Below are positions 1 to 41,638 of a DNA stretch of 41,638 bases, in pieces. This DNA comes from a virus. The stretch lies in IMG/VR virus record IMGVR_UViG_3300023181_000046, positions 1-41,638 of that record. One strand, 5' to 3'. How positions within the stretch are numbered: the first letter of the stretch is position 1; each line of letters begins with the position of its first letter. The notes below the pieces were generated by a model. That model was not told the origin of the DNA and did no database searches. It was given only the letters and a program-made list of their open reading frames with translations. The position numbers were made by a program, and so were the translations under genes.

Positions 1-114
1 GCCGGGAGTAGCAGACTGACCGATAAGAGCATCAGCAATGGCGCGTTTACGAGCGGCTTGCTCTGGCGAGGAGATGGCCTGATTTCCCAGCCATTGGAAC
101 GGAGCGGTTGCCAT
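1..114 (-). CDS. Internal virion/ejection-type protein, N-terminal part (cut by window edge)
   Basis: ATG at 114 overlaps the TAA of the upstream S74 gene (TAATG), and the frame is open to base 1, giving 38 residues starting MATAPFQWLG. The frame at the window's other end (41638, minus strand) continues it exactly, so this is the N-terminus of the protein encoded at 40658-41638; the joined protein would be 364 residues. Its Ala/Gln-rich start with a 'W-x-E-G-L-A-D-I-A' segment is the style seen at the start of podovirus internal virion proteins. The function is inferred from position between tail and ejection genes. Confidence 0.85.
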   Translation of the reverse strand, partial: MATAPFQWLGNQAISSPEQAARKRAIADALIGQSATPG

Positions 115-1253
115 TAAGCTACTGCCTCCAGATAAAGAACGCGGTCAAAGCCATCGTTACCGGTTACAACCGCACCGGGGTGCATTTCCTTCACCTCATC
201 AGCGAGAAGGCCGATCTGATAGCCGCCGCCATCGATATAGCGATAACTATAGACCGTCAGTCCGTTGTCGAGCTTTCCAACCGGCTTAATGTCGGTTTTG
301 GTGCGACGGTCGGAAAGGAGCGGGATCAGCGAAGCGCCAGCCGAGAACAGACCGCCAAGCTGCTGTTGACCAGCGTTGTAACCCTGCATAGCGTTCTGAT
401 ACCCAGCCTGCTGAATTCCAGCAACGTCTGTACCTGCAACTCCGGTTTGAGGTGTCTGACCGAACTGCGGCTGCTGGACCTGAGATTGGCCCGATAGAGC
501 GAGGATTTCATTCAATGGGAGCTGACGCTGTGTGAGCAATTCGTTCATGGATTGCTGGCGTAGCGCGTTCTGCTGGTTGAACTGGTTGTTAGCGTTGCCG
601 TACTGCTGCTGTAGAGCCGAATTGGCGAAGTTACCGGCGTTGAGCGCCATACCCTGCAAGCGCGATTGTTCCTGACCGCCCTGCAACAGGATGGATGTGC
701 GCTGATCGTTAACGCCCTGCTGAAACCGCCCCATCTGCTGGTCGTAAGCTGTGGTTCCGGGGCGGATGCCACGATTGACCAAGGACGTTTCAAACTGCTG
801 GCGCTGCTGATCGATCTGCGGATTGAGCCGCGAGAATAGCCCCTCCTCAACGCGCTGGCGATCACCCGAAAAATCATTTGAGCCAAGCGAGGTCTGAAGC
901 TGGGGAGCGGCAGAAACCGAACCCGCGCCGGGAAGGCCGGAGAAATCCAAGTCCCGATTGAGCAAGCCACCCAACCGAGCAGACTGCTGCTGAGCCACGT
1001 TAGCAAGGTTCTGTGTTGTTTGTTGACCGGTGTTCTGTAGCTGCTGACCCGCTGCGGAAAGCGACTGCGTGGCCTGAAATCGCGGTGTACCATCAGCCCA
1101 TGTGCCAATCTGGTCATATGCCAGGGTTCCGTTTGGCGTGATTTGGTTCACAGCATTGAGACCGGCCTGCGAAATAGCCGTATCGCGGTTGGAGGCTGTT
1201 TGCTGGTTGATCGTATTTACCGGATCGGGGGCTGCTGGTGCGCCTTTGCCCAT
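114..1253 (-). CDS. Virion protein with C-terminal S74 (intramolecular chaperone) domain
   Basis: A 379-residue protein, very rich in Gln, Asn and Ala over residues 1-300. The last ~66 residues match the peptidase S74/endosialidase chaperone domain, starting SDRRTKTDI. In that family a Ser and a Lys five residues later carry out self-cleavage just before the Ser; here they would be S314 and K319. S74 domains help trimeric fibres or spikes fold and are then released. The domain is shorter than the usual 100 or more residues, so cleavage is not certain. No beta-helical fibre region is obvious, so it may be a tail-hub or internal protein rather than a classic fibre. It is coupled by TAATG to the next gene and lies directly after the GNAT gene. 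Confidence 0.75.
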   Translation of the reverse strand: MGKGAPAAPDPVNTINQQTASNRDTAISQAGLNAVNQITPNGTLAYDQIGTWADGTPRFQATQSLSAAGQQLQNTGQQTTQNLANVAQQQSARLGGLLNRDLDFSGLPGAGSVSAAPQLQTSLGSNDFSGDRQRVEEGLFSRLNPQIDQQRQQFETSLVNRGIRPGTTAYDQQMGRFQQGVNDQRTSILLQGGQEQSRLQGMALNAGNFANSALQQQYGNANNQFNQQNALRQQSMNELLTQRQLPLNEILALSGQSQVQQPQFGQTPQTGVAGTDVAGIQQAGYQNAMQGYNAGQQQLGGLFSAGASLIPLLSDRRTKTDIKPVGKLDNGLTVYSYRYIDGGGYQIGLLADEVKEMHPGAVVTGNDGFDRVLYLEAVA

Positions 1254-1676
1254 CTATTGGCTCCTATACCGGCTTTTCAGCCAATCATCGTCGGTTAACG
1301 TGGCAATCACTTCATCCTCTACCCTACCGCGAAGGCGCGGGATTGTATAGAGATTGAAGCCCAATCTGCGAGCAATGTTCAGCATACGATCATTATGCTC
1401 CGAGATACGCAGCGCGATAAGCTGACACCCCAGAATGTCGAATGCGTAGCCAAACACCGTCTGGATCATTTTGCGGCTCATCCATGACGGTGTTTCGCCG
1501 TAGCTGGTAATTTCGATGACGCCGGTTTCTGGATACCAATTGTGGAGTACGCTGGCACCAAGGATACGCCTGTCCTTAACATTGGCGATTGAGTAGCTCT
1601 CGGACCACGGACGGATGCCGAGGTTATGAGCCACCCACTTATCAATTACCGGATCGCCACAAACGATTTCAGACAC
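1254..1676 (-). CDS. GNAT-family N-acetyltransferase
   Basis: About 140 residues from a GTG start at 1676, which overlaps the end of the upstream hub gene by 8 bases; longer versions are possible but lie wholly inside that gene. The sequence has a GNAT layout: a central strand region (GVIEITSYGE), an alpha segment (RKMIQTVFGYAFD) and the C-terminal ISEHNDRMLNIARRLGF motif, typical of the acetyl-CoA-binding half (N-x-R-x-x-x-x-A-R-x-x-G-F). Acetyltransferases occur in the structural operons of many podoviruses. The substrate is unknown; a virion protein or host surface component are both possible. Confidence 0.8.
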   Translation of the reverse strand: MSEIVCGDPVIDKWVAHNLGIRPWSESYSIANVKDRRILGASVLHNWYPETGVIEITSYGETPSWMSRKMIQTVFGYAFDILGCQLIALRISEHNDRMLNIARRLGFNLYTIPRLRGRVEDEVIATLTDDDWLKSRYRSQ

Positions 1677-3270
1677 CGTACCCCCCCGGAACAGTCGTGT
1701 GATAAACAGAGACAAGCTCAATCTCTGGCGTGTTGACACCGTTGACCGGAACCTGAACCTCCATGGAGAACACCAAGCCTGTCCTGCTAATCGAAAGCTG
1801 ACGCGAGCGGACGTTGTACTGAACCGTGCCGTTATCGAATTGCGCTACGTCCCAAAGCCCTTCATCATAGAGCGAGCTTGCCGTATTATCGGGCTCGACA
1901 TTCGGAGAAATCGGGAACTCTTGCTTATAGTCGGTCGAGGCGCTGAGCCTGAAAGCAAACGGGCGCGTCGTGTTCCAGATAGCCTGCGCTTGCTTGATTG
2001 ATTTAGTCCAGCCGGGGGAGCCCAGATGATCCCACGCGAACGCGGCTTGGGCATTGTACGGCATGCCATTATCCGAACCGCCGACTTCTGCCAGCCGGAC
2101 AGTCCCATCATTGCAGCCGAAATACATTTGGCGCGTATGGATGGCAAAGCAGCGATTATCCCATCCGGTATAGGTTGAGATTGAGCCCGTTTTCAGATTG
2201 CCAACAATGGTCATTGGCTCCTGATTTTCAGTGGCAGGGGTGTTGACGTAGAATGCGTCTTTATCGTCCCACTTGGCGACCTCCCATGGCAGCGTAGCGC
2301 GTTCTTGCGCAGCCCGCTTCCATGTCGGCTCAATCTTGACCGATATTGCATCCATGCCCAAAGCGCCGGGGTCTTTGTATCGAGCAGCGGAAACTGGAAC
2401 CAACCCCATTTCGGTAGCAACAACGATATCGCCGCCAGCCCTGAACCAGCCGTTCTTGCCGAGGGGCCGGGAAATGTCATAGACGTTGACCAACCCCCAA
2501 TCGTCACTCTCAGGGAATGCGCCGGAGAACACAGCCGCCTCGCCCTCGCTGGACATGACGACAAGGTAAGCCTGCATTGAAGCAGCGCCGCTCTCGCTGG
2601 ACCATGTTGCGGTGAACGTGATAACGCCGCCCTTGGTAAAAACGCCCGCCAGAGACAATACCTGGGCAGCCCCCCCGACGCTATCGACAGGGAGATACCA
2701 AACGTTCAGGCTGCTGGTCTCAACCATGTAGATGCGGTTGCGGTATGCATTGATATGGATGATGTTCGAGGTATCGACGCCGGTAATGGCGATGGGAGTA
2801 GATGCGGCATTCACCGCCTGCCAGCTTGTTCCATCGTATAGCGCAAGATCATCCGTCCCGTTCACAGCAGGCATGTAGTTGCCGCCCGTCACCGGGAAAT
2901 TAATGAACGAGTAGTAATTGCTGGTCTGGCCGGTTACAGCGGGGGCAGGAGGAACATCAGGATCAGCCGGGGTCGTTATGTCGGTGATATTGCCACCTGC
3001 CCCGGCAAAGATAGACCGCGTTGCGCCAACATAGCTCATCAGGCTTTCGACCGGATCGCCTAGCGTGGCATGCAGTCTGTTGCCACCACGAACGGAAATC
3101 CCGGTTCGGGTCGGACGCCAATTGCTGAGAACGATAGCGGTCCCCGGCTCCATAGCGCCGATGTTCTGAGACGTAACAAGCCCGCCAACGGGGGCAGGCA
3201 AGGGCTTGGGGATAATCTGCGGTCGCGGCTGTCGTTGGCTTGCTCGCGAGAGCCTGTTGCCGAGGCTCAT
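1669..3270 (-). CDS. Packaged-DNA stabilisation / tail hub protein (P22 gp10-like)
   Basis: 533 residues of mostly beta-strand character with repeated aromatic, Gly and Asn turns (for example NIIHINAYRNRIYMVE and GWDNRCFAIHTRQMYFGCND), the look of the beta-propeller 'stabilisation' proteins that plug the portal of P22-type phages. The N-terminus carries a Pro-rich leader (PKPLPAPVGGLVTSQNI) common in this family. The context fits: it is translationally coupled (ATGA, 3267-3270) to a head-tail adaptor and sits between head and tail genes. The role is to close the neck after packaging and mount the tail. The family call is from recall of sequence style and order, not a search. Confidence 0.7.
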   Translation of the reverse strand: MSLGNRLSRASQRQPRPQIIPKPLPAPVGGLVTSQNIGAMEPGTAIVLSNWRPTRTGISVRGGNRLHATLGDPVESLMSYVGATRSIFAGAGGNITDITTPADPDVPPAPAVTGQTSNYYSFINFPVTGGNYMPAVNGTDDLALYDGTSWQAVNAASTPIAITGVDTSNIIHINAYRNRIYMVETSSLNVWYLPVDSVGGAAQVLSLAGVFTKGGVITFTATWSSESGAASMQAYLVVMSSEGEAAVFSGAFPESDDWGLVNVYDISRPLGKNGWFRAGGDIVVATEMGLVPVSAARYKDPGALGMDAISVKIEPTWKRAAQERATLPWEVAKWDDKDAFYVNTPATENQEPMTIVGNLKTGSISTYTGWDNRCFAIHTRQMYFGCNDGTVRLAEVGGSDNGMPYNAQAAFAWDHLGSPGWTKSIKQAQAIWNTTRPFAFRLSASTDYKQEFPISPNVEPDNTASSLYDEGLWDVAQFDNGTVQYNVRSRQLSISRTGLVFSMEVQVPVNGVNTPEIELVSVYHTTVPGGYGV

Positions 3271-3944
3271 GCGAAGGCTCCAGGGATAGTGTACCGGCCA
3301 CGGCGACCGCCAGAGATTATCGTCTGCCTTGATCCAACATCGCGGAAACGCTGCTTTTCCAAGCGCTCCTGATACTTGGCGAGGTCGGTAGAGAAATCGT
3401 AACCCTTGCTATCCTTCCAATTCCAGATGATGCCGAGCCTTAGCAATTCATCATCAAGAACAAACGTGTCGGTGTCAGCGGTGAACGTCGATGGATCAGC
3501 GCCGACGACAATGCTTGTTGAGATATACCCGTAGGATAGCGGAGTGTTGAGCGGCATGATCGGCATGATGTTGAGGTTTCCGCCAAACACCATCCAGCGC
3601 TGTTCCCATGTGGCAACCGGGTAGTCGATCAATTCAAGCCAATGGTTGAAGTCCTGCATTTGCTGGGCCGGATAAAACCGCCAGTTAGGACCAATGAGCG
3701 AGGCGTCCTTGACCATGCGGCTATAGTCGGACGGAAGCGGGAACGCCGTTAGTGCGCCATCCCCGTTGATTGTTGCCGTTCTGATAAGGCGCTGCCAATC
3801 ATAATCGTCAAGGATTTGCAGCGCCGCTGTGTTGACGGTATCGATCAGTTCCAAAGCCGTGCGATCAGTGCTTGAGTAGAGCGTTTGAGGGCGCTCTACG
3901 TCAATTGAAAGGCTGGCTGCCTGCACGATTTGGATAATGTTCAT
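3267..3944 (-). CDS. Head-tail adaptor / tail accessory protein (P22 gp4- or T7 gp11-like)
   Basis: 225 residues. The N-terminal half is helical (ALELIDTVNTAALQILDDYD), followed by beta-rich sequence with 'W-R-F-Y-P' and 'LPSDYSRMVKDASL', a pattern characteristic of podovirus head-tail adaptors (W-x-R and LP-x-D-Y-x-R-x-V). Adaptors of this class form a ring below the portal. The start ATG overlaps the upstream TAA (TAATG), and the stop overlaps the hub gene start. It may equally be called tail tube protein A; both names describe the same neck position. Confidence 0.72.
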   Translation of the reverse strand: MNIIQIVQAASLSIDVERPQTLYSSTDRTALELIDTVNTAALQILDDYDWQRLIRTATINGDGALTAFPLPSDYSRMVKDASLIGPNWRFYPAQQMQDFNHWLELIDYPVATWEQRWMVFGGNLNIMPIMPLNTPLSYGYISTSIVVGADPSTFTADTDTFVLDDELLRLGIIWNWKDSKGYDFSTDLAKYQERLEKQRFRDVGSRQTIISGGRRGRYTIPGAFA

Positions 3945-4675
3945 TATGCCTCGCTAGGCGTAAGGTCGCTTAGGATGCTAAGAAGCGTCTGCCGAGATGG
4001 GTTGCCCTTGGGGCGCGTATCGGTAATGGCCTCAATCTTATCCTTTAGCTCTGCGTCGGTCAGCCCGTCATATACATCCACCGGGGCAAGATCCTCAACA
4101 TAGCTGGGAACGAACTGCTCGGGCTCAGAGCCAATCGGCGTAGGACGGCCAGCCTCAACCATGCGGGCAAGCTCATCATTCCGAGACTGTAGGGCTGCAA
4201 GCTGGGCAAGAACGTCCTTCATATCCACACGGCCACCCGCAGCGGCAAGATACTTCTGCGCCGACTGTTTCAGCGCGTGACCCTGCGGCCCAAGGTTCTT
4301 GATGTTCTGGCCTTCAAGGCTGGCGAGGTTTTCAATGCTGAAGATGGACAGCGCCTTGAGCGTCGAAAGCTGGACAGCGGTTAGACCCGGCAGGTTCTGA
4401 AGTGGCGTACCCTTGGCCTCATTGCCGCCCGTTTCCTTGAACTTCTTGTAATGGTCTGGGAAGCGCATCGCATGGGTGATGACTTCACCGTTCTTTTCCT
4501 CATGGAAACCATGGGCAAGATCGTGGAAGTTGAAATTCCGGTTGCCCGCGAAGCGATATTCGATGCGCTCCTCATCAACGAAAATGGGACGGCCAGCCTC
4601 ACGAGAAGCAAGAACGTCCTCGGTCTGGGCGACGTAAAAGATAGGCGTCATGCCTGCCTGTTCAGCGGTCTGCAT
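3944..4675 (-). CDS. Head-region protein of unknown function with helical C-terminal motifs
   Basis: 243 residues downstream of the capsid genes and upstream of the adaptor. Residues ~1-90 include an HDLAHGFHEEKNGEVITHAM segment; residues ~95-140 (LTAVQLSTLKALSIFSIENL) look like a helix-hairpin-helix; the last 40 residues (LTDAELKDKIEAITDTRPKG) resemble an HeH/SAP-like helical motif. A coiled stretch (AQLAALQSRNDELARMV) lies between. Position suggests a head-completion or minor head protein; the enzymatic or binding role is not known. It has its own SD (AAGGAAC) before the ATG. Confidence 0.65.
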   Translation of the reverse strand: MQTAEQAGMTPIFYVAQTEDVLASREAGRPIFVDEERIEYRFAGNRNFNFHDLAHGFHEEKNGEVITHAMRFPDHYKKFKETGGNEAKGTPLQNLPGLTAVQLSTLKALSIFSIENLASLEGQNIKNLGPQGHALKQSAQKYLAAAGGRVDMKDVLAQLAALQSRNDELARMVEAGRPTPIGSEPEQFVPSYVEDLAPVDVYDGLTDAELKDKIEAITDTRPKGNPSRQTLLSILSDLTPSEA

Positions 4676-4698
4676 TTATTGTTCCTTATGTCTGAGAT

Positions 4699-4726
4699 AA
4701 GAGAAAGGCCGGAGCGAACCCCGGCC
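4699..4726 (-). terminator. Leftward intrinsic terminator after the capsid genes
   Basis: On the minus strand, GGCCGG and CCGGCC form a perfect 6-bp stem around a short loop, followed by TTTCTCTT. It sits between the capsid-accessory gene (4735-5070) and the next head gene. It probably lets only part of the transcripts read through, so capsid subunits are made in excess of neck proteins. Confidence 0.65.
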
Positions 4727-4734
4727 CCTTTGTC

Positions 4735-5070
4735 TTAGGTTGGGTTGGCGTTAAACGCCCCACGCCGAACGTGGACGGCTTCACCAGTCAAAATCGCAAG
4801 GCCGGGAGGGGTGTAGAAACCACCCGCGCCAGTTGCAATGGACTTGGTTGCCGGGGTCATCACGACCTGAGTACCGGTAGTTGCAGTAGCCGCAATGTCA
4901 GCGGTTGCCACAACCCAGAAGTATTCACCACCATCAACGCCACGAACTACCGAACCAAGCTGATAGGATGGAGCGCCGATGGCGTTGGCCCCGTCATAGA
5001 ACGCCTGAGGGGCAAACTTCTGCGTAACGTCAGGGCCGAGAGAAGGAGTGATGCGGAAAGGGTATGCCAT
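4735..5070 (-). CDS. Small capsid-associated (possible decoration) protein
   Basis: 111 residues, Ala/Thr/Gly-rich, beta-type sequence. It lies 12 bases after the major capsid gene with a strong SD (AAGGAG) before the ATG, and is followed by a terminator. Small Thr/Ala-rich proteins paired with capsid genes are often decoration or head-stabilising proteins, but no family motif was recognised, so the role is inferred from position and size only. Confidence 0.6.
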   Translation of the reverse strand: MAYPFRITPSLGPDVTQKFAPQAFYDGANAIGAPSYQLGSVVRGVDGGEYFWVVATADIAATATTGTQVVMTPATKSIATGAGGFYTPPGLAILTGEAVHVRRGAFNANPT

Positions 5071-5082
5071 GTTATTTTCTCC

Positions 5083-6096
5083 TTACGCTGCCGGGTTGCT
5101 GTCATAGAAGCGGAAGCTGTACTGGGGGTTGCCCAGAACAAACTGACCTTCCCAGCCGATGAACTGAGCCAGCGCATCCTGGTTGAGAGGCATCTGGCCG
5201 TCACCTTCGAACAGACGATCAAAGGCGAATTCATCGCGGTAGTAGACGAACAGCGAACGGCTTTCGAGACCATAGGTCGTATTGGCTGGCATGGACGACC
5301 GAATGCCCGAAGCCAGAACCGCATCAGCACGGCGACCCGAACCGATGAACTCCAGAGCCGAGAACCCGATAGCGCCAAGGCGCGTCTGGTTCACAATGCG
5401 CTGGTGTGCAACCATCGAGGCTTCAAGAGCGCTGAAATGCTCCTGAGACATAACCAGAAGGTCAGCGGAGCGATTGCCCTTGGTACGACGACCAATGATT
5501 TCTCGGAGCATCGGCTGGATCGTGGTCGATGTGACCTGAGTACCGATAGTCGGGAAAGCAGAGTTAGCGTCCCAAGAAGTCGTCTGCCATTCCGGGATAG
5601 TGCGGGAGATACCGCCATAGGTTCCGGTATTAACGACAGTAGGAAGGGCAGCGCCCAGACCAATCATGTCACGGCCATTGAAGGCGGTGCCGTTGCCGTT
5701 GATAGCAACTTCGAGGCCGTCATTCAGGCTTTCGGTAGCAGCCTGCACATAAGAGCGAATGAGCGGGATCATTCGATCGCCGGTATTGGCGCGAATTTCA
5801 GTACCGGTAAAGCTGATCGGGGCATAGATGGCGCTGGGCTGGAACACAGCGTCGTTGAACAGTTCAATAGGCGGGTTTTCGAGGAAGTCATAGCCCGTCG
5901 CCCACTGAGTGCCCTGCTTGGCAAACTGAAGGTGATGGCGGATTTCCGGGCCGTCAAAAGAGCGGTAGTTGCCCTTTTCCTTGACGGTATTGAAAACCAC
6001 GTTGGAGTTGTAGACGAGTTCCTCAATGCCAGGCTTGTAGTATGCCAGAGTTGCAGAGAGGGTCTGCTGATACGCACGCACCGGATTAATGGGCAT
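5083..6096 (-). CDS. Major capsid protein (HK97-fold type)
   Basis: 337 residues. Its size, its place directly after a scaffold-like gene, and segments such as VFNTVKEKGNYRSFDG (strand after an N-arm), FTGTEIRANTGDRMI, ESLNDGLEVAINGNG (spine-helix-like) and LLVMSQEHFSALEASM fit the capsid proteins of P22/Brucella-type podoviruses. The C-terminus (GNPQYSFRFYDSNPAA) is a typical beta ending. It assembles the icosahedral head on the scaffold from the upstream gene. The start has an AAGGGA SD eight bases upstream. Confidence 0.85.
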   Translation of the reverse strand: MPINPVRAYQQTLSATLAYYKPGIEELVYNSNVVFNTVKEKGNYRSFDGPEIRHHLQFAKQGTQWATGYDFLENPPIELFNDAVFQPSAIYAPISFTGTEIRANTGDRMIPLIRSYVQAATESLNDGLEVAINGNGTAFNGRDMIGLGAALPTVVNTGTYGGISRTIPEWQTTSWDANSAFPTIGTQVTSTTIQPMLREIIGRRTKGNRSADLLVMSQEHFSALEASMVAHQRIVNQTRLGAIGFSALEFIGSGRRADAVLASGIRSSMPANTTYGLESRSLFVYYRDEFAFDRLFEGDGQMPLNQDALAQFIGWEGQFVLGNPQYSFRFYDSNPAA

Positions 6097-6121
6097 GTAA
6101 CATTCCCTTAGGGTTTAGAGG

Positions 6122-7300
6122 CTAACCATTGACGGACCTTGCCGCCAGTTTTAGCGCCTCATCGAGTGACACTTTGGCAGACTTGCGCGGGACTTCCGCC
6201 CCATACGTCAAACTGCCTTTTACGGATTTTGTGCCAGCCGGGTTTATCGGCCTCTGGACATTCTGCGCCGGGTTTAGCGGCTCATGCTGGGCATTGTTGC
6301 CAACGGGGTTTATCCGTTCGGCCATATCGGTAGCAGCGAACAACCTCTGTCGTTCATCAGCAATGGACGATAGTTTATCACTGTTCCAGAAAAACGCAAT
6401 ATCCGACCGAAGCTCATCGAAGCGGGGATGCTTTTCGCGAACCTCATTGAACAGCGTGTTCTCAACGTTCTGGACAGCCTGCCGCTGCTGCTCGGCCTGA
6501 GACATTTGCTGCTGATGCTGAAGCTGCTGGCTTAGCTGCTGAACCGTCTGCTGAAGTTGCGAAACTGCGGGGTCGGCCTTTGGCCGCTGGGGTGCGCTGA
6601 GAACATGCTGCGCGTACTGCTCTGGGGTAATGCCCAGAGACTTTAGAATGCGCTCGATGCCGCCGACTGGATCGTTTTTAAGCTGGTTGTCGATAGCCAC
6701 ATAATTCGCAAGCGCGGCCTTAACTGTCGTACCTGCTCCCTTGGCAAGGTCATCGAACTCACGAAGCTCCTTGCGGTACTCCATAGCTTCTCGGCCTTCC
6801 TCAAGGCCCTTTTCGTAATTCTCCTTCATGCGGTAAACTTCCGATCGCACATCATCATTAGTCAATGCCCACGCCTCTTTGGCGCGTGGCAAGAAGTGAG
6901 CAGGAGCGCGGGTGATATCCCGGCCCTCAGACGGACGAGGTTCGTCACGCCCCTGCTCTACTTCCGCACCTGCCGCCTGCTCCTCAGCGACGGCTGGTTC
7001 TGTTTCTGCCTTTGGCTTGGCAGCGAATTTCCCATTCTCTCCACGCTCGGGAGTGAGTTTCTCCGGCTTTGGTTCCTCAGCCTTGGCCTTTGGCTTAGGC
7101 TCTTCTTTGGCCTTTGGGTCCTTATCGGCGTTGTCCTTCGTCTCAGCAGCGGCCTGCTTAACCGCGTCCTCAAGGGACATGGGCTTTTCAACCTCGGCCA
7201 CTTCAGGAGTGATAGGCTCGGGACGATAATCAGCAGCACCTGGGGCGGGCGCATCAACGTCAATTACGGTGGACGGCACTTCTGCGTTAAGATCGTTCAT
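6122..7300 (-). CDS. Scaffolding-type capsid assembly protein
   Basis: 392 residues, highly charged and low in aromatics. Residues ~30-125 are Lys/Glu/Pro/Ala-rich and probably disordered; residues ~240-285 form a Gln-rich coiled coil (VSQLQQTVQQLSQQLQHQQ); the C-terminal end is basic and helical (KVSLDEALKLAARSVNG). This is the classic make-up of phage scaffolds: a flexible N-terminus, a coiled coil and a short basic helix that binds capsid subunits. It lies immediately upstream of the major capsid gene and has an AGGAAA SD. Confidence 0.82.
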   Translation of the reverse strand: MNDLNAEVPSTVIDVDAPAPGAADYRPEPITPEVAEVEKPMSLEDAVKQAAAETKDNADKDPKAKEEPKPKAKAEEPKPEKLTPERGENGKFAAKPKAETEPAVAEEQAAGAEVEQGRDEPRPSEGRDITRAPAHFLPRAKEAWALTNDDVRSEVYRMKENYEKGLEEGREAMEYRKELREFDDLAKGAGTTVKAALANYVAIDNQLKNDPVGGIERILKSLGITPEQYAQHVLSAPQRPKADPAVSQLQQTVQQLSQQLQHQQQMSQAEQQRQAVQNVENTLFNEVREKHPRFDELRSDIAFFWNSDKLSSIADERQRLFAATDMAERINPVGNNAQHEPLNPAQNVQRPINPAGTKSVKGSLTYGAEVPRKSAKVSLDEALKLAARSVNG

Positions 7301-7329
7301 TGTGTTTCCTGTCTGAGAGGAGGGTTAGA

Positions 7330-7689
7330 TTATTCACCAAGTCGGCCAGCGGTCAGGTCAGCAAAGGCGCGTTCGGTAGCTTCGCGGATCAGGTTCTCAT
7401 CGGGTTTGCGGTTGGCCTGCGCCTGTTTCTTGTAAGACTGGTCATCTCCAACCTCCACAAAGGTCGCGCCTTGAGGATTTCCACCCGGCTTGTAGCTCTC
7501 CCGCATTTTGGCTTTGGAAGTGTACATCTGGCCGTCTGCCATGCTCATCAGCGGCTCTTGATCGTCACTGGTGTTGATACGCGGTCGCGGGGCTGGGTTT
7601 CGGTCATCGTAAGTGCGATAGACGATTGGCTCTATTTCATTCGTATCGAGATTTAGGAACCCGCCCGGAACTGATCTGTACCGGGTCAT
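7330..7689 (-). CDS. Hypothetical protein upstream of scaffold
   Basis: 119 residues from ATG 7689, chosen because GGAGG lies just upstream and the start overlaps the previous stop (ATGA). It is polar, with many Arg, Asp and Gln (SVPGGFLNLDTNEIEPIVYR at the start, helical REATERAFADLTAGRL at the end). It carries one of the six TTTGGCTTTGG 11-mers (7507-7517, reading S-K-A-K). No family recognised; its place among head genes suggests a minor virion or assembly role. Confidence 0.65.
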   Translation of the reverse strand: MTRYRSVPGGFLNLDTNEIEPIVYRTYDDRNPAPRPRINTSDDQEPLMSMADGQMYTSKAKMRESYKPGGNPQGATFVEVGDDQSYKKQAQANRKPDENLIREATERAFADLTAGRLGE

Positions 7690-7808
7690 ACGAACCTCCA
7701 CGCGACCTTGGCAATTCCGATAGCCGCCGCGATAATGCCGATCCGTATCCCAACCCACAGTCCAATCGCGCGGAGCTTTTCGCCGTCTGAGAGCGAATGT
7801 TTTTCCAT
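7686..7808 (-). CDS. Small single-span membrane protein (40 aa)
   Basis: ATG at 7808 shares its A with the TAA of the collagen-like gene, and the stop overlaps the next start (ATGA). After a polar start (MEKHSLSDGEKLRA), one hydrophobic segment follows (IGLWVGIRIGIIAAAIGIAK), ending WRFV. Small membrane peptides amid tail genes are usual in phages; the function is unknown. Confidence 0.6.
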   Translation of the reverse strand: MEKHSLSDGEKLRAIGLWVGIRIGIIAAAIGIAKVAWRFV

Positions 7809-8536
7809 TATCCTAGTGCCTGATCCGTTGCTGATGTAATTGTTGCTGTCGTCCCTGAGACGCGACGAAGCGCCCAGAACCACCCCGTAGGAACCCAAGC
7901 TGACAACTGATTGCGTTGCCCTATGCCCAAGCCGATAACCAATGCAATTCCCGTCACGGATGCACGGAATGTCGCAACTGCCGTACCGCCCGTTCCTGCT
8001 GCCACCTGAGCCTGAACAGGGCCAATGCGCAGTTCTACGGTGTCGGCCTGTGTGCCAATCACTGTCACTGTATAAGCCGTGTCGATCATCGCGCTGATAA
8101 AGCTGGGCTTCGTCGGGACAGATGCCGCGTAAGCCGTGCCGAAGGTGGGCGTCACCACAGTCGGAGCAGAGACAAGGGCTGGGCCTGCCGGTCCGGTCAA
8201 ACCTGTATTGCCGCGTGGGATGATGAAATCTAGCGTAGCGGCGCTGGATGTACCAACGTTCGTAACGGATGCCGGTGACCCAGCCGCGCCTGTCGTGGTC
8301 GATCCTACGGCGATTGTAGCGGCGCTCCCATTGCTCCCATTCGCGCCGTTAGACCCCGAATTTCCGCGAGGAATGGTGAAGTTTAGTACTGCATCTTCGC
8401 TTGTGCCGGTGTTGGTTATAGAGACACTAGAACCGGGCGCGCCAGTCGTTACTGACCCAACAGATACACTTGCGCCGTCTCCGCTAGACCCCGGCCTTCC
8501 CTTAGATAGGTTTGTAACGCTCCATCCCGTTTTCAT
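7808..8536 (-). CDS. Collagen-like tail appendage protein
   Basis: 242 residues. Residues ~15-125 contain two tandem copies of a ~40-residue module: V-G-S-(V/T)-T-T-G-A-(P/A)-G-S, then T-N-(T/V)-G-T-S, then L-(N/D)-F-(T/I)-I-P-R-G-N-(S/T)-G, joined by Gly-X-Y-like stretches (GSNGANGSNGS, GLTGPAGPA). Such modules form the trimeric shafts of phage fibres. The C-terminal ~110 residues are beta-rich and could be the tip. It is translationally coupled to both neighbours and is likely part of the receptor-binding apparatus. Confidence 0.75.
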   Translation of the reverse strand: MKTGWSVTNLSKGRPGSSGDGASVSVGSVTTGAPGSSVSITNTGTSEDAVLNFTIPRGNSGSNGANGSNGSAATIAVGSTTTGAAGSPASVTNVGTSSAATLDFIIPRGNTGLTGPAGPALVSAPTVVTPTFGTAYAASVPTKPSFISAMIDTAYTVTVIGTQADTVELRIGPVQAQVAAGTGGTAVATFRASVTGIALVIGLGIGQRNQLSAWVPTGWFWALRRVSGTTATITSATDQALG

Positions 8537-8850
8537 GCTGATCCAATCTCGAAATCAACAGCGCCAGCGGCAGACAGGCCCGGATCAAGCGTAATCTCGA
8601 ATGCCTCACCGGGGCCGTATTTATACGTGTTCGCACTCTCGGAACTTTTGTACCTGATCTGCCCGCCATCGGTCACGTAGTACGGGCCTGCCACGAGATT
8701 GCTTGCCGACCAGAACCAGACACGCAGGCTTGTCGCAGAGGCATGGGAGAACGTCAGGAACAGTTCACGTGCAAGGAAATGCTCGTTAGCTCCCGGAGTG
8801 AAGATAACGTGCGGCCCCGGACCTGTAATGTCTATGCTTTGACGCGCCAA
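8533..8850 (-). CDS. Small tail/appendage structural protein
   Basis: 105 residues from a TTG start (8850) preceded by a G-rich SD (AGGGGG). It is beta-rich with many aromatics (LRVWFWSASNL, GQIRYKSSESANTYKYGPGE), resembling a small carbohydrate-binding or fibre-tip domain. Its stop overlaps the collagen-like gene start. The role in the adsorption structure is inferred from position. Confidence 0.6.
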   Translation of the reverse strand: MARQSIDITGPGPHVIFTPGANEHFLARELFLTFSHASATSLRVWFWSASNLVAGPYYVTDGGQIRYKSSESANTYKYGPGEAFEITLDPGLSAAGAVDFEIGSA

Positions 8851-8859
8851 CCCGACCCC

Positions 8860-9375
8860 CTAAAAACCGAAAGCCAATTCATAGACTGCGGCAGGGGTTA
8901 AGTTTCCAACGCCTGCCGCAAACCGAACCCACGTATTGCCGCTGATCAACTCAGTCTCATACGAAGTGATGGGAAAGCCGCCGATGGTGATCTTTAGACC
9001 TTGCAGCGCGAGAAGGTAGTTCCCTTGGAATACTGCAAGATATCGCCCACTTGCCGTATCGTTATAGAACGATAGAAGCGTTGTTGCAGCCGTTGGCTGT
9101 GCGCTGATGGAGCCGAAAGCAGGCTGGGGAAGGGTAGCGGCTCCGGTTGAATACCCGACATGCTGCCCGTTCGTTCCCGCTGTCATAGTTATAGGCTGGA
9201 AATTCCAGCTAACCGGCGTGAAGCCCTCAACAATGAACGGAGAGCCCTTGTTATCGAGAACAATAGGAGCGCCAAACCCGTTCGCTGCTATGGACATGAC
9301 CGGCGCATTAACAGCGGTTGGCCGCACTGGCAGGCCGATACCATTGGTTGCGATAACGACAGGAAATCCCGGCAT
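8860..9375 (-). CDS. Tail appendage protein, unknown
   Basis: 171 residues, start ATG overlapping the previous TGA (TGATG). Beta-rich, Gly/Ala/Thr-rich sequence without charged clusters; the N-terminus (GFPVVIATNGIGLPV) is strongly hydrophobic but is not a convincing signal peptide. It sits in a run of fibre-like genes between portal and scaffold. No known domain recognised. Confidence 0.6.
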   Translation of the reverse strand: MPGFPVVIATNGIGLPVRPTAVNAPVMSIAANGFGAPIVLDNKGSPFIVEGFTPVSWNFQPITMTAGTNGQHVGYSTGAATLPQPAFGSISAQPTAATTLLSFYNDTASGRYLAVFQGNYLLALQGLKITIGGFPITSYETELISGNTWVRFAAGVGNLTPAAVYELAFGF

Positions 9376-10088
9376 CAGTTATAAAGCCCCACTGCTGAGT
9401 TGCTATGGATAAGCTGCCACTGAGTTTCTGCGAGGCTATAGATGAACTGGAACAGGAAGGTTTTACCGACAACCGTAGCCGTACGAAGGTTCTCCGGTGT
9501 AAAGGCGGTATAGGCCGCATTCCATGTCAGGGCGCGGATATTCCCGTTATCTCGAATGCGGATGATAAGGGCCTGCCCGTCAACCGGAGCGCCCGTTGGG
9601 GCTGCGATAGTCAATGCCCCGGCCTGCGCCGAAATAGCTGCAACATCGGTATTGTTCGCATTGGGTGTTAGAGTTGCGGTTGTCGCCATGGTAACGACGC
9701 GAGGCGCGAGATAGCTTGGGATAGCTGGGGCACCGACCAAATCCGAATACGCACCGGTAGTGGCAACCGTAGCTAGACCGGAAATAGTGTTTGCGGGCTG
9801 CGTTCCGGTCTGGTTGGCGCGAGCGAAAGCGTCGGCGTTCTTGTTCTGAGGATCGTAAACGCTTTTCTGCATGTCCCCGACACCAGCCGTGGCCCATGCA
9901 ACGTTTAGGTCTGTGTTGTTGGCCTTTGTTAGAACCTGCCCCGTAGTTCCCCCAATGGGGATAGCCTGCGCCATCGTGGCAAGGTCGGTACGGATGACAA
10001 GGTTACGATCCACCACGCCAGCGCCAGGGCCAACGGGAAGGCTTGCGAGATAATCACGGAGGGTACGGCTTGGCAGCGGTTCAGCCAT
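9375..10088 (-). CDS. Tail fibre-like protein
   Basis: 237 residues. The segment GGTTGQVLTKANNTDLNVAW is a repeat found widely in phage and prophage tail fibres (GQVLTK-x-S-x-x-D-x-D-x-x-W). A second widespread fibre motif follows (VYDPQNKNADAFARANQTGT). The C-terminal half is beta-rich (ALIIRIRDNGNIRALTWNAA, typical of fibre/collar domains). It starts two bases after the previous stop. Probable role: host recognition. Confidence 0.75.
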   Translation of the reverse strand: MAEPLPSRTLRDYLASLPVGPGAGVVDRNLVIRTDLATMAQAIPIGGTTGQVLTKANNTDLNVAWATAGVGDMQKSVYDPQNKNADAFARANQTGTQPANTISGLATVATTGAYSDLVGAPAIPSYLAPRVVTMATTATLTPNANNTDVAAISAQAGALTIAAPTGAPVDGQALIIRIRDNGNIRALTWNAAYTAFTPENLRTATVVGKTFLFQFIYSLAETQWQLIHSNSAVGLYN

Positions 10089-10232
10089 TTAGTTCGCCTC
10101 TCCCATGAGATAGTTGCCGTTATCGTCAGTGAGATAAACGCCGTTATCGTCGGTCAACAGCACCATGCCGGGAGGCAGTGACGGGGTGTTGCCGCCGAGA
10201 ATGCCAGGGTAGGCCATCCTCACATTGAGCAT
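10089..10232 (-). CDS. Small tandem-repeat protein (47 aa)
   Basis: Encodes MLNVRMAYPGILGG... followed by a short internal repeat, LTDDNGVY then LTDDNGNY. Starts at 10232 or 10217 are possible; neither has a strong SD. TAA is directly followed by the ATG of the fibre-like gene, and the gene starts 22 bases after the portal stop. No function known; its place suggests a small appendage or attachment peptide. Confidence 0.55.
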   Translation of the reverse strand: MLNVRMAYPGILGGNTPSLPPGMVLLTDDNGVYLTDDNGNYLMGEAN

Positions 10233-10254
10233 TAGACCGCGACGGCCTTTGATC

Positions 10255-12588
10255 CTAACCGCCATTGGTCGGCCCCTTTGGCTTTAGAGCGGCTGCGCGG
10301 GCACTAGCCTCTGCGGCTTCTCTCTGCTGGTCTAGCTGGTCATAGGCTAGCTGCGTATCAATCGCCAACTCTTCGCGCTTGAACTGCTGTTCGGCTGCGA
10401 AGCGCTGATCCTCGGACATTTGGCGCTGCGCCTCTAGAACGGCCTCGGCATCCAGCGACATTTGCGTGGTTCGGGTATCGGCTTCCAGTTGGGCAGTCTC
10501 ACGAGCGACGGCAACCTGTGCATCCAATTCCTTGGCCTGTGCATTCCCCTGCGCCTTGATCTGCTCGGTCTGCGCCGCAACCTGCGGCTTCATTTGGATT
10601 TCCTGCGCCTTGAGTTTAAGTTCCTCACCACGCAAGGCCATCTCGGCGGTCTTATACTGGCCGTCCTGCTGGAGCTTCTGCCCCTCAATCGCAAGCATGC
10701 CTTCCTTGTACTTAGCCTCGGCTGCGTTCTTTTCCGCATCAGGGTTAGGCTGGGGGGGCGTGTTCGCCATAGTATCAATCCATTCATCAATGGACGACAT
10801 GAGGGCGCGAGGGGGGCGATATACGTCCAAGTTCCACTTAAGGATTTCACCAGCAGCAGCCGAACCGCCACTCTGGATCATCGGCATAAGCGCAGTCATG
10901 CCCGTAGCCAGCGCGCCAAGGAACTCGTTGCGCATCTGCTTCTCGGCCATCTCATCGGGATAGATCGTGCTATCCGTCTCGATGTCGAAGATGAATGGGT
11001 CGGTCTTGGTATCGTTGAGAAGTTCCTTGACGTCCTCGACGGTCACAGCAGCAGCGGCTTTCTTCACGGCTTCGGTAGCTTGCGCAATGATCTGCTGCGT
11101 CTGCTGCTGGGCCTGCTGAGCGGCTTCCTGCGCCTTCTGCGGGTCTTGAGTGGCTAGTTCCTCGATCTGGCCTTCAATATCATCGATCTGCTTCTTGGCG
11201 TTGGTCTCGATTTCCTTGATTTCGCGCTTCACTTCCGCATTGGTCGGAAGCTCCATCTGCGCCATCTTCAACAGTGTATCAATGTCGAACTCTTCGGCGA
11301 AGATTTCCACCATCATGCGGCCAGCATCGCGGGCAATACGCTCAAGGCCCTTCACGCGGTCACGGCTGCGGGTTGAGGTGTGCTGGACCTTGATCTGCTG
11401 AGCGCCCAGCGTTTCATTGGGGTCACTATCCCCGCGCTGGATGTCAGCCACGCCAAGAAGCTCTTGGACGTTGCCGATAAGCTCCCGACGTTCCTCAACA
11501 GCCGCTAGGATGGTCGAAGCCACCTGATCGATGGGCAGCCACTCAACCAGCTTGTTGCCATTGCCAAACGCAGCGGCGGGAACGGGAACAAAGATGCTCG
11601 ACGTATCACCCGACCGAATAGCCGTCTCGACAGCATCGCCAATGTCTGTCCCGCCCGGAATAATACCAATGACCCGCAGCAGTTCGGCAAGGTCATGGAT
11701 TTTCTGCGTGAGGAGATTGATCGTCTCAAGCTGTCCCTGGATATAAACCATGTCAGGAACAGGAACGAGGCTACGGCGCTGGCGTGTACCATAGGCAGGC
11801 TCGGGGCACGGGAAAAAGCCATTGAGCTTTAGATGCGGTTCGTCACGCTCCAGAATGTTGGCCAGACCTTCACAAATCCAGATGACCTTCTTTTCGTTCT
11901 TGTCCCAAATTTCCCAGACCGCAGCCTTGTTTACGGTATCCTTGACACCATTGGTGCTGCTGTCCCTAGCTTGCTCAGTGCGCTTTTCGGTGTAAGTCGC
12001 ATCCTCAGACGCACTCTCACCGAACCGCTTGTTCATTTCTTTCTTCGTCAGCCAAGCGCGACGGGCAACCCAACTTACCTCGGTCCACTTGCGAACCGGA
12101 TCATGTGCGAAGTCATCGCGGTCCAAATCCTCAATGCAGACCTTTTCCTCGCCGTCATCCTCATAGCTGACCCAAAGCTGACCACGCGAGTTAATCGCCA
12201 GATCGTCTCTCACGCCAATCATGGACGAATTGATGTTGGTTAGCTCAAAGCCGGAAATGGCTGAACGCTCCAGCAACTCAGCGGTTACGCGCTTAACCGG
12301 GCTGCGATCCTTGAACTTGGTCGTTACAACCGGAACAGGTGGGCGGGAATAGATAGAGGGCTTGATGATTTCCATCGAAGCCCAGAACAGGTCATACTCA
12401 CGATCAACGACTGAGGCTTCGGTTAGCGTAATGCCAGAGAGGCTTTGGAGGCCGGAATACACACGGTCGATCTGGTCGCACCGATGAAACCAGCGGTCAA
12501 ACTCCTTACGATAGCACTCGATGGCCTCAAGGTAAGGAGCCGCTGACTTCGGATCTTTCTTGTGTTCGTCGTCCTCTCCGAACGCCAT
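10255..12588 (-). CDS. Portal protein (P22-like, with long C-terminal barrel)
   Basis: 777 residues, close to the long portal class of P22. The N-terminal core has motifs seen in these portals (WFHRCDQIDRVYSG, DLFWASMEIIKPSIYSRPP, WVARRAWLTKKEMNKRFG). Residues ~480-540 and ~630-770 are long Gln/Ala/Glu coiled coils, matching the alpha-helical barrel that extends into the head in P22. The protein forms the dodecameric DNA channel and docks the terminase. A small gene abuts its start. Confidence 0.85.
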   Translation of the reverse strand: MAFGEDDEHKKDPKSAAPYLEAIECYRKEFDRWFHRCDQIDRVYSGLQSLSGITLTEASVVDREYDLFWASMEIIKPSIYSRPPVPVVTTKFKDRSPVKRVTAELLERSAISGFELTNINSSMIGVRDDLAINSRGQLWVSYEDDGEEKVCIEDLDRDDFAHDPVRKWTEVSWVARRAWLTKKEMNKRFGESASEDATYTEKRTEQARDSSTNGVKDTVNKAAVWEIWDKNEKKVIWICEGLANILERDEPHLKLNGFFPCPEPAYGTRQRRSLVPVPDMVYIQGQLETINLLTQKIHDLAELLRVIGIIPGGTDIGDAVETAIRSGDTSSIFVPVPAAAFGNGNKLVEWLPIDQVASTILAAVEERRELIGNVQELLGVADIQRGDSDPNETLGAQQIKVQHTSTRSRDRVKGLERIARDAGRMMVEIFAEEFDIDTLLKMAQMELPTNAEVKREIKEIETNAKKQIDDIEGQIEELATQDPQKAQEAAQQAQQQTQQIIAQATEAVKKAAAAVTVEDVKELLNDTKTDPFIFDIETDSTIYPDEMAEKQMRNEFLGALATGMTALMPMIQSGGSAAAGEILKWNLDVYRPPRALMSSIDEWIDTMANTPPQPNPDAEKNAAEAKYKEGMLAIEGQKLQQDGQYKTAEMALRGEELKLKAQEIQMKPQVAAQTEQIKAQGNAQAKELDAQVAVARETAQLEADTRTTQMSLDAEAVLEAQRQMSEDQRFAAEQQFKREELAIDTQLAYDQLDQQREAAEASARAAALKPKGPTNGG

Positions 12589-12720
12589 TTATCGGCTTCC
12601 AATCTTTGACATTGGATACCCCATAGCGCGGCAGTTCTGTTCAATTGCGGCGGTCATTGACTGAATTGCGGTCAATCCAGGCTTCATCTCGACCGTGACG
12701 GTACTCCACATGTGCCGCAT
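12589..12720 (-). CDS. Small hypothetical protein upstream of portal (43 aa)
   Basis: The ATG at 12720 follows the TAA of the Ig-like gene without a gap, and its TAA directly precedes the portal ATG. The sequence begins MRHMWSTVTVEMKPGLTAI and is amphipathic. No family known; the seamless packing on both sides supports it as a real gene. Confidence 0.55.
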   Translation of the reverse strand: MRHMWSTVTVEMKPGLTAIQSMTAAIEQNCRAMGYPMSKIGSR

Positions 12721-13236
12721 TTACGCAATCACTGCTGCTGTCGGGTTGCTCGTAGCATCTGCCGTGCCATTCGTATTCGTTGCCGAGACAACAACGCGGA
12801 TAAGCTTGCCAATGTCTCCAATGACGGGAACATAGGTTACGCCAGTGGCAGCAGGGATAGTCACGTTATCGGCGGTCCAGCGGCGGGCGTAGGTATTGCC
12901 AGTGCCCTTCCATGTGCCCGTAGTGCTGGTGAGCGTCTGGCCAACCTGAGCGGTGCCTGTGATCGTTGGGCGCACGGTATTGAGGGGCGTACTGACAGCC
13001 TTGGCTACGATAACAGCGACGGCAGGGACAAATGAACCCTCAGCAAGCAGGCCGGGAGAGATAGTGCCTGCCGTAATACCGCCCGCGAGGTTCTTTGCAT
13101 CCTCGGGGACCAAGCCAACTTCGAGCAGCATGTTGATGTTGCCCGTACCCGCTGCTATCTGCCGCTGGATTTCCATCCCAAGCTCTGCGGCGACACCAAG
13201 GGTTTGCAGGCTTTGGGCTAGGTCAAATACTGGCAT
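12721..13236 (-). CDS. Structural protein with C-terminal Ig-like (bacterial surface repeat) domain
   Basis: 171 residues from ATG 13236. Residues 1-75 are an Ala/Gly-rich helical head region (MPVFDLAQSLQTLGVAAELG). Residues ~85-171 match the surface-repeat pattern P-T-I-x-G-T-x-x-V-G-Q-T-L-T ... G-T-W-x-G ... D-x-G-K-x-I-R-V-V-V-x-A-T-N, an Ig-like fold common in phage head and tail proteins that may bind surface carbohydrates. It lies just downstream of its own putative promoter and a terminator, so it starts a new late sub-unit. Confidence 0.75.
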   Translation of the reverse strand: MPVFDLAQSLQTLGVAAELGMEIQRQIAAGTGNINMLLEVGLVPEDAKNLAGGITAGTISPGLLAEGSFVPAVAVIVAKAVSTPLNTVRPTITGTAQVGQTLTSTTGTWKGTGNTYARRWTADNVTIPAATGVTYVPVIGDIGKLIRVVVSATNTNGTADATSNPTAAVIA

Positions 13237-13264
13237 TGGTCCACCTATGACGAACAGTGCGGGG

Positions 13265-13293
13265 ATATTAACCCACAAATACGAACGACACAA
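13265..13293 (-). promoter_or_regulatory. Putative sigma70-type promoter for portal/head genes
   Basis: On the minus strand TTGTGT, a 17-base spacer and TAATAT lie about 30 bases upstream of the Ig-like gene start and just after a terminator. The -35 box is weak (3 of 6) and the -10 fair. Spacing and context support it. Confidence 0.45.
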
Positions 13294-13299
13294 GGCAAA

Positions 13300-13331
13300 G
13301 GAAAACCCCTCACGCTGTTACACGCAAGGGG
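13300..13331 (-). terminator. Leftward intrinsic terminator
   Basis: On the minus strand CCCCT pairs with AGGGG around a 16-base loop, followed by TTTTCC. It separates the terminase-side genes from the portal-side genes and precedes a putative promoter. Confidence 0.55.
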
Positions 13332-13365
13332 CTGGCAGGTTTCGATTGGCTCCGCAGCCTACCGA

Positions 13366-13770
13366 TTACAGCTTATCAGCAACGCCACCCTTGCGTCCAT
13401 TGTTATCATGGTCGAGGGGGTCGCGCTTAACCCGGTTGTCTACGGGGTCAGCGTCGGGCGCAGGCTTATCCTGCTTGACCTTGTTCTGATCACTGGCCTT
13501 CTCAGGCTTGGTCAGCTTGGAGTTCGTATCATCGCCAACCGCAGCCTTTTCAGCAAAGCCGTACTGGTTCCGATTAAGCTGGGTATGGAACGTCTGAAGC
13601 TCGGGCTTCTGGCCCTGCGTGTTCTTCATGCGCTCATTGGCATGATCGGCTTCGTACTGTTCGACCTTGCGGCGGTCAGCGTCGGAAATGTCTGAGGGCA
13701 GAGTGGACAGATCGCCGGGGATATAGCCGCCGGTTTTGAGGTCTTCGATGAACTTGTCACGAGTGGTCAT
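13366..13770 (-). CDS. Hypothetical charged protein
   Basis: 134 residues from ATG 13770 with SD AAGGAG. The N-terminus (MTTRDKFIEDLKTGGYIPGD) is helical; the C-terminal half is a lysine/aspartate-rich, probably disordered tail (DNRVKRDPLDHDNNGRKGGV). It lies between terminase and portal. Possible roles are packaging accessory or minor head protein; there is no motif to decide. Confidence 0.6.
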   Translation of the reverse strand: MTTRDKFIEDLKTGGYIPGDLSTLPSDISDADRRKVEQYEADHANERMKNTQGQKPELQTFHTQLNRNQYGFAEKAAVGDDTNSKLTKPEKASDQNKVKQDKPAPDADPVDNRVKRDPLDHDNNGRKGGVADKL

Positions 13771-14053
13771 CTGAATTCTCCTTGGAGTTAGGTGGAGTGA
13801 TAACGGCCTCAGCCCGCTCATGTTCCAGCCATTTTCGCGCCAGAGCCTGGAAGTTATGTGTCTCGTCCATCTCTGCCCGCTGTTTATACGCCTGCGCCAG
13901 CCCTTTATCCGCGAGATACTCGCTATAATCATCTGGCGTGTTGATCTGATACACTCGATTGGGTGCGGCCCTAAAGGCCCTCTCTATCTCTACGAGATAG
14001 CTGTTGTGTTCAGAGCTGCTAATCATATCCGTCTCCCGCCCTTCTTTGTTCAT
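13757..14053 (-). CDS. Hypothetical protein between terminase and portal
   Basis: 98 residues, start overlapping the previous stop (ATGA). Helical and acidic with aromatic patches (DDYSEYLADKGLAQAYKQRA, FQALARKWLEHE). It overlaps the next gene by 14 bases. No family recognised. Confidence 0.6.
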   Translation of the reverse strand: MNKEGRETDMISSSEHNSYLVEIERAFRAAPNRVYQINTPDDYSEYLADKGLAQAYKQRAEMDETHNFQALARKWLEHERAEAVITPPNSKENSDDHS

Positions 14054-14274
14054 ATGCCCGCCTCATGCATGGCTTCGTCCGCGCTTTCACGAGCGGCGCG
14101 AATTAACACGTCAACAACGCCATCATCGCCCCGCTCAAAATCAGTAAGCGTTATAGGCACAGCAAGAACTTGCTCCTTATCGTTCCTAAATGGGCTTGTT
14201 GCGATATACCCCTCGGGGACCTCATGAATGTACCAGCCCGGAAACGCCACTTCGATCTTGTCCTGAATTTTCAT
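14050..14274 (-). CDS. Small hypothetical protein after large terminase
   Basis: 74 residues (MKIQDKIEVAFPGWYIHEVP start), coupled by ATGA to the terminase stop and to the next gene. It has a beta N-terminal half and a helical acidic C-terminus (DVLIRAARESADEAMHEAGI). No recognised domain; the tight coupling hints at a packaging-related role. Confidence 0.58.
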   Translation of the reverse strand: MKIQDKIEVAFPGWYIHEVPEGYIATSPFRNDKEQVLAVPITLTDFERGDDGVVDVLIRAARESADEAMHEAGI

Positions 14275-15851
14275 ATTCTCCGTCCACCCTTCTTCGTTCT
14301 CTTGCGCTCTTCGTATGTTGGCACCCTGGATTTGCCGTAGTTCTTCGGGTCTATAACCTCGGCTGGCGATGGCAATGGCTTTCCGGCCAGCATGCGATCA
14401 ATCAACTGACCAACCAACCCCAAGGCGTCTACCTGATCGTCATGGACGCCAACGGGGAAACTCATCATCTCACTAATCAGGTCTGAGATAAAGGGCGCAT
14501 CCTTGTGAATGTAGAGGCCACGCGTTGCAATCAGACCCCGGAATGACTGCGCACGAATGGCCTTGTCGCCTCTGGTGGGGAACTGCTCTCTTGCCACGTA
14601 AGCCCCACGGCTAAGCTGCGCTCGTGTGAGGAACGGGCCAACGCCAGATTTGATCTGCCCTGTTTCCTCAGCCCAGCCTATCGGGGACCATTTCAGCACA
14701 AGGTCACAGAACGCCTCAACCCACACATCCGAACTTGCCTGCGCCCGCCATAGATCGAGCAGCCACGGCTTACCCTCTGGATCGAGGCCAACAGCGGCGT
14801 GGACCGTATAATCACCACCGTCACTTGTCACGGCATAGTCAGAGCCGCCATAGACGCGCATAGACGCTCTATCGGGCAGGCTGTCGGCTAGGTGTATCCA
14901 TTCTCGTTTGAAATAGTCGCCGGTATCAGGTGATGGCCGCTGTTGAAACAAAGCCGACCATGTGCGCGGCAGTCTCTCGAACTTGGCCCAATGGCTTGCG
15001 GGAAACCACTCAGGCCAGATGTAATCGCCAATCTCACGGCCTAGAGGATCGTCAGAGCGCTCACACTTAGCCGCGAGACAGATAACCTCCCAATCTTCAC
15101 CGTCACGGCCATGAATAATCCCGCTCTCGCCTGCATAGTTCTCGGGCAGGATTGACCCGCTTAGATCGCCATTGTGCCAGCGGGTGTTGATGATGATCAG
15201 CGACCCTCCGGGCTTGAGGCGCGTTAGAACGCTTTCCTCATACTCGGCAATGGTTCTCTCTCGAATAACCTCACTGTCAGCATCCTGACGGCCCTTGAAC
15301 GGATCATCCACCACAACGCAATCAGCACGGTTGCCGGTGATGCCAGACAGGATGCCGCCTGACATGTATTCAGAGCCATTGCCCAACGCCCATTCATCAG
15401 CCGCCGCGCTCTCAGCAGACAAAGCCGTGCCGAACAGTGTGGTATATTTGGGCTGCTTGATGATCGAGCGGGTACGTCGCCCAAACTTGCGGGCCATGTC
15501 CGAACCGTAGGACACGCCAATCATGCGGTAGTTCGGTATCTTCCCCATGATCCACGAAGGCGCAACGACACTGCCATATGTGGACTTTGCGCTGCCAGGG
15601 GGCATTAGGAGCATGAGCCTGCCGTTGGGCTTCTCAATGCATCGCTGAATAGCGTCTAGGGCTAGGATGTGATGCTCGGCTAGTTCCGTCTCAACGTGAG
15701 CGTTAGCCGTGTCGGAGTTTTCGTCCTGCTCTACTAGAGGCGCACCAGGAACATCAATGTACCGTGCGTACTCAGTTAAGCTTCGACGGGCTCGGCGGCG
15801 TCTCAGTAGCTCCTGCGCTGCTTCCTGCTGCGATGGCTTCAAGTTCATCAT
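14271..15851 (-). CDS. terL: Terminase large subunit
   Basis: 526 residues. The ATPase domain shows a Walker A variant (MPPGSAKST, residues ~83-91) and Walker B (CVVVDDP, ~178-184), with a coupling segment IINTRWHNGDLSG (~228-240) typical of phage terminases. The C-terminal nuclease domain has GGSDYAVTSDGGDYT and VHDDQVDAL, which supply acidic metal ligands. The enzyme cuts concatemeric DNA and drives packaging through the portal. The start at 15851 overlaps the upstream putative small subunit by 80 bases, an unusually long overlap, but no later good start precedes Walker A. Confidence 0.93.
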   Translation of the reverse strand: MMNLKPSQQEAAQELLRRRRARRSLTEYARYIDVPGAPLVEQDENSDTANAHVETELAEHHILALDAIQRCIEKPNGRLMLLMPPGSAKSTYGSVVAPSWIMGKIPNYRMIGVSYGSDMARKFGRRTRSIIKQPKYTTLFGTALSAESAAADEWALGNGSEYMSGGILSGITGNRADCVVVDDPFKGRQDADSEVIRERTIAEYEESVLTRLKPGGSLIIINTRWHNGDLSGSILPENYAGESGIIHGRDGEDWEVICLAAKCERSDDPLGREIGDYIWPEWFPASHWAKFERLPRTWSALFQQRPSPDTGDYFKREWIHLADSLPDRASMRVYGGSDYAVTSDGGDYTVHAAVGLDPEGKPWLLDLWRAQASSDVWVEAFCDLVLKWSPIGWAEETGQIKSGVGPFLTRAQLSRGAYVAREQFPTRGDKAIRAQSFRGLIATRGLYIHKDAPFISDLISEMMSFPVGVHDDQVDALGLVGQLIDRMLAGKPLPSPAEVIDPKNYGKSRVPTYEERKRTKKGGRRI

Positions 15852-16086
15852 CCGTTAGCGCATTGAGCCGGGACTGGATAACGCCGCTCAACTCTACCTG
15901 CTGCATTGGCTTGCCGTCTACTCGGTCGGCTACTTCCTTGATAGCCCAGCTTTCACCCTCTAGGGCTTTGGACACAAGAACTTCAGCCACTTCCCGTAGC
16001 TTTGTCTCACCTGTAGCGCCCTTTGCCGTCAGGGCAATGTTGAGCATATTGGCGAATGATTTCTCTTTGGGTGGGCGTCCGGCCAT
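15772..16086 (-). CDS. terS: Putative terminase small subunit
   Basis: 104 residues from ATG 16086 (SD TAGGTGA; GTG at 16095 also possible). MAGRPPKEKSFANMLNIAL, followed by a helical segment (LREVAEVLVSKALEGESWAI) and KEVADRVDGKPMQQVE, fits the DUF5681-like DNA-binding proteins that sit before large terminase genes. Function: recognising the packaging site and loading the large subunit. It overlaps that gene by 80 bases. Assignment rests on position and family style. Confidence 0.65.
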   Translation of the reverse strand: MAGRPPKEKSFANMLNIALTAKGATGETKLREVAEVLVSKALEGESWAIKEVADRVDGKPMQQVELSGVIQSRLNALTDDELEAIAAGSSAGATETPPSPSKLN

Positions 16087-16095
16087 TAAATTCAC

Positions 16096-16338
16096 CTAGC
16101 CTTTTGTAATGTTATCACGTTTCTCCTCGATTGATACGCCCATGATCTCGATGTACCCGTACTCTGGTCGTGGCTTTGAAGCTGTACGGCGGATATCACG
16201 TTGAGACATCAGAAACCACAGATGGTCTAGCGTTTTCTGGTCGGTCTCTATAGACTTAATCGACCCAAGGCGCAGCATCTGCTCGATACACTGCGTCCAT
16301 TGCGTTAGCAGATCGGCTTTGGTGTTAGACCCGTTCAT
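16096..16338 (-). CDS. Hypothetical protein upstream of terminase
   Basis: 80 residues (MNGSNTKADLLTQWTQCIEQ start), mostly helical, ending just before the small terminase. ATGA overlap with the gene before it. No family recognised. Confidence 0.55.
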   Translation of the reverse strand: MNGSNTKADLLTQWTQCIEQMLRLGSIKSIETDQKTLDHLWFLMSQRDIRRTASKPRPEYGYIEIMGVSIEEKRDNITKG

Positions 16339-16526
16339 TCTCGTTGCCCTTCTTTTAGTTTAGCTCGACGGTTTGCTTCGTCTGATGCACGGAAATGGAG
16401 GATTGCAGCTTTCGCCATCTCAACATATCGATTACGGGCCGCGTCTCCAACTTTGAAGCGGCTCCAGTCATCTTTAGGCCAGTCCACGCTGAACATCATG
16501 ACCGCCAAGTCATCCACTTCAGTCAT
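16335..16526 (-). CDS. Small hypothetical protein
   Basis: 63 residues (MTEVDDLAVMMFSVDWPKDD start) with a Trp/Asp-rich middle (WPKDDWSRFKVGDAARNRYV) and a basic helical C-terminus (RRAKLKEGQRE). ATGA-coupled to the following gene. This pattern recurs in alphaproteobacterial phage hypothetical proteins, but I know no function. Confidence 0.55.
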   Translation of the reverse strand: MTEVDDLAVMMFSVDWPKDDWSRFKVGDAARNRYVEMAKAAILHFRASDEANRRAKLKEGQRE

Positions 16527-16535
16527 TTTGCTTCC

Positions 16536-16787
16536 TCATTCCTTTCCACTGTGTGGGTTTTCGAACTTGTAACGCCCACTCAGCCATATCGCTCGATACA
16601 TGAAGCTTATCCACACAACGAAGCAAAACGGGCCAGTGAACAAGAAGGCCCCGAAACATGCCACGGCGGCATAAGGAGCCATGTCGTCCATGTACTCCGC
16701 AGCCATTCCCTTGTACCAAAATACGGCTATAAGCACCCACATCGACAGGATAATTGGGATAATTACCCAAATGAACGTATCACCCAT
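16536..16787 (-). CDS. Small two-span membrane protein
   Basis: 83 residues. Hydrophobic segments at ~5-24 (FIWVIIPIILSMWVLIAVFW) and ~42-66 (AACFGAFLFTGPFCFVVWISF), with a polar C-terminus. The start overlaps the previous stop by 8 bases. A DnaA-box-like 9-mer (TTATCCACA) lies inside it at 16607-16615. Role unknown; position just before the late genes could fit host take-over or exclusion. Confidence 0.6.
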   Translation of the reverse strand: MGDTFIWVIIPIILSMWVLIAVFWYKGMAAEYMDDMAPYAAVACFGAFLFTGPFCFVVWISFMYRAIWLSGRYKFENPHSGKE

Positions 16788-17025
16788 CCTGTTTCCCCTC
16801 CTTGCATCTAGCCCAGGATTTCCAGACTATTTCTCCACCCACCCACAAGACCAATCCTTCTGGCCACTCCTCAAGGCGTACGACGCCCAAACTTTCCATG
16901 TATCGAAGGCTCTCATAAAGCTTTCTCACCTCCACTTCAGGAAAGAAGTGCTCTTTGAGAGCCTCGGCAGCACGGAACGTTTCATCAAACCGCTTTTGGG
17001 GCGATCCAAGGCTTCCATCACCCAT
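16780..17025 (-). CDS. Hypothetical protein
   Basis: 81 residues (MGDGSLGSPQKRFDETFRAA start), helical then beta (VVRLEEWPEGLVLWVGGEIV). It overlaps both neighbours by 8 bases, arguing that all three are translated. No family recognised. Confidence 0.55.
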   Translation of the reverse strand: MGDGSLGSPQKRFDETFRAAEALKEHFFPEVEVRKLYESLRYMESLGVVRLEEWPEGLVLWVGGEIVWKSWARCKEGKQDG

Positions 17026-17437
17026 TCTGCTTATTCTCTTTGGCTTTGGCTCGACGGTCGCGCATGTACAGTTTCATGTAGTTGCGATACCATTCGGCGC
17101 GGTTGAATTTGGCTTTGGATGCCGGTGCTGGGGTCGAACCAGCGTTAACGCCGTAAAGGGGCGCAGTCCTGCCATTAGCCGAACCGGCAGTAGTATCGAC
17201 GGGCAGGGTTTGAGTACCTGCTGTGGCGGCGGGGGTCGAACCCGCAACTCTCGCTTTGGACGAAGCACTTCCATTTATGCTATCGCCAACTACGCTAGGT
17301 TCACGATGGCCCAAGGCCAATGAGCTTCCCGTTCCGCTAGTTTCGCGCACGTCCTTCCGTGCTGCCGTCGATTTCTTGGGCTCCCTGCAAGGGTCAGTTC
17401 GGTAATGCAGGTAGCCGCATTCTTCACAAAGGTTCAT
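17018..17437 (-). CDS. Reading frame spanning a tRNA and a tRNA-like element; protein-like at both ends
   Basis: 139 codons. The N-terminus (MNLCEECGYLHYRTDPC) has zinc-ribbon-like Cys/His spacing, and the C-terminus (FNRAEWYRNYMKLYMRDRRA) is a basic helix of a type common in small phage proteins; the stop is coupled to the next gene. The middle ~75 residues include VAGSTPAAT and NAGSTPAPAS, which are what the T-arms of the two RNA elements read as when translated. Either this is a real protein with tRNA insertions, or two gene remnants joined by non-coding RNA. Translation of the whole frame is uncertain. Confidence 0.4.
   Translation of the reverse strand: MNLCEECGYLHYRTDPCREPKKSTAARKDVRETSGTGSSLALGHREPSVVGDSINGSASSKARVAGSTPAATAGTQTLPVDTTAGSANGRTAPLYGVNAGSTPAPASKAKFNRAEWYRNYMKLYMRDRRAKAKENKQNG
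17116..17189 (-). tRNA. tRNA with encoded CCA, anticodon apparently TTT (Lys), unusual C33
   Basis: The minus strand folds as a 74-base cloverleaf. The acceptor stem TGCCGGT/ACCGGCA is perfect (7 bp), followed by T and CCA. The D-arm is GGCT...GGAC with one mismatch and normal A14, GG and A21. The anticodon stem is GCGCC/GGCGT with loop CCTTTAC, the variable loop is TAAC, and the T-arm is GCTGG-TTCGACC-CCAGC (5 bp). By position the anticodon is TTT. The base before it is C instead of the near-universal U33, so decoding ability is doubtful; it may have another function. Confidence 0.7.
17222..17290 (-). tRNA. Degenerate tRNA-like element
   Basis: Minus strand. The T-arm GCGGG-TTCGACC-CCCGC is perfect, and the D-arm GCAT-AAATGGAA-GTGC is good with GG in the loop. 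The acceptor (GTTGGCG/CGCCACA) pairs in only 5 of 7 positions; the anticodon arm (TTCG-TCCAAAG-CGAG) has only 4 bp and again a C before the anticodon position. No CCA is encoded. It looks like a decayed or specialised tRNA, 32 bases upstream (in transcription) of the better tRNA. Confidence 0.35.
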
Positions 17438-17507
17438 GGCTATAGGTCTAACGGTTAAACCTGCCCTTGTCTAGCCCTTCTTTGCTTTTGATGTAGGCAG
17501 GGAAAGG

Positions 17508-17587
17508 AGGCGGGTGGGACTGCCGTTCCCCACAAACGCTAGGGTTTCCCCTGCTACGGCTGGCAGATATTCACCGTGTTACCGCCT
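17508..17587. other. Structured non-coding stretch
   Basis: No gene is seen at 17438-17625. Within it are nested inverted repeats: AGGCGG/CCGCCT (17508-17513, 17582-17587) enclosing GTGGG/CCCAC (17514-17518, 17529-17533), CTGCC/GGCAG, and a tight AGGG-TTTC-CCCT hairpin (17541-17552). This could be an RNA leader of the genes to its left or a processing region near the tRNA. The active strand cannot be told. Confidence 0.35.
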
Positions 17588-17625
17588 CTAGTATTGTATC
17601 CGTTATGCCTTTGAATTACAATGGG

Positions 17626-17811
17626 TTAGGATATCGCGTTCAAGGCTTCAGATGCTTCGCACTGGACACGATAAAGAATATCATAACTTCGCTTATCGTG
17701 CTCAATCCGCATATCCCATCGGCCTGTATTCTGATGGATGCACATACCGGAAACTCTGGCAATTTCCGATAGAGCTTTTACCATGATCTGCTCGTTCGTC
17801 GGCTTGTTCAT
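17626..17811 (-). CDS. Small hypothetical protein
   Basis: 61 residues (MNKPTNEQIMVKALSEIARV start), helical with a central TGRWDMRIEHDK segment. A GAGG SD lies just before the ATG. No family recognised. Confidence 0.55.
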   Translation of the reverse strand: MNKPTNEQIMVKALSEIARVSGMCIHQNTGRWDMRIEHDKRSYDILYRVQCEASEALNAIS

Positions 17812-17913
17812 TTCCTCATCCCTCTGCCTGTTGGGAGTTTACTTGATAGAAGGGGCTTTTGATAGGGCGTGTTCGGCGTTCGCATAAGCCGCAGAATATG
17901 CCTCTTCGTCAGC

Positions 17914-18147
17914 CTATTCGGTTTCTAGCTGGCAACGACGACCGCAGCTGAGGGTTGATGGGGCTTGCCAAAGCAAAGCTTTCAAAGCGGCACCTAGCTC
18001 GGAAATCAGGGCCTCTTGGGCTTCTAGTGCGTCTGCGGCTTCTTGCTGATTGCGAACCATATGGTTCCACCCGCGCACAGCAGGTCCATCTGCCAATGGC
18101 TTTTCGAGCTTTTCGTAAACCCTAAGTCTTTCCGTCAATTCACTCAT
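17914..18147 (-). CDS. Hypothetical helical protein with in-frame amber and extension
   Basis: 77 residues from ATG 18147 (SD GGAGG), starting MSELTERLRVYEKLEKPL; a common small phage protein style (residue runs such as QQEAADALEAQEALISELG). The frame stops at TAG (17914-17916) after ...QLETE, then stays open for 24 more codons to TAA at 17839. The extension reads ADEEAYSAAYANAEHALSKA, typical of the C-termini of related phage proteins. So the gene may be truncated by an amber codon or read through. Confidence 0.6.
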   Translation of the reverse strand: MSELTERLRVYEKLEKPLADGPAVRGWNHMVRNQQEAADALEAQEALISELGAALKALLWQAPSTLSCGRRCQLETE

Positions 18148-18148
18148 A

Positions 18149-18259
18149 TCACCCTCCAATCACGTACTTTGCGGCATTCCATATTGAGATAACGATTAGC
18201 CAGGATAGACCGGCTAGGAATACATAGGCGAAACCCAGATGATGCCAGAGAACCTTCAT
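18149..18259 (-). CDS. Small single-span membrane protein (36 aa)
   Basis: ATG at 18259 overlaps the upstream TGA (ATGA). The peptide MKVLWHHLGFAYVFLAGLSW continues with LIVISIWNAAKYVIGG, giving one strong membrane helix. It ends two bases before the next ATG. Unknown role. Confidence 0.55.
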   Translation of the reverse strand: MKVLWHHLGFAYVFLAGLSWLIVISIWNAAKYVIGG

Positions 18260-18588
18260 TTGGCTTCTCCGGCTTTGGCTGAGGCGTAGAGGGGTCGTTC
18301 CTCAAATTCATCGCCATCAGCTGTGTCGTAAGACTGGTTTCGACCCTCTCGCCATCCGCCGAAATCCGTATCACCGTGCCTTTTCCCCCGGTGCTGCCAA
18401 GCTACCGGCTCGGATGGCTCAGAACGGAGGGAGAAGTCGACAAATTCCTTGATCTCCATGAGCATGTAGGTCGCCCATGTACCGCCGCCCTCTTCGGCCA
18501 TCTTGTCGTAGATTTGTTTGAGCTTGCGGACCTGTTCACCCCCGAAATCCGCCATCAGATCACCGCTCACCTTTCCAAGCTCACTCAT
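18256..18588 (-). CDS. Hypothetical protein with conserved phage C-terminal motif
   Basis: 110 residues. The N-terminal half is helical (QVRKLKQIYDKMAEEGGGTW). The C-terminal part EPVAWQHRGKRHGD...EERPLYASA resembles the 'E-P-V-A-W ... P-L-Y' module that recurs in hypothetical proteins of many temperate phages. Start MSELG overlaps the upstream 28-codon gene by 8 bases. Function unknown. Confidence 0.62.
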   Translation of the reverse strand: MSELGKVSGDLMADFGGEQVRKLKQIYDKMAEEGGGTWATYMLMEIKEFVDFSLRSEPSEPVAWQHRGKRHGDTDFGGWREGRNQSYDTADGDEFEERPLYASAKAGEAK

Positions 18589-18667
18589 GACCGTTACCTC
18601 CCAAGAAGATTGCCACTCGCTCCTGCGCGCGAGCCCGCAACAGTGTGATATCCTCTGGCTTCCTCAT
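18581..18667 (-). CDS. Very small hypothetical protein (28 aa)
   Basis: ATG 18667 overlaps the previous stop (ATGA) and the stop overlaps the next gene start. Peptide MRKPEDITLLRARAQERVAI continues FLGGNGHE. It also carries the next gene's ribosome site (GGGAGG), so it may act mainly as a translational coupler. Confidence 0.4.
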   Translation of the reverse strand: MRKPEDITLLRARAQERVAIFLGGNGHE

Positions 18668-18747
18668 TTCCCGTCTCCATTAGCTAGTGCTGCGCGACCT
18701 GCAAGGGTGAGGGCGATAATCGGCACGGCGGCGTGTTTGATGTTCAT
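18664..18747 (-). CDS. Very small hydrophobic peptide (27 aa)
   Basis: ATG 18747 has a perfect-looking SD (AAAGGAGGG). Peptide MNIKHAAVPIIALTLAGRAA continues LANGDGK, a signal-like hydrophobic stretch ending in an Ala-rich, possibly cleavable site. ATGA-coupled to the next gene. Confidence 0.45.
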   Translation of the reverse strand: MNIKHAAVPIIALTLAGRAALANGDGK

Positions 18748-18768
18748 TGTTTCCCTCCTTTGAACGGT

Positions 18769-18972
18769 TTATTCTATTCCCATATGCGAGCGGGCGGCAC
18801 TGTAGTGACCCGCAGCGTATTGCTGATACCGACTACGAGCTTCTTTATCGAAAAACTCGTTCCTAGACTTTTCGGCAATGTATGCCGCTTCACCTTGGTG
18901 AAAGATTGCCCATTCACGGTTACTCCAATGAGGAGCGTCAAATGGGTTAAGAGCGTTTTGCGATTTAGCCAT
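18769..18972 (-). CDS. Small hypothetical protein
   Basis: 67 residues (MAKSQNALNPFDAPHWSNRE start), aromatic-rich and helical (FFDKEARSRYQQYAAGHYSA). SD AGAGGA before the ATG. No family recognised. Confidence 0.55.
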   Translation of the reverse strand: MAKSQNALNPFDAPHWSNREWAIFHQGEAAYIAEKSRNEFFDKEARSRYQQYAAGHYSAARSHMGIE

Positions 18973-18973
18973 T

Positions 18974-19117
18974 TTAATCCTCTTGTTTCGTTGGTGTTGG
19001 TAGGTTGGGCTTTGGAATGGATAGGGCTTTGTCCCTTGCGCGGTATTCCCTAGCCTTCATGGCTTTGTAAGCCCGCATGTCGGTGATGGTCTTGGGACGG
19101 CCTACGGGGCGTGACAT
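18974..19117 (-). CDS. Small basic protein, possible DNA-binding
   Basis: 47 residues from ATG 19117 (MSRPVGRPKTITDMRAYKAM), with an AT-hook-like GRPK and a basic helix (KAREYRARDKA). Longer starts exist but lack an SD. DNA binding is only suggested by composition. Confidence 0.5.
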   Translation of the reverse strand: MSRPVGRPKTITDMRAYKAMKAREYRARDKALSIPKPNLPTPTKQED

Positions 19118-19128
19118 TGGTTTACTCA

Positions 19129-19332
19129 CTAGCGTGGAACCGTTATAAGTTCCACTAAAGGCCGTGGGGCCGGGCCGCTCCGTCGCGCCTGACATACACC
19201 GCCAACGATATCATTGCCTGAACACGTAGCAGGGCAAACAGGGCAGGGCAGAGCCTCATCTGTAGCTCCGCAGTATTCTGGACGCTGCTCATCGACAAGC
19301 ATGGGACGTTTAATTACGCGCCACTCAATCAT
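19129..19332 (-). CDS. Possible small cysteine-rich protein
   Basis: 67 residues from ATG 19332 (TTG 19359 also possible). Cysteines at CGATDEALPCPVCPATC and a later GGVC could bind zinc. The C-terminus is Pro/Arg-rich. The SD is weak, so this call is uncertain. Confidence 0.35.
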   Translation of the reverse strand: MIEWRVIKRPMLVDEQRPEYCGATDEALPCPVCPATCSGNDIVGGVCQARRSGPAPRPLVELITVPR

Positions 19333-19424
19333 TTCCGGTAATATCCAGTTGTGAACCAATGTCCAACTAAAACGGACGCATCTTTGGGTTGCATAGATAC
19401 CCTGACAACCAAGAGTTTGGTAAC

Positions 19425-19481
19425 CTCGGCTTTTGATAAGCCGAGCCGCGCCCCGAACAAGTAGAGCGCGGCTATTTTTAT
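19425..19481 (+). terminator. Tandem hairpins with U-tract pointing rightward
   Basis: CTCGGCTT/AAGCCGAG (19425-19445) is followed by AGCCGCGC/GCGCGGCT (19444-19473) and then ATTTTTAT. The T-run is on the plus strand, opposite to the surrounding genes, although the hairpins directly follow the stop of the 19487-19642 gene. It could stop antisense transcripts or act as a 3' end stabiliser on the minus strand. Confidence 0.5.
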
Positions 19482-19486
19482 CTCCC

Positions 19487-19642
19487 TTACGCTGCTGCGC
19501 ATTCGTCGCCAGCCAGAACCCACCCCTGGATCATTTCAAGCAATTCCGCATCGGAAGCGGCTTCGATGACAGCAAGATCGAAATTGCATTCGAAGATTGC
19601 GGCAACTTCCAGTTCGCTGCGTGGGGTGTTGTGATCAATCAT
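19487..19642 (-). CDS. Small acidic hypothetical protein (51 aa)
   Basis: ATG 19642 with SD GGAGAG; peptide starts MIDHNTPRSELEVAAIFECN and ends GDECAAA. It has its own well-formed promoter (19669-19697) and is followed directly by strong hairpins, so it seems to be an individually expressed gene. Net acidic and helical; unknown function, but small acidic early proteins are often inhibitors of host proteins. Confidence 0.6.
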   Translation of the reverse strand: MIDHNTPRSELEVAAIFECNFDLAVIEAASDAELLEMIQGWVLAGDECAAA

Positions 19643-19668
19643 TTTCTTCTCTCCGTGTTGGTATGATC

Positions 19669-19697
19669 AATATATTCAACGCGTGGAAAGAATGCAA
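19669..19697 (-). promoter_or_regulatory. Sigma70-type promoter
   Basis: On the minus strand TTGCAT, an exact 17-base spacer and TATATT, about 30 bases upstream of the 51-codon gene. The match is close to the rhizobial form (CTTGnn-17-TATATT). Confidence 0.65.
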
Positions 19698-19710
19698 GCG
19701 GTTTGTTGAA

Positions 19711-19836
19711 TTAATTCTGCACGATCCTCACCGCCGCCTCATCCCCCTTCCCGAATGCGTAGATGGATAGAACTACCTTGGGTTGGGATTGACGCTTAAT
19801 GCGGCGAATATGGGCTAGACATTCAGCAACGGTCAT
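19711..19836 (-). CDS. Small basic hypothetical protein (41 aa)
   Basis: ATG 19836 overlaps the previous TGA (ATGA). Peptide starts MTVAECLAHIRRIKRQSQPK. It ends just upstream of the promoter for the next gene. Unknown function. Confidence 0.5.
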   Translation of the reverse strand: MTVAECLAHIRRIKRQSQPKVVLSIYAFGKGDEAAVRIVQN

Positions 19837-20051
19837 TTCACGGACCTTTCATGGGCGCGTTCCGAATAGTCCTTTATGGCTTCCCAAAGGATCGACTGCA
19901 TGGACTTGTGAGGTTGCGCCTGCTGCATGCGGAGAACACCAACAGCGGACTGGAGCGCATCATGATCACAACCAGCGTCGGTCAGAAATCCGGGTAGCTT
20001 GCTCTCCCTCGCATTGTTTAGCAGTTCGTCTAGATGATCTTTCTCGGTCAT
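19833..20051 (-). CDS. Small hypothetical protein
   Basis: 72 residues (MTEKDHLDELLNNARESKLP start), helical and coupled by ATGA to the DnaA-IV-like gene, so probably an accessory of the replication module. No family recognised. Confidence 0.55.
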   Translation of the reverse strand: MTEKDHLDELLNNARESKLPGFLTDAGCDHDALQSAVGVLRMQQAQPHKSMQSILWEAIKDYSERAHERSVK

Positions 20052-20893
20052 TTCATTGCCCTTTTCGCATTATTCCTGAACACAATTCCATGCCTCACAG
20101 CCTTTCCGCGAAGCGTAGATTCCGGCATGCTAATAGCCCTGGAGGCTTGGCTGGTGGAATAGTACTGCTCTGACAAAGCCTTGACGTAAGCCTTTTCCTT
20201 CACCAGGGCGCGGCGCTCCCTAGCCTCTTTTGCCTTCCTGGCATCACTGGCGATCTTAGCTTCGGCACGTTTCTTGTTCGCCAGTTCCCGCCGCTTCTCA
20301 GATGCTCGCCAGTCCGCCCCGGCGAAGAAATCAAACCCCATACTCTTGCCAACCGCCCGGATGGCCGTGGTCGATAGAGAATACTCAACGGCAAGGTCCG
20401 GCAGCAATGCGCCCTCGTTAAGCTGGCGTAAAATCTGCTCATTGCGGACCTTTCGTTGCGCATCCATGACAGGCTTTGAATTGCTCCGAACCCCGCCGTT
20501 TTCCTTCTCATAACCGGCGATAAGATTTATGATGGATGAATGGTCTTTATAGCCAAGGCGCTTGGCGATGGCGGTATAGGACATGGACCGCTCAGTTAGC
20601 ATTCTCCATGCCGCTTCACGCCGCGCCCGGATATAATTGCGGCTGCGGCGACTGCCCATAAAATCGGGCATGGTAACGTTGTGCTTCTCCATGGCCTCTT
20701 TGATGATCTGTCGCCACGATGCCTCGACATTGATGACGGTATCGCTCGTTACGATCTCGCGTTTAGAGGGCTGCGTACGGGCTGGAGGTACAAGGCGCAG
20801 GGGAATAGCCTGCACTGTCCTTACACCCATCCCCAGCCGCTCCCTGACGGCTACATGACTTGCCTGCATCGTCTGCTCGATAGAAATGCTCAT
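20048..20893 (-). CDS. DnaA domain IV-like DNA-binding replication protein
   Basis: 281 residues from ATG 20893 (SD GGGAGGG). Residues ~62-127 match the DnaA C-terminal DNA-binding domain: a basic R-x-x-x-Y-I-R-A-R-x-x-A helix, then YTAIAKRLGYKDHSSI, where KDHSSI corresponds to the DnaA signature [KR]DHTT[VI] that contacts the DnaA box. Two further HTH-like parts follow (~150-185 and ~240-272), separated by a charged helix. There is no AAA+ ATPase domain, so it cannot be a full initiator; it may mark the phage origin or compete with host DnaA. It lies with a replication-organiser-like gene. Confidence 0.72.
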   Translation of the reverse strand: MSISIEQTMQASHVAVRERLGMGVRTVQAIPLRLVPPARTQPSKREIVTSDTVINVEASWRQIIKEAMEKHNVTMPDFMGSRRSRNYIRARREAAWRMLTERSMSYTAIAKRLGYKDHSSIINLIAGYEKENGGVRSNSKPVMDAQRKVRNEQILRQLNEGALLPDLAVEYSLSTTAIRAVGKSMGFDFFAGADWRASEKRRELANKKRAEAKIASDARKAKEARERRALVKEKAYVKALSEQYYSTSQASRAISMPESTLRGKAVRHGIVFRNNAKRAMK

Positions 20894-20894
20894 A

Positions 20895-21119
20895 TTAATG
20901 CCCTCCCCACTGACGCTCATGTCGGTCCTTTCCTGTAAACGAAATCTTCTGGAATGGTTTTGGCTTCCGTAGCCCCTTCATTGGCTGGCCTCGCTTTAGA
21001 CCAAGGCGGCTTGCGATCACCTTGACTGATCCTGGGGTTACGCCTGCTTCTTCCGCGATTTCTGTGATGTGCCTTCCTGTTAGATACAGTTCAGAGATTA
21101 TGCGTTGGGCTTGGGTCAT
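20895..21119 (-). CDS. Small helix-turn-helix protein
   Basis: 74 residues. Residues 1-40 (SELYLTGRHITEIAEEAGVT then PGSVKVIASRLGL) form a clear HTH of the sigma-region-4/GcrA style; the C-terminus is basic (KRGQPMKGLRKPKP). Probable transcription regulator. It is coupled to the membrane protein gene upstream (ATGA) and ends one base before the DnaA-IV-like ATG. Confidence 0.68.
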   Translation of the reverse strand: MTQAQRIISELYLTGRHITEIAEEAGVTPGSVKVIASRLGLKRGQPMKGLRKPKPFQKISFTGKDRHERQWGGH

Positions 21120-21349
21120 TCTCGTTCTCCCTCATTATCTGGGTTGTTTGGTGGGGATTTGGCTTTGGAAATGGGTGGCATGACTACACATGCAGCGGCC
21201 ATCATGGGAGCTAAGAGAATGCTAAACCAGAAGTAGGCCGCTGCATCACTCCTTTCCGCACCTTCCGACATTTTGGCGAAGGCAAACCCTGCAAGACCTA
21301 GCCATACGATTATGCAGAAAAATGTTAGGACCCCAGCTAGTTCACTCAT
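21116..21349 (-). CDS. Two-span membrane protein
   Basis: 77 residues from ATG 21349, overlapping the upstream stop by 8 bases. Two hydrophobic helices (LTFFCIIVWLGLAGFAF and AYFWFSILLAPMMAAACVV) and a polar tail with S-K-A-K encoded by a TTTGGCTTTGG copy (21158-21168, other strand). Unknown function. Confidence 0.58.
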   Translation of the reverse strand: MSELAGVLTFFCIIVWLGLAGFAFAKMSEGAERSDAAAYFWFSILLAPMMAAACVVMPPISKAKSPPNNPDNEGERE

Positions 21350-21701
21350 AATCGGCCCATCTTCCACGGTTCAAAAATGTGCTTAAATGCGGGATATATT
21401 TCCCATCGTCCTTCATTCGATACGTGTTCTTGTCCACTTGGCTGGCGAGGTACTTCTTAATCCCGTTCACAATCTCGTCCTCCGTTGCGTGAAGTTCTAG
21501 GCTGATGAACATGCCGCTGTCTTTTTCCAATGTACGACTTGAGCAGCCTTTGAGGATGGCTAGGTACTTTGCCTTGGCGATCATCTTCCCCGCCTTGACG
21601 GGCCAGAGCTTCCAGATGGTTTCAAACTGTGTTGCGGCTATCTCTGTAGTGGGCTTGGGAGTGAAGTCTTCTGCGAATAGACCAACTACGTTGCTTTTCA
21701 T
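21342..21701 (-). CDS. Phage replication-organiser-like protein (C-terminal type)
   Basis: 119 residues. Segments FETIWKLWPVKAGKMIAKAK, EIVNGIKKYLASQ and the ending YIPHLSTFLNRGRWADYE form the pattern of the C-terminal domain of many phage O/DnaD-like replication proteins (A-W-P...K...A-W, then K-(Y/F)-I-x-H-x-x-T-(W/F)-L-N-x-x-x-W-x-D). In those proteins this region contacts host replication proteins. The usual N-terminal HTH is missing; the separate HTH and DnaA-IV-like proteins downstream may supply DNA binding. Confidence 0.68.
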   Translation of the reverse strand: MKSNVVGLFAEDFTPKPTTEIAATQFETIWKLWPVKAGKMIAKAKYLAILKGCSSRTLEKDSGMFISLELHATEDEIVNGIKKYLASQVDKNTYRMKDDGKYIPHLSTFLNRGRWADYE

Positions 21702-21706
21702 GGCGA

Positions 21707-22159
21707 TCAGTCCCCGCCACCCCCACCCCCGCCACCATCGCTGCTGCTGCCACTGTCCGACGAAGAGTAGGACGAACTATCGGATGATGACGAACTGCTG
21801 CTGTCGTAGCTAGATGAACCACCAAATCCACCTCCATTGGAGAAGGTATTATCTTCGCCACCAAAGCCGCCACCCGTTTTAAATCCGGTATGATCGCGAG
21901 TTCCATAGTCGTCGGATTGGTAGCGATCCGGTTCTGCCGAACTAGTCGGATTGCTTACTGCTGGGCTAGTCTGCGATGGGTAGTTAACTGGCTGACCGTA
22001 AAGAGCGTAGTAGAGCGCAGCATTCCCCAACCCGCTATCCCGCTGAGGATTGTAGCTCCCGCTTGTCATGGGCCACCGATTAGCCGCCGCTGCCCGTCGC
22101 TGTGCATCCTCACGTTCTTTGCGTTCACGCTTAGCTTTGTTCCAGGGCCATTCAAACAT
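21707..22159 (-). CDS. Low-complexity Gly/Ser-rich protein
   Basis: 150 residues from ATG 22159 (SD GGAG). A basic N-terminus (MFEWPWNKAKRERKEREDAQ) is followed by Tyr/Pro/Ser sequence and a tail made almost only of Ser, Asp and Gly, ending in a run of Gly and Asp. It has no membrane helix. First gene of the leftward replication block; tail composition suggests a disordered region, and function is unknown. Confidence 0.55.
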   Translation of the reverse strand: MFEWPWNKAKRERKEREDAQRRAAAANRWPMTSGSYNPQRDSGLGNAALYYALYGQPVNYPSQTSPAVSNPTSSAEPDRYQSDDYGTRDHTGFKTGGGFGGEDNTFSNGGGFGGSSSYDSSSSSSSDSSSYSSSDSGSSSDGGGGGGGGD

Positions 22160-22232
22160 TCGCATTCTCCAATTGGCACGGCGATTGCTACACGCGCTCG
22201 CCCGGTTTCTATGCACTAGACGTAGTAGTCCC

Positions 22233-22273
22233 TTGCGTCCTCCTGATACCGAAATTTCGGTACCAAAACGCAA
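22233..22273. promoter_or_regulatory. Nested dyad, candidate operator
   Basis: A perfect 16-bp palindrome, TACCGAAATTTCGGTA (22247-22262), is flanked by a second inverted pair, TTGCGT (22233-22238) and ACGCAA (22268-22273). It lies ~75 bases upstream of the first replication-block gene. The outer repeat on the minus strand could serve as a -35 (TTGCGT) with the palindrome in the spacer, the usual place for a repressor. Confidence 0.55.
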
Positions 22274-22522
22274 TAGGAGCATCCTGTCTCAACACCGTAT
22301 ACCTGCGCCTGTCCGTAAGGTGGACCAAGCCTAAAGCGTCATAAGGGGCGCAGATGCGATCATAGCCGGATGAGCATTTGATCGGGCCAAGGGCCAATGG
22401 GCGAACCCAAAGTGAAAAAACCCCGGTGTTATCTGCTATAGGGGATGCAGAAAGGTCCCTTTAGTCCCAAGCCGATTAAGTGCGCACGTGAGTGCAGGTT
22501 CACCGCTTCGCAGCTTAGTGAC

Positions 22523-22597
22523 CTCGGTAGGAACATCTATTACAGGGGGTATGCTCTTGAACTAAACCACTAGCTGTGGCATTTAGAGCGTACCGAG
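22523..22597. other. Three stacked stems (candidate structured RNA)
   Basis: CTCGGTA/TACCGAG (22523-22529, 22591-22597) encloses GCTCT/AGAGC (22553-22557, 22585-22589), which encloses CCAC/GTGG (22567-22570, 22576-22579). A neighbouring stem uses ACCGAGTG with CACTTCGGT. No coding frame explains it; strand unknown. Confidence 0.4.
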
Positions 22598-22682
22598 TGT
22601 TTTAGAGCCACTTCGGTCATGTTGGTGGGGATTGGTCTCCCGCATCAACGTTTATCATAGTGAGGGAAACCCTCAGATTAGT

Positions 22683-22720
22683 CAATAGGCCCTTGCGATC
22701 AAGTTCGTGGGGGCCTATTG
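22683..22720 (+). terminator. Long perfect hairpin before the tRNA-like element
   Basis: CAATAGGCCC (22683-22692) and GGGCCTATTG (22711-22720) form a perfect 10-bp stem with an 18-base loop, followed by TGTTTATG. The U-tract is weak, so it may be a structural 5' part of the adjacent RNA element rather than a terminator. The same arrangement recurs at 29671-29710. Confidence 0.45.
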
Positions 22721-22721
22721 T

Positions 22722-22813
22722 GTTTATGCCGGTGTCCTGGAGGATGCACCCCGATCAGGGTGGGGCGGTTCGATCCCGCATGGTACAGATTGGTTCGATA
22801 CCGATCCCCGGCT
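22722..22813 (+). ncRNA. tRNA-like RNA element, copy A (possible antisense/immunity RNA)
   Basis: GCCGG (22728-22732) pairs with CCGGC (22808-22812) and closes four arms: GTGTC-CTGGAG-GATGC, CACCC-CGATCA-GGGTG, GCGG-TTCGATC-CCGC and ATTGG-TTCGATA-CCGAT, the last a perfect T-arm look-alike. The overall size (86 bases) is tRNA-like, but the D and anticodon arms do not fit a real tRNA. A diverged copy lies at 29707. The general look recalls the C4/P4-CI antisense immunity RNAs of phages; that is from memory and unproven. Confidence 0.4.
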
Positions 22814-22906
22814 TAACCACCAAACCCCTCCCATGCGCTTCCCCAAGCCCCTTCATCCCCAGCAAATCTTTTCCTACCAGTTGCATAAAGGTGATGGGGG
22901 GAGACG

Positions 22907-23191
22907 TTAGACCGGCTCTGAAACATCAATAGCGAAAACCTCTACTGGGTCAGGCCCAAAGTGCGGGTGGGTAATCGTCCTGGTCCTATAGCCTTTCCAA
23001 GCGCGGAGAATTCGCCTTTCAGTATCTTCGGATTTAGGATATCCTTTGGTCATCTCAACAACGCTGAACCAGCGACCTTCAAGCCTTCGCCGCCAGTAAC
23101 TATTGTAAAGGCGGTACTCCTCAAGCTTTGTCCCGTCCCGAATGGCATCAAAATATTCGCCCTTGACGGGCAGTATGAGCTTAGTTCCCAT
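22907..23191 (-). CDS. ASCH domain protein
   Basis: 94 residues, essentially a single ASCH domain (PUA-like fold). Marks are the start LILPVKGEYFDAIRDGTKLE, where G-x-K-x-x-E-Y-R continues the usual motif, then SYWRRRLEGRWFSVVEMTKG and the ending THPHFGPDPVEVFAIDVSEP. ASCH domains bind RNA or modified nucleosides, and some hydrolyse N4-acetylcytidine. In phages they occur beside recombination and modification genes; the substrate here is unknown. Confidence 0.85.
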   Translation of the reverse strand: MGTKLILPVKGEYFDAIRDGTKLEEYRLYNSYWRRRLEGRWFSVVEMTKGYPKSEDTERRILRAWKGYRTRTITHPHFGPDPVEVFAIDVSEPV

Positions 23192-23242
23192 TTCCTATAA
23201 TCCCTTCATTCCAAAGCATCTTAGATGGGGTGTTAGACAGGC

Positions 23243-23452
23243 TCATACGTCTTCATCCAGGATGTCGTCTGCCCAATTGCCCAGCAGTTCGGCAATATCC
23301 TGCTGAGTAATCCTGTATTCACTATGCTCACCGGCCAACTTATCTGCGATTTCCTGCGCCATCCAACCGGCAAAATCCATCCTATCCCGATAGCTCTGCG
23401 CGGAGATAATTTTGGCCAGTTCTTCATCAGTCGTCTCAATCGTATTTGTCAT
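23243..23452 (-). CDS. Small acidic hypothetical protein
   Basis: 69 residues (MTNTIETTDEELAKIISAQS start), acidic and helical (ITQQDIAELLGNWADDILDE). SD AAGGAA follows the RusA stop directly. No family recognised. Confidence 0.55.
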   Translation of the reverse strand: MTNTIETTDEELAKIISAQSYRDRMDFAGWMAQEIADKLAGEHSEYRITQQDIAELLGNWADDILDEDV

Positions 23453-23456
23453 TTCC

Positions 23457-23822
23457 TTAGTTCCTCTCGCTTTCCGTAATTGGATAGGGTTGTATCTCGA
23501 TATAGAAGCCTTTGCAGTCGCCCCACTCGACCGTCAGCTTTTCCAGGTACTTGTCATCCTCTATGACCTTGTGGGCTTGCAGGAGGTCAAGGAGGGGCTT
23601 TACTCGATTATCTAGGTCAGCGTTCGACCGGCGATTTTTTCGGCTTAGGATGATGGCGGCTGTGAACGGGCCGGATATCGAACCAAGGCCGTTACAATCC
23701 CATCCTGCGGCAGAAGCCCACTCGCGATAACGCTTGGTTCGGACGCGGCCCCTACCCGCCACGTTGGCGAATAGGGAATTTACAGACGGCGGAAAATGCT
23801 CAGACTGTACGGTTATAGTCAT
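23457..23822 (-). CDS. rusA: Holliday junction resolvase RusA-like
   Basis: 121 residues, the normal RusA length. The core motif SNADLDNRVKPLLDLL carries D69 and D71, and D90 follows in VIEDDKYL; these correspond to the three catalytic aspartates of RusA (D70, D72, D91). The N-terminal P-P-S-V-N-S-L-F and the R-x-K-R-Y-R-E-W segment also fit. It resolves recombination intermediates and branches before packaging, complementing the ERF system of the rightward operon. Confidence 0.9.
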   Translation of the reverse strand: MTITVQSEHFPPSVNSLFANVAGRGRVRTKRYREWASAAGWDCNGLGSISGPFTAAIILSRKNRRSNADLDNRVKPLLDLLQAHKVIEDDKYLEKLTVEWGDCKGFYIEIQPYPITESERN

Positions 23823-24208
23823 TCCGCAGGTTCTTCTAGCTGGTCGTTGATAAACTTCCGAAGAACACGAAGGCTATCGGTTGCTAGTTGACCGGCTTCC
23901 CCACCAAGCTCCTGCGCCTGCTCAGACGCAAGGACGGCTTCCCCAACTTCCGACGCAGCAATCAACATGATTGTGTTTCTGGATGGCATCAGCGCGATAA
24001 TGACAGCGCAAATACCGAGGGGCAGAACTAACCGGCGCAGTGTATTAGCCAACCAGCCCGTCCAGTCAGATGGAGACTTGTCTGCGAACATGAATGGCAT
24101 CCACGAGAATGTCAGCGAAAGGCCGAGAATAACCAGCGCCGCGATCGCAAGCCCCGTTAGGTTTCCAGCAAGATCGGCTAGGTACAAAAGCATAGACAAC
24201 GTGTTCAT
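23819..24208 (-). CDS. Phage membrane protein, unknown
   Basis: 129 residues from ATG 24208. Hydrophobic segments at ~5-38 (LYLADLAGNLTGLAIAALVI on into LGLSLTFSW) and ~65-80 (LVLPLGICAVIIALMPS), then a soluble helical tail (IAASEVGEAVLASEQAQELG). Similar 'P-S-x-x-T-I-x-x-I-A-A-S-E-V-G-E' proteins are common in Pseudomonas and rhizobial phages without known function. ATGA-coupled to rusA. Confidence 0.62.
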   Translation of the reverse strand: MNTLSMLLYLADLAGNLTGLAIAALVILGLSLTFSWMPFMFADKSPSDWTGWLANTLRRLVLPLGICAVIIALMPSRNTIMLIAASEVGEAVLASEQAQELGGEAGQLATDSLRVLRKFINDQLEEPAE

Positions 24209-24210
24209 TC

Positions 24211-24474
24211 TCAATACTCCGAAGACGCTTCGACCATGCCCAGCGCCGCCATATAAAGCTCTAGTACGGCTTCCTGCTCGGCGCGTTCATTGGCATCCAT
24301 AGCCCTGATCTTTACGATCTTGCGCAGGATGGCCGTATCAAAACCGTTCCCCTTGGCCTCGGCGTAGATTTCCTTGATATCCTCGGCTACCGCTGTCTTC
24401 TCTTCCTCCATGCGTTCGATGCGGTCAATAAACGCACGGAGCTGGTCCTGTGCTACGCTATCTTCAACGGCCAT
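24211..24474 (-). CDS. GapR-family (DUF2312) nucleoid-associated protein
   Basis: 87 residues from ATG 24474 (SD AAGGAG). The whole protein is the DUF2312/GapR domain: DQLRAFIDRIERMEEEKTAV, EDIKEIYAEAKGNGFD and LRKIVKIRAMDANERAEQEA. Host GapR of alphaproteobacteria forms tetramers that clamp overtwisted DNA ahead of forks and RNA polymerase and help topoisomerases. A phage copy could ease its own replication or compete with the host protein. It strongly indicates an alphaproteobacterial host. Confidence 0.88.
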   Translation of the reverse strand: MAVEDSVAQDQLRAFIDRIERMEEEKTAVAEDIKEIYAEAKGNGFDTAILRKIVKIRAMDANERAEQEAVLELYMAALGMVEASSEY

Positions 24475-24853
24475 TGGTATTCTCCTTGGTTGGGTTTTCA
24501 AAATGATCGGCAAGAGCGCGGAATGTGTCTGCTGCTGCCCGCAGTTCGTCTGGGCTTTTGCTAGTCACCACCCGGATATCCCCATTATCTGAGATGAACA
24601 CGATCCCATAAACACCCGGTTTAACGCGGGTTACGGTTTCAGTTACGATAGGGCTTGGGATGGAAGGGGTGACGAGTTCGAGTTCGCTTTCCCGGAAAGC
24701 CCATGGCGAATTATTTTTGCCGCTCCATGATTGCTCCCCGCCATTAAATTTCTCGTCTTCTGTAATCGTAAATTCCATCCCCACGCAGCTTTGAGGTTTT
24801 GACCCGGCGATGCGCACTACCCTTACTCGGTCGCCAATCTTGAAACGGCTCAT
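24464..24853 (-). CDS. Hypothetical protein with KOW/SH3-like N-terminus
   Basis: 129 residues. The N-terminus (MSRFKIGDRVRVVRIAGSKP on to GMEFTITEDEKF) looks like an SH3-like barrel; the second part (GVYGIVFISDNGDIRVVTSK) is beta and the C-terminus helical (DELRAAADTFRALADHF). It overlaps the GapR gene by 11 bases. Function unknown. Confidence 0.58.
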   Translation of the reverse strand: MSRFKIGDRVRVVRIAGSKPQSCVGMEFTITEDEKFNGGEQSWSGKNNSPWAFRESELELVTPSIPSPIVTETVTRVKPGVYGIVFISDNGDIRVVTSKSPDELRAAADTFRALADHFENPTKENTNGR

Positions 24854-24996
24854 TTCTTCCCTCCCTTACGATCCCGCGCATCAAGCGCTTCCTGGATCAG
24901 AATGCCAGCCTCATAGAGCGCTGGACGTTTGGTTTTATCGGTCTCACCCTTGATGCGGCTTCGCACATCATCAGTGACCTCTACAGACATTCGCAT
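24850..24996 (-). CDS. Small protein at the head of the leftward operon (possible RHH regulator)
   Basis: 48 residues, first gene of the leftward unit. MRMSVEVTDDVRSRIKGETD then a helical KRPALYEAGILIQEALDARD resembles a ribbon-helix-helix layout (short strand, then two helices), but it is not a clear match. SD GGAG. ATGA-coupled to the next gene. If RHH, it could regulate the divergent promoters beside it. Confidence 0.5.
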   Translation of the reverse strand: MRMSVEVTDDVRSRIKGETDKTKRPALYEAGILIQEALDARDRKGGKK

Positions 24997-25074
24997 TAGC
25001 GTTCTCCGTTGAATGCCCGATCACCATATAAGCACCCTGTGCGCACCGCAAGCATTTTCTTTTGCGTAAATGTG

Positions 25075-25103
25075 TTGACGGCGCTTTTGGGCTGTGATCT
25101 AAC
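25075..25103 (+). promoter_or_regulatory. Rightward early promoter in divergent control region
   Basis: TTGACG (25075-25080), an exact 17-base spacer and TCTAAC (25098-25103), with the first early gene at 25129. The 24997-25128 gap also holds a possible weaker leftward promoter (TTGCGG ... TATATG on the minus strand, ~25029-25055) and a direct GCACC repeat (25032-25047) that might be an operator. Confidence 0.7.
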
Positions 25104-25128
25104 TTGGGTGCAAACAAAGGAGGCTTAC

Positions 25129-25320
25129 ATGGCCGTTGATCTTAAGAACCACCCCGGACTGAACCCTGCATATTTCGCGCAGATGGAGCGTCGTCAGGGC
25201 ATTATCGCCTATAATCGACATCCGGGCACGATTGCCCGGCTCCGCGTTCCTCCACAGCCCAATAAATACATCCCCCACATCGGGGCCAAGCAGCGGGCAA
25301 AGGGTGCCGCGAAGTGCTGA
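25129..25320 (+). CDS. First rightward early gene, hypothetical basic protein
   Basis: 63 residues (MAVDLKNHPGLNPAYFAQME start), strongly basic C-terminus (GAKQRAKGAAKC). SD AAAGGAGG and promoter directly upstream. No family recognised; as the first early product it may act on host functions. Confidence 0.65.
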   Translation: MAVDLKNHPGLNPAYFAQMERRQGIIAYNRHPGTIARLRVPPQPNKYIPHIGAKQRAKGAAKC

Positions 25321-25556
25321 ACCGGAACGAAGACACATTCATTTACGAAGCCGACATATCCGGCGAAACCTATAGCTTTGAAATCGCATACACACTCTCC
25401 GACGATTGCATTGGCTCAAGCGATGAGCCGGTGCGCGGAGTTGAGGCGTGGAGGGTCTACAAGATCGACGGATATCCTAACGTGCTGGGTGAATTCTGGG
25501 CCGAGCAGCTTAATTATGAGCGCGTTTGCGATGCCATAATGGAGGAAGAAGAATGA
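25314..25556 (+). CDS. Small acidic early protein
   Basis: 80 residues from GTG 25314, overlapping the previous stop. Very acidic, beta-type sequence (EDTFIYEADISGETYSFEIA). No family known; acidic DNA-mimic-like composition is noted but not a proof of role. Confidence 0.58.
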   Translation: MLNRNEDTFIYEADISGETYSFEIAYTLSDDCIGSSDEPVRGVEAWRVYKIDGYPNVLGEFWAEQLNYERVCDAIMEEEE

Positions 25557-25924
25557 CACGAAAACATGCTCCTGAACGCCAGTGGCCAGACAACATAACG
25601 TCTGGTGAAATTCGATACGGCAGGTCTAGCAACTATGATGGCTTCTACCTAGCCGACGCCATGCACGGTATTCCGACCATTGGTTCGGTTGCAGACACTA
25701 GCCCTGCTACCATTCGCGGGCAGAACGTGCAGGTATTCAACTACCCCGGCCAGACAGAGGCCATCGCAAAGGCGATCTGTGATCGTTGGAACGCCTACGC
25801 CTCTTCCCAAGCTGAGATAGCGATATTGCGGGAAGCGCTGGAGCGTATAGCGACAAGCGAACTCGTGACCGACAACTGGGTTGCTGAACTCGCCCGCGCC
25901 GCTCTCTCCAAGGCACAATCATGA
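25553..25924 (+). CDS. Hypothetical early protein
   Basis: 123 residues from ATG 25553 (ATGA overlap). The centre is beta (IRGQNVQVFNYPGQTEAIAK), and the C-terminal helix repeats the common phage motif I-L-R-E-A-L-E-R-I ... A-R-A-A-L-S. Function unknown. Confidence 0.58.
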   Translation: MTRKHAPERQWPDNITSGEIRYGRSSNYDGFYLADAMHGIPTIGSVADTSPATIRGQNVQVFNYPGQTEAIAKAICDRWNAYASSQAEIAILREALERIATSELVTDNWVAELARAALSKAQS

Positions 25925-26103
25925 CCAAAGACAAGGCAGACGCCCTAGAGATTGCCGTAGCCAAGCGTCTTGTTAATTTCGCATATCAGGGTGACTACGA
26001 CGATTTGCCGCCAGAGCTTCAAAAGAATTACCGGAAATCAGCCGCAGAGTTTATCGACTTGGTATTGGGGGCTGAGAAACGAGCATCAAGAGAGGGGTTT
26101 TGA
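25921..26103 (+). CDS. Small acidic helical protein
   Basis: 60 residues (MTKDKADALEIAVAKRLVNF start), ATGA-coupled to its neighbour. No family recognised. Confidence 0.55.
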   Translation: MTKDKADALEIAVAKRLVNFAYQGDYDDLPPELQKNYRKSAAEFIDLVLGAEKRASREGF

Positions 26104-26104
26104 A

Positions 26105-26278
26105 ATGTCTTTTGTGAAATACGTTTGGTCTTTGGCTTTGGCTGTGGGAATTATCGTGCCCGTGGCGTTCTTGCTGATCGACGGGGATTATACATCGTTG
26201 GGCATCTGGGGGAAGATTATGGTTTTTTGGTTTGCTTTCTCTACGGTCACCGTTTGTCGCGCGGCGGTGGGCAAATGA
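26105..26278 (+). CDS. Small two-span membrane protein (57 aa)
   Basis: Begins one base after the previous stop. Two hydrophobic segments (VWSLALAVGIIVPVAFLLI and MVFWFAFSTVTVCRAAV). It carries a TTTGGCTTTGG copy (26131-26141) in coding sense. Early membrane peptide of unknown role; could be superinfection exclusion. Confidence 0.58.
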   Translation: MSFVKYVWSLALAVGIIVPVAFLLIDGDYTSLGIWGKIMVFWFAFSTVTVCRAAVGK

Positions 26279-26409
26279 ACCTCCCATCCAAAGCGTTTGC
26301 AGAGCGAGCGGCCGTCTACATTCAACTCCTGGAGCATTCACCTATCCTCCCCGCATTAGGGGTATTGGGTACGGTTCTGCTGATCCTGGCTGCAATGGGT
26401 GCAGCATGA
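26275..26409 (+). CDS. Small single-span membrane protein (44 aa)
   Basis: ATGA-coupled at both ends. MNLPSKAFAERAAVYIQLLE then a membrane helix (ILPALGVLGTVLLILAAMGA). Unknown function. Confidence 0.52.
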   Translation: MNLPSKAFAERAAVYIQLLEHSPILPALGVLGTVLLILAAMGAA

Positions 26410-26672
26410 AACCGGATGATATTTCTCCAGCCGCGATGAAGGCAGCGTACAAGCTTTGGAACGATTTGGCGCAATCCAAAAGCACGACGAAGGAAAGCGA
26501 CGCCTCTATAATCGCATTCGCAATCCAAGCCGCAAAGCTAGAGGCGTACCAAGAGGCGGCTAAGGTGGCGGAGGATATGTCCAACCCCTACAAAAGCGGG
26601 GCTCGTGGCGTAGCTCAGGAACAAGGCCGTGCAATCTCTGAGGCCATCAAAAGCCTAGGTAATTCTGGCTAA
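26406..26672 (+). CDS. Hypothetical helical early protein
   Basis: 88 residues (MKPDDISPAAMKAAYKLWND start), Ala/Lys/Glu-rich helices (AIQAAKLEAYQEAAKVAEDM). ATGA-coupled to the previous gene; last gene before a structured gap. No family recognised. Confidence 0.55.
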   Translation: MKPDDISPAAMKAAYKLWNDLAQSKSTTKESDASIIAFAIQAAKLEAYQEAAKVAEDMSNPYKSGARGVAQEQGRAISEAIKSLGNSG

Positions 26673-26698
26673 ACACAGCGGTTCTGACTAGAATAAGA

Positions 26699-26846
26699 AA
26701 CGGCCCGGTTATAGCGCGGAGAAGGGGACGCAGCACAAACCGAGCCGTTAGAATGCCAATGCACCGGAGGGATAAGTGCATATGGCGTCATCAGATATAT
26801 TGCATGACGCTGTGATGCGCTAGCCCCTCTGAAAATTACACAGAGG
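26699..26846 (+). promoter_or_regulatory. Hairpin-rich leader between two early sub-operons
   Basis: Four successive inverted repeats: a 12-bp stem with one mismatch (26699-26710 with 26738-26749); ATGCAC/GTGCAT (26759-26781) with GGAGGG in its loop; GCGTCAT/ATGACGC (26785-26810); CCTCTG/CAGAGG (26826-26846), which buries the SD of the next gene. A 13-15 codon leader frame starts at GTG 26776 or ATG 26782 and ends at TAG 26821. It looks like an RNA control element. Confidence 0.5.
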
Positions 26847-26854
26847 AATGAACC

Positions 26855-27028
26855 ATGAAGATAAAAGACGAAAGCCTTATCCGTATTCACCTATTCGCCA
26901 GAACGCTGAGCGAGGCAGCGTTGGTTTGCGGATACACTAGCCCAAACGACAATACCTATGATGATCGAATGAAGCGTGTTGAGGAGGAGGTTGATACCTT
27001 GCTCAAGGCGCTGGGGGTGAAGCCATGA
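26855..27028 (+). CDS. Small hypothetical protein (57 aa)
   Basis: ATG 26855, SD AGAGG inside a hairpin, stop coupled to the next gene (ATGA). Sequence starts MKIKDESLIRIHLFARTLSE and ends VEEEVDTLLKALGVKP; helical. First gene of the second early sub-operon. Confidence 0.62.
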   Translation: MKIKDESLIRIHLFARTLSEAALVCGYTSPNDNTYDDRMKRVEEEVDTLLKALGVKP

Positions 27029-27345
27029 GCGAAAATATCTGGCTAGGCCGCATAACCAAGGCTGAGTTTGGCTTTGGAGGCTACCAAGAAGCGATGTTCG
27101 GACTATCCGTTACGCTTGAAGGCAAGGGCTCCGGCGTCGGAGACTTTAAGGGCGCTTGGGCTATCGAGCGATCCGAACGGGCAAAATGGACCGAGGAGGA
27201 TCGGCAGCAGCAGATTTTCGAGGCTGTGTGGATGGTAAAGGAAATCCTGGAGAAAGCCAAGAAGCAGCACGTTTCCCAGCTTAAGGGCATACCCGTCGAA
27301 GTGACTTGTGAAGGCAATATGCTGAAGTCGTGGCGCGTTCTGTAG
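27025..27345 (+). CDS. Hypothetical beta-type protein of a common phage family
   Basis: 106 residues. The layout 'x-F-G-x-G-G-Y-Q-E-A-M-F-G-L-S-V-T-L-E-G-K-G-S-G' then a helix (IFEAVWMVKEILEKAKKQHV) and LKGIPVEVTCEGNMLKSWRV matches a widespread phage family of unknown function found next to ERF recombinases. A TTTGGCTTTGG copy lies at 27067-27077. Confidence 0.65.
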   Translation: MSENIWLGRITKAEFGFGGYQEAMFGLSVTLEGKGSGVGDFKGAWAIERSERAKWTEEDRQQQIFEAVWMVKEILEKAKKQHVSQLKGIPVEVTCEGNMLKSWRVL

Positions 27346-27353
27346 GAGGTTCT

Positions 27354-27860
27354 GTGACCTACATACACCTTGATGCTCAGTACGTGGCTCAGCAGATTGA
27401 GCGCCTCATGGAAACATATGCGGACGTTCTAGAGGATGACGACGCCCTACGACACGATATGATTTCCGGCAGCACCGAGATTGATCAAGTGGTTTCTCGC
27501 GCCCTTGATCATATGGCGGAAGCGGAAATGGTCATTGCCGGGATCAAGGATCGGGCCAGCCATCTAAAGGCTCGGGAGGCGAGGTTTCAGCGGCGATCGG
27601 ATGCCATGCGTTCGCTGATCCTGCAACTGATGACAAAGGCCAACATTCGCAGCCTCCCATTGCCGGAAGCGACCATCACACGGTCAGAGGGAAAGTTCTT
27701 TGTCGTCATCAATGATGAAAGCTCACTGCCAAGGCAGCTAGGCACATCAACATGGGCTCCTGATAAGCGGGCTATCTCGCGGCAAATATCAGCGGGTGAA
27801 ACTGTTCCTGGAGCCAGTCTTGAGAAGGGCGACGACACACTGAGGATTAGCAAGAAATGA
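27354..27860 (+). CDS. Siphovirus Gp157-like protein
   Basis: 168 residues from GTG 27354 (SD AGGAGGT four bases upstream). It shows the Gp157 pattern: an N-terminal helical pair with L-E-D-D-D-A-L, then KDRASHLKAREARFQRRSDA and MRSLILQLMTKANIRSLPLP, a beta end (ATITRSEGKFFVVINDESSL) and PDKRAISRQISAGETVPGAS. Gp157 proteins accompany ERF or RecT recombinases in many phages and were linked to phage resistance in Streptococcus; the biochemical role is unclear. ATGA-coupled to ERF. Confidence 0.85.
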   Translation: MTYIHLDAQYVAQQIERLMETYADVLEDDDALRHDMISGSTEIDQVVSRALDHMAEAEMVIAGIKDRASHLKAREARFQRRSDAMRSLILQLMTKANIRSLPLPEATITRSEGKFFVVINDESSLPRQLGTSTWAPDKRAISRQISAGETVPGASLEKGDDTLRISKK

Positions 27861-28510
27861 TCACACACAGCGACAGCATTAAAACCATTTCCAAAGCCCT
27901 GCTTACCTTTCAGGGTGCAGTAGATGGCGTTGAGAAGAACAGGAGTAACCCCGGCTTCAAGTCCCGCTATGCCAACCTTGAGGCCGTGCGTGATACCGCA
28001 GTGCCAGAGCTTCAGAAGGTCGGGCTTGTCTATGCTCAGTCTCCCGGCAAGATCGTGGATGGGGTTATGTCCATGACCACCATGATCATCCATGCCGAAA
28101 GCGGCGAGTGGATGAAATTCGAGGGCGACATTACTTTGGGAAAGCGTGATCCGCAGGGCACCGGCTCTGCGATGACGTATATGCAGCGGTATAGCCTTAT
28201 GGCTGCATTGGGTCTGCCGCCTGTTGATGATGATGGAGAGGCCGCTACAGACCGCTCTAGGCCGCAGCAGGCACAGCGTAGGCCGGAAACGCAGCAGACC
28301 GCCCCTGCGCCTTCCCAGGCCACGTCTCGCGACTATTTAGCAGAACTGGCCGAAGCCACTACCGAGAGCATCCAAGACCTCTTTGCGGAGGCTTGGCGAT
28401 CCACGGGAGACAGTCAAAAGAAGGACAAGCTTAAAGCTGCTTATGAGAGGCGTAAACGGGAATTGACACAGCCGTCTAAAGCCCCCGATTTCGAGAACTT
28501 GCAGCCGTGA
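27857..28510 (+). CDS. erf: ERF-family single-strand annealing protein
   Basis: 217 residues. The N-terminal ~130 residues carry the ERF signature: NPGFKSRYANLEAVRDTAVP, EWMKFEGDITLGKRDPQGTG and SAMTYMQRYSLMAALGLPP. A Pro/Gln/Arg linker (~140-160) and a helical C-terminal domain follow, as in P22 Erf. It anneals complementary strands and, in P22, circularises the incoming genome and promotes recombination-dependent replication, in line with a circularly permuted genome packaged from concatemers. Confidence 0.9.
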   Translation: MITHSDSIKTISKALLTFQGAVDGVEKNRSNPGFKSRYANLEAVRDTAVPELQKVGLVYAQSPGKIVDGVMSMTTMIIHAESGEWMKFEGDITLGKRDPQGTGSAMTYMQRYSLMAALGLPPVDDDGEAATDRSRPQQAQRRPETQQTAPAPSQATSRDYLAELAEATTESIQDLFAEAWRSTGDSQKKDKLKAAYERRKRELTQPSKAPDFENLQP

Positions 28511-28923
28511 CCTCGTTCATCCTACGCAATCCTCAGATACGGCAGAACGCTATGCGGGCTGTGTCTGAGGCCCCTGATAATTGGATTGTGACCGTGGCCG
28601 AGCGGAAGCGTTCAAGCCTAGCCAACGCGAAAATGTGGGCGATGTTGAGTGACGTTGCCCGCGCTAAGCCGGAAGGGCGGAACTGGACGCCTGAGACGTT
28701 CAAGGCAGCTTTCATGCACCACCTGGGTCATCAGGTTATGTTTGCGGAGGGGCTGGAAAATTCAGGACCGTTCCCTCTTGGCTTCCGAAGCTCTAACCTC
28801 AACGTTAAGCAAATGTCGGATTTGATTGAGTGCATCTATGCCTACGGTTCACAGCATGGGGTAGTGTGGACTGAAAGCGATAAGGGCGGTTTTATGGATT
28901 TGAAAGAGAGGGCTGGGGAATGA
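28507..28923 (+). CDS. ninB: NinB/Orf-like recombination protein
   Basis: 138 residues from GTG 28507 (GTGA overlap). The NinB pattern is visible: residues ~30-45 KRSSLANAKMWAMLSDVARA (the R-S-x-x-Q/A-N-x-x-x-W-x-x-L-x-D-V motif), then WTPETFKAAFMHHLG and the ending MSDLIECIYAYGSQHGVVW. Lambda Orf/NinB binds single-stranded DNA and helps replace RecFOR. It follows Gp157 and ERF, forming a recombination cassette. Confidence 0.85.
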   Translation: MTSFILRNPQIRQNAMRAVSEAPDNWIVTVAERKRSSLANAKMWAMLSDVARAKPEGRNWTPETFKAAFMHHLGHQVMFAEGLENSGPFPLGFRSSNLNVKQMSDLIECIYAYGSQHGVVWTESDKGGFMDLKERAGE

Positions 28924-29249
28924 GGGTACTTACGGTTTCTGACCTAAAAGAAAATGACAAGCGAGGCCTCAAAAACAAGAACGATTACCCACGGGAAAAC
29001 AGTTTTGCGTGGGAGGTTTTGCAGCAGCTAAAGCGCCATGAGGGACATTCCGTTGATCTAAGGCTATTAGCTCACTCGCGGCCCATTGTGAGTTTTTATG
29101 CAGCAATAAGTCAACTGACTGATATGTACGGCATGGATATTCGGCGGTTAAAGAAGCGCAGCTTCGAGTACGTTCTGGCTGGGGAGTGGTTTGGCTCGCA
29201 CTACTCGGATTATTGCGCGCGTGAGTTTCATGCCGGGTCGTCCAAATGA
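28920..29249 (+). CDS. Hypothetical protein, possible winged-helix
   Basis: 109 residues (MRVLTVSDLKENDKRGLKNK start). The middle FAWEVLQQLKRHEGHSVDLR then IVSFYAAISQLTDMYGMDIR looks like a winged-helix arrangement. It is ATGA-coupled to both the NinB-like and the DUF1364 gene, suggesting a DNA-related role. No named family recognised. Confidence 0.6.
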   Translation: MRVLTVSDLKENDKRGLKNKNDYPRENSFAWEVLQQLKRHEGHSVDLRLLAHSRPIVSFYAAISQLTDMYGMDIRRLKKRSFEYVLAGEWFGSHYSDYCAREFHAGSSK

Positions 29250-29653
29250 TCCGCTCCAAGAAGGTCACGCGGTCCGCCCGCGGCCAACCCTGTTTCCTAA
29301 GCCTCCCAGGTATCTGTAACCACAATCCCGAAACAACCGTATGGGCGCATCTTAACGGCTCGGCGTTCGGCAAGGGAGGCGGAATAAAGGCCCATGACAT
29401 TGCGGGCTTTCCAGCGTGTTCCGACTGTCATTTCGCATACGACCAGCACAAGACGGGTTTGACCGATGCTGAGCTTGCGGAGACGCTTCTACGGGCCGTT
29501 GTGAATAGCTGGGTTATGCTGATCGAGCGAGGCATTGTCATTGTTCCCCTCGATCCTGTAACGAACCTCATGGATAAGCCGATCAAGGCGAGGAAGCCGG
29601 TATCGCAGAGGACTAAAATAAAGTCGAGAGGCTTCCAGCGTAAGGTTGGTTAG
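29246..29653 (+). CDS. DUF1364 family protein (HNH-like, zinc-binding)
   Basis: 135 residues. The N-terminal part has the DUF1364 pattern: RSARGQPCFLSLPGICNHNP, then ETTVWAHLNGSAFGKG with the AHL motif, then PACSDCHFAYDQHK. C16, C24, H35, C58, C61 and H62 could form a zinc site with a His-Me-finger-like core. Lambdoid phages carry this family in the nin-like region, where a structure-specific nuclease role is suspected. The basic C-terminus would favour DNA binding. Confidence 0.85.
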   Translation: MIRSKKVTRSARGQPCFLSLPGICNHNPETTVWAHLNGSAFGKGGGIKAHDIAGFPACSDCHFAYDQHKTGLTDAELAETLLRAVVNSWVMLIERGIVIVPLDPVTNLMDKPIKARKPVSQRTKIKSRGFQRKVG

Positions 29654-29670
29654 TAGGCTTTGGAATGATG

Positions 29671-29710
29671 AGGGGGCGGGCGAGATTTCCTCCTCCACGC
29701 CCCCTTGTTT
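29671..29710 (+). terminator. GC-rich hairpin ending the recombination operon
   Basis: AGGGGGCG (29671-29678) and CGCCCCCT (29698-29705) form a perfect 8-bp stem around 19 bases, followed by TGTTT. It lies 17 bases after the DUF1364 stop. As in copy A, the hairpin directly precedes GTTTATGCCG. Confidence 0.6.
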
Positions 29711-29772
29711 ATGCCGATGCTTTGGAGTATCTTGGCTGGGTCGCTCGGCGGTTCTCAAGGCCCCGAACGGTG
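29707..29772 (+). ncRNA. tRNA-like RNA element, copy B
   Basis: Shares GTTTATGCCG(A/G)TG with copy A at 22722, the same first hairpin (here GATGC-TTTGGA-GTATC), and GGCGGTTC further on. It is more diverged than copy A and lacks the perfect T-arm look-alike. It is transcribed with the early operon if read-through of the hairpin occurs. Function unknown; a repeat pair of control RNAs is the best guess. Confidence 0.35.
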
Positions 29773-30147
29773 ACTGACGGATACGACCCGGTCAGTAAAG
29801 GCATAATAGCTAACCCTAGCGTTTAGTTCAAGCCCTTACCCCAAATCGTTATCCTGACAGTCTCGACGCATAGTTCGCGGAGACCGGCGGGGCTATGTGT
29901 TTAAAGGCTAACCGTGGGCCTGCATAGACAAACCCCGACCCGAAAGCACGGAGGGGGCAGGGATCGCCAGACACGGCGGTTTAAGTAGCGTGCAACTGTA
30001 TGGCAGTGATATTGACCATACGGGCTCTAAGCGACGGACGGCTCCAGCGGTCAAGATCGACTAGAGGCAGGGACTAAGGCTCTCGTCATTCAATTGGCTG
30101 GGCCTTGGTCCCCCTTTGGCTCAACGCTCTGGAACTCTCCAACGGTC

Positions 30148-30396
30148 ATGAACAGGATAGATAGAATGGAAGAACTGAATAGACTGATAAAGGAGTACGA
30201 CTTCATCAACGAAATGAGGTGGGGAGACGACGATAAGGAGCCGCCTGCCTGGGAAGAGGTCAGAGACAAGCATTTGTCCAACTGGAACGACAAAGACATG
30301 AGCTTTGAATTCTGGAGCGCCTACATGCAAAGCATGATCATCCACGCCGCACGTGATGTTTGCCAACGGCATTTCCCACGCACTCCCTCATCCTAA
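30148..30396 (+). CDS. Small hypothetical protein
   Basis: 82 residues from ATG 30148 (ATG 30166 also possible). Charged and helical (MEELNRLIKEYDFINEMRWG), with Trp-rich middle and a His/Arg C-terminus (HAARDVCQRHFPRTP). No family recognised. Confidence 0.52.
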   Translation: MNRIDRMEELNRLIKEYDFINEMRWGDDDKEPPAWEEVRDKHLSNWNDKDMSFEFWSAYMQSMIIHAARDVCQRHFPRTPSS

Positions 30397-30457
30397 GCCA
30401 TGCGATATATCCGCTTGCAATGAGTGGCGACCAAGAAAATTCAGGCTTAGTGCGATT

Positions 30458-30511
30458 TGGTGTTTACAACGTCTCCGTTATGGTGTTTACTCACACTCAA
30501 GGAAACGGAGA
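30458..30511 (+). promoter_or_regulatory. Direct repeat plus SD-sequestering hairpin
   Basis: TGGTGTTTAC occurs twice, at 30458-30467 and 30481-30490 (23-base period). TCTCCGTT (30472-30479) is a perfect complement of AACGGAGA (30504-30511), which contains the GGAG ribosome site of the gene at 30518. Suggests a protein-binding pair upstream and RNA-level control. Confidence 0.5.
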
Positions 30512-30517
30512 ACAAAG

Positions 30518-30712
30518 ATGACGCACAAAGCCAAAATCATGATCGATGGGGAAGAATTCATAAACTGCGTTGAGGGCGACGACTACCGATCCCTCTTTGA
30601 AGAAGCCGTAAAGCGTGTAGGTGGAGAGGTTGCGCTGATGATATGGAAACCAAAATACGGCATCTGGCTTCGTGAGAAGCTATCTATTTCAGCGTCTATT
30701 TCCGATGCCTAA
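30518..30712 (+). CDS. Small hypothetical protein
   Basis: 64 residues (MTHKAKIMIDGEEFINCVEG start), mixed alpha/beta, with SD GGAG inside a hairpin. Overlaps the next gene by 8 bases. No family recognised. Confidence 0.58.
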   Translation: MTHKAKIMIDGEEFINCVEGDDYRSLFEEAVKRVGGEVALMIWKPKYGIWLREKLSISASISDA

Positions 30713-30827
30713 AAAGAAAGACACCAGAAAAGGCAACAGGCATCGTCCAGGGTATTCCACAGAATACATGAGGATTTGGCGGGCGCGGAAAAAATCAGCG
30801 GTCGCAAGTAAGGGGAACGATAAATGA
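30705..30827 (+). CDS. Small very basic protein (40 aa)
   Basis: MPKKKDTRKGNRHRPGYSTE then YMRIWRARKKSAVASKGNDK. The Y-x-x-x-Y-M-R-x-W-R-A-R-K-K segment is a frequent motif of tiny basic phage proteins. Overlaps both neighbours (8 bases and ATGA). Nucleic-acid binding is likely from charge only. Confidence 0.55.
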   Translation: MPKKKDTRKGNRHRPGYSTEYMRIWRARKKSAVASKGNDK

Positions 30828-30997
30828 GGGAAGATGTAAGGGATCGGCTTTTGGAAAGTGTTCGTGTAATTTTAGTGCGGTACGATCAAAGAGAACTAAC
30901 CCTAGAAGCTATGAACGACAAGATAAATGACGTTTTGTACCTGATGGCCGACATGATCGCATCCTCAAAAGCCCAAAAGGATAGAGCAGATGAATAG
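30824..30997 (+). CDS. Small helical protein (57 aa)
   Basis: MREDVRDRLLESVRVILVRY start, ATGA-coupled to the previous gene. Fully helical and charged. No family recognised. Confidence 0.52.
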   Translation: MREDVRDRLLESVRVILVRYDQRELTLEAMNDKINDVLYLMADMIASSKAQKDRADE

Positions 30998-31015
30998 TGA
31001 TGGAGGGTCTAACAA

Positions 31016-31234
31016 ATGAGCGACGCTAAAATGTACTTTACGATAAAGCCCTTCATGACCCCAAATTATGCGGTCATGGAAATGCCGCCACGGCCTAAGC
31101 AGGATGGGGCGCAGTCTTTGCCATCGTTCCATATTGGTGAACTAGACTTAGAAACGCTGGACAGGCTGGCTGAGCAGTGGCGACGTGAACTGTATGAGAA
31201 GGCGGGCAAGCCATTGCCGGAGGATCGCAAATGA
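31016..31234 (+). CDS. Small hypothetical protein
   Basis: 72 residues (MSDAKMYFTIKPFMTPNYAV start), SD GGAGGG, helical C-terminus (LDRLAEQWRRELYEKAGKPL). ATGA-coupled to the next gene. Unknown. Confidence 0.57.
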   Translation: MSDAKMYFTIKPFMTPNYAVMEMPPRPKQDGAQSLPSFHIGELDLETLDRLAEQWRRELYEKAGKPLPEDRK

Positions 31235-31569
31235 ACGCAAAACCAAAGACCGATACGGCAAAGAACGAGATAGAAGCGGTACTAGGCGATATGCCATCAA
31301 TGCACATTGAGCATTCTACCGTGTTTCAGAATGAGCTATCCGTTCGCATTGGTGGCTTCGATACCGGCATTATGACGCTGACAGTCGAAATGGATGGGCT
31401 GCAAAGGGCTTACGAGGCAGATGCAGCTAAGAGGGCTGAGGAACACGCTGCAGCCATTGAGCAGCGCCACAGGCTCAAGCGTGACCTGGAACGTGGGCGC
31501 AGAATGGCACTAGCAGCGCAGGCGGCATACGATGAGCCAATCCCGGCTGACATTGAGGGGCAGGAATGA
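31231..31569 (+). CDS. Hypothetical protein with coiled coil
   Basis: 112 residues. Beta start (HSTVFQNELSVRIGGFDTGI) then a long charged coiled coil (AAAIEQRHRLKRDLERGRRM). ATGA-coupled at both ends. No family recognised. Confidence 0.57.
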   Translation: MNAKPKTDTAKNEIEAVLGDMPSMHIEHSTVFQNELSVRIGGFDTGIMTLTVEMDGLQRAYEADAAKRAEEHAAAIEQRHRLKRDLERGRRMALAAQAAYDEPIPADIEGQE

Positions 31570-31826
31570 CAAAAGATGAAAAGCTAAAGTTCATCGAAGA
31601 GGCTCTGGAGAAGGGTCTAAAGGGCATGGCGGAAATGGTCATCGTCATGCGCGACCTGACGGACTGCCTTGAGGACATGACAGACCACTATGTGGAGGTT
31701 AGAAACGACCTCTTTGGCATGGAAGCGGCGGAAGAGATGGAAGTCATTGCGGCCCGGAAGATGATCTGTGAAGTCCGGGAGGGCCTTAACGGGCTACCTG
31801 CGGATGGGAGTAAGGCGGTTGAGTGA
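31566..31826 (+). CDS. Acidic helical protein
   Basis: 86 residues (MTKDEKLKFIEEALEKGLKG start), strongly acidic helices with Met repeats (EAAEEMEVIAARKMICEV). Overlaps the next gene by about 20 bases. Unknown. Confidence 0.57.
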   Translation: MTKDEKLKFIEEALEKGLKGMAEMVIVMRDLTDCLEDMTDHYVEVRNDLFGMEAAEEMEVIAARKMICEVREGLNGLPADGSKAVE

Positions 31827-32016
31827 GAAATGCCAGTGGTGCAATAGTACCCATATCCCATTGGGAATTTGTCCTATGGTGAAAGCTATAGAGTATCATC
31901 CTAATGGAACCGTAAAACGGGTGGAGTTCAAGACGGCAGTGGATTACCCACAAATTCAAAACATTCAGCCAACTTGTCAAAGCCCAATTGTTTCGGCAGC
32001 GATGAGTTGGCTTTAA
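31804..32016 (+). CDS. Small zinc-knuckle-like protein
   Basis: 70 residues from ATG 31804; TTG 31819 is an alternative start that trims five residues. CQWCNSTHIPLGIC gives C-x2-C-x3-H-x5-C, near the zinc-knuckle pattern, followed by VKAIEYHPNGTVKRVEF, a segment I have seen in many rhizobial phage small proteins. Probably nucleic-acid binding; no proven role. Confidence 0.6.
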   Translation: MGVRRLSEKCQWCNSTHIPLGICPMVKAIEYHPNGTVKRVEFKTAVDYPQIQNIQPTCQSPIVSAAMSWL

Positions 32017-32042
32017 CCTTCCTTTCATCCCAAGCCGATAAC

Positions 32043-32063
32043 CTCTCCACATAACCCGGAGAG
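32043..32063 (+). promoter_or_regulatory. SD-sequestering hairpin
   Basis: CTCTCC (32043-32048) is a perfect complement of GGAGAG (32058-32063) with a 9-base loop. GGAG is the ribosome site of the gene starting at 32069. Same layout as at 26826-26846 and 30472-30511. Confidence 0.5.
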
Positions 32064-32068
32064 AATGA

Positions 32069-32311
32069 ATGAGCCTAGGTCTAACAACGGCGCTGATGTT
32101 GATGGCGCATATGGAGAAAAGCATGAGCAGACAGTACGACGCAAAGCACGAGGCTTTGAAGGCATACCCAGACGACCGAACCGCTGGTGTAAACCTGTTC
32201 CTAGACTATCTTGATGTTGGGCTAGACGACTTCGCTTATGAGGAAGGAATGTCGGCTGAGGAATACATTTACGGCCAAGCTCCAAAGCCCGAGAATACAG
32301 ATGAACACTAA
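32069..32311 (+). CDS. Small acidic hypothetical protein
   Basis: 80 residues (MSLGLTTALMLMAHMEKSMS start), with a hydrophobic first segment and an acidic rest (YLDVGLDDFAYEEGMSAEEY). No family recognised. Confidence 0.55.
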   Translation: MSLGLTTALMLMAHMEKSMSRQYDAKHEALKAYPDDRTAGVNLFLDYLDVGLDDFAYEEGMSAEEYIYGQAPKPENTDEH

Positions 32312-32423
32312 TAATTACGAAGCGCAGAAAAACACCATTACCTACGGCAAGCCGGTTACGCGCAAGACCGTTGATGTGTCGCTGAGAGTTTACCGAGTGG
32401 AACAGCTACGGAGGGATAAGTGA
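32301..32423 (+). CDS. Small basic protein (40 aa)
   Basis: ATG 32301, overlapping the previous gene by 11 bases. MNTNNYEAQKNTITYGKPVT then RKTVDVSLRVYRVEQLRRDK. No SD of note; coupling supports it. Unknown. Confidence 0.45.
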   Translation: MNTNNYEAQKNTITYGKPVTRKTVDVSLRVYRVEQLRRDK

Positions 32424-32554
32424 CATACGCTATCATCGCTTTCGCGATATGCTTGCCACCACTCATTTTTATTGCTGTTCTGGCGTTTATGATCGGGCCA
32501 CCCATGCCGCCGAACCAGCCACCGATTAATGCTGATACTAAGCGACCTGAATAA
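32420..32554 (+). CDS. Last early gene, small membrane protein (44 aa)
   Basis: GTG 32420 (GTGA overlap; SD GGAGGGATAA). MTYAIIAFAICLPPLIFIAV then LAFMIGPPMPPNQPP: one membrane helix and a Pro-rich tail. It ends six bases before the terminator. Unknown. Confidence 0.55.
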   Translation: MTYAIIAFAICLPPLIFIAVLAFMIGPPMPPNQPPINADTKRPE

Positions 32555-32559
32555 AACCG

Positions 32560-32590
32560 GCCCCGCTGCTTAACTGTAGCGGGGCTATCT
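32560..32590. terminator. Bidirectional terminator between convergent operons
   Basis: GCCCCGCT (32560-32567) and AGCGGGGC (32578-32585) form a perfect 8-bp stem with a 10-base loop. Plus strand continues TATCTTTT; minus strand continues CGGTTTTATT. It ends both the early rightward and the late leftward units. Confidence 0.82.
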
Positions 32591-33367
32591 TTTCGTCCGC
32601 TGGTAGAGCGTTACAAATCCGTCTGGGGATGAAGAAGTGAACTTACCCTGATCGACCAACGTACGAAGCTGCAAAAGCAAGCGACGGTCATCAGGGGTCC
32701 CATAATCGTTTACAGCCGGGGAAACTTTTATCTCATCGACCTTTGAGAAATCCACTCCATCTGACGTAACATACTCCTTACCTCCGCCAGTCGCTTTTAC
32801 AAACTGCAATCCCGGCTTTGAACTGATGTCATATTTCCCCTGCACACCTTCAGTTCGCATTTTCATTGTGATCCCGGTATTCTCAGCTTGCCCTTTCGCA
32901 AGATCAGGAACATCAGACCAATACAGCCTTTCTTGCCCCCACGGGGCTTGCAAGCGCCCTTCCATAAGCTGGTTTGCTCGTTCGGCATTCATTTCCCTAT
33001 AGAGAGCCGGTACTTCTGCGTCCAAAGACCGCAGATAGTTCGCGCCCATAGTTAGAGAATTTGTCGGCTTAGGAACGGGCATGGAGCCAAGCGATACAAC
33101 CCCAGCCATGTTAGAGGCTTGATCCATCAGAGCGCTGTTGACGGGGTTTACGCTGCCGTCTGGGTTAACCTCTGCATAGCTGTAATCGCCGCGCAGGGCA
33201 TTACCTGGGGCCATGAATGCGCTTTGGACCGATGATGCAGCCCTGCCTATGTCGGACTGCAATGCCTTCAGGATGGCGCTTTCCGAGTAAGCAGGGAGGG
33301 GCTGGCTTTGAGGCTTAGGAAGGCCCAGAAGAATGCTCGCCATATCGGGGCTTTTATATCCGGCCAT
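32585..33367 (-). CDS. Last late gene, virion- or host-directed protein, unknown
   Basis: 260 residues. The first ~110 residues resemble the N-terminal part of phage ejection/polyvalent proteins (GRAASSVQSAFMAPGNALRG then NMAGVVSLGSMPVPKPTNSL). The rest is mixed alpha/beta (VPALYREMNAERANQLMEGR, GLQFVKATGGGKEYVTSDGV). It might be a delivered effector, but no catalytic motif was certain. It ends inside the bidirectional terminator stem. Confidence 0.55.
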   Translation of the reverse strand: MAGYKSPDMASILLGLPKPQSQPLPAYSESAILKALQSDIGRAASSVQSAFMAPGNALRGDYSYAEVNPDGSVNPVNSALMDQASNMAGVVSLGSMPVPKPTNSLTMGANYLRSLDAEVPALYREMNAERANQLMEGRLQAPWGQERLYWSDVPDLAKGQAENTGITMKMRTEGVQGKYDISSKPGLQFVKATGGGKEYVTSDGVDFSKVDEIKVSPAVNDYGTPDDRRLLLQLRTLVDQGKFTSSSPDGFVTLYQRTKR

Positions 33368-33368
33368 T

Positions 33369-33884
33369 TCAGAATATCCTTGAAAATAGCTTGCTGAAGA
33401 ACATCAGCACCGGCTCCAGGAACTTGCTAGAGGTCAGAAGCGCCCCGATCAGAATGCCTCCGATAAGCTGTCCCCAGCGCGTTCGTTTCCCTGCTACAGC
33501 AGGCGCACTAGCTCCTCTCGTGAACAGCAGTAGCCCTGCAAACTGGATGAACACCAAAGCCGCATAAACGTGGGTAGTTTCCAAAGCCATATTGGCTGAG
33601 ACATTATTCCGCGTCGTAATGCCATAGGTTCGCATCAGAACCACCGACAGGAACAGCGCAAACAGCCCGTAGAGGCCCAAAGCGTATCTGTCGCGGCTAC
33701 CAGACCAGAAAGCCCCCCACGCCTCTCCTGAGACCTGCCAGAGCCCAATTCCACCAAACAAGAGCATGAGGAACGATACGCTATCCAGAAGCGGCCCGCG
33801 TTCCATGAAAATCGCAGGGATAGTAAAGATCGCGCATAGGATGATAAGGACGGCGAAGTTGCGAACGCGGGATGGGTCAGTCAC
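33369..33884 (-). CDS. Multi-span membrane protein
   Basis: 171 residues from GTG 33884, overlapping the upstream stop by 8 bases. About five hydrophobic segments (FAVLIILCAIFTIPAIF, SFLMLLFGGIGLWQV, LGLYGLFALFLSVVLM, VYAALVFIQFAGLLLF, QLIGGILIGALLTS). It lies in the lysis cassette, so a holin-related or membrane-modifying role is possible but not shown. Confidence 0.6.
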   Translation of the reverse strand: MTDPSRVRNFAVLIILCAIFTIPAIFMERGPLLDSVSFLMLLFGGIGLWQVSGEAWGAFWSGSRDRYALGLYGLFALFLSVVLMRTYGITTRNNVSANMALETTHVYAALVFIQFAGLLLFTRGASAPAVAGKRTRWGQLIGGILIGALLTSSKFLEPVLMFFSKLFSRIF

Positions 33885-34065
33885 GGTGTTTAGCCTCATC
33901 CAACTGGCGGAATAACTCTTGCAGCATATCGCCAACGCTTGTTTCCTGAGCGCGTTGTGAAATACGATTGCGCACCCTATCGTTCTTTACCACAGCAGCC
34001 GCCAATTTACCGCGCTCCTGTCGCACTGTTTCTTCTAACTCTTTGTTCTTCCCAAATCGCCACAT
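33877..34065 (-). CDS. Small charged coiled-coil protein
   Basis: 62 residues from ATG 34065 (TGATG overlap). MWRFGKNKELEETVRQERGK, then charged helices to the end. No signal peptide or lipobox, so it is not an obvious outer spanin. Unknown member of the lysis cassette. Confidence 0.52.
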   Translation of the reverse strand: MWRFGKNKELEETVRQERGKLAAAVVKNDRVRNRISQRAQETSVGDMLQELFRQLDEAKHRD

Positions 34066-34349
34066 CAAATCTGGCCTTTGTTGAGAAGGGATCGCGTGAC
34101 TGCAAGAAGTTCCTTGGTAGCGTCGGTGTTCTGAACCATTCGTTCTTCCGCGCTATTTAGGTTGTCGGTGGACTTGGCAACGGCTTCAAGGGCTATGCGG
34201 GTATCCGCTATTTGCTCTTTCCGAACGTCATCCTTATCCTTGTATAGCTTGATAATGTGGTTCGTCAGAAAGATAACCGCCAACACCAGAAGCGTTGATA
34301 TTCCATAGGGGCCTAGTGCGATTAACTCGCTGACGAGTTTCGGGTCCAT
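34065..34349 (-). CDS. Membrane-anchored coiled-coil protein (possible i-spanin-like)
   Basis: 94 residues. A membrane helix near the N-terminus (YGISTLLVLAVIFLTNHIIK) is followed by a long coiled coil (RIALEAVAKSTDNLNSAEER). That is the topology of Rz-type inner spanins, and the position after holin and endolysin fits. No outer spanin partner was found, so the call is tentative. Confidence 0.5.
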   Translation of the reverse strand: MDPKLVSELIALGPYGISTLLVLAVIFLTNHIIKLYKDKDDVRKEQIADTRIALEAVAKSTDNLNSAEERMVQNTDATKELLAVTRSLLNKGQI

Positions 34350-34705
34350 TACTTACCGAGAATGATATCCAAAAGGGTCTTTTTGCTGCTGACGTTCGTT
34401 ACCACATCGGCCACTTCCTTCTCCTTCTTCGGAGCAAGGGTATTGGTAACGAGCTTTCCGTCCTCAAGGACAACTGCTTGTGCCTTATTCGTTGAGCGGA
34501 AAGACACCACCTGAGCGTAAAGCCAAAGCGCAAGACCAATGAGCGCCGAGACGGTCAAACCGCCGCCCTGCCCGCTCACTACCTTCAGAATGATATCCTG
34601 GTACTGAGGCGGGATCGAATTATAGAACGTCACCAGCGTTACGATGATGCCAGCGAACTCGGGGACGCGGCGCAGCATCCATTGTACGGCGACTGACTGA
34701 AGCAT
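34349..34705 (-). CDS. Holin-like membrane protein
   Basis: 118 residues from ATG 34705 (TAATG overlap with the endolysin stop). Two hydrophobic segments (PEFAGIIVTLVTFYNSI and GGLTVSALIGLALWLYAQVV) and a charged, coiled C-terminus (KKEKEVADVVTNVSSKKTLL). Size, topology and coupling to the endolysin fit a class II-type holin. Confidence 0.6.
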   Translation of the reverse strand: MLQSVAVQWMLRRVPEFAGIIVTLVTFYNSIPPQYQDIILKVVSGQGGGLTVSALIGLALWLYAQVVSFRSTNKAQAVVLEDGKLVTNTLAPKKEKEVADVVTNVSSKKTLLDIILGK

Positions 34706-35346
34706 TAGAACCTCACTTGGGTTATGACATAGAGAACTGCGAGGATGGCAGCGCCTAGAGCCCACGGCCAGATGCTGAAGGGCTTAGACGGCTCATAATC
34801 GGGCTGGGCTACGATGATGGGAGCGTCAGGAGGCATAATTCCCTCATTGCTTCCACCGTCGAACGTTGACTGCTTTGCGGGCGAGGCCAAGAACAACTGA
34901 CGTTCAGCCTCGCGCCGTCGCGTAAGGCCAGCCAGAACCTTTCCAGCAGCCTTGTTCCACTTGGCGAACTCTGTCGCAGCGCCCGTGAAATCACCCGCAT
35001 TGATCTTCTTGAGGAGCGTAGACTTTCCCAGATTTCCCTCACCAAGATTGTAGGTGAATGACACAAGCGCCCCTCGCTGATTGGCGTTAAGCGGGACCTT
35101 TACGAGCTTATCAACGGCCTGCTCATACTTGAGCAAGTCGGCCTTGAGCGTGGCAATACCCTCATCCTTGGTGAACTTCAGTTTCCGGTCGGCCTCGGAC
35201 TTATAGAAAGGGGCGTTCCCCGTCGCGTTGGTATGACCATACATGGCGGTCGGCACTTTCCAGCCATGGGCTGGGTCGGCATACCAGTTAGGGACGAAGC
35301 CCTCAAATTCCGTAATCAGCCGAATAGTCGCGTCATTCACAGCCAT
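34705..35346 (-). CDS. Endolysin, GH24 lysozyme with C-terminal membrane helix
   Basis: 213 residues from ATG 35346 (SD AGGAGG). The GH24 catalytic stretch EGFVPNWYADPAHGWKVPTA gives E15, D24 and T33, the lysozyme triad, with YGHT next. Further family motifs are QRGALVSFTYNLGEGNLGKS and AGLTRRREAERQLFL. Residues ~185-213 end with IWPWALGAAILAVLYVITQV, a strong membrane helix at the C-terminus. There is no N-terminal signal anchor. Tail-anchoring of an endolysin is unusual and may keep it inner-membrane bound until the holin triggers. Confidence 0.88.
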   Translation of the reverse strand: MAVNDATIRLITEFEGFVPNWYADPAHGWKVPTAMYGHTNATGNAPFYKSEADRKLKFTKDEGIATLKADLLKYEQAVDKLVKVPLNANQRGALVSFTYNLGEGNLGKSTLLKKINAGDFTGAATEFAKWNKAAGKVLAGLTRRREAERQLFLASPAKQSTFDGGSNEGIMPPDAPIIVAQPDYEPSKPFSIWPWALGAAILAVLYVITQVRF

Positions 35347-35348
35347 GG

Positions 35349-36107
35349 TCAACCTCCTATGCCTAAAGTCGTTAGGGCTGCCCGACCATCGGCGATCTGG
35401 ATTGCAATCCCAGCCGCGTTCAGATGCAGACCATCCAGCGAGTACGCCGGGTTTAGATGGCCGTTTGAGTCCTTGAACTTGTAGGCGTTCTGGATCAGAA
35501 CAGTGTTAGCACGGTTAAGGAAAATGGTTTGCATCACCGAATTGATCGCCTCGATATTGGCGCTAGTGATGCCGGGATTTCCATTGTTTGCGAGAACCGG
35601 AGTGCATTCGTAGATCACCAGTGGGCCGGTCAACCATGCCGCAATCTTCTGAAGCATGCCAGTGGCGCTGACGAGAGTATCGGCGGAGCTGTAGCCCTCC
35701 AAAGCCTCTTGGTTCAGATGGTTCTGGAGCAGGCCATAGATGACGATGCCCGCCGCCTGTGTCCAGTAGTTGACGCCCTTGACTGGATAGGGGCCGCGAA
35801 CCGTCCCGTCATGAAACCATGACATTTCATGGTCATCGGCAATCTGGTGCATGACCTTGCGCAGATCGTTTCCGGTGATGGTATAGTCTACGGCATAGGG
35901 GGAAAGTCGGGACCAAGGGACGTAATTGCCCATAGAGCAACCCAGAACAGGGATCATGCCGGGGACCGACCCGACCGATTTTCTGGTCAGTTCTGCCATT
36001 CGCGTGGTGAAATGATCGAGATTGCGCGGGCCAACCGCCAGCGGGAGGCTGGCGGGCGTAGTGCCGTTGCGGCAGTTCTGTGCTGTTGGATATGTAGGCC
36101 AAGCCAT
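35349..36107 (-). CDS. SGNH/GDSL-like hydrolase
   Basis: 252 residues. An SGNH block I-like VLGCSMGNY gives a nucleophile candidate S58, and block V is DGLHLNAAG with D225 and H228 (the D-x-x-H pair). GIVIYGLLQNHLNQEALEGY supplies a block III-like Gly/Asn region. Such esterases on phage tails often remove acetyl groups from surface polysaccharide. It lies between the appendage gene and the endolysin, so virion-tail use or lysis help are both possible. Confidence 0.72.
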   Translation of the reverse strand: MAWPTYPTAQNCRNGTTPASLPLAVGPRNLDHFTTRMAELTRKSVGSVPGMIPVLGCSMGNYVPWSRLSPYAVDYTITGNDLRKVMHQIADDHEMSWFHDGTVRGPYPVKGVNYWTQAAGIVIYGLLQNHLNQEALEGYSSADTLVSATGMLQKIAAWLTGPLVIYECTPVLANNGNPGITSANIEAINSVMQTIFLNRANTVLIQNAYKFKDSNGHLNPAYSLDGLHLNAAGIAIQIADGRAALTTLGIGG

Positions 36108-37096
36108 TAGCCTCTAACTCCCTCAAGGGTGATATGCCCTATATTGATATTTCCAGATGAGAAGAACATTCGGAATGCGTTGCGGGCCGTAGTATCAAGC
36201 CTCTGTCCAGCAACTTGAGTGGTGAACAGGACACCGGCAGCATTCTTCTCCATACCTGTCGCGCTCAACGTCATGGAAAACGTCTGGTTAAATTGCTCCA
36301 TGATTATTTCCAACTGGATGCCTTCGTCCGAAGCGTTACCAACACCCGATGGTGTGAACGATATCGAGGTAGCCGAGGCATTGGTTACTCTAGCAGTGGT
36401 GGCGTTGTCCGAGTAAAGCTGCTGCCAATAGTAGTTAGCCGCTGCTCCATCGTATGAGGAGCCGTTATTGGTCGAGGTTTGCAGCAGGAGATTAACACCG
36501 TCTGTCGCAGGAGCGAGAAATCCGGTAACTCGCAACCGCCTGTATGCGCCGAGGTTCGTATAAGCCACGACAGCGCCGGAAACAGGGCCGGAGGCGATGG
36601 TTTCCCATGCGTAAGCGTTGGGGACTACGGCAGCGCGTTGGTAGTTTAGGCACTTCCAGTTCCCTGAACCAAGGCTTTCAAATAGGGCTGTATCGCCAGC
36701 AGCAGTTACAATGTTGGCTGAGCCGGGGAGGATCAGGCTTACTGCGTTATGCGTTAGTGTAAGGACACCGCTGAACGTAAGCCAGCGCTTGGCTCCCGCC
36801 TGAGCCGCTCCCAAAGCTGTGATGGTCGTGGTGCCCGTAATGGTAATATTGGTTCCCGTCGAAGTGCCAATATTAGTCGTTCCAGCCGATGCCAATGTGG
36901 CAAACGGGCTAAGATTATCCGCGCCAGCAACGGCATCCGTCGCATTCGTCCCGCCGTATTCAAGCGGCTGGGGCGTGTTGAAAGTTTGGGCGATATCGTT
37001 CATCGCAGCGTTCCATTCTGCGGAACGAATGATCTCCAGGGGAGCCTTTGGGACGGTGCCGGGAGGCAATGTGTAAATGACCGGGCTGCGAGCCAT
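36107..37096 (-). CDS. Tail appendage (fibre) protein
   Basis: 329 residues. Residues ~75-155 carry the common fibre module with GTNITITGTTTITALG-x-A-Q-A-G-A, LTLTHNAVSLILPGSANI and TAAGDTALFESLGSGNWKC. The C-terminal half is beta-rich. The N-terminus (RSPVIYTLPPGTVPKAPLEI) may attach to the tail. Its stop is coupled to the SGNH gene (TAATG), so binding and enzyme activities are made together. Confidence 0.78.
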   Translation of the reverse strand: MARSPVIYTLPPGTVPKAPLEIIRSAEWNAAMNDIAQTFNTPQPLEYGGTNATDAVAGADNLSPFATLASAGTTNIGTSTGTNITITGTTTITALGAAQAGAKRWLTFSGVLTLTHNAVSLILPGSANIVTAAGDTALFESLGSGNWKCLNYQRAAVVPNAYAWETIASGPVSGAVVAYTNLGAYRRLRVTGFLAPATDGVNLLLQTSTNNGSSYDGAAANYYWQQLYSDNATTARVTNASATSISFTPSGVGNASDEGIQLEIIMEQFNQTFSMTLSATGMEKNAAGVLFTTQVAGQRLDTTARNAFRMFFSSGNINIGHITLEGVRG

Positions 37097-37158
37097 AGTT
37101 CTATTTCTCCGAACGGCGTTTTAAGATTGATACCATAAATCCAACCAATGCAAAACGG

Positions 37159-38724
37159 TTAACGCTTACGCTCCTGAGCTTCGCGCCATGCTTGACCAGA
37201 TGCCATGGCAGCAGCGGCCTGCGCTTGGTTGCCGGTGCTGTTATCGCCGGACTGCGACACAGCGGCATTACCGGCTGCGATCATCATTTGCTGTGGCGTT
37301 ATCATCGGCTGCTGAACCGGTCGCATCATTGGAACCGGCGCGATAGGCGTGGCTCTGTTTGACCCTTGCACCAGAACGTTTAACGGAGGACGGGCTGCGG
37401 CCATGAGGGGAGGCGCAGCCGGACGCGCAATGTTTTGCTGGGCGATACCCATGGAGGGCGCAGAGGTGGTTGAAGCCATGAGCGGGGCGGGGACTTTTAG
37501 ACCCGCCGTCATGATCTGCGGTGGAGCTAGAGATGGCAAACCGATACCGGCCACCAAACCGGCGGAAACACCCGCGCCGTAGTTCTGAGGTAGCTTTACA
37601 TTTCCTGCCGGAAGCCGGTTAGGAGAGGCTGTATCAAACCTTGCCGCCGCCATATCCTGCAAACCCTGGAATGATGGCATTGCACCAATAGGGTCGATCC
37701 TTGGCACAAACGGAATGCTTGGCGTGGCCCTTTCCTGACCGGCATAGCTCATCGGATTGGATGGGCGAACCGTAGTCGTCGGGACAGACCGGGTTGCCGG
37801 AGGAAGGCCAACCCCACCAATCGGAGGATTACGCTCCTGCCCCGCGAAGGTCTGGTTTGAGCCAATGCTGAGAGCAGCGCGACGGGCGGCATCATTTTTA
37901 GATGGCACATCAAGGCGTGGAAGTTGCGTAACCGGCTGGCTACGAGCCTGCAACGCCGCTGCCAGCGCGGCATCCTGAGACAAGCCACCAACGCTGGCAT
38001 TGATTGCGCCGGGATAGGTAAGATCAGGCTGATTGCGGCGGGCAAGCGCAGCAGCTAGAGTGCTGTCCTGCTGCAATCCACCCACAACCGCATTAACGTC
38101 TTGTTGCTGCTGGGGGTAAATCCCCTGGTATAGAGATGCGACATTTGGCGTCCCCATCGGGGGCAATTCAGGGCGGCGCATCTGCGGCGTAACTCTATTA
38201 CGCTCGCGGGTCGCCATCTGGTTTAGCGCGGTCTGCAAATCACCATTGCCGCCACTTGGGCTGGTCATTTGACGGACGGCAGCGCCGGTCGGGCTTAGGC
38301 TGGCTGGGGAGGGTGGAACGTTGGGGATGTTGCGCGGCGGGACCGGCCTATCGGTATAGAATGCATGCCCCCCGTATTCACCCGTTGGCGTCATGGACTG
38401 AGCCCATGAGGGACGGACTATGCTAGGATTGAAATAGTGGTTAGCGCCGCCTGTTGGATCATCAGGGCCTTGAGCGAGTTGCCATGCCGCCTGAGCCGCC
38501 GAAATGGCGCGAGGATCGGACTGAGCGCGGACGGCGGCGGGGCCGGGATTGGAATAGCCCGTGTACTGAGCCCGCTGGCGTACAACCTCGGCAGGGCTAA
38601 TGCCACGCTGTTCGGCACGGTTAAGGATCGTCTCGGCTATCCGGCGCATACCCTCCTGACCTTCACCGACCCCTTCGGCAATGAGTGTTCGGATAACGTC
38701 CTGTACGTCTTGTTCGGAAGCCAT
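37159..38724 (-). CDS. Virion-associated SleB-like cell wall hydrolase with long disordered tail
   Basis: 521 residues. The first ~130 match the SleB/hydrolase_2 domain: LIAEGVGEGQEGMRRIAETI with E17 as the likely catalytic acid, NRA, then DDPTGGANHYFNP (88-100) and GGHAFY (118-123). The rest is Pro/Gln/Ala-rich, low in structure, with internal repeats such as VGGL-(Q/S)-Q-D-(S/A)-x-L-A-A-A-L. This suits an enzyme that is ejected to open peptidoglycan for DNA entry. It lies between the ejection and tail genes. Confidence 0.78.
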   Translation of the reverse strand: MASEQDVQDVIRTLIAEGVGEGQEGMRRIAETILNRAEQRGISPAEVVRQRAQYTGYSNPGPAAVRAQSDPRAISAAQAAWQLAQGPDDPTGGANHYFNPSIVRPSWAQSMTPTGEYGGHAFYTDRPVPPRNIPNVPPSPASLSPTGAAVRQMTSPSGGNGDLQTALNQMATRERNRVTPQMRRPELPPMGTPNVASLYQGIYPQQQQDVNAVVGGLQQDSTLAAALARRNQPDLTYPGAINASVGGLSQDAALAAALQARSQPVTQLPRLDVPSKNDAARRAALSIGSNQTFAGQERNPPIGGVGLPPATRSVPTTTVRPSNPMSYAGQERATPSIPFVPRIDPIGAMPSFQGLQDMAAARFDTASPNRLPAGNVKLPQNYGAGVSAGLVAGIGLPSLAPPQIMTAGLKVPAPLMASTTSAPSMGIAQQNIARPAAPPLMAAARPPLNVLVQGSNRATPIAPVPMMRPVQQPMITPQQMMIAAGNAAVSQSGDNSTGNQAQAAAAMASGQAWREAQERKR

Positions 38725-38725
38725 C

Positions 38726-38754
38726 TTGACGGGTTATCCTGTAGGGACGATATT
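38726..38754 (+). promoter_or_regulatory. Sigma70-type promoter opposed to the late operon
   Basis: TTGACG (38726-38731), an exact 17-base spacer and GATATT (38749-38754). It points right and lies at the very start of the SleB-like gene, 22 bases before the small gene at 38776. Confidence 0.68.
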
Positions 38755-38775
38755 GGATGGGTTAGAGAGGGAATT

Positions 38776-38901
38776 ATGCCAACAAAAGATGAAATTATCA
38801 CCGGGGTTTATGTCTGGTTGCCCATCACGGCGCTTGCCGCCATTCAGGGATGGTTCACTGGCGACACTGTAATGCTCGTGCTGCACTGGCTGGGTCATTG
38901 A
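38776..38901 (+). CDS. Antisense-oriented small membrane protein (moron-like)
   Basis: 41 residues from ATG 38776, SD GAGAGGG, own promoter. MPTKDEIITGVYVWLPITAL then AAIQGWFTGDTVMLVLHWLG: one or two membrane helices. It fills most of the 170-base gap between two late genes on the other strand and overlaps the ejection gene's end by 7 bases. A single gene with its own promoter, reversed against a late operon, is the classic mark of a moron; superinfection exclusion is one possible role. Confidence 0.68.
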   Translation: MPTKDEIITGVYVWLPITALAAIQGWFTGDTVMLVLHWLGH

Positions 38902-40658
38902 TCAAAGCCGCCTTGAGCCGTTAGGGCTCTGAGAATGGCATTCCTGGCATTCTCGCCATATCCAGCCCCCGGCAATACAGCCTGATTGGTCAAATATCTG
39001 CGGCCTATGGGGCTCAAAAGCACCTTTCCCACCTGACCCGGAACTGCTGCGCCCGCCGCGCCACCGGCAATTGCCGCAAATGGGTTCCCACCGCCCGCCG
39101 CGCCGCCGAGAACCGTTCCTGCAATGGTAGGAGCGCTGGCGAATAAGTTTTGTGCCGCGCTACGTACAGCAGTCCCTGAGTTAGGCAACGGAGTCATTGC
39201 CGCTACACCATTCCGCGCCAGTTCAGCAAAGTCACCTTGCCCGCGAATATAGCCTCTACGGTTCTGCTGTGAGGCGGCGCTGCGGAGTTGAGCAGGGCTA
39301 AGCAGTCCAAGCGCTGTATTCTCTCCTGCACCTGAAGCCGCCTTCTCAATGACAAGAAAATTCCGATACTGGTTACGAACATCCCGCCACGCCGGAATGT
39401 CATCAGGCGCAGCAACGGATAGATAACGCTCTACGCTATCATCAAGCGCAGACTGAATATCACCCAAGGCGTTCGCCAACTCCGGGCTGGTGGTTCGGCG
39501 CATGTCCGCGCCAAGCCGAGAACGGAGAGACTGATATTGCTCACCCGTAAGGATGGGCTGCCCCGCTGGGCTATTGGCGGCATGGTCGAAAATTTCATCA
39601 ACGTAACGCTGTACTGCTGGCGCAGCGCTTCGCTCTAGCAGGTTGCCGTAGCTGTCGAGCGTGTTTTGCAGATCGGTAACAAAGTTCTGATCCACCGGCA
39701 CCGTCGCATTGCTAGCTAGGCGGTCGAACTCAGAGCCAATATTACGATAGGCCGTGTCCAGAACTTCGGGCGTAGCGCGTGGGGCATTAACGCCAATTCG
39801 CTGCAATGCGGCGTTGGTAAACTGCTCGCCTTGAGTGTCCATAAACTGCTGAGCGTTAGCGCCGCCCAACTCGCTTTCCATAGCCTTTAGGCGTGGGTTT
39901 CCGGTTGCTTGCCCTGCGGTAAGCTCAACGCCTTCGTTTTGCAGGGCTCGGACAACGTTCATGCGGCTGGGATCAATTGGGTTTGGCGTTATTAGCTTTC
40001 GCCCGCCTTCGATCAGACCAGCACCTGCACCAAAGCCAAGAGCCTGACCAACCACGTCAGCAACAGGATTGCCAGGGAAAACTTCATTAGCAACACCAGC
40101 GCCAAGGCCAGAAGCTGTAGTAAGTCCAAGCTCCGCCCCTCCTTGCGTCAGCGCTTGACCGATGCTTGCAGCGCGTGAGGCGCTACCCGCCATGGGGATT
40201 AGATTAGCACCAATCTCATTTCCAACGCGACGGGCAATCTGTCCTGCCGCATTGTCAGTAGGATCGGTCATTGCTCCCGAATTGTTGGCAAGATTTAGGA
40301 AGCTCTGGCCAGCATTAGGCAAGATGCTTTGTTCAGGGTAGGCGAAATCCCCGCCCATCGCGTTGCCGATAGCAGGGCCTATTGAGCGCAGTCCAAGCTC
40401 TACGGTGTTTGGAAGGCTCAGAAAGTTGGCTGCCCCCTCAGTCATACCCGAAGCGATTTGTGGGAATAGACCTTCACGCTGCGGCTCTGCGGGCGCAGGA
40501 ATGGGGTTAGGAACGGGTGCGGCTCCCTCTATCGGGGCTGCTATTGTTGGCGTTGAAGCTTCGGGGAACTTGGACTGGATAAACGCGCGGATTTCCTCTC
40601 TCGGCATGTCGTCGGGGAAACGAACGATACGGCCATCGGGAACGCGCACGTCAACCAT
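38895..40658 (-). CDS. Internal virion / DNA ejection protein
   Basis: 587 residues. The N-terminal PDGRIVRFPDDMPREEIRAF is the short 'P-D-G-x-x-x-x-F-P-D' motif that starts many phage ejection and polyvalent proteins. Then come Gly/Ala-rich amphipathic helices (for example GLGAGVANEVFPGNPVADVV) and a helical centre with Q/N-rich segments. The C-terminus is Ala/Gly-rich (TVLGGAAGGGNPFAAIAGGA), resembling membrane-inserting ejection proteins. Start coupled by TAATG to the next virion gene. Confidence 0.75.
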   Translation of the reverse strand: MVDVRVPDGRIVRFPDDMPREEIRAFIQSKFPEASTPTIAAPIEGAAPVPNPIPAPAEPQREGLFPQIASGMTEGAANFLSLPNTVELGLRSIGPAIGNAMGGDFAYPEQSILPNAGQSFLNLANNSGAMTDPTDNAAGQIARRVGNEIGANLIPMAGSASRAASIGQALTQGGAELGLTTASGLGAGVANEVFPGNPVADVVGQALGFGAGAGLIEGGRKLITPNPIDPSRMNVVRALQNEGVELTAGQATGNPRLKAMESELGGANAQQFMDTQGEQFTNAALQRIGVNAPRATPEVLDTAYRNIGSEFDRLASNATVPVDQNFVTDLQNTLDSYGNLLERSAAPAVQRYVDEIFDHAANSPAGQPILTGEQYQSLRSRLGADMRRTTSPELANALGDIQSALDDSVERYLSVAAPDDIPAWRDVRNQYRNFLVIEKAASGAGENTALGLLSPAQLRSAASQQNRRGYIRGQGDFAELARNGVAAMTPLPNSGTAVRSAAQNLFASAPTIAGTVLGGAAGGGNPFAAIAGGAAGAAVPGQVGKVLLSPIGRRYLTNQAVLPGAGYGENARNAILRALTAQGGFDQ

Positions 40659-41638
40659 TACAGGTCATTCCAATCAATAACTTGCCCGTTTGTAGCGGAA
40701 GGCTCTGCGCCCGTCATGCCAGCAACGTCGCGTTCCTTCTGCTCGATGAAGGCGTTGAGGATAGCCTTCTTTTCCGCAGGCGACTTGTTCGGATCGCCAA
40801 GCGTATCGCGGAGGCTCTGGCCTTCCTGAACAGTAAAGGCAGCACCAAAGGTATCCTTGAGCAGCGGCAGAACCTGATTGTCTACGATTGCAATGTAGCT
40901 TGAGCGATCAATCGCACCCTGCCCTGGATCAAGGCCGAACTCACGCTTCAGCGCATCGCCAGCCTGACCCATCTGCGTATATGTCGCTGTGTCGGCAAGG
41001 TTGGTTAGCTTATCAATGACAGTTCGGAGGCCCGGCATCTTGCGCTGGATGCTTTCGGCCAATGCTGCGTTCTCGGCATCCGTCTTGCCCTCTACGCCAC
41101 CAAAGCCGGTCTCATAAGCCGCTTCACGGTTCTGCTTTGGAGTACGGAATAGTTCATTGCCGTAAATGTCCTGAGTGATAATCTCAGTGCCCGTATCAAT
41201 CTGCTTTGTCGTAGGAGCGGGAGAAAAGCCCTCCGCACCCTGTAGGGGTTGCCAGTTACCCTGATTGGATGCCTGACCAAGAACGACATTCCCACTGGCG
41301 TCCTGCATGGGGACGATGTTGCCAAAGAAGCTTTCGTTACCCTGACCACCACCAGCAGCGTCAGCCTGCAATTTGGCAAGCTGGGCCTGATACATCGGGT
41401 CTTGACGCTCAAGCCCGCTGTTGAGCAGCGCAGTGGCGATAGAGGTCTGGGCCGGTGAACCCCAAGCGGCGTCTGGACTAGTTAGAGCCGCAATGATCGC
41501 GTTTGGGTCTTGATTGATGGATAGGTCGGCAAACAACTGACCAGCCCGCTCGCGGCCCGCGCTTTCGGCTTCATCGACGCGACCACCCAGAACAGTACCG
41601 GACAAAGCTGCGGCTATGTCGGCCAAGCCCTCACTCCA
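40658..41638 (-). CDS. Internal virion/ejection-type protein, C-terminal part (continues at base 1)
   Basis: The frame runs open from the window edge at 41638 (W-S-E-G-L-A-D-I-A...) to the stop at 40658, 326 residues; a TTG at 41626 is not needed as start, because the frame continues into bases 114-1. The C-terminal domain includes GDALKREFGLDPGQGAIDRS and a helical VLPLLKDTFGAAFTVQEGQS, followed by a charged NKSPAEKKAILNA helix seen in podovirus internal proteins. Likely released into the host envelope with the DNA. Confidence 0.8.
   Translation of the reverse strand, partial: WSEGLADIAAALSGTVLGGRVDEAESAGRERAGQLFADLSINQDPNAIIAALTSPDAAWGSPAQTSIATALLNSGLERQDPMYQAQLAKLQADAAGGGQGNESFFGNIVPMQDASGNVVLGQASNQGNWQPLQGAEGFSPAPTTKQIDTGTEIITQDIYGNELFRTPKQNREAAYETGFGGVEGKTDAENAALAESIQRKMPGLRTVIDKLTNLADTATYTQMGQAGDALKREFGLDPGQGAIDRSSYIAIVDNQVLPLLKDTFGAAFTVQEGQSLRDTLGDPNKSPAEKKAILNAFIEQKERDVAGMTGAEPSATNGQVIDWNDL

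Follow-up and report, generated by a model that had tools for sequence, protein, structure and literature searches.

Two related hairpin-led elements flanking the early region of a podovirus-type phage and their possible role as RNA

Genomic context

The window, meaning the whole stretch of DNA that was analysed, is a 41.6-kb virus record whose late genes are of the podovirus type (portal, terminase, amidase, and endolysins). Its early genes form two divergent groups. An early cluster that includes a RusA-like resolvase runs leftward from 24853 to 22907, and an early operon encoding Mu Gam-like, Erf, and NinB proteins and an HNH nuclease runs rightward from 27025 to 29653. The nearest phage found, hereafter the sister phage, is IMGVR_UViG_3300023106_000013. 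Its terminase (L002/L003) is 99% identical at the protein level to that of the window (14271-15851), most other genes being far more diverged and much of the remaining sequence either about 70-80% identical at the DNA level or not alignable. Such identity amid diverged genes suggests a recent exchange, as judged from these sequences. On the sister-phage contig there are two terminase copies, which differ slightly and are separated by about 43 kb. Genome-borne relatives of the terminase are found mostly in alphaproteobacteria.

The locus studied here lies beyond the left end of the early cluster, in a gap that an earlier, sequence-only reading had described as a gene-free region of about 750 bases. 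This description holds: if the gene on the left begins where it most probably does, none of the frames of the gap (gap A, about 22164-22906) shows a clear sign of coding. Short frames covering the element in this gap (copy A) and its counterpart beyond the right end of the early operon (copy B) look alike (VYAGVLED and VYADALEY), and were rejected as genes on account of negative codon scores and a lack of relatives. A sigma-70 scan found no promoter-like site in gap A. Table 1 lists the features of both copies.

Table 1. Features of copies A and B and of the adjoining hairpin row
Feature	Position	Strand	Sequence or structure	Remark
Hairpin row left of P0(A)	22545-22682			Possible separate structured RNA or leader; fold z-scores
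P0(A)	22683-22720	+	CAATAGGCCC...GGGCCTATTG, U-rich tail TGTTTAT	Hairpin of intrinsic-terminator type; terminator scan, sister-phage conservation
Box of copy A, 25 nt	22721-22745	+	TGTTTATGCCGGTGTCCTGGAGGAT	20/25 identical to box of copy B
Domain A, 93 nt	22724-22816	+	P1 TTATGCCGG (22724-22732) / CCGGCTTAA (22808-22816)	P1 8/9 paired
P2(A)	22732-22747	+	GUGUCC-UGGA-GGAUGC	6 bp, 4-nt loop
P0(B)	about 29671-29705	+	GGGGGCG...CGCCCCC	GC-rich hairpin about 20 nt past stop of HNH gene 29246-29653
Box of copy B, 25 nt	29706-29730	+	TGTTTATGCCGATGCTTTGGAGTAT	Repeat of box 22721-22745
Domain B, 98 nt	29709-29806	+	P1 TTATGCC (29709-29715) / GGCATAA (29800-29806)	P1 perfect
P2(B)	29716-29731	+	6-bp arm	4-nt loop

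The hairpin preceding copy A

The perfect 10-bp hairpin that had been reported to precede copy A is present as described, just left of the interval first proposed for a tRNA-like element (22722-22813), and it reaches 16 pairs when G-U pairs are counted. With a GC-rich stem followed on the + strand by the U-rich tract TGTTTATGCC, P0(A) looks like an intrinsic terminator. The syntenic gap of the sister phage (L002) contains a corresponding hairpin, TAGTCAAGAGGCCCGC...TTCGTGGCGGGCCTCATTG, in which about three quarters of 45 alignment columns are identical to P0(A) and one compensatory change has replaced a T-A by a G-C pair in both arms. Only the hairpin aligns between the two gaps; the remainder does not, and the domain that follows P0(A) is absent from the sister phage. 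A matching three-way junction after the sister-phage hairpin was looked for and was unsupported (z 0.38). The same sister-phage gap ends, on its - strand, in a strong stem with a terminator-like hairpin that reads against the neighbouring genes (L002:1165-1300, z -4.28). More widely, 8 other phage contigs have terminator-like hairpins with the shape of P0(A), AGTCAAnAGGCCC..GGGCCTnTTG.

Domain A and its fold

Downstream of P0(A), the closure by GCCGG and CCGGC noted earlier was found again at 22728-22732 and 22808-22812. The 86-base fold that it closes had been described as strong, and this part of the description failed: the fold has a z-score of -0.36 on the + strand, where 76 of 200 shuffled sequences fold as well, and of -0.10 on the - strand. 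The slightly longer domain A encloses both of the T-arm look-alikes discussed below. Its small arm P2(A) competes with the last pair of P1 and is partly present in the centroid fold of the 86-base stretch.

Copy B and its relationship to copy A

The label of copy A implied a second copy, and one related to it well beyond chance does exist at 29706-29806. Both copies lie on the + strand, each after a hairpin of terminator type, and together they flank the early region (22.9-29.65 kb), with one copy at the distal end of each of the divergent early operons. Copy B runs along with its own operon, and copy A opposes the operon in which it lies. A closing stem of the form TTATGCC/GGC(A/T)TAA is common to the two copies and spans 93 and 98 nt. 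The chance of such a P1 partner is 0.022 for A and 0.004 for B, both values, like the other chance estimates given here, having been computed after the pattern was seen. Directly inside P1, each copy has a 6-bp arm with a 4-nt loop (P2; chance 0.014 for A and 0.03 for B); these values are not independent of the box that both copies contain. Domain B, which also has a long P3, folds better than its shuffles (z -2.14).

Judged by their sequences, A and B are very probably related copies. Among the 120 pairs formed by the 16 window hairpins with at least 8 perfect pairs (both strands), the sequence downstream of the hairpins of A and B is identical at 20 of 26 positions, and the next best pair reaches 14. 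An end-to-end alignment of A and B gives a z-score of 5.9 against dinucleotide shuffles, and p 0.014 remains when the box is left out. The interior arms match poorly, and P2 is shifted by one base in the ungapped alignment.

These observations bear on a simpler explanation, in which P0 is an ordinary terminator, the fold of A results from accidental GC-rich pairing, and the likeness of B is owed mostly to a U-rich tail and luck. The chance-level fold of domain A agrees with it, as does the recurrence of the hairpin shape in other phages. It also gains from the fact that the 25-nt box match taken alone is not rare, direct repeats of similar length and identity being common in the window, and from a gap-against-gap local alignment that reaches p 0.04 only and scores higher in the opposite orientation. 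What this explanation accounts for poorly is an anchored A-B identity far outside that of all other pairs, the z-score of the whole element, and the closing-stem partners that end both domains. We consider it unlikely.

The same comparison may be read at the level of DNA, with the box serving as a protein-binding site (for example an activated promoter of the following transcription unit) or as a direct repeat at a module boundary, and the RNA fold being incidental. Most of the identity does reside in the box (z 5.6), and the copies are direct repeats on either side of the early region. Copy B, moreover, has a terminated operon on one side and further + strand genes on the other, and hexamers TTGTTT and TATCTT, 17 nt apart, can be read in it by eye. 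However, the box is absent from the results of the sigma-70 scan, the hexamers of copy A are poor, and a promoter in A would transcribe against its neighbours; the paired GGC(A/T)TAA ends are also left unexplained. A DNA-level element is an improbable account, on about the same footing as the preceding one. Between a DNA site and a folded RNA, the latter is the likelier reading, even though the copies differ in their interiors. The earlier proposal of a dedicated RNA is plausible in so far as the 5' box, the closing stem, and the placement of the hairpin are all found again in a second copy.

tRNA-like features of copy A

The T-arm look-alike reported in copy A was confirmed and proved to be one of two. 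Loops of the type TTCRANN, as in a tRNA T-arm, occur at 22769 and 22794, 25 nt apart, and two such look-alikes within 60 nt are found in only 3% of shuffled windows. A decayed tRNA gene or a tRNA mimic (a short RNA of the mascRNA kind, or a handle for RNase P) could be suspected on this basis, all the more as A shares with tRNA and mascRNA-type RNA the TTCGA loops of these arms. The stretch 22764-22783 also resembles alphaproteobacterial tRNA-Ala T-arms, with matches of 19-20 nt, which is the behaviour expected of any T-arm look-alike, and the best Rfam alignment at E up to 10 is to mascRNA-menRNA (15.4 bits, E 0.61), a score at chance level. Against such an origin, no tRNA match to A was obtained from Rfam at the gathering score or at E up to 10, and ARAGORN at default settings called none, so that no high-scoring normal tRNA came from either program. 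Under relaxed settings ARAGORN draws a weak cloverleaf at 22737-22812 (anticodon CGA, still drawn at thresholds of up to 88% of the default), yet shuffled windows yield 0-3 such matches each. No credible cloverleaf is present, the scores being at chance level. Copy B has no T-arm of this kind. Membership of A among tRNAs was rejected on the Rfam and ARAGORN results, and a decayed or mimicked tRNA seems quite improbable. A second relaxed tRNA-like call, still made at 92%, lies at 17220-17299 on the - strand, directly upstream of a tRNA-Lys (17116-17189), and is possibly a decayed tRNA.

Comparison with antisense immunity RNAs

Kinship to the C4 and P4 CI immunity RNAs had also been suggested. 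C4 of P1/P7 (RF01695) is a small phage RNA with a stem-loop architecture (PMC5320573), and, like RNAs of this kind, A is a closed domain that has inner arms and sits in a non-coding gap of a phage. Differences soon appear, however. The C4 covariance model has no match at A at the gathering score or at E up to 10, and the 5' end of P1 in A lacks a GG RNase P start motif. No antisense target above chance was found within 1.5 kb on the + strand or among the phage mRNAs, the longest complementary runs (11 nt in the neighbourhood and 10 nt among the mRNAs) being within the range of shuffles. Furthermore, A is positioned after a terminator-like hairpin at an operon end and not inside an early leader. 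The suggested kinship was thus not borne out: membership in C4 was rejected on the Rfam results, and an immunity role of the C4/P4 type gained no support.

The lack of a recognised CI-type repressor had been cited in its favour. PHROGs indeed detects none, but the gene at 24211-24513 weakly matches phrog_639, a family of phage transcription regulators (E 5.5e-5). In any case, a missing CI repressor does not count as evidence that immunity is conferred by RNA, and nothing beyond shape favours an immunity role; an antisense RNA working like C4 or P4 CI is very improbable here.

Searches for further copies

No third copy was found by DNA comparison in phage records, and patterns for the box, the core, and the hairpin row had no match in IMG/VR. 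No further copies lay in the neighbourhoods of terminase, phrog_625, and HNH gene relatives, and the use of a DnaA-like gene as an anchor for relatives returned nothing. A covariance model built from the two sequences (A and B) likewise found no third copy among 56 sources, among 18 phage records, or in two partly overlapping runs over 101 and 385 alphaproteobacterial genomes. This absence carries little weight because the collections may omit records very near the window. A group II intron inserted after the terminator was considered as well and rejected, there being no Rfam match and no intron-like ends.

A possible cis-acting RNA at the ends of the early operons

The reading to which we tentatively give most weight, at somewhat less than even confidence and from sequence comparison, is that A and B are a two-copy, phage-specific, structured non-coding element that acts as RNA in cis at operon ends. 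Each copy would begin with a terminator-type P0 and continue, no more than about 3 nt later, with a domain of 93-98 nt that folds back through the shared P1, with the small 6-bp arm P2 sitting inside P1. P0 would stop rightward transcription, and the P1 domain might then shape the read-through or trailing RNA through end protection, processing, or polymerase release. Alternatively to such an action on RNA, the box may start the next transcript. A cis-acting RNA is favoured by the anchored identity and the z-score of the A-B alignment, by the P1 partners, by the stability of domain B, by the compensatory change in P0(A), and by the non-coding nature of the gaps. The chance-level fold of domain A, the mismatched interiors, the finding of only two copies with none in the sister phage or the other relatives searched, the lack of a promoter-like site in gap A, and the opposed orientation of A count against it. 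The shared box also consists in part of a U-rich tail, such as any terminator would have behind it. A simple 3'-UTR role is disfavoured for A because it opposes the adjoining operon. The more specific idea that A and B represent an undescribed phage RNA family (P0 plus a P1/P2 junction domain), with one member per early-operon end exerting an RNA-only control over how early transcription ends or is passed on, is doubtful.

Two known systems invite comparison with such a cis-acting RNA. Intrinsic bidirectional (Rho-independent) phage terminators share with A and B a GC-rich hairpin, mirrored A/T flanks, a U-rich tail, and a position at or near an operon end. By contrast, the hairpins of A and B are directly trailed by a related domain, and their tail is not a pure run of U. 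The put sites of HK022 are about 70 nt long, form two stem-loops, and lie just downstream of early promoters (PMC9378689). Like A and B on this reading, putL and putR are structured RNAs present as two related copies per lambdoid-type genome, one per early operon, a likeness of layout. Whereas put is sense and promoter-proximal, A and B lie at distal operon ends and A is antisense, and on the gene map neither of them is a sense element just downstream of early promoters. A put-like role is disfavoured because A opposes the adjoining operon, put lying just downstream of early promoters. If A and B are functional RNAs, they would mark the ends of both early operons in a poorly known alphaproteobacterial-type podophage group and add a control point of a new, RNA-based kind with a role like that of put. 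If they are not, they offer an example of an ordinary terminator beside GC-rich DNA that was mistaken for a tRNA-like RNA.

Other structured features of gap A

In a stability scan of the whole window, a peak at 22556-22750 is among the strongest. It results from P0(A) and the hairpins to its left, and not from the 86-base fold. The stretch 22545-22728 contains three or four hairpins in a row, the last of which is P0(A), and has a z-score of -5.64 on the + strand. Without P0(A), the row has z-scores of -2.47 on the + strand and -3.79 on the - strand, and is thus structured on the latter too. This row could represent a small RNA of its own, with its end at P0. Further left, at 22249-22268, a near-perfect palindrome around GGTACCGAAATTTCGGTATC (- strand) has an operator-like appearance and lies close to where the gene that ends at 21707 begins.
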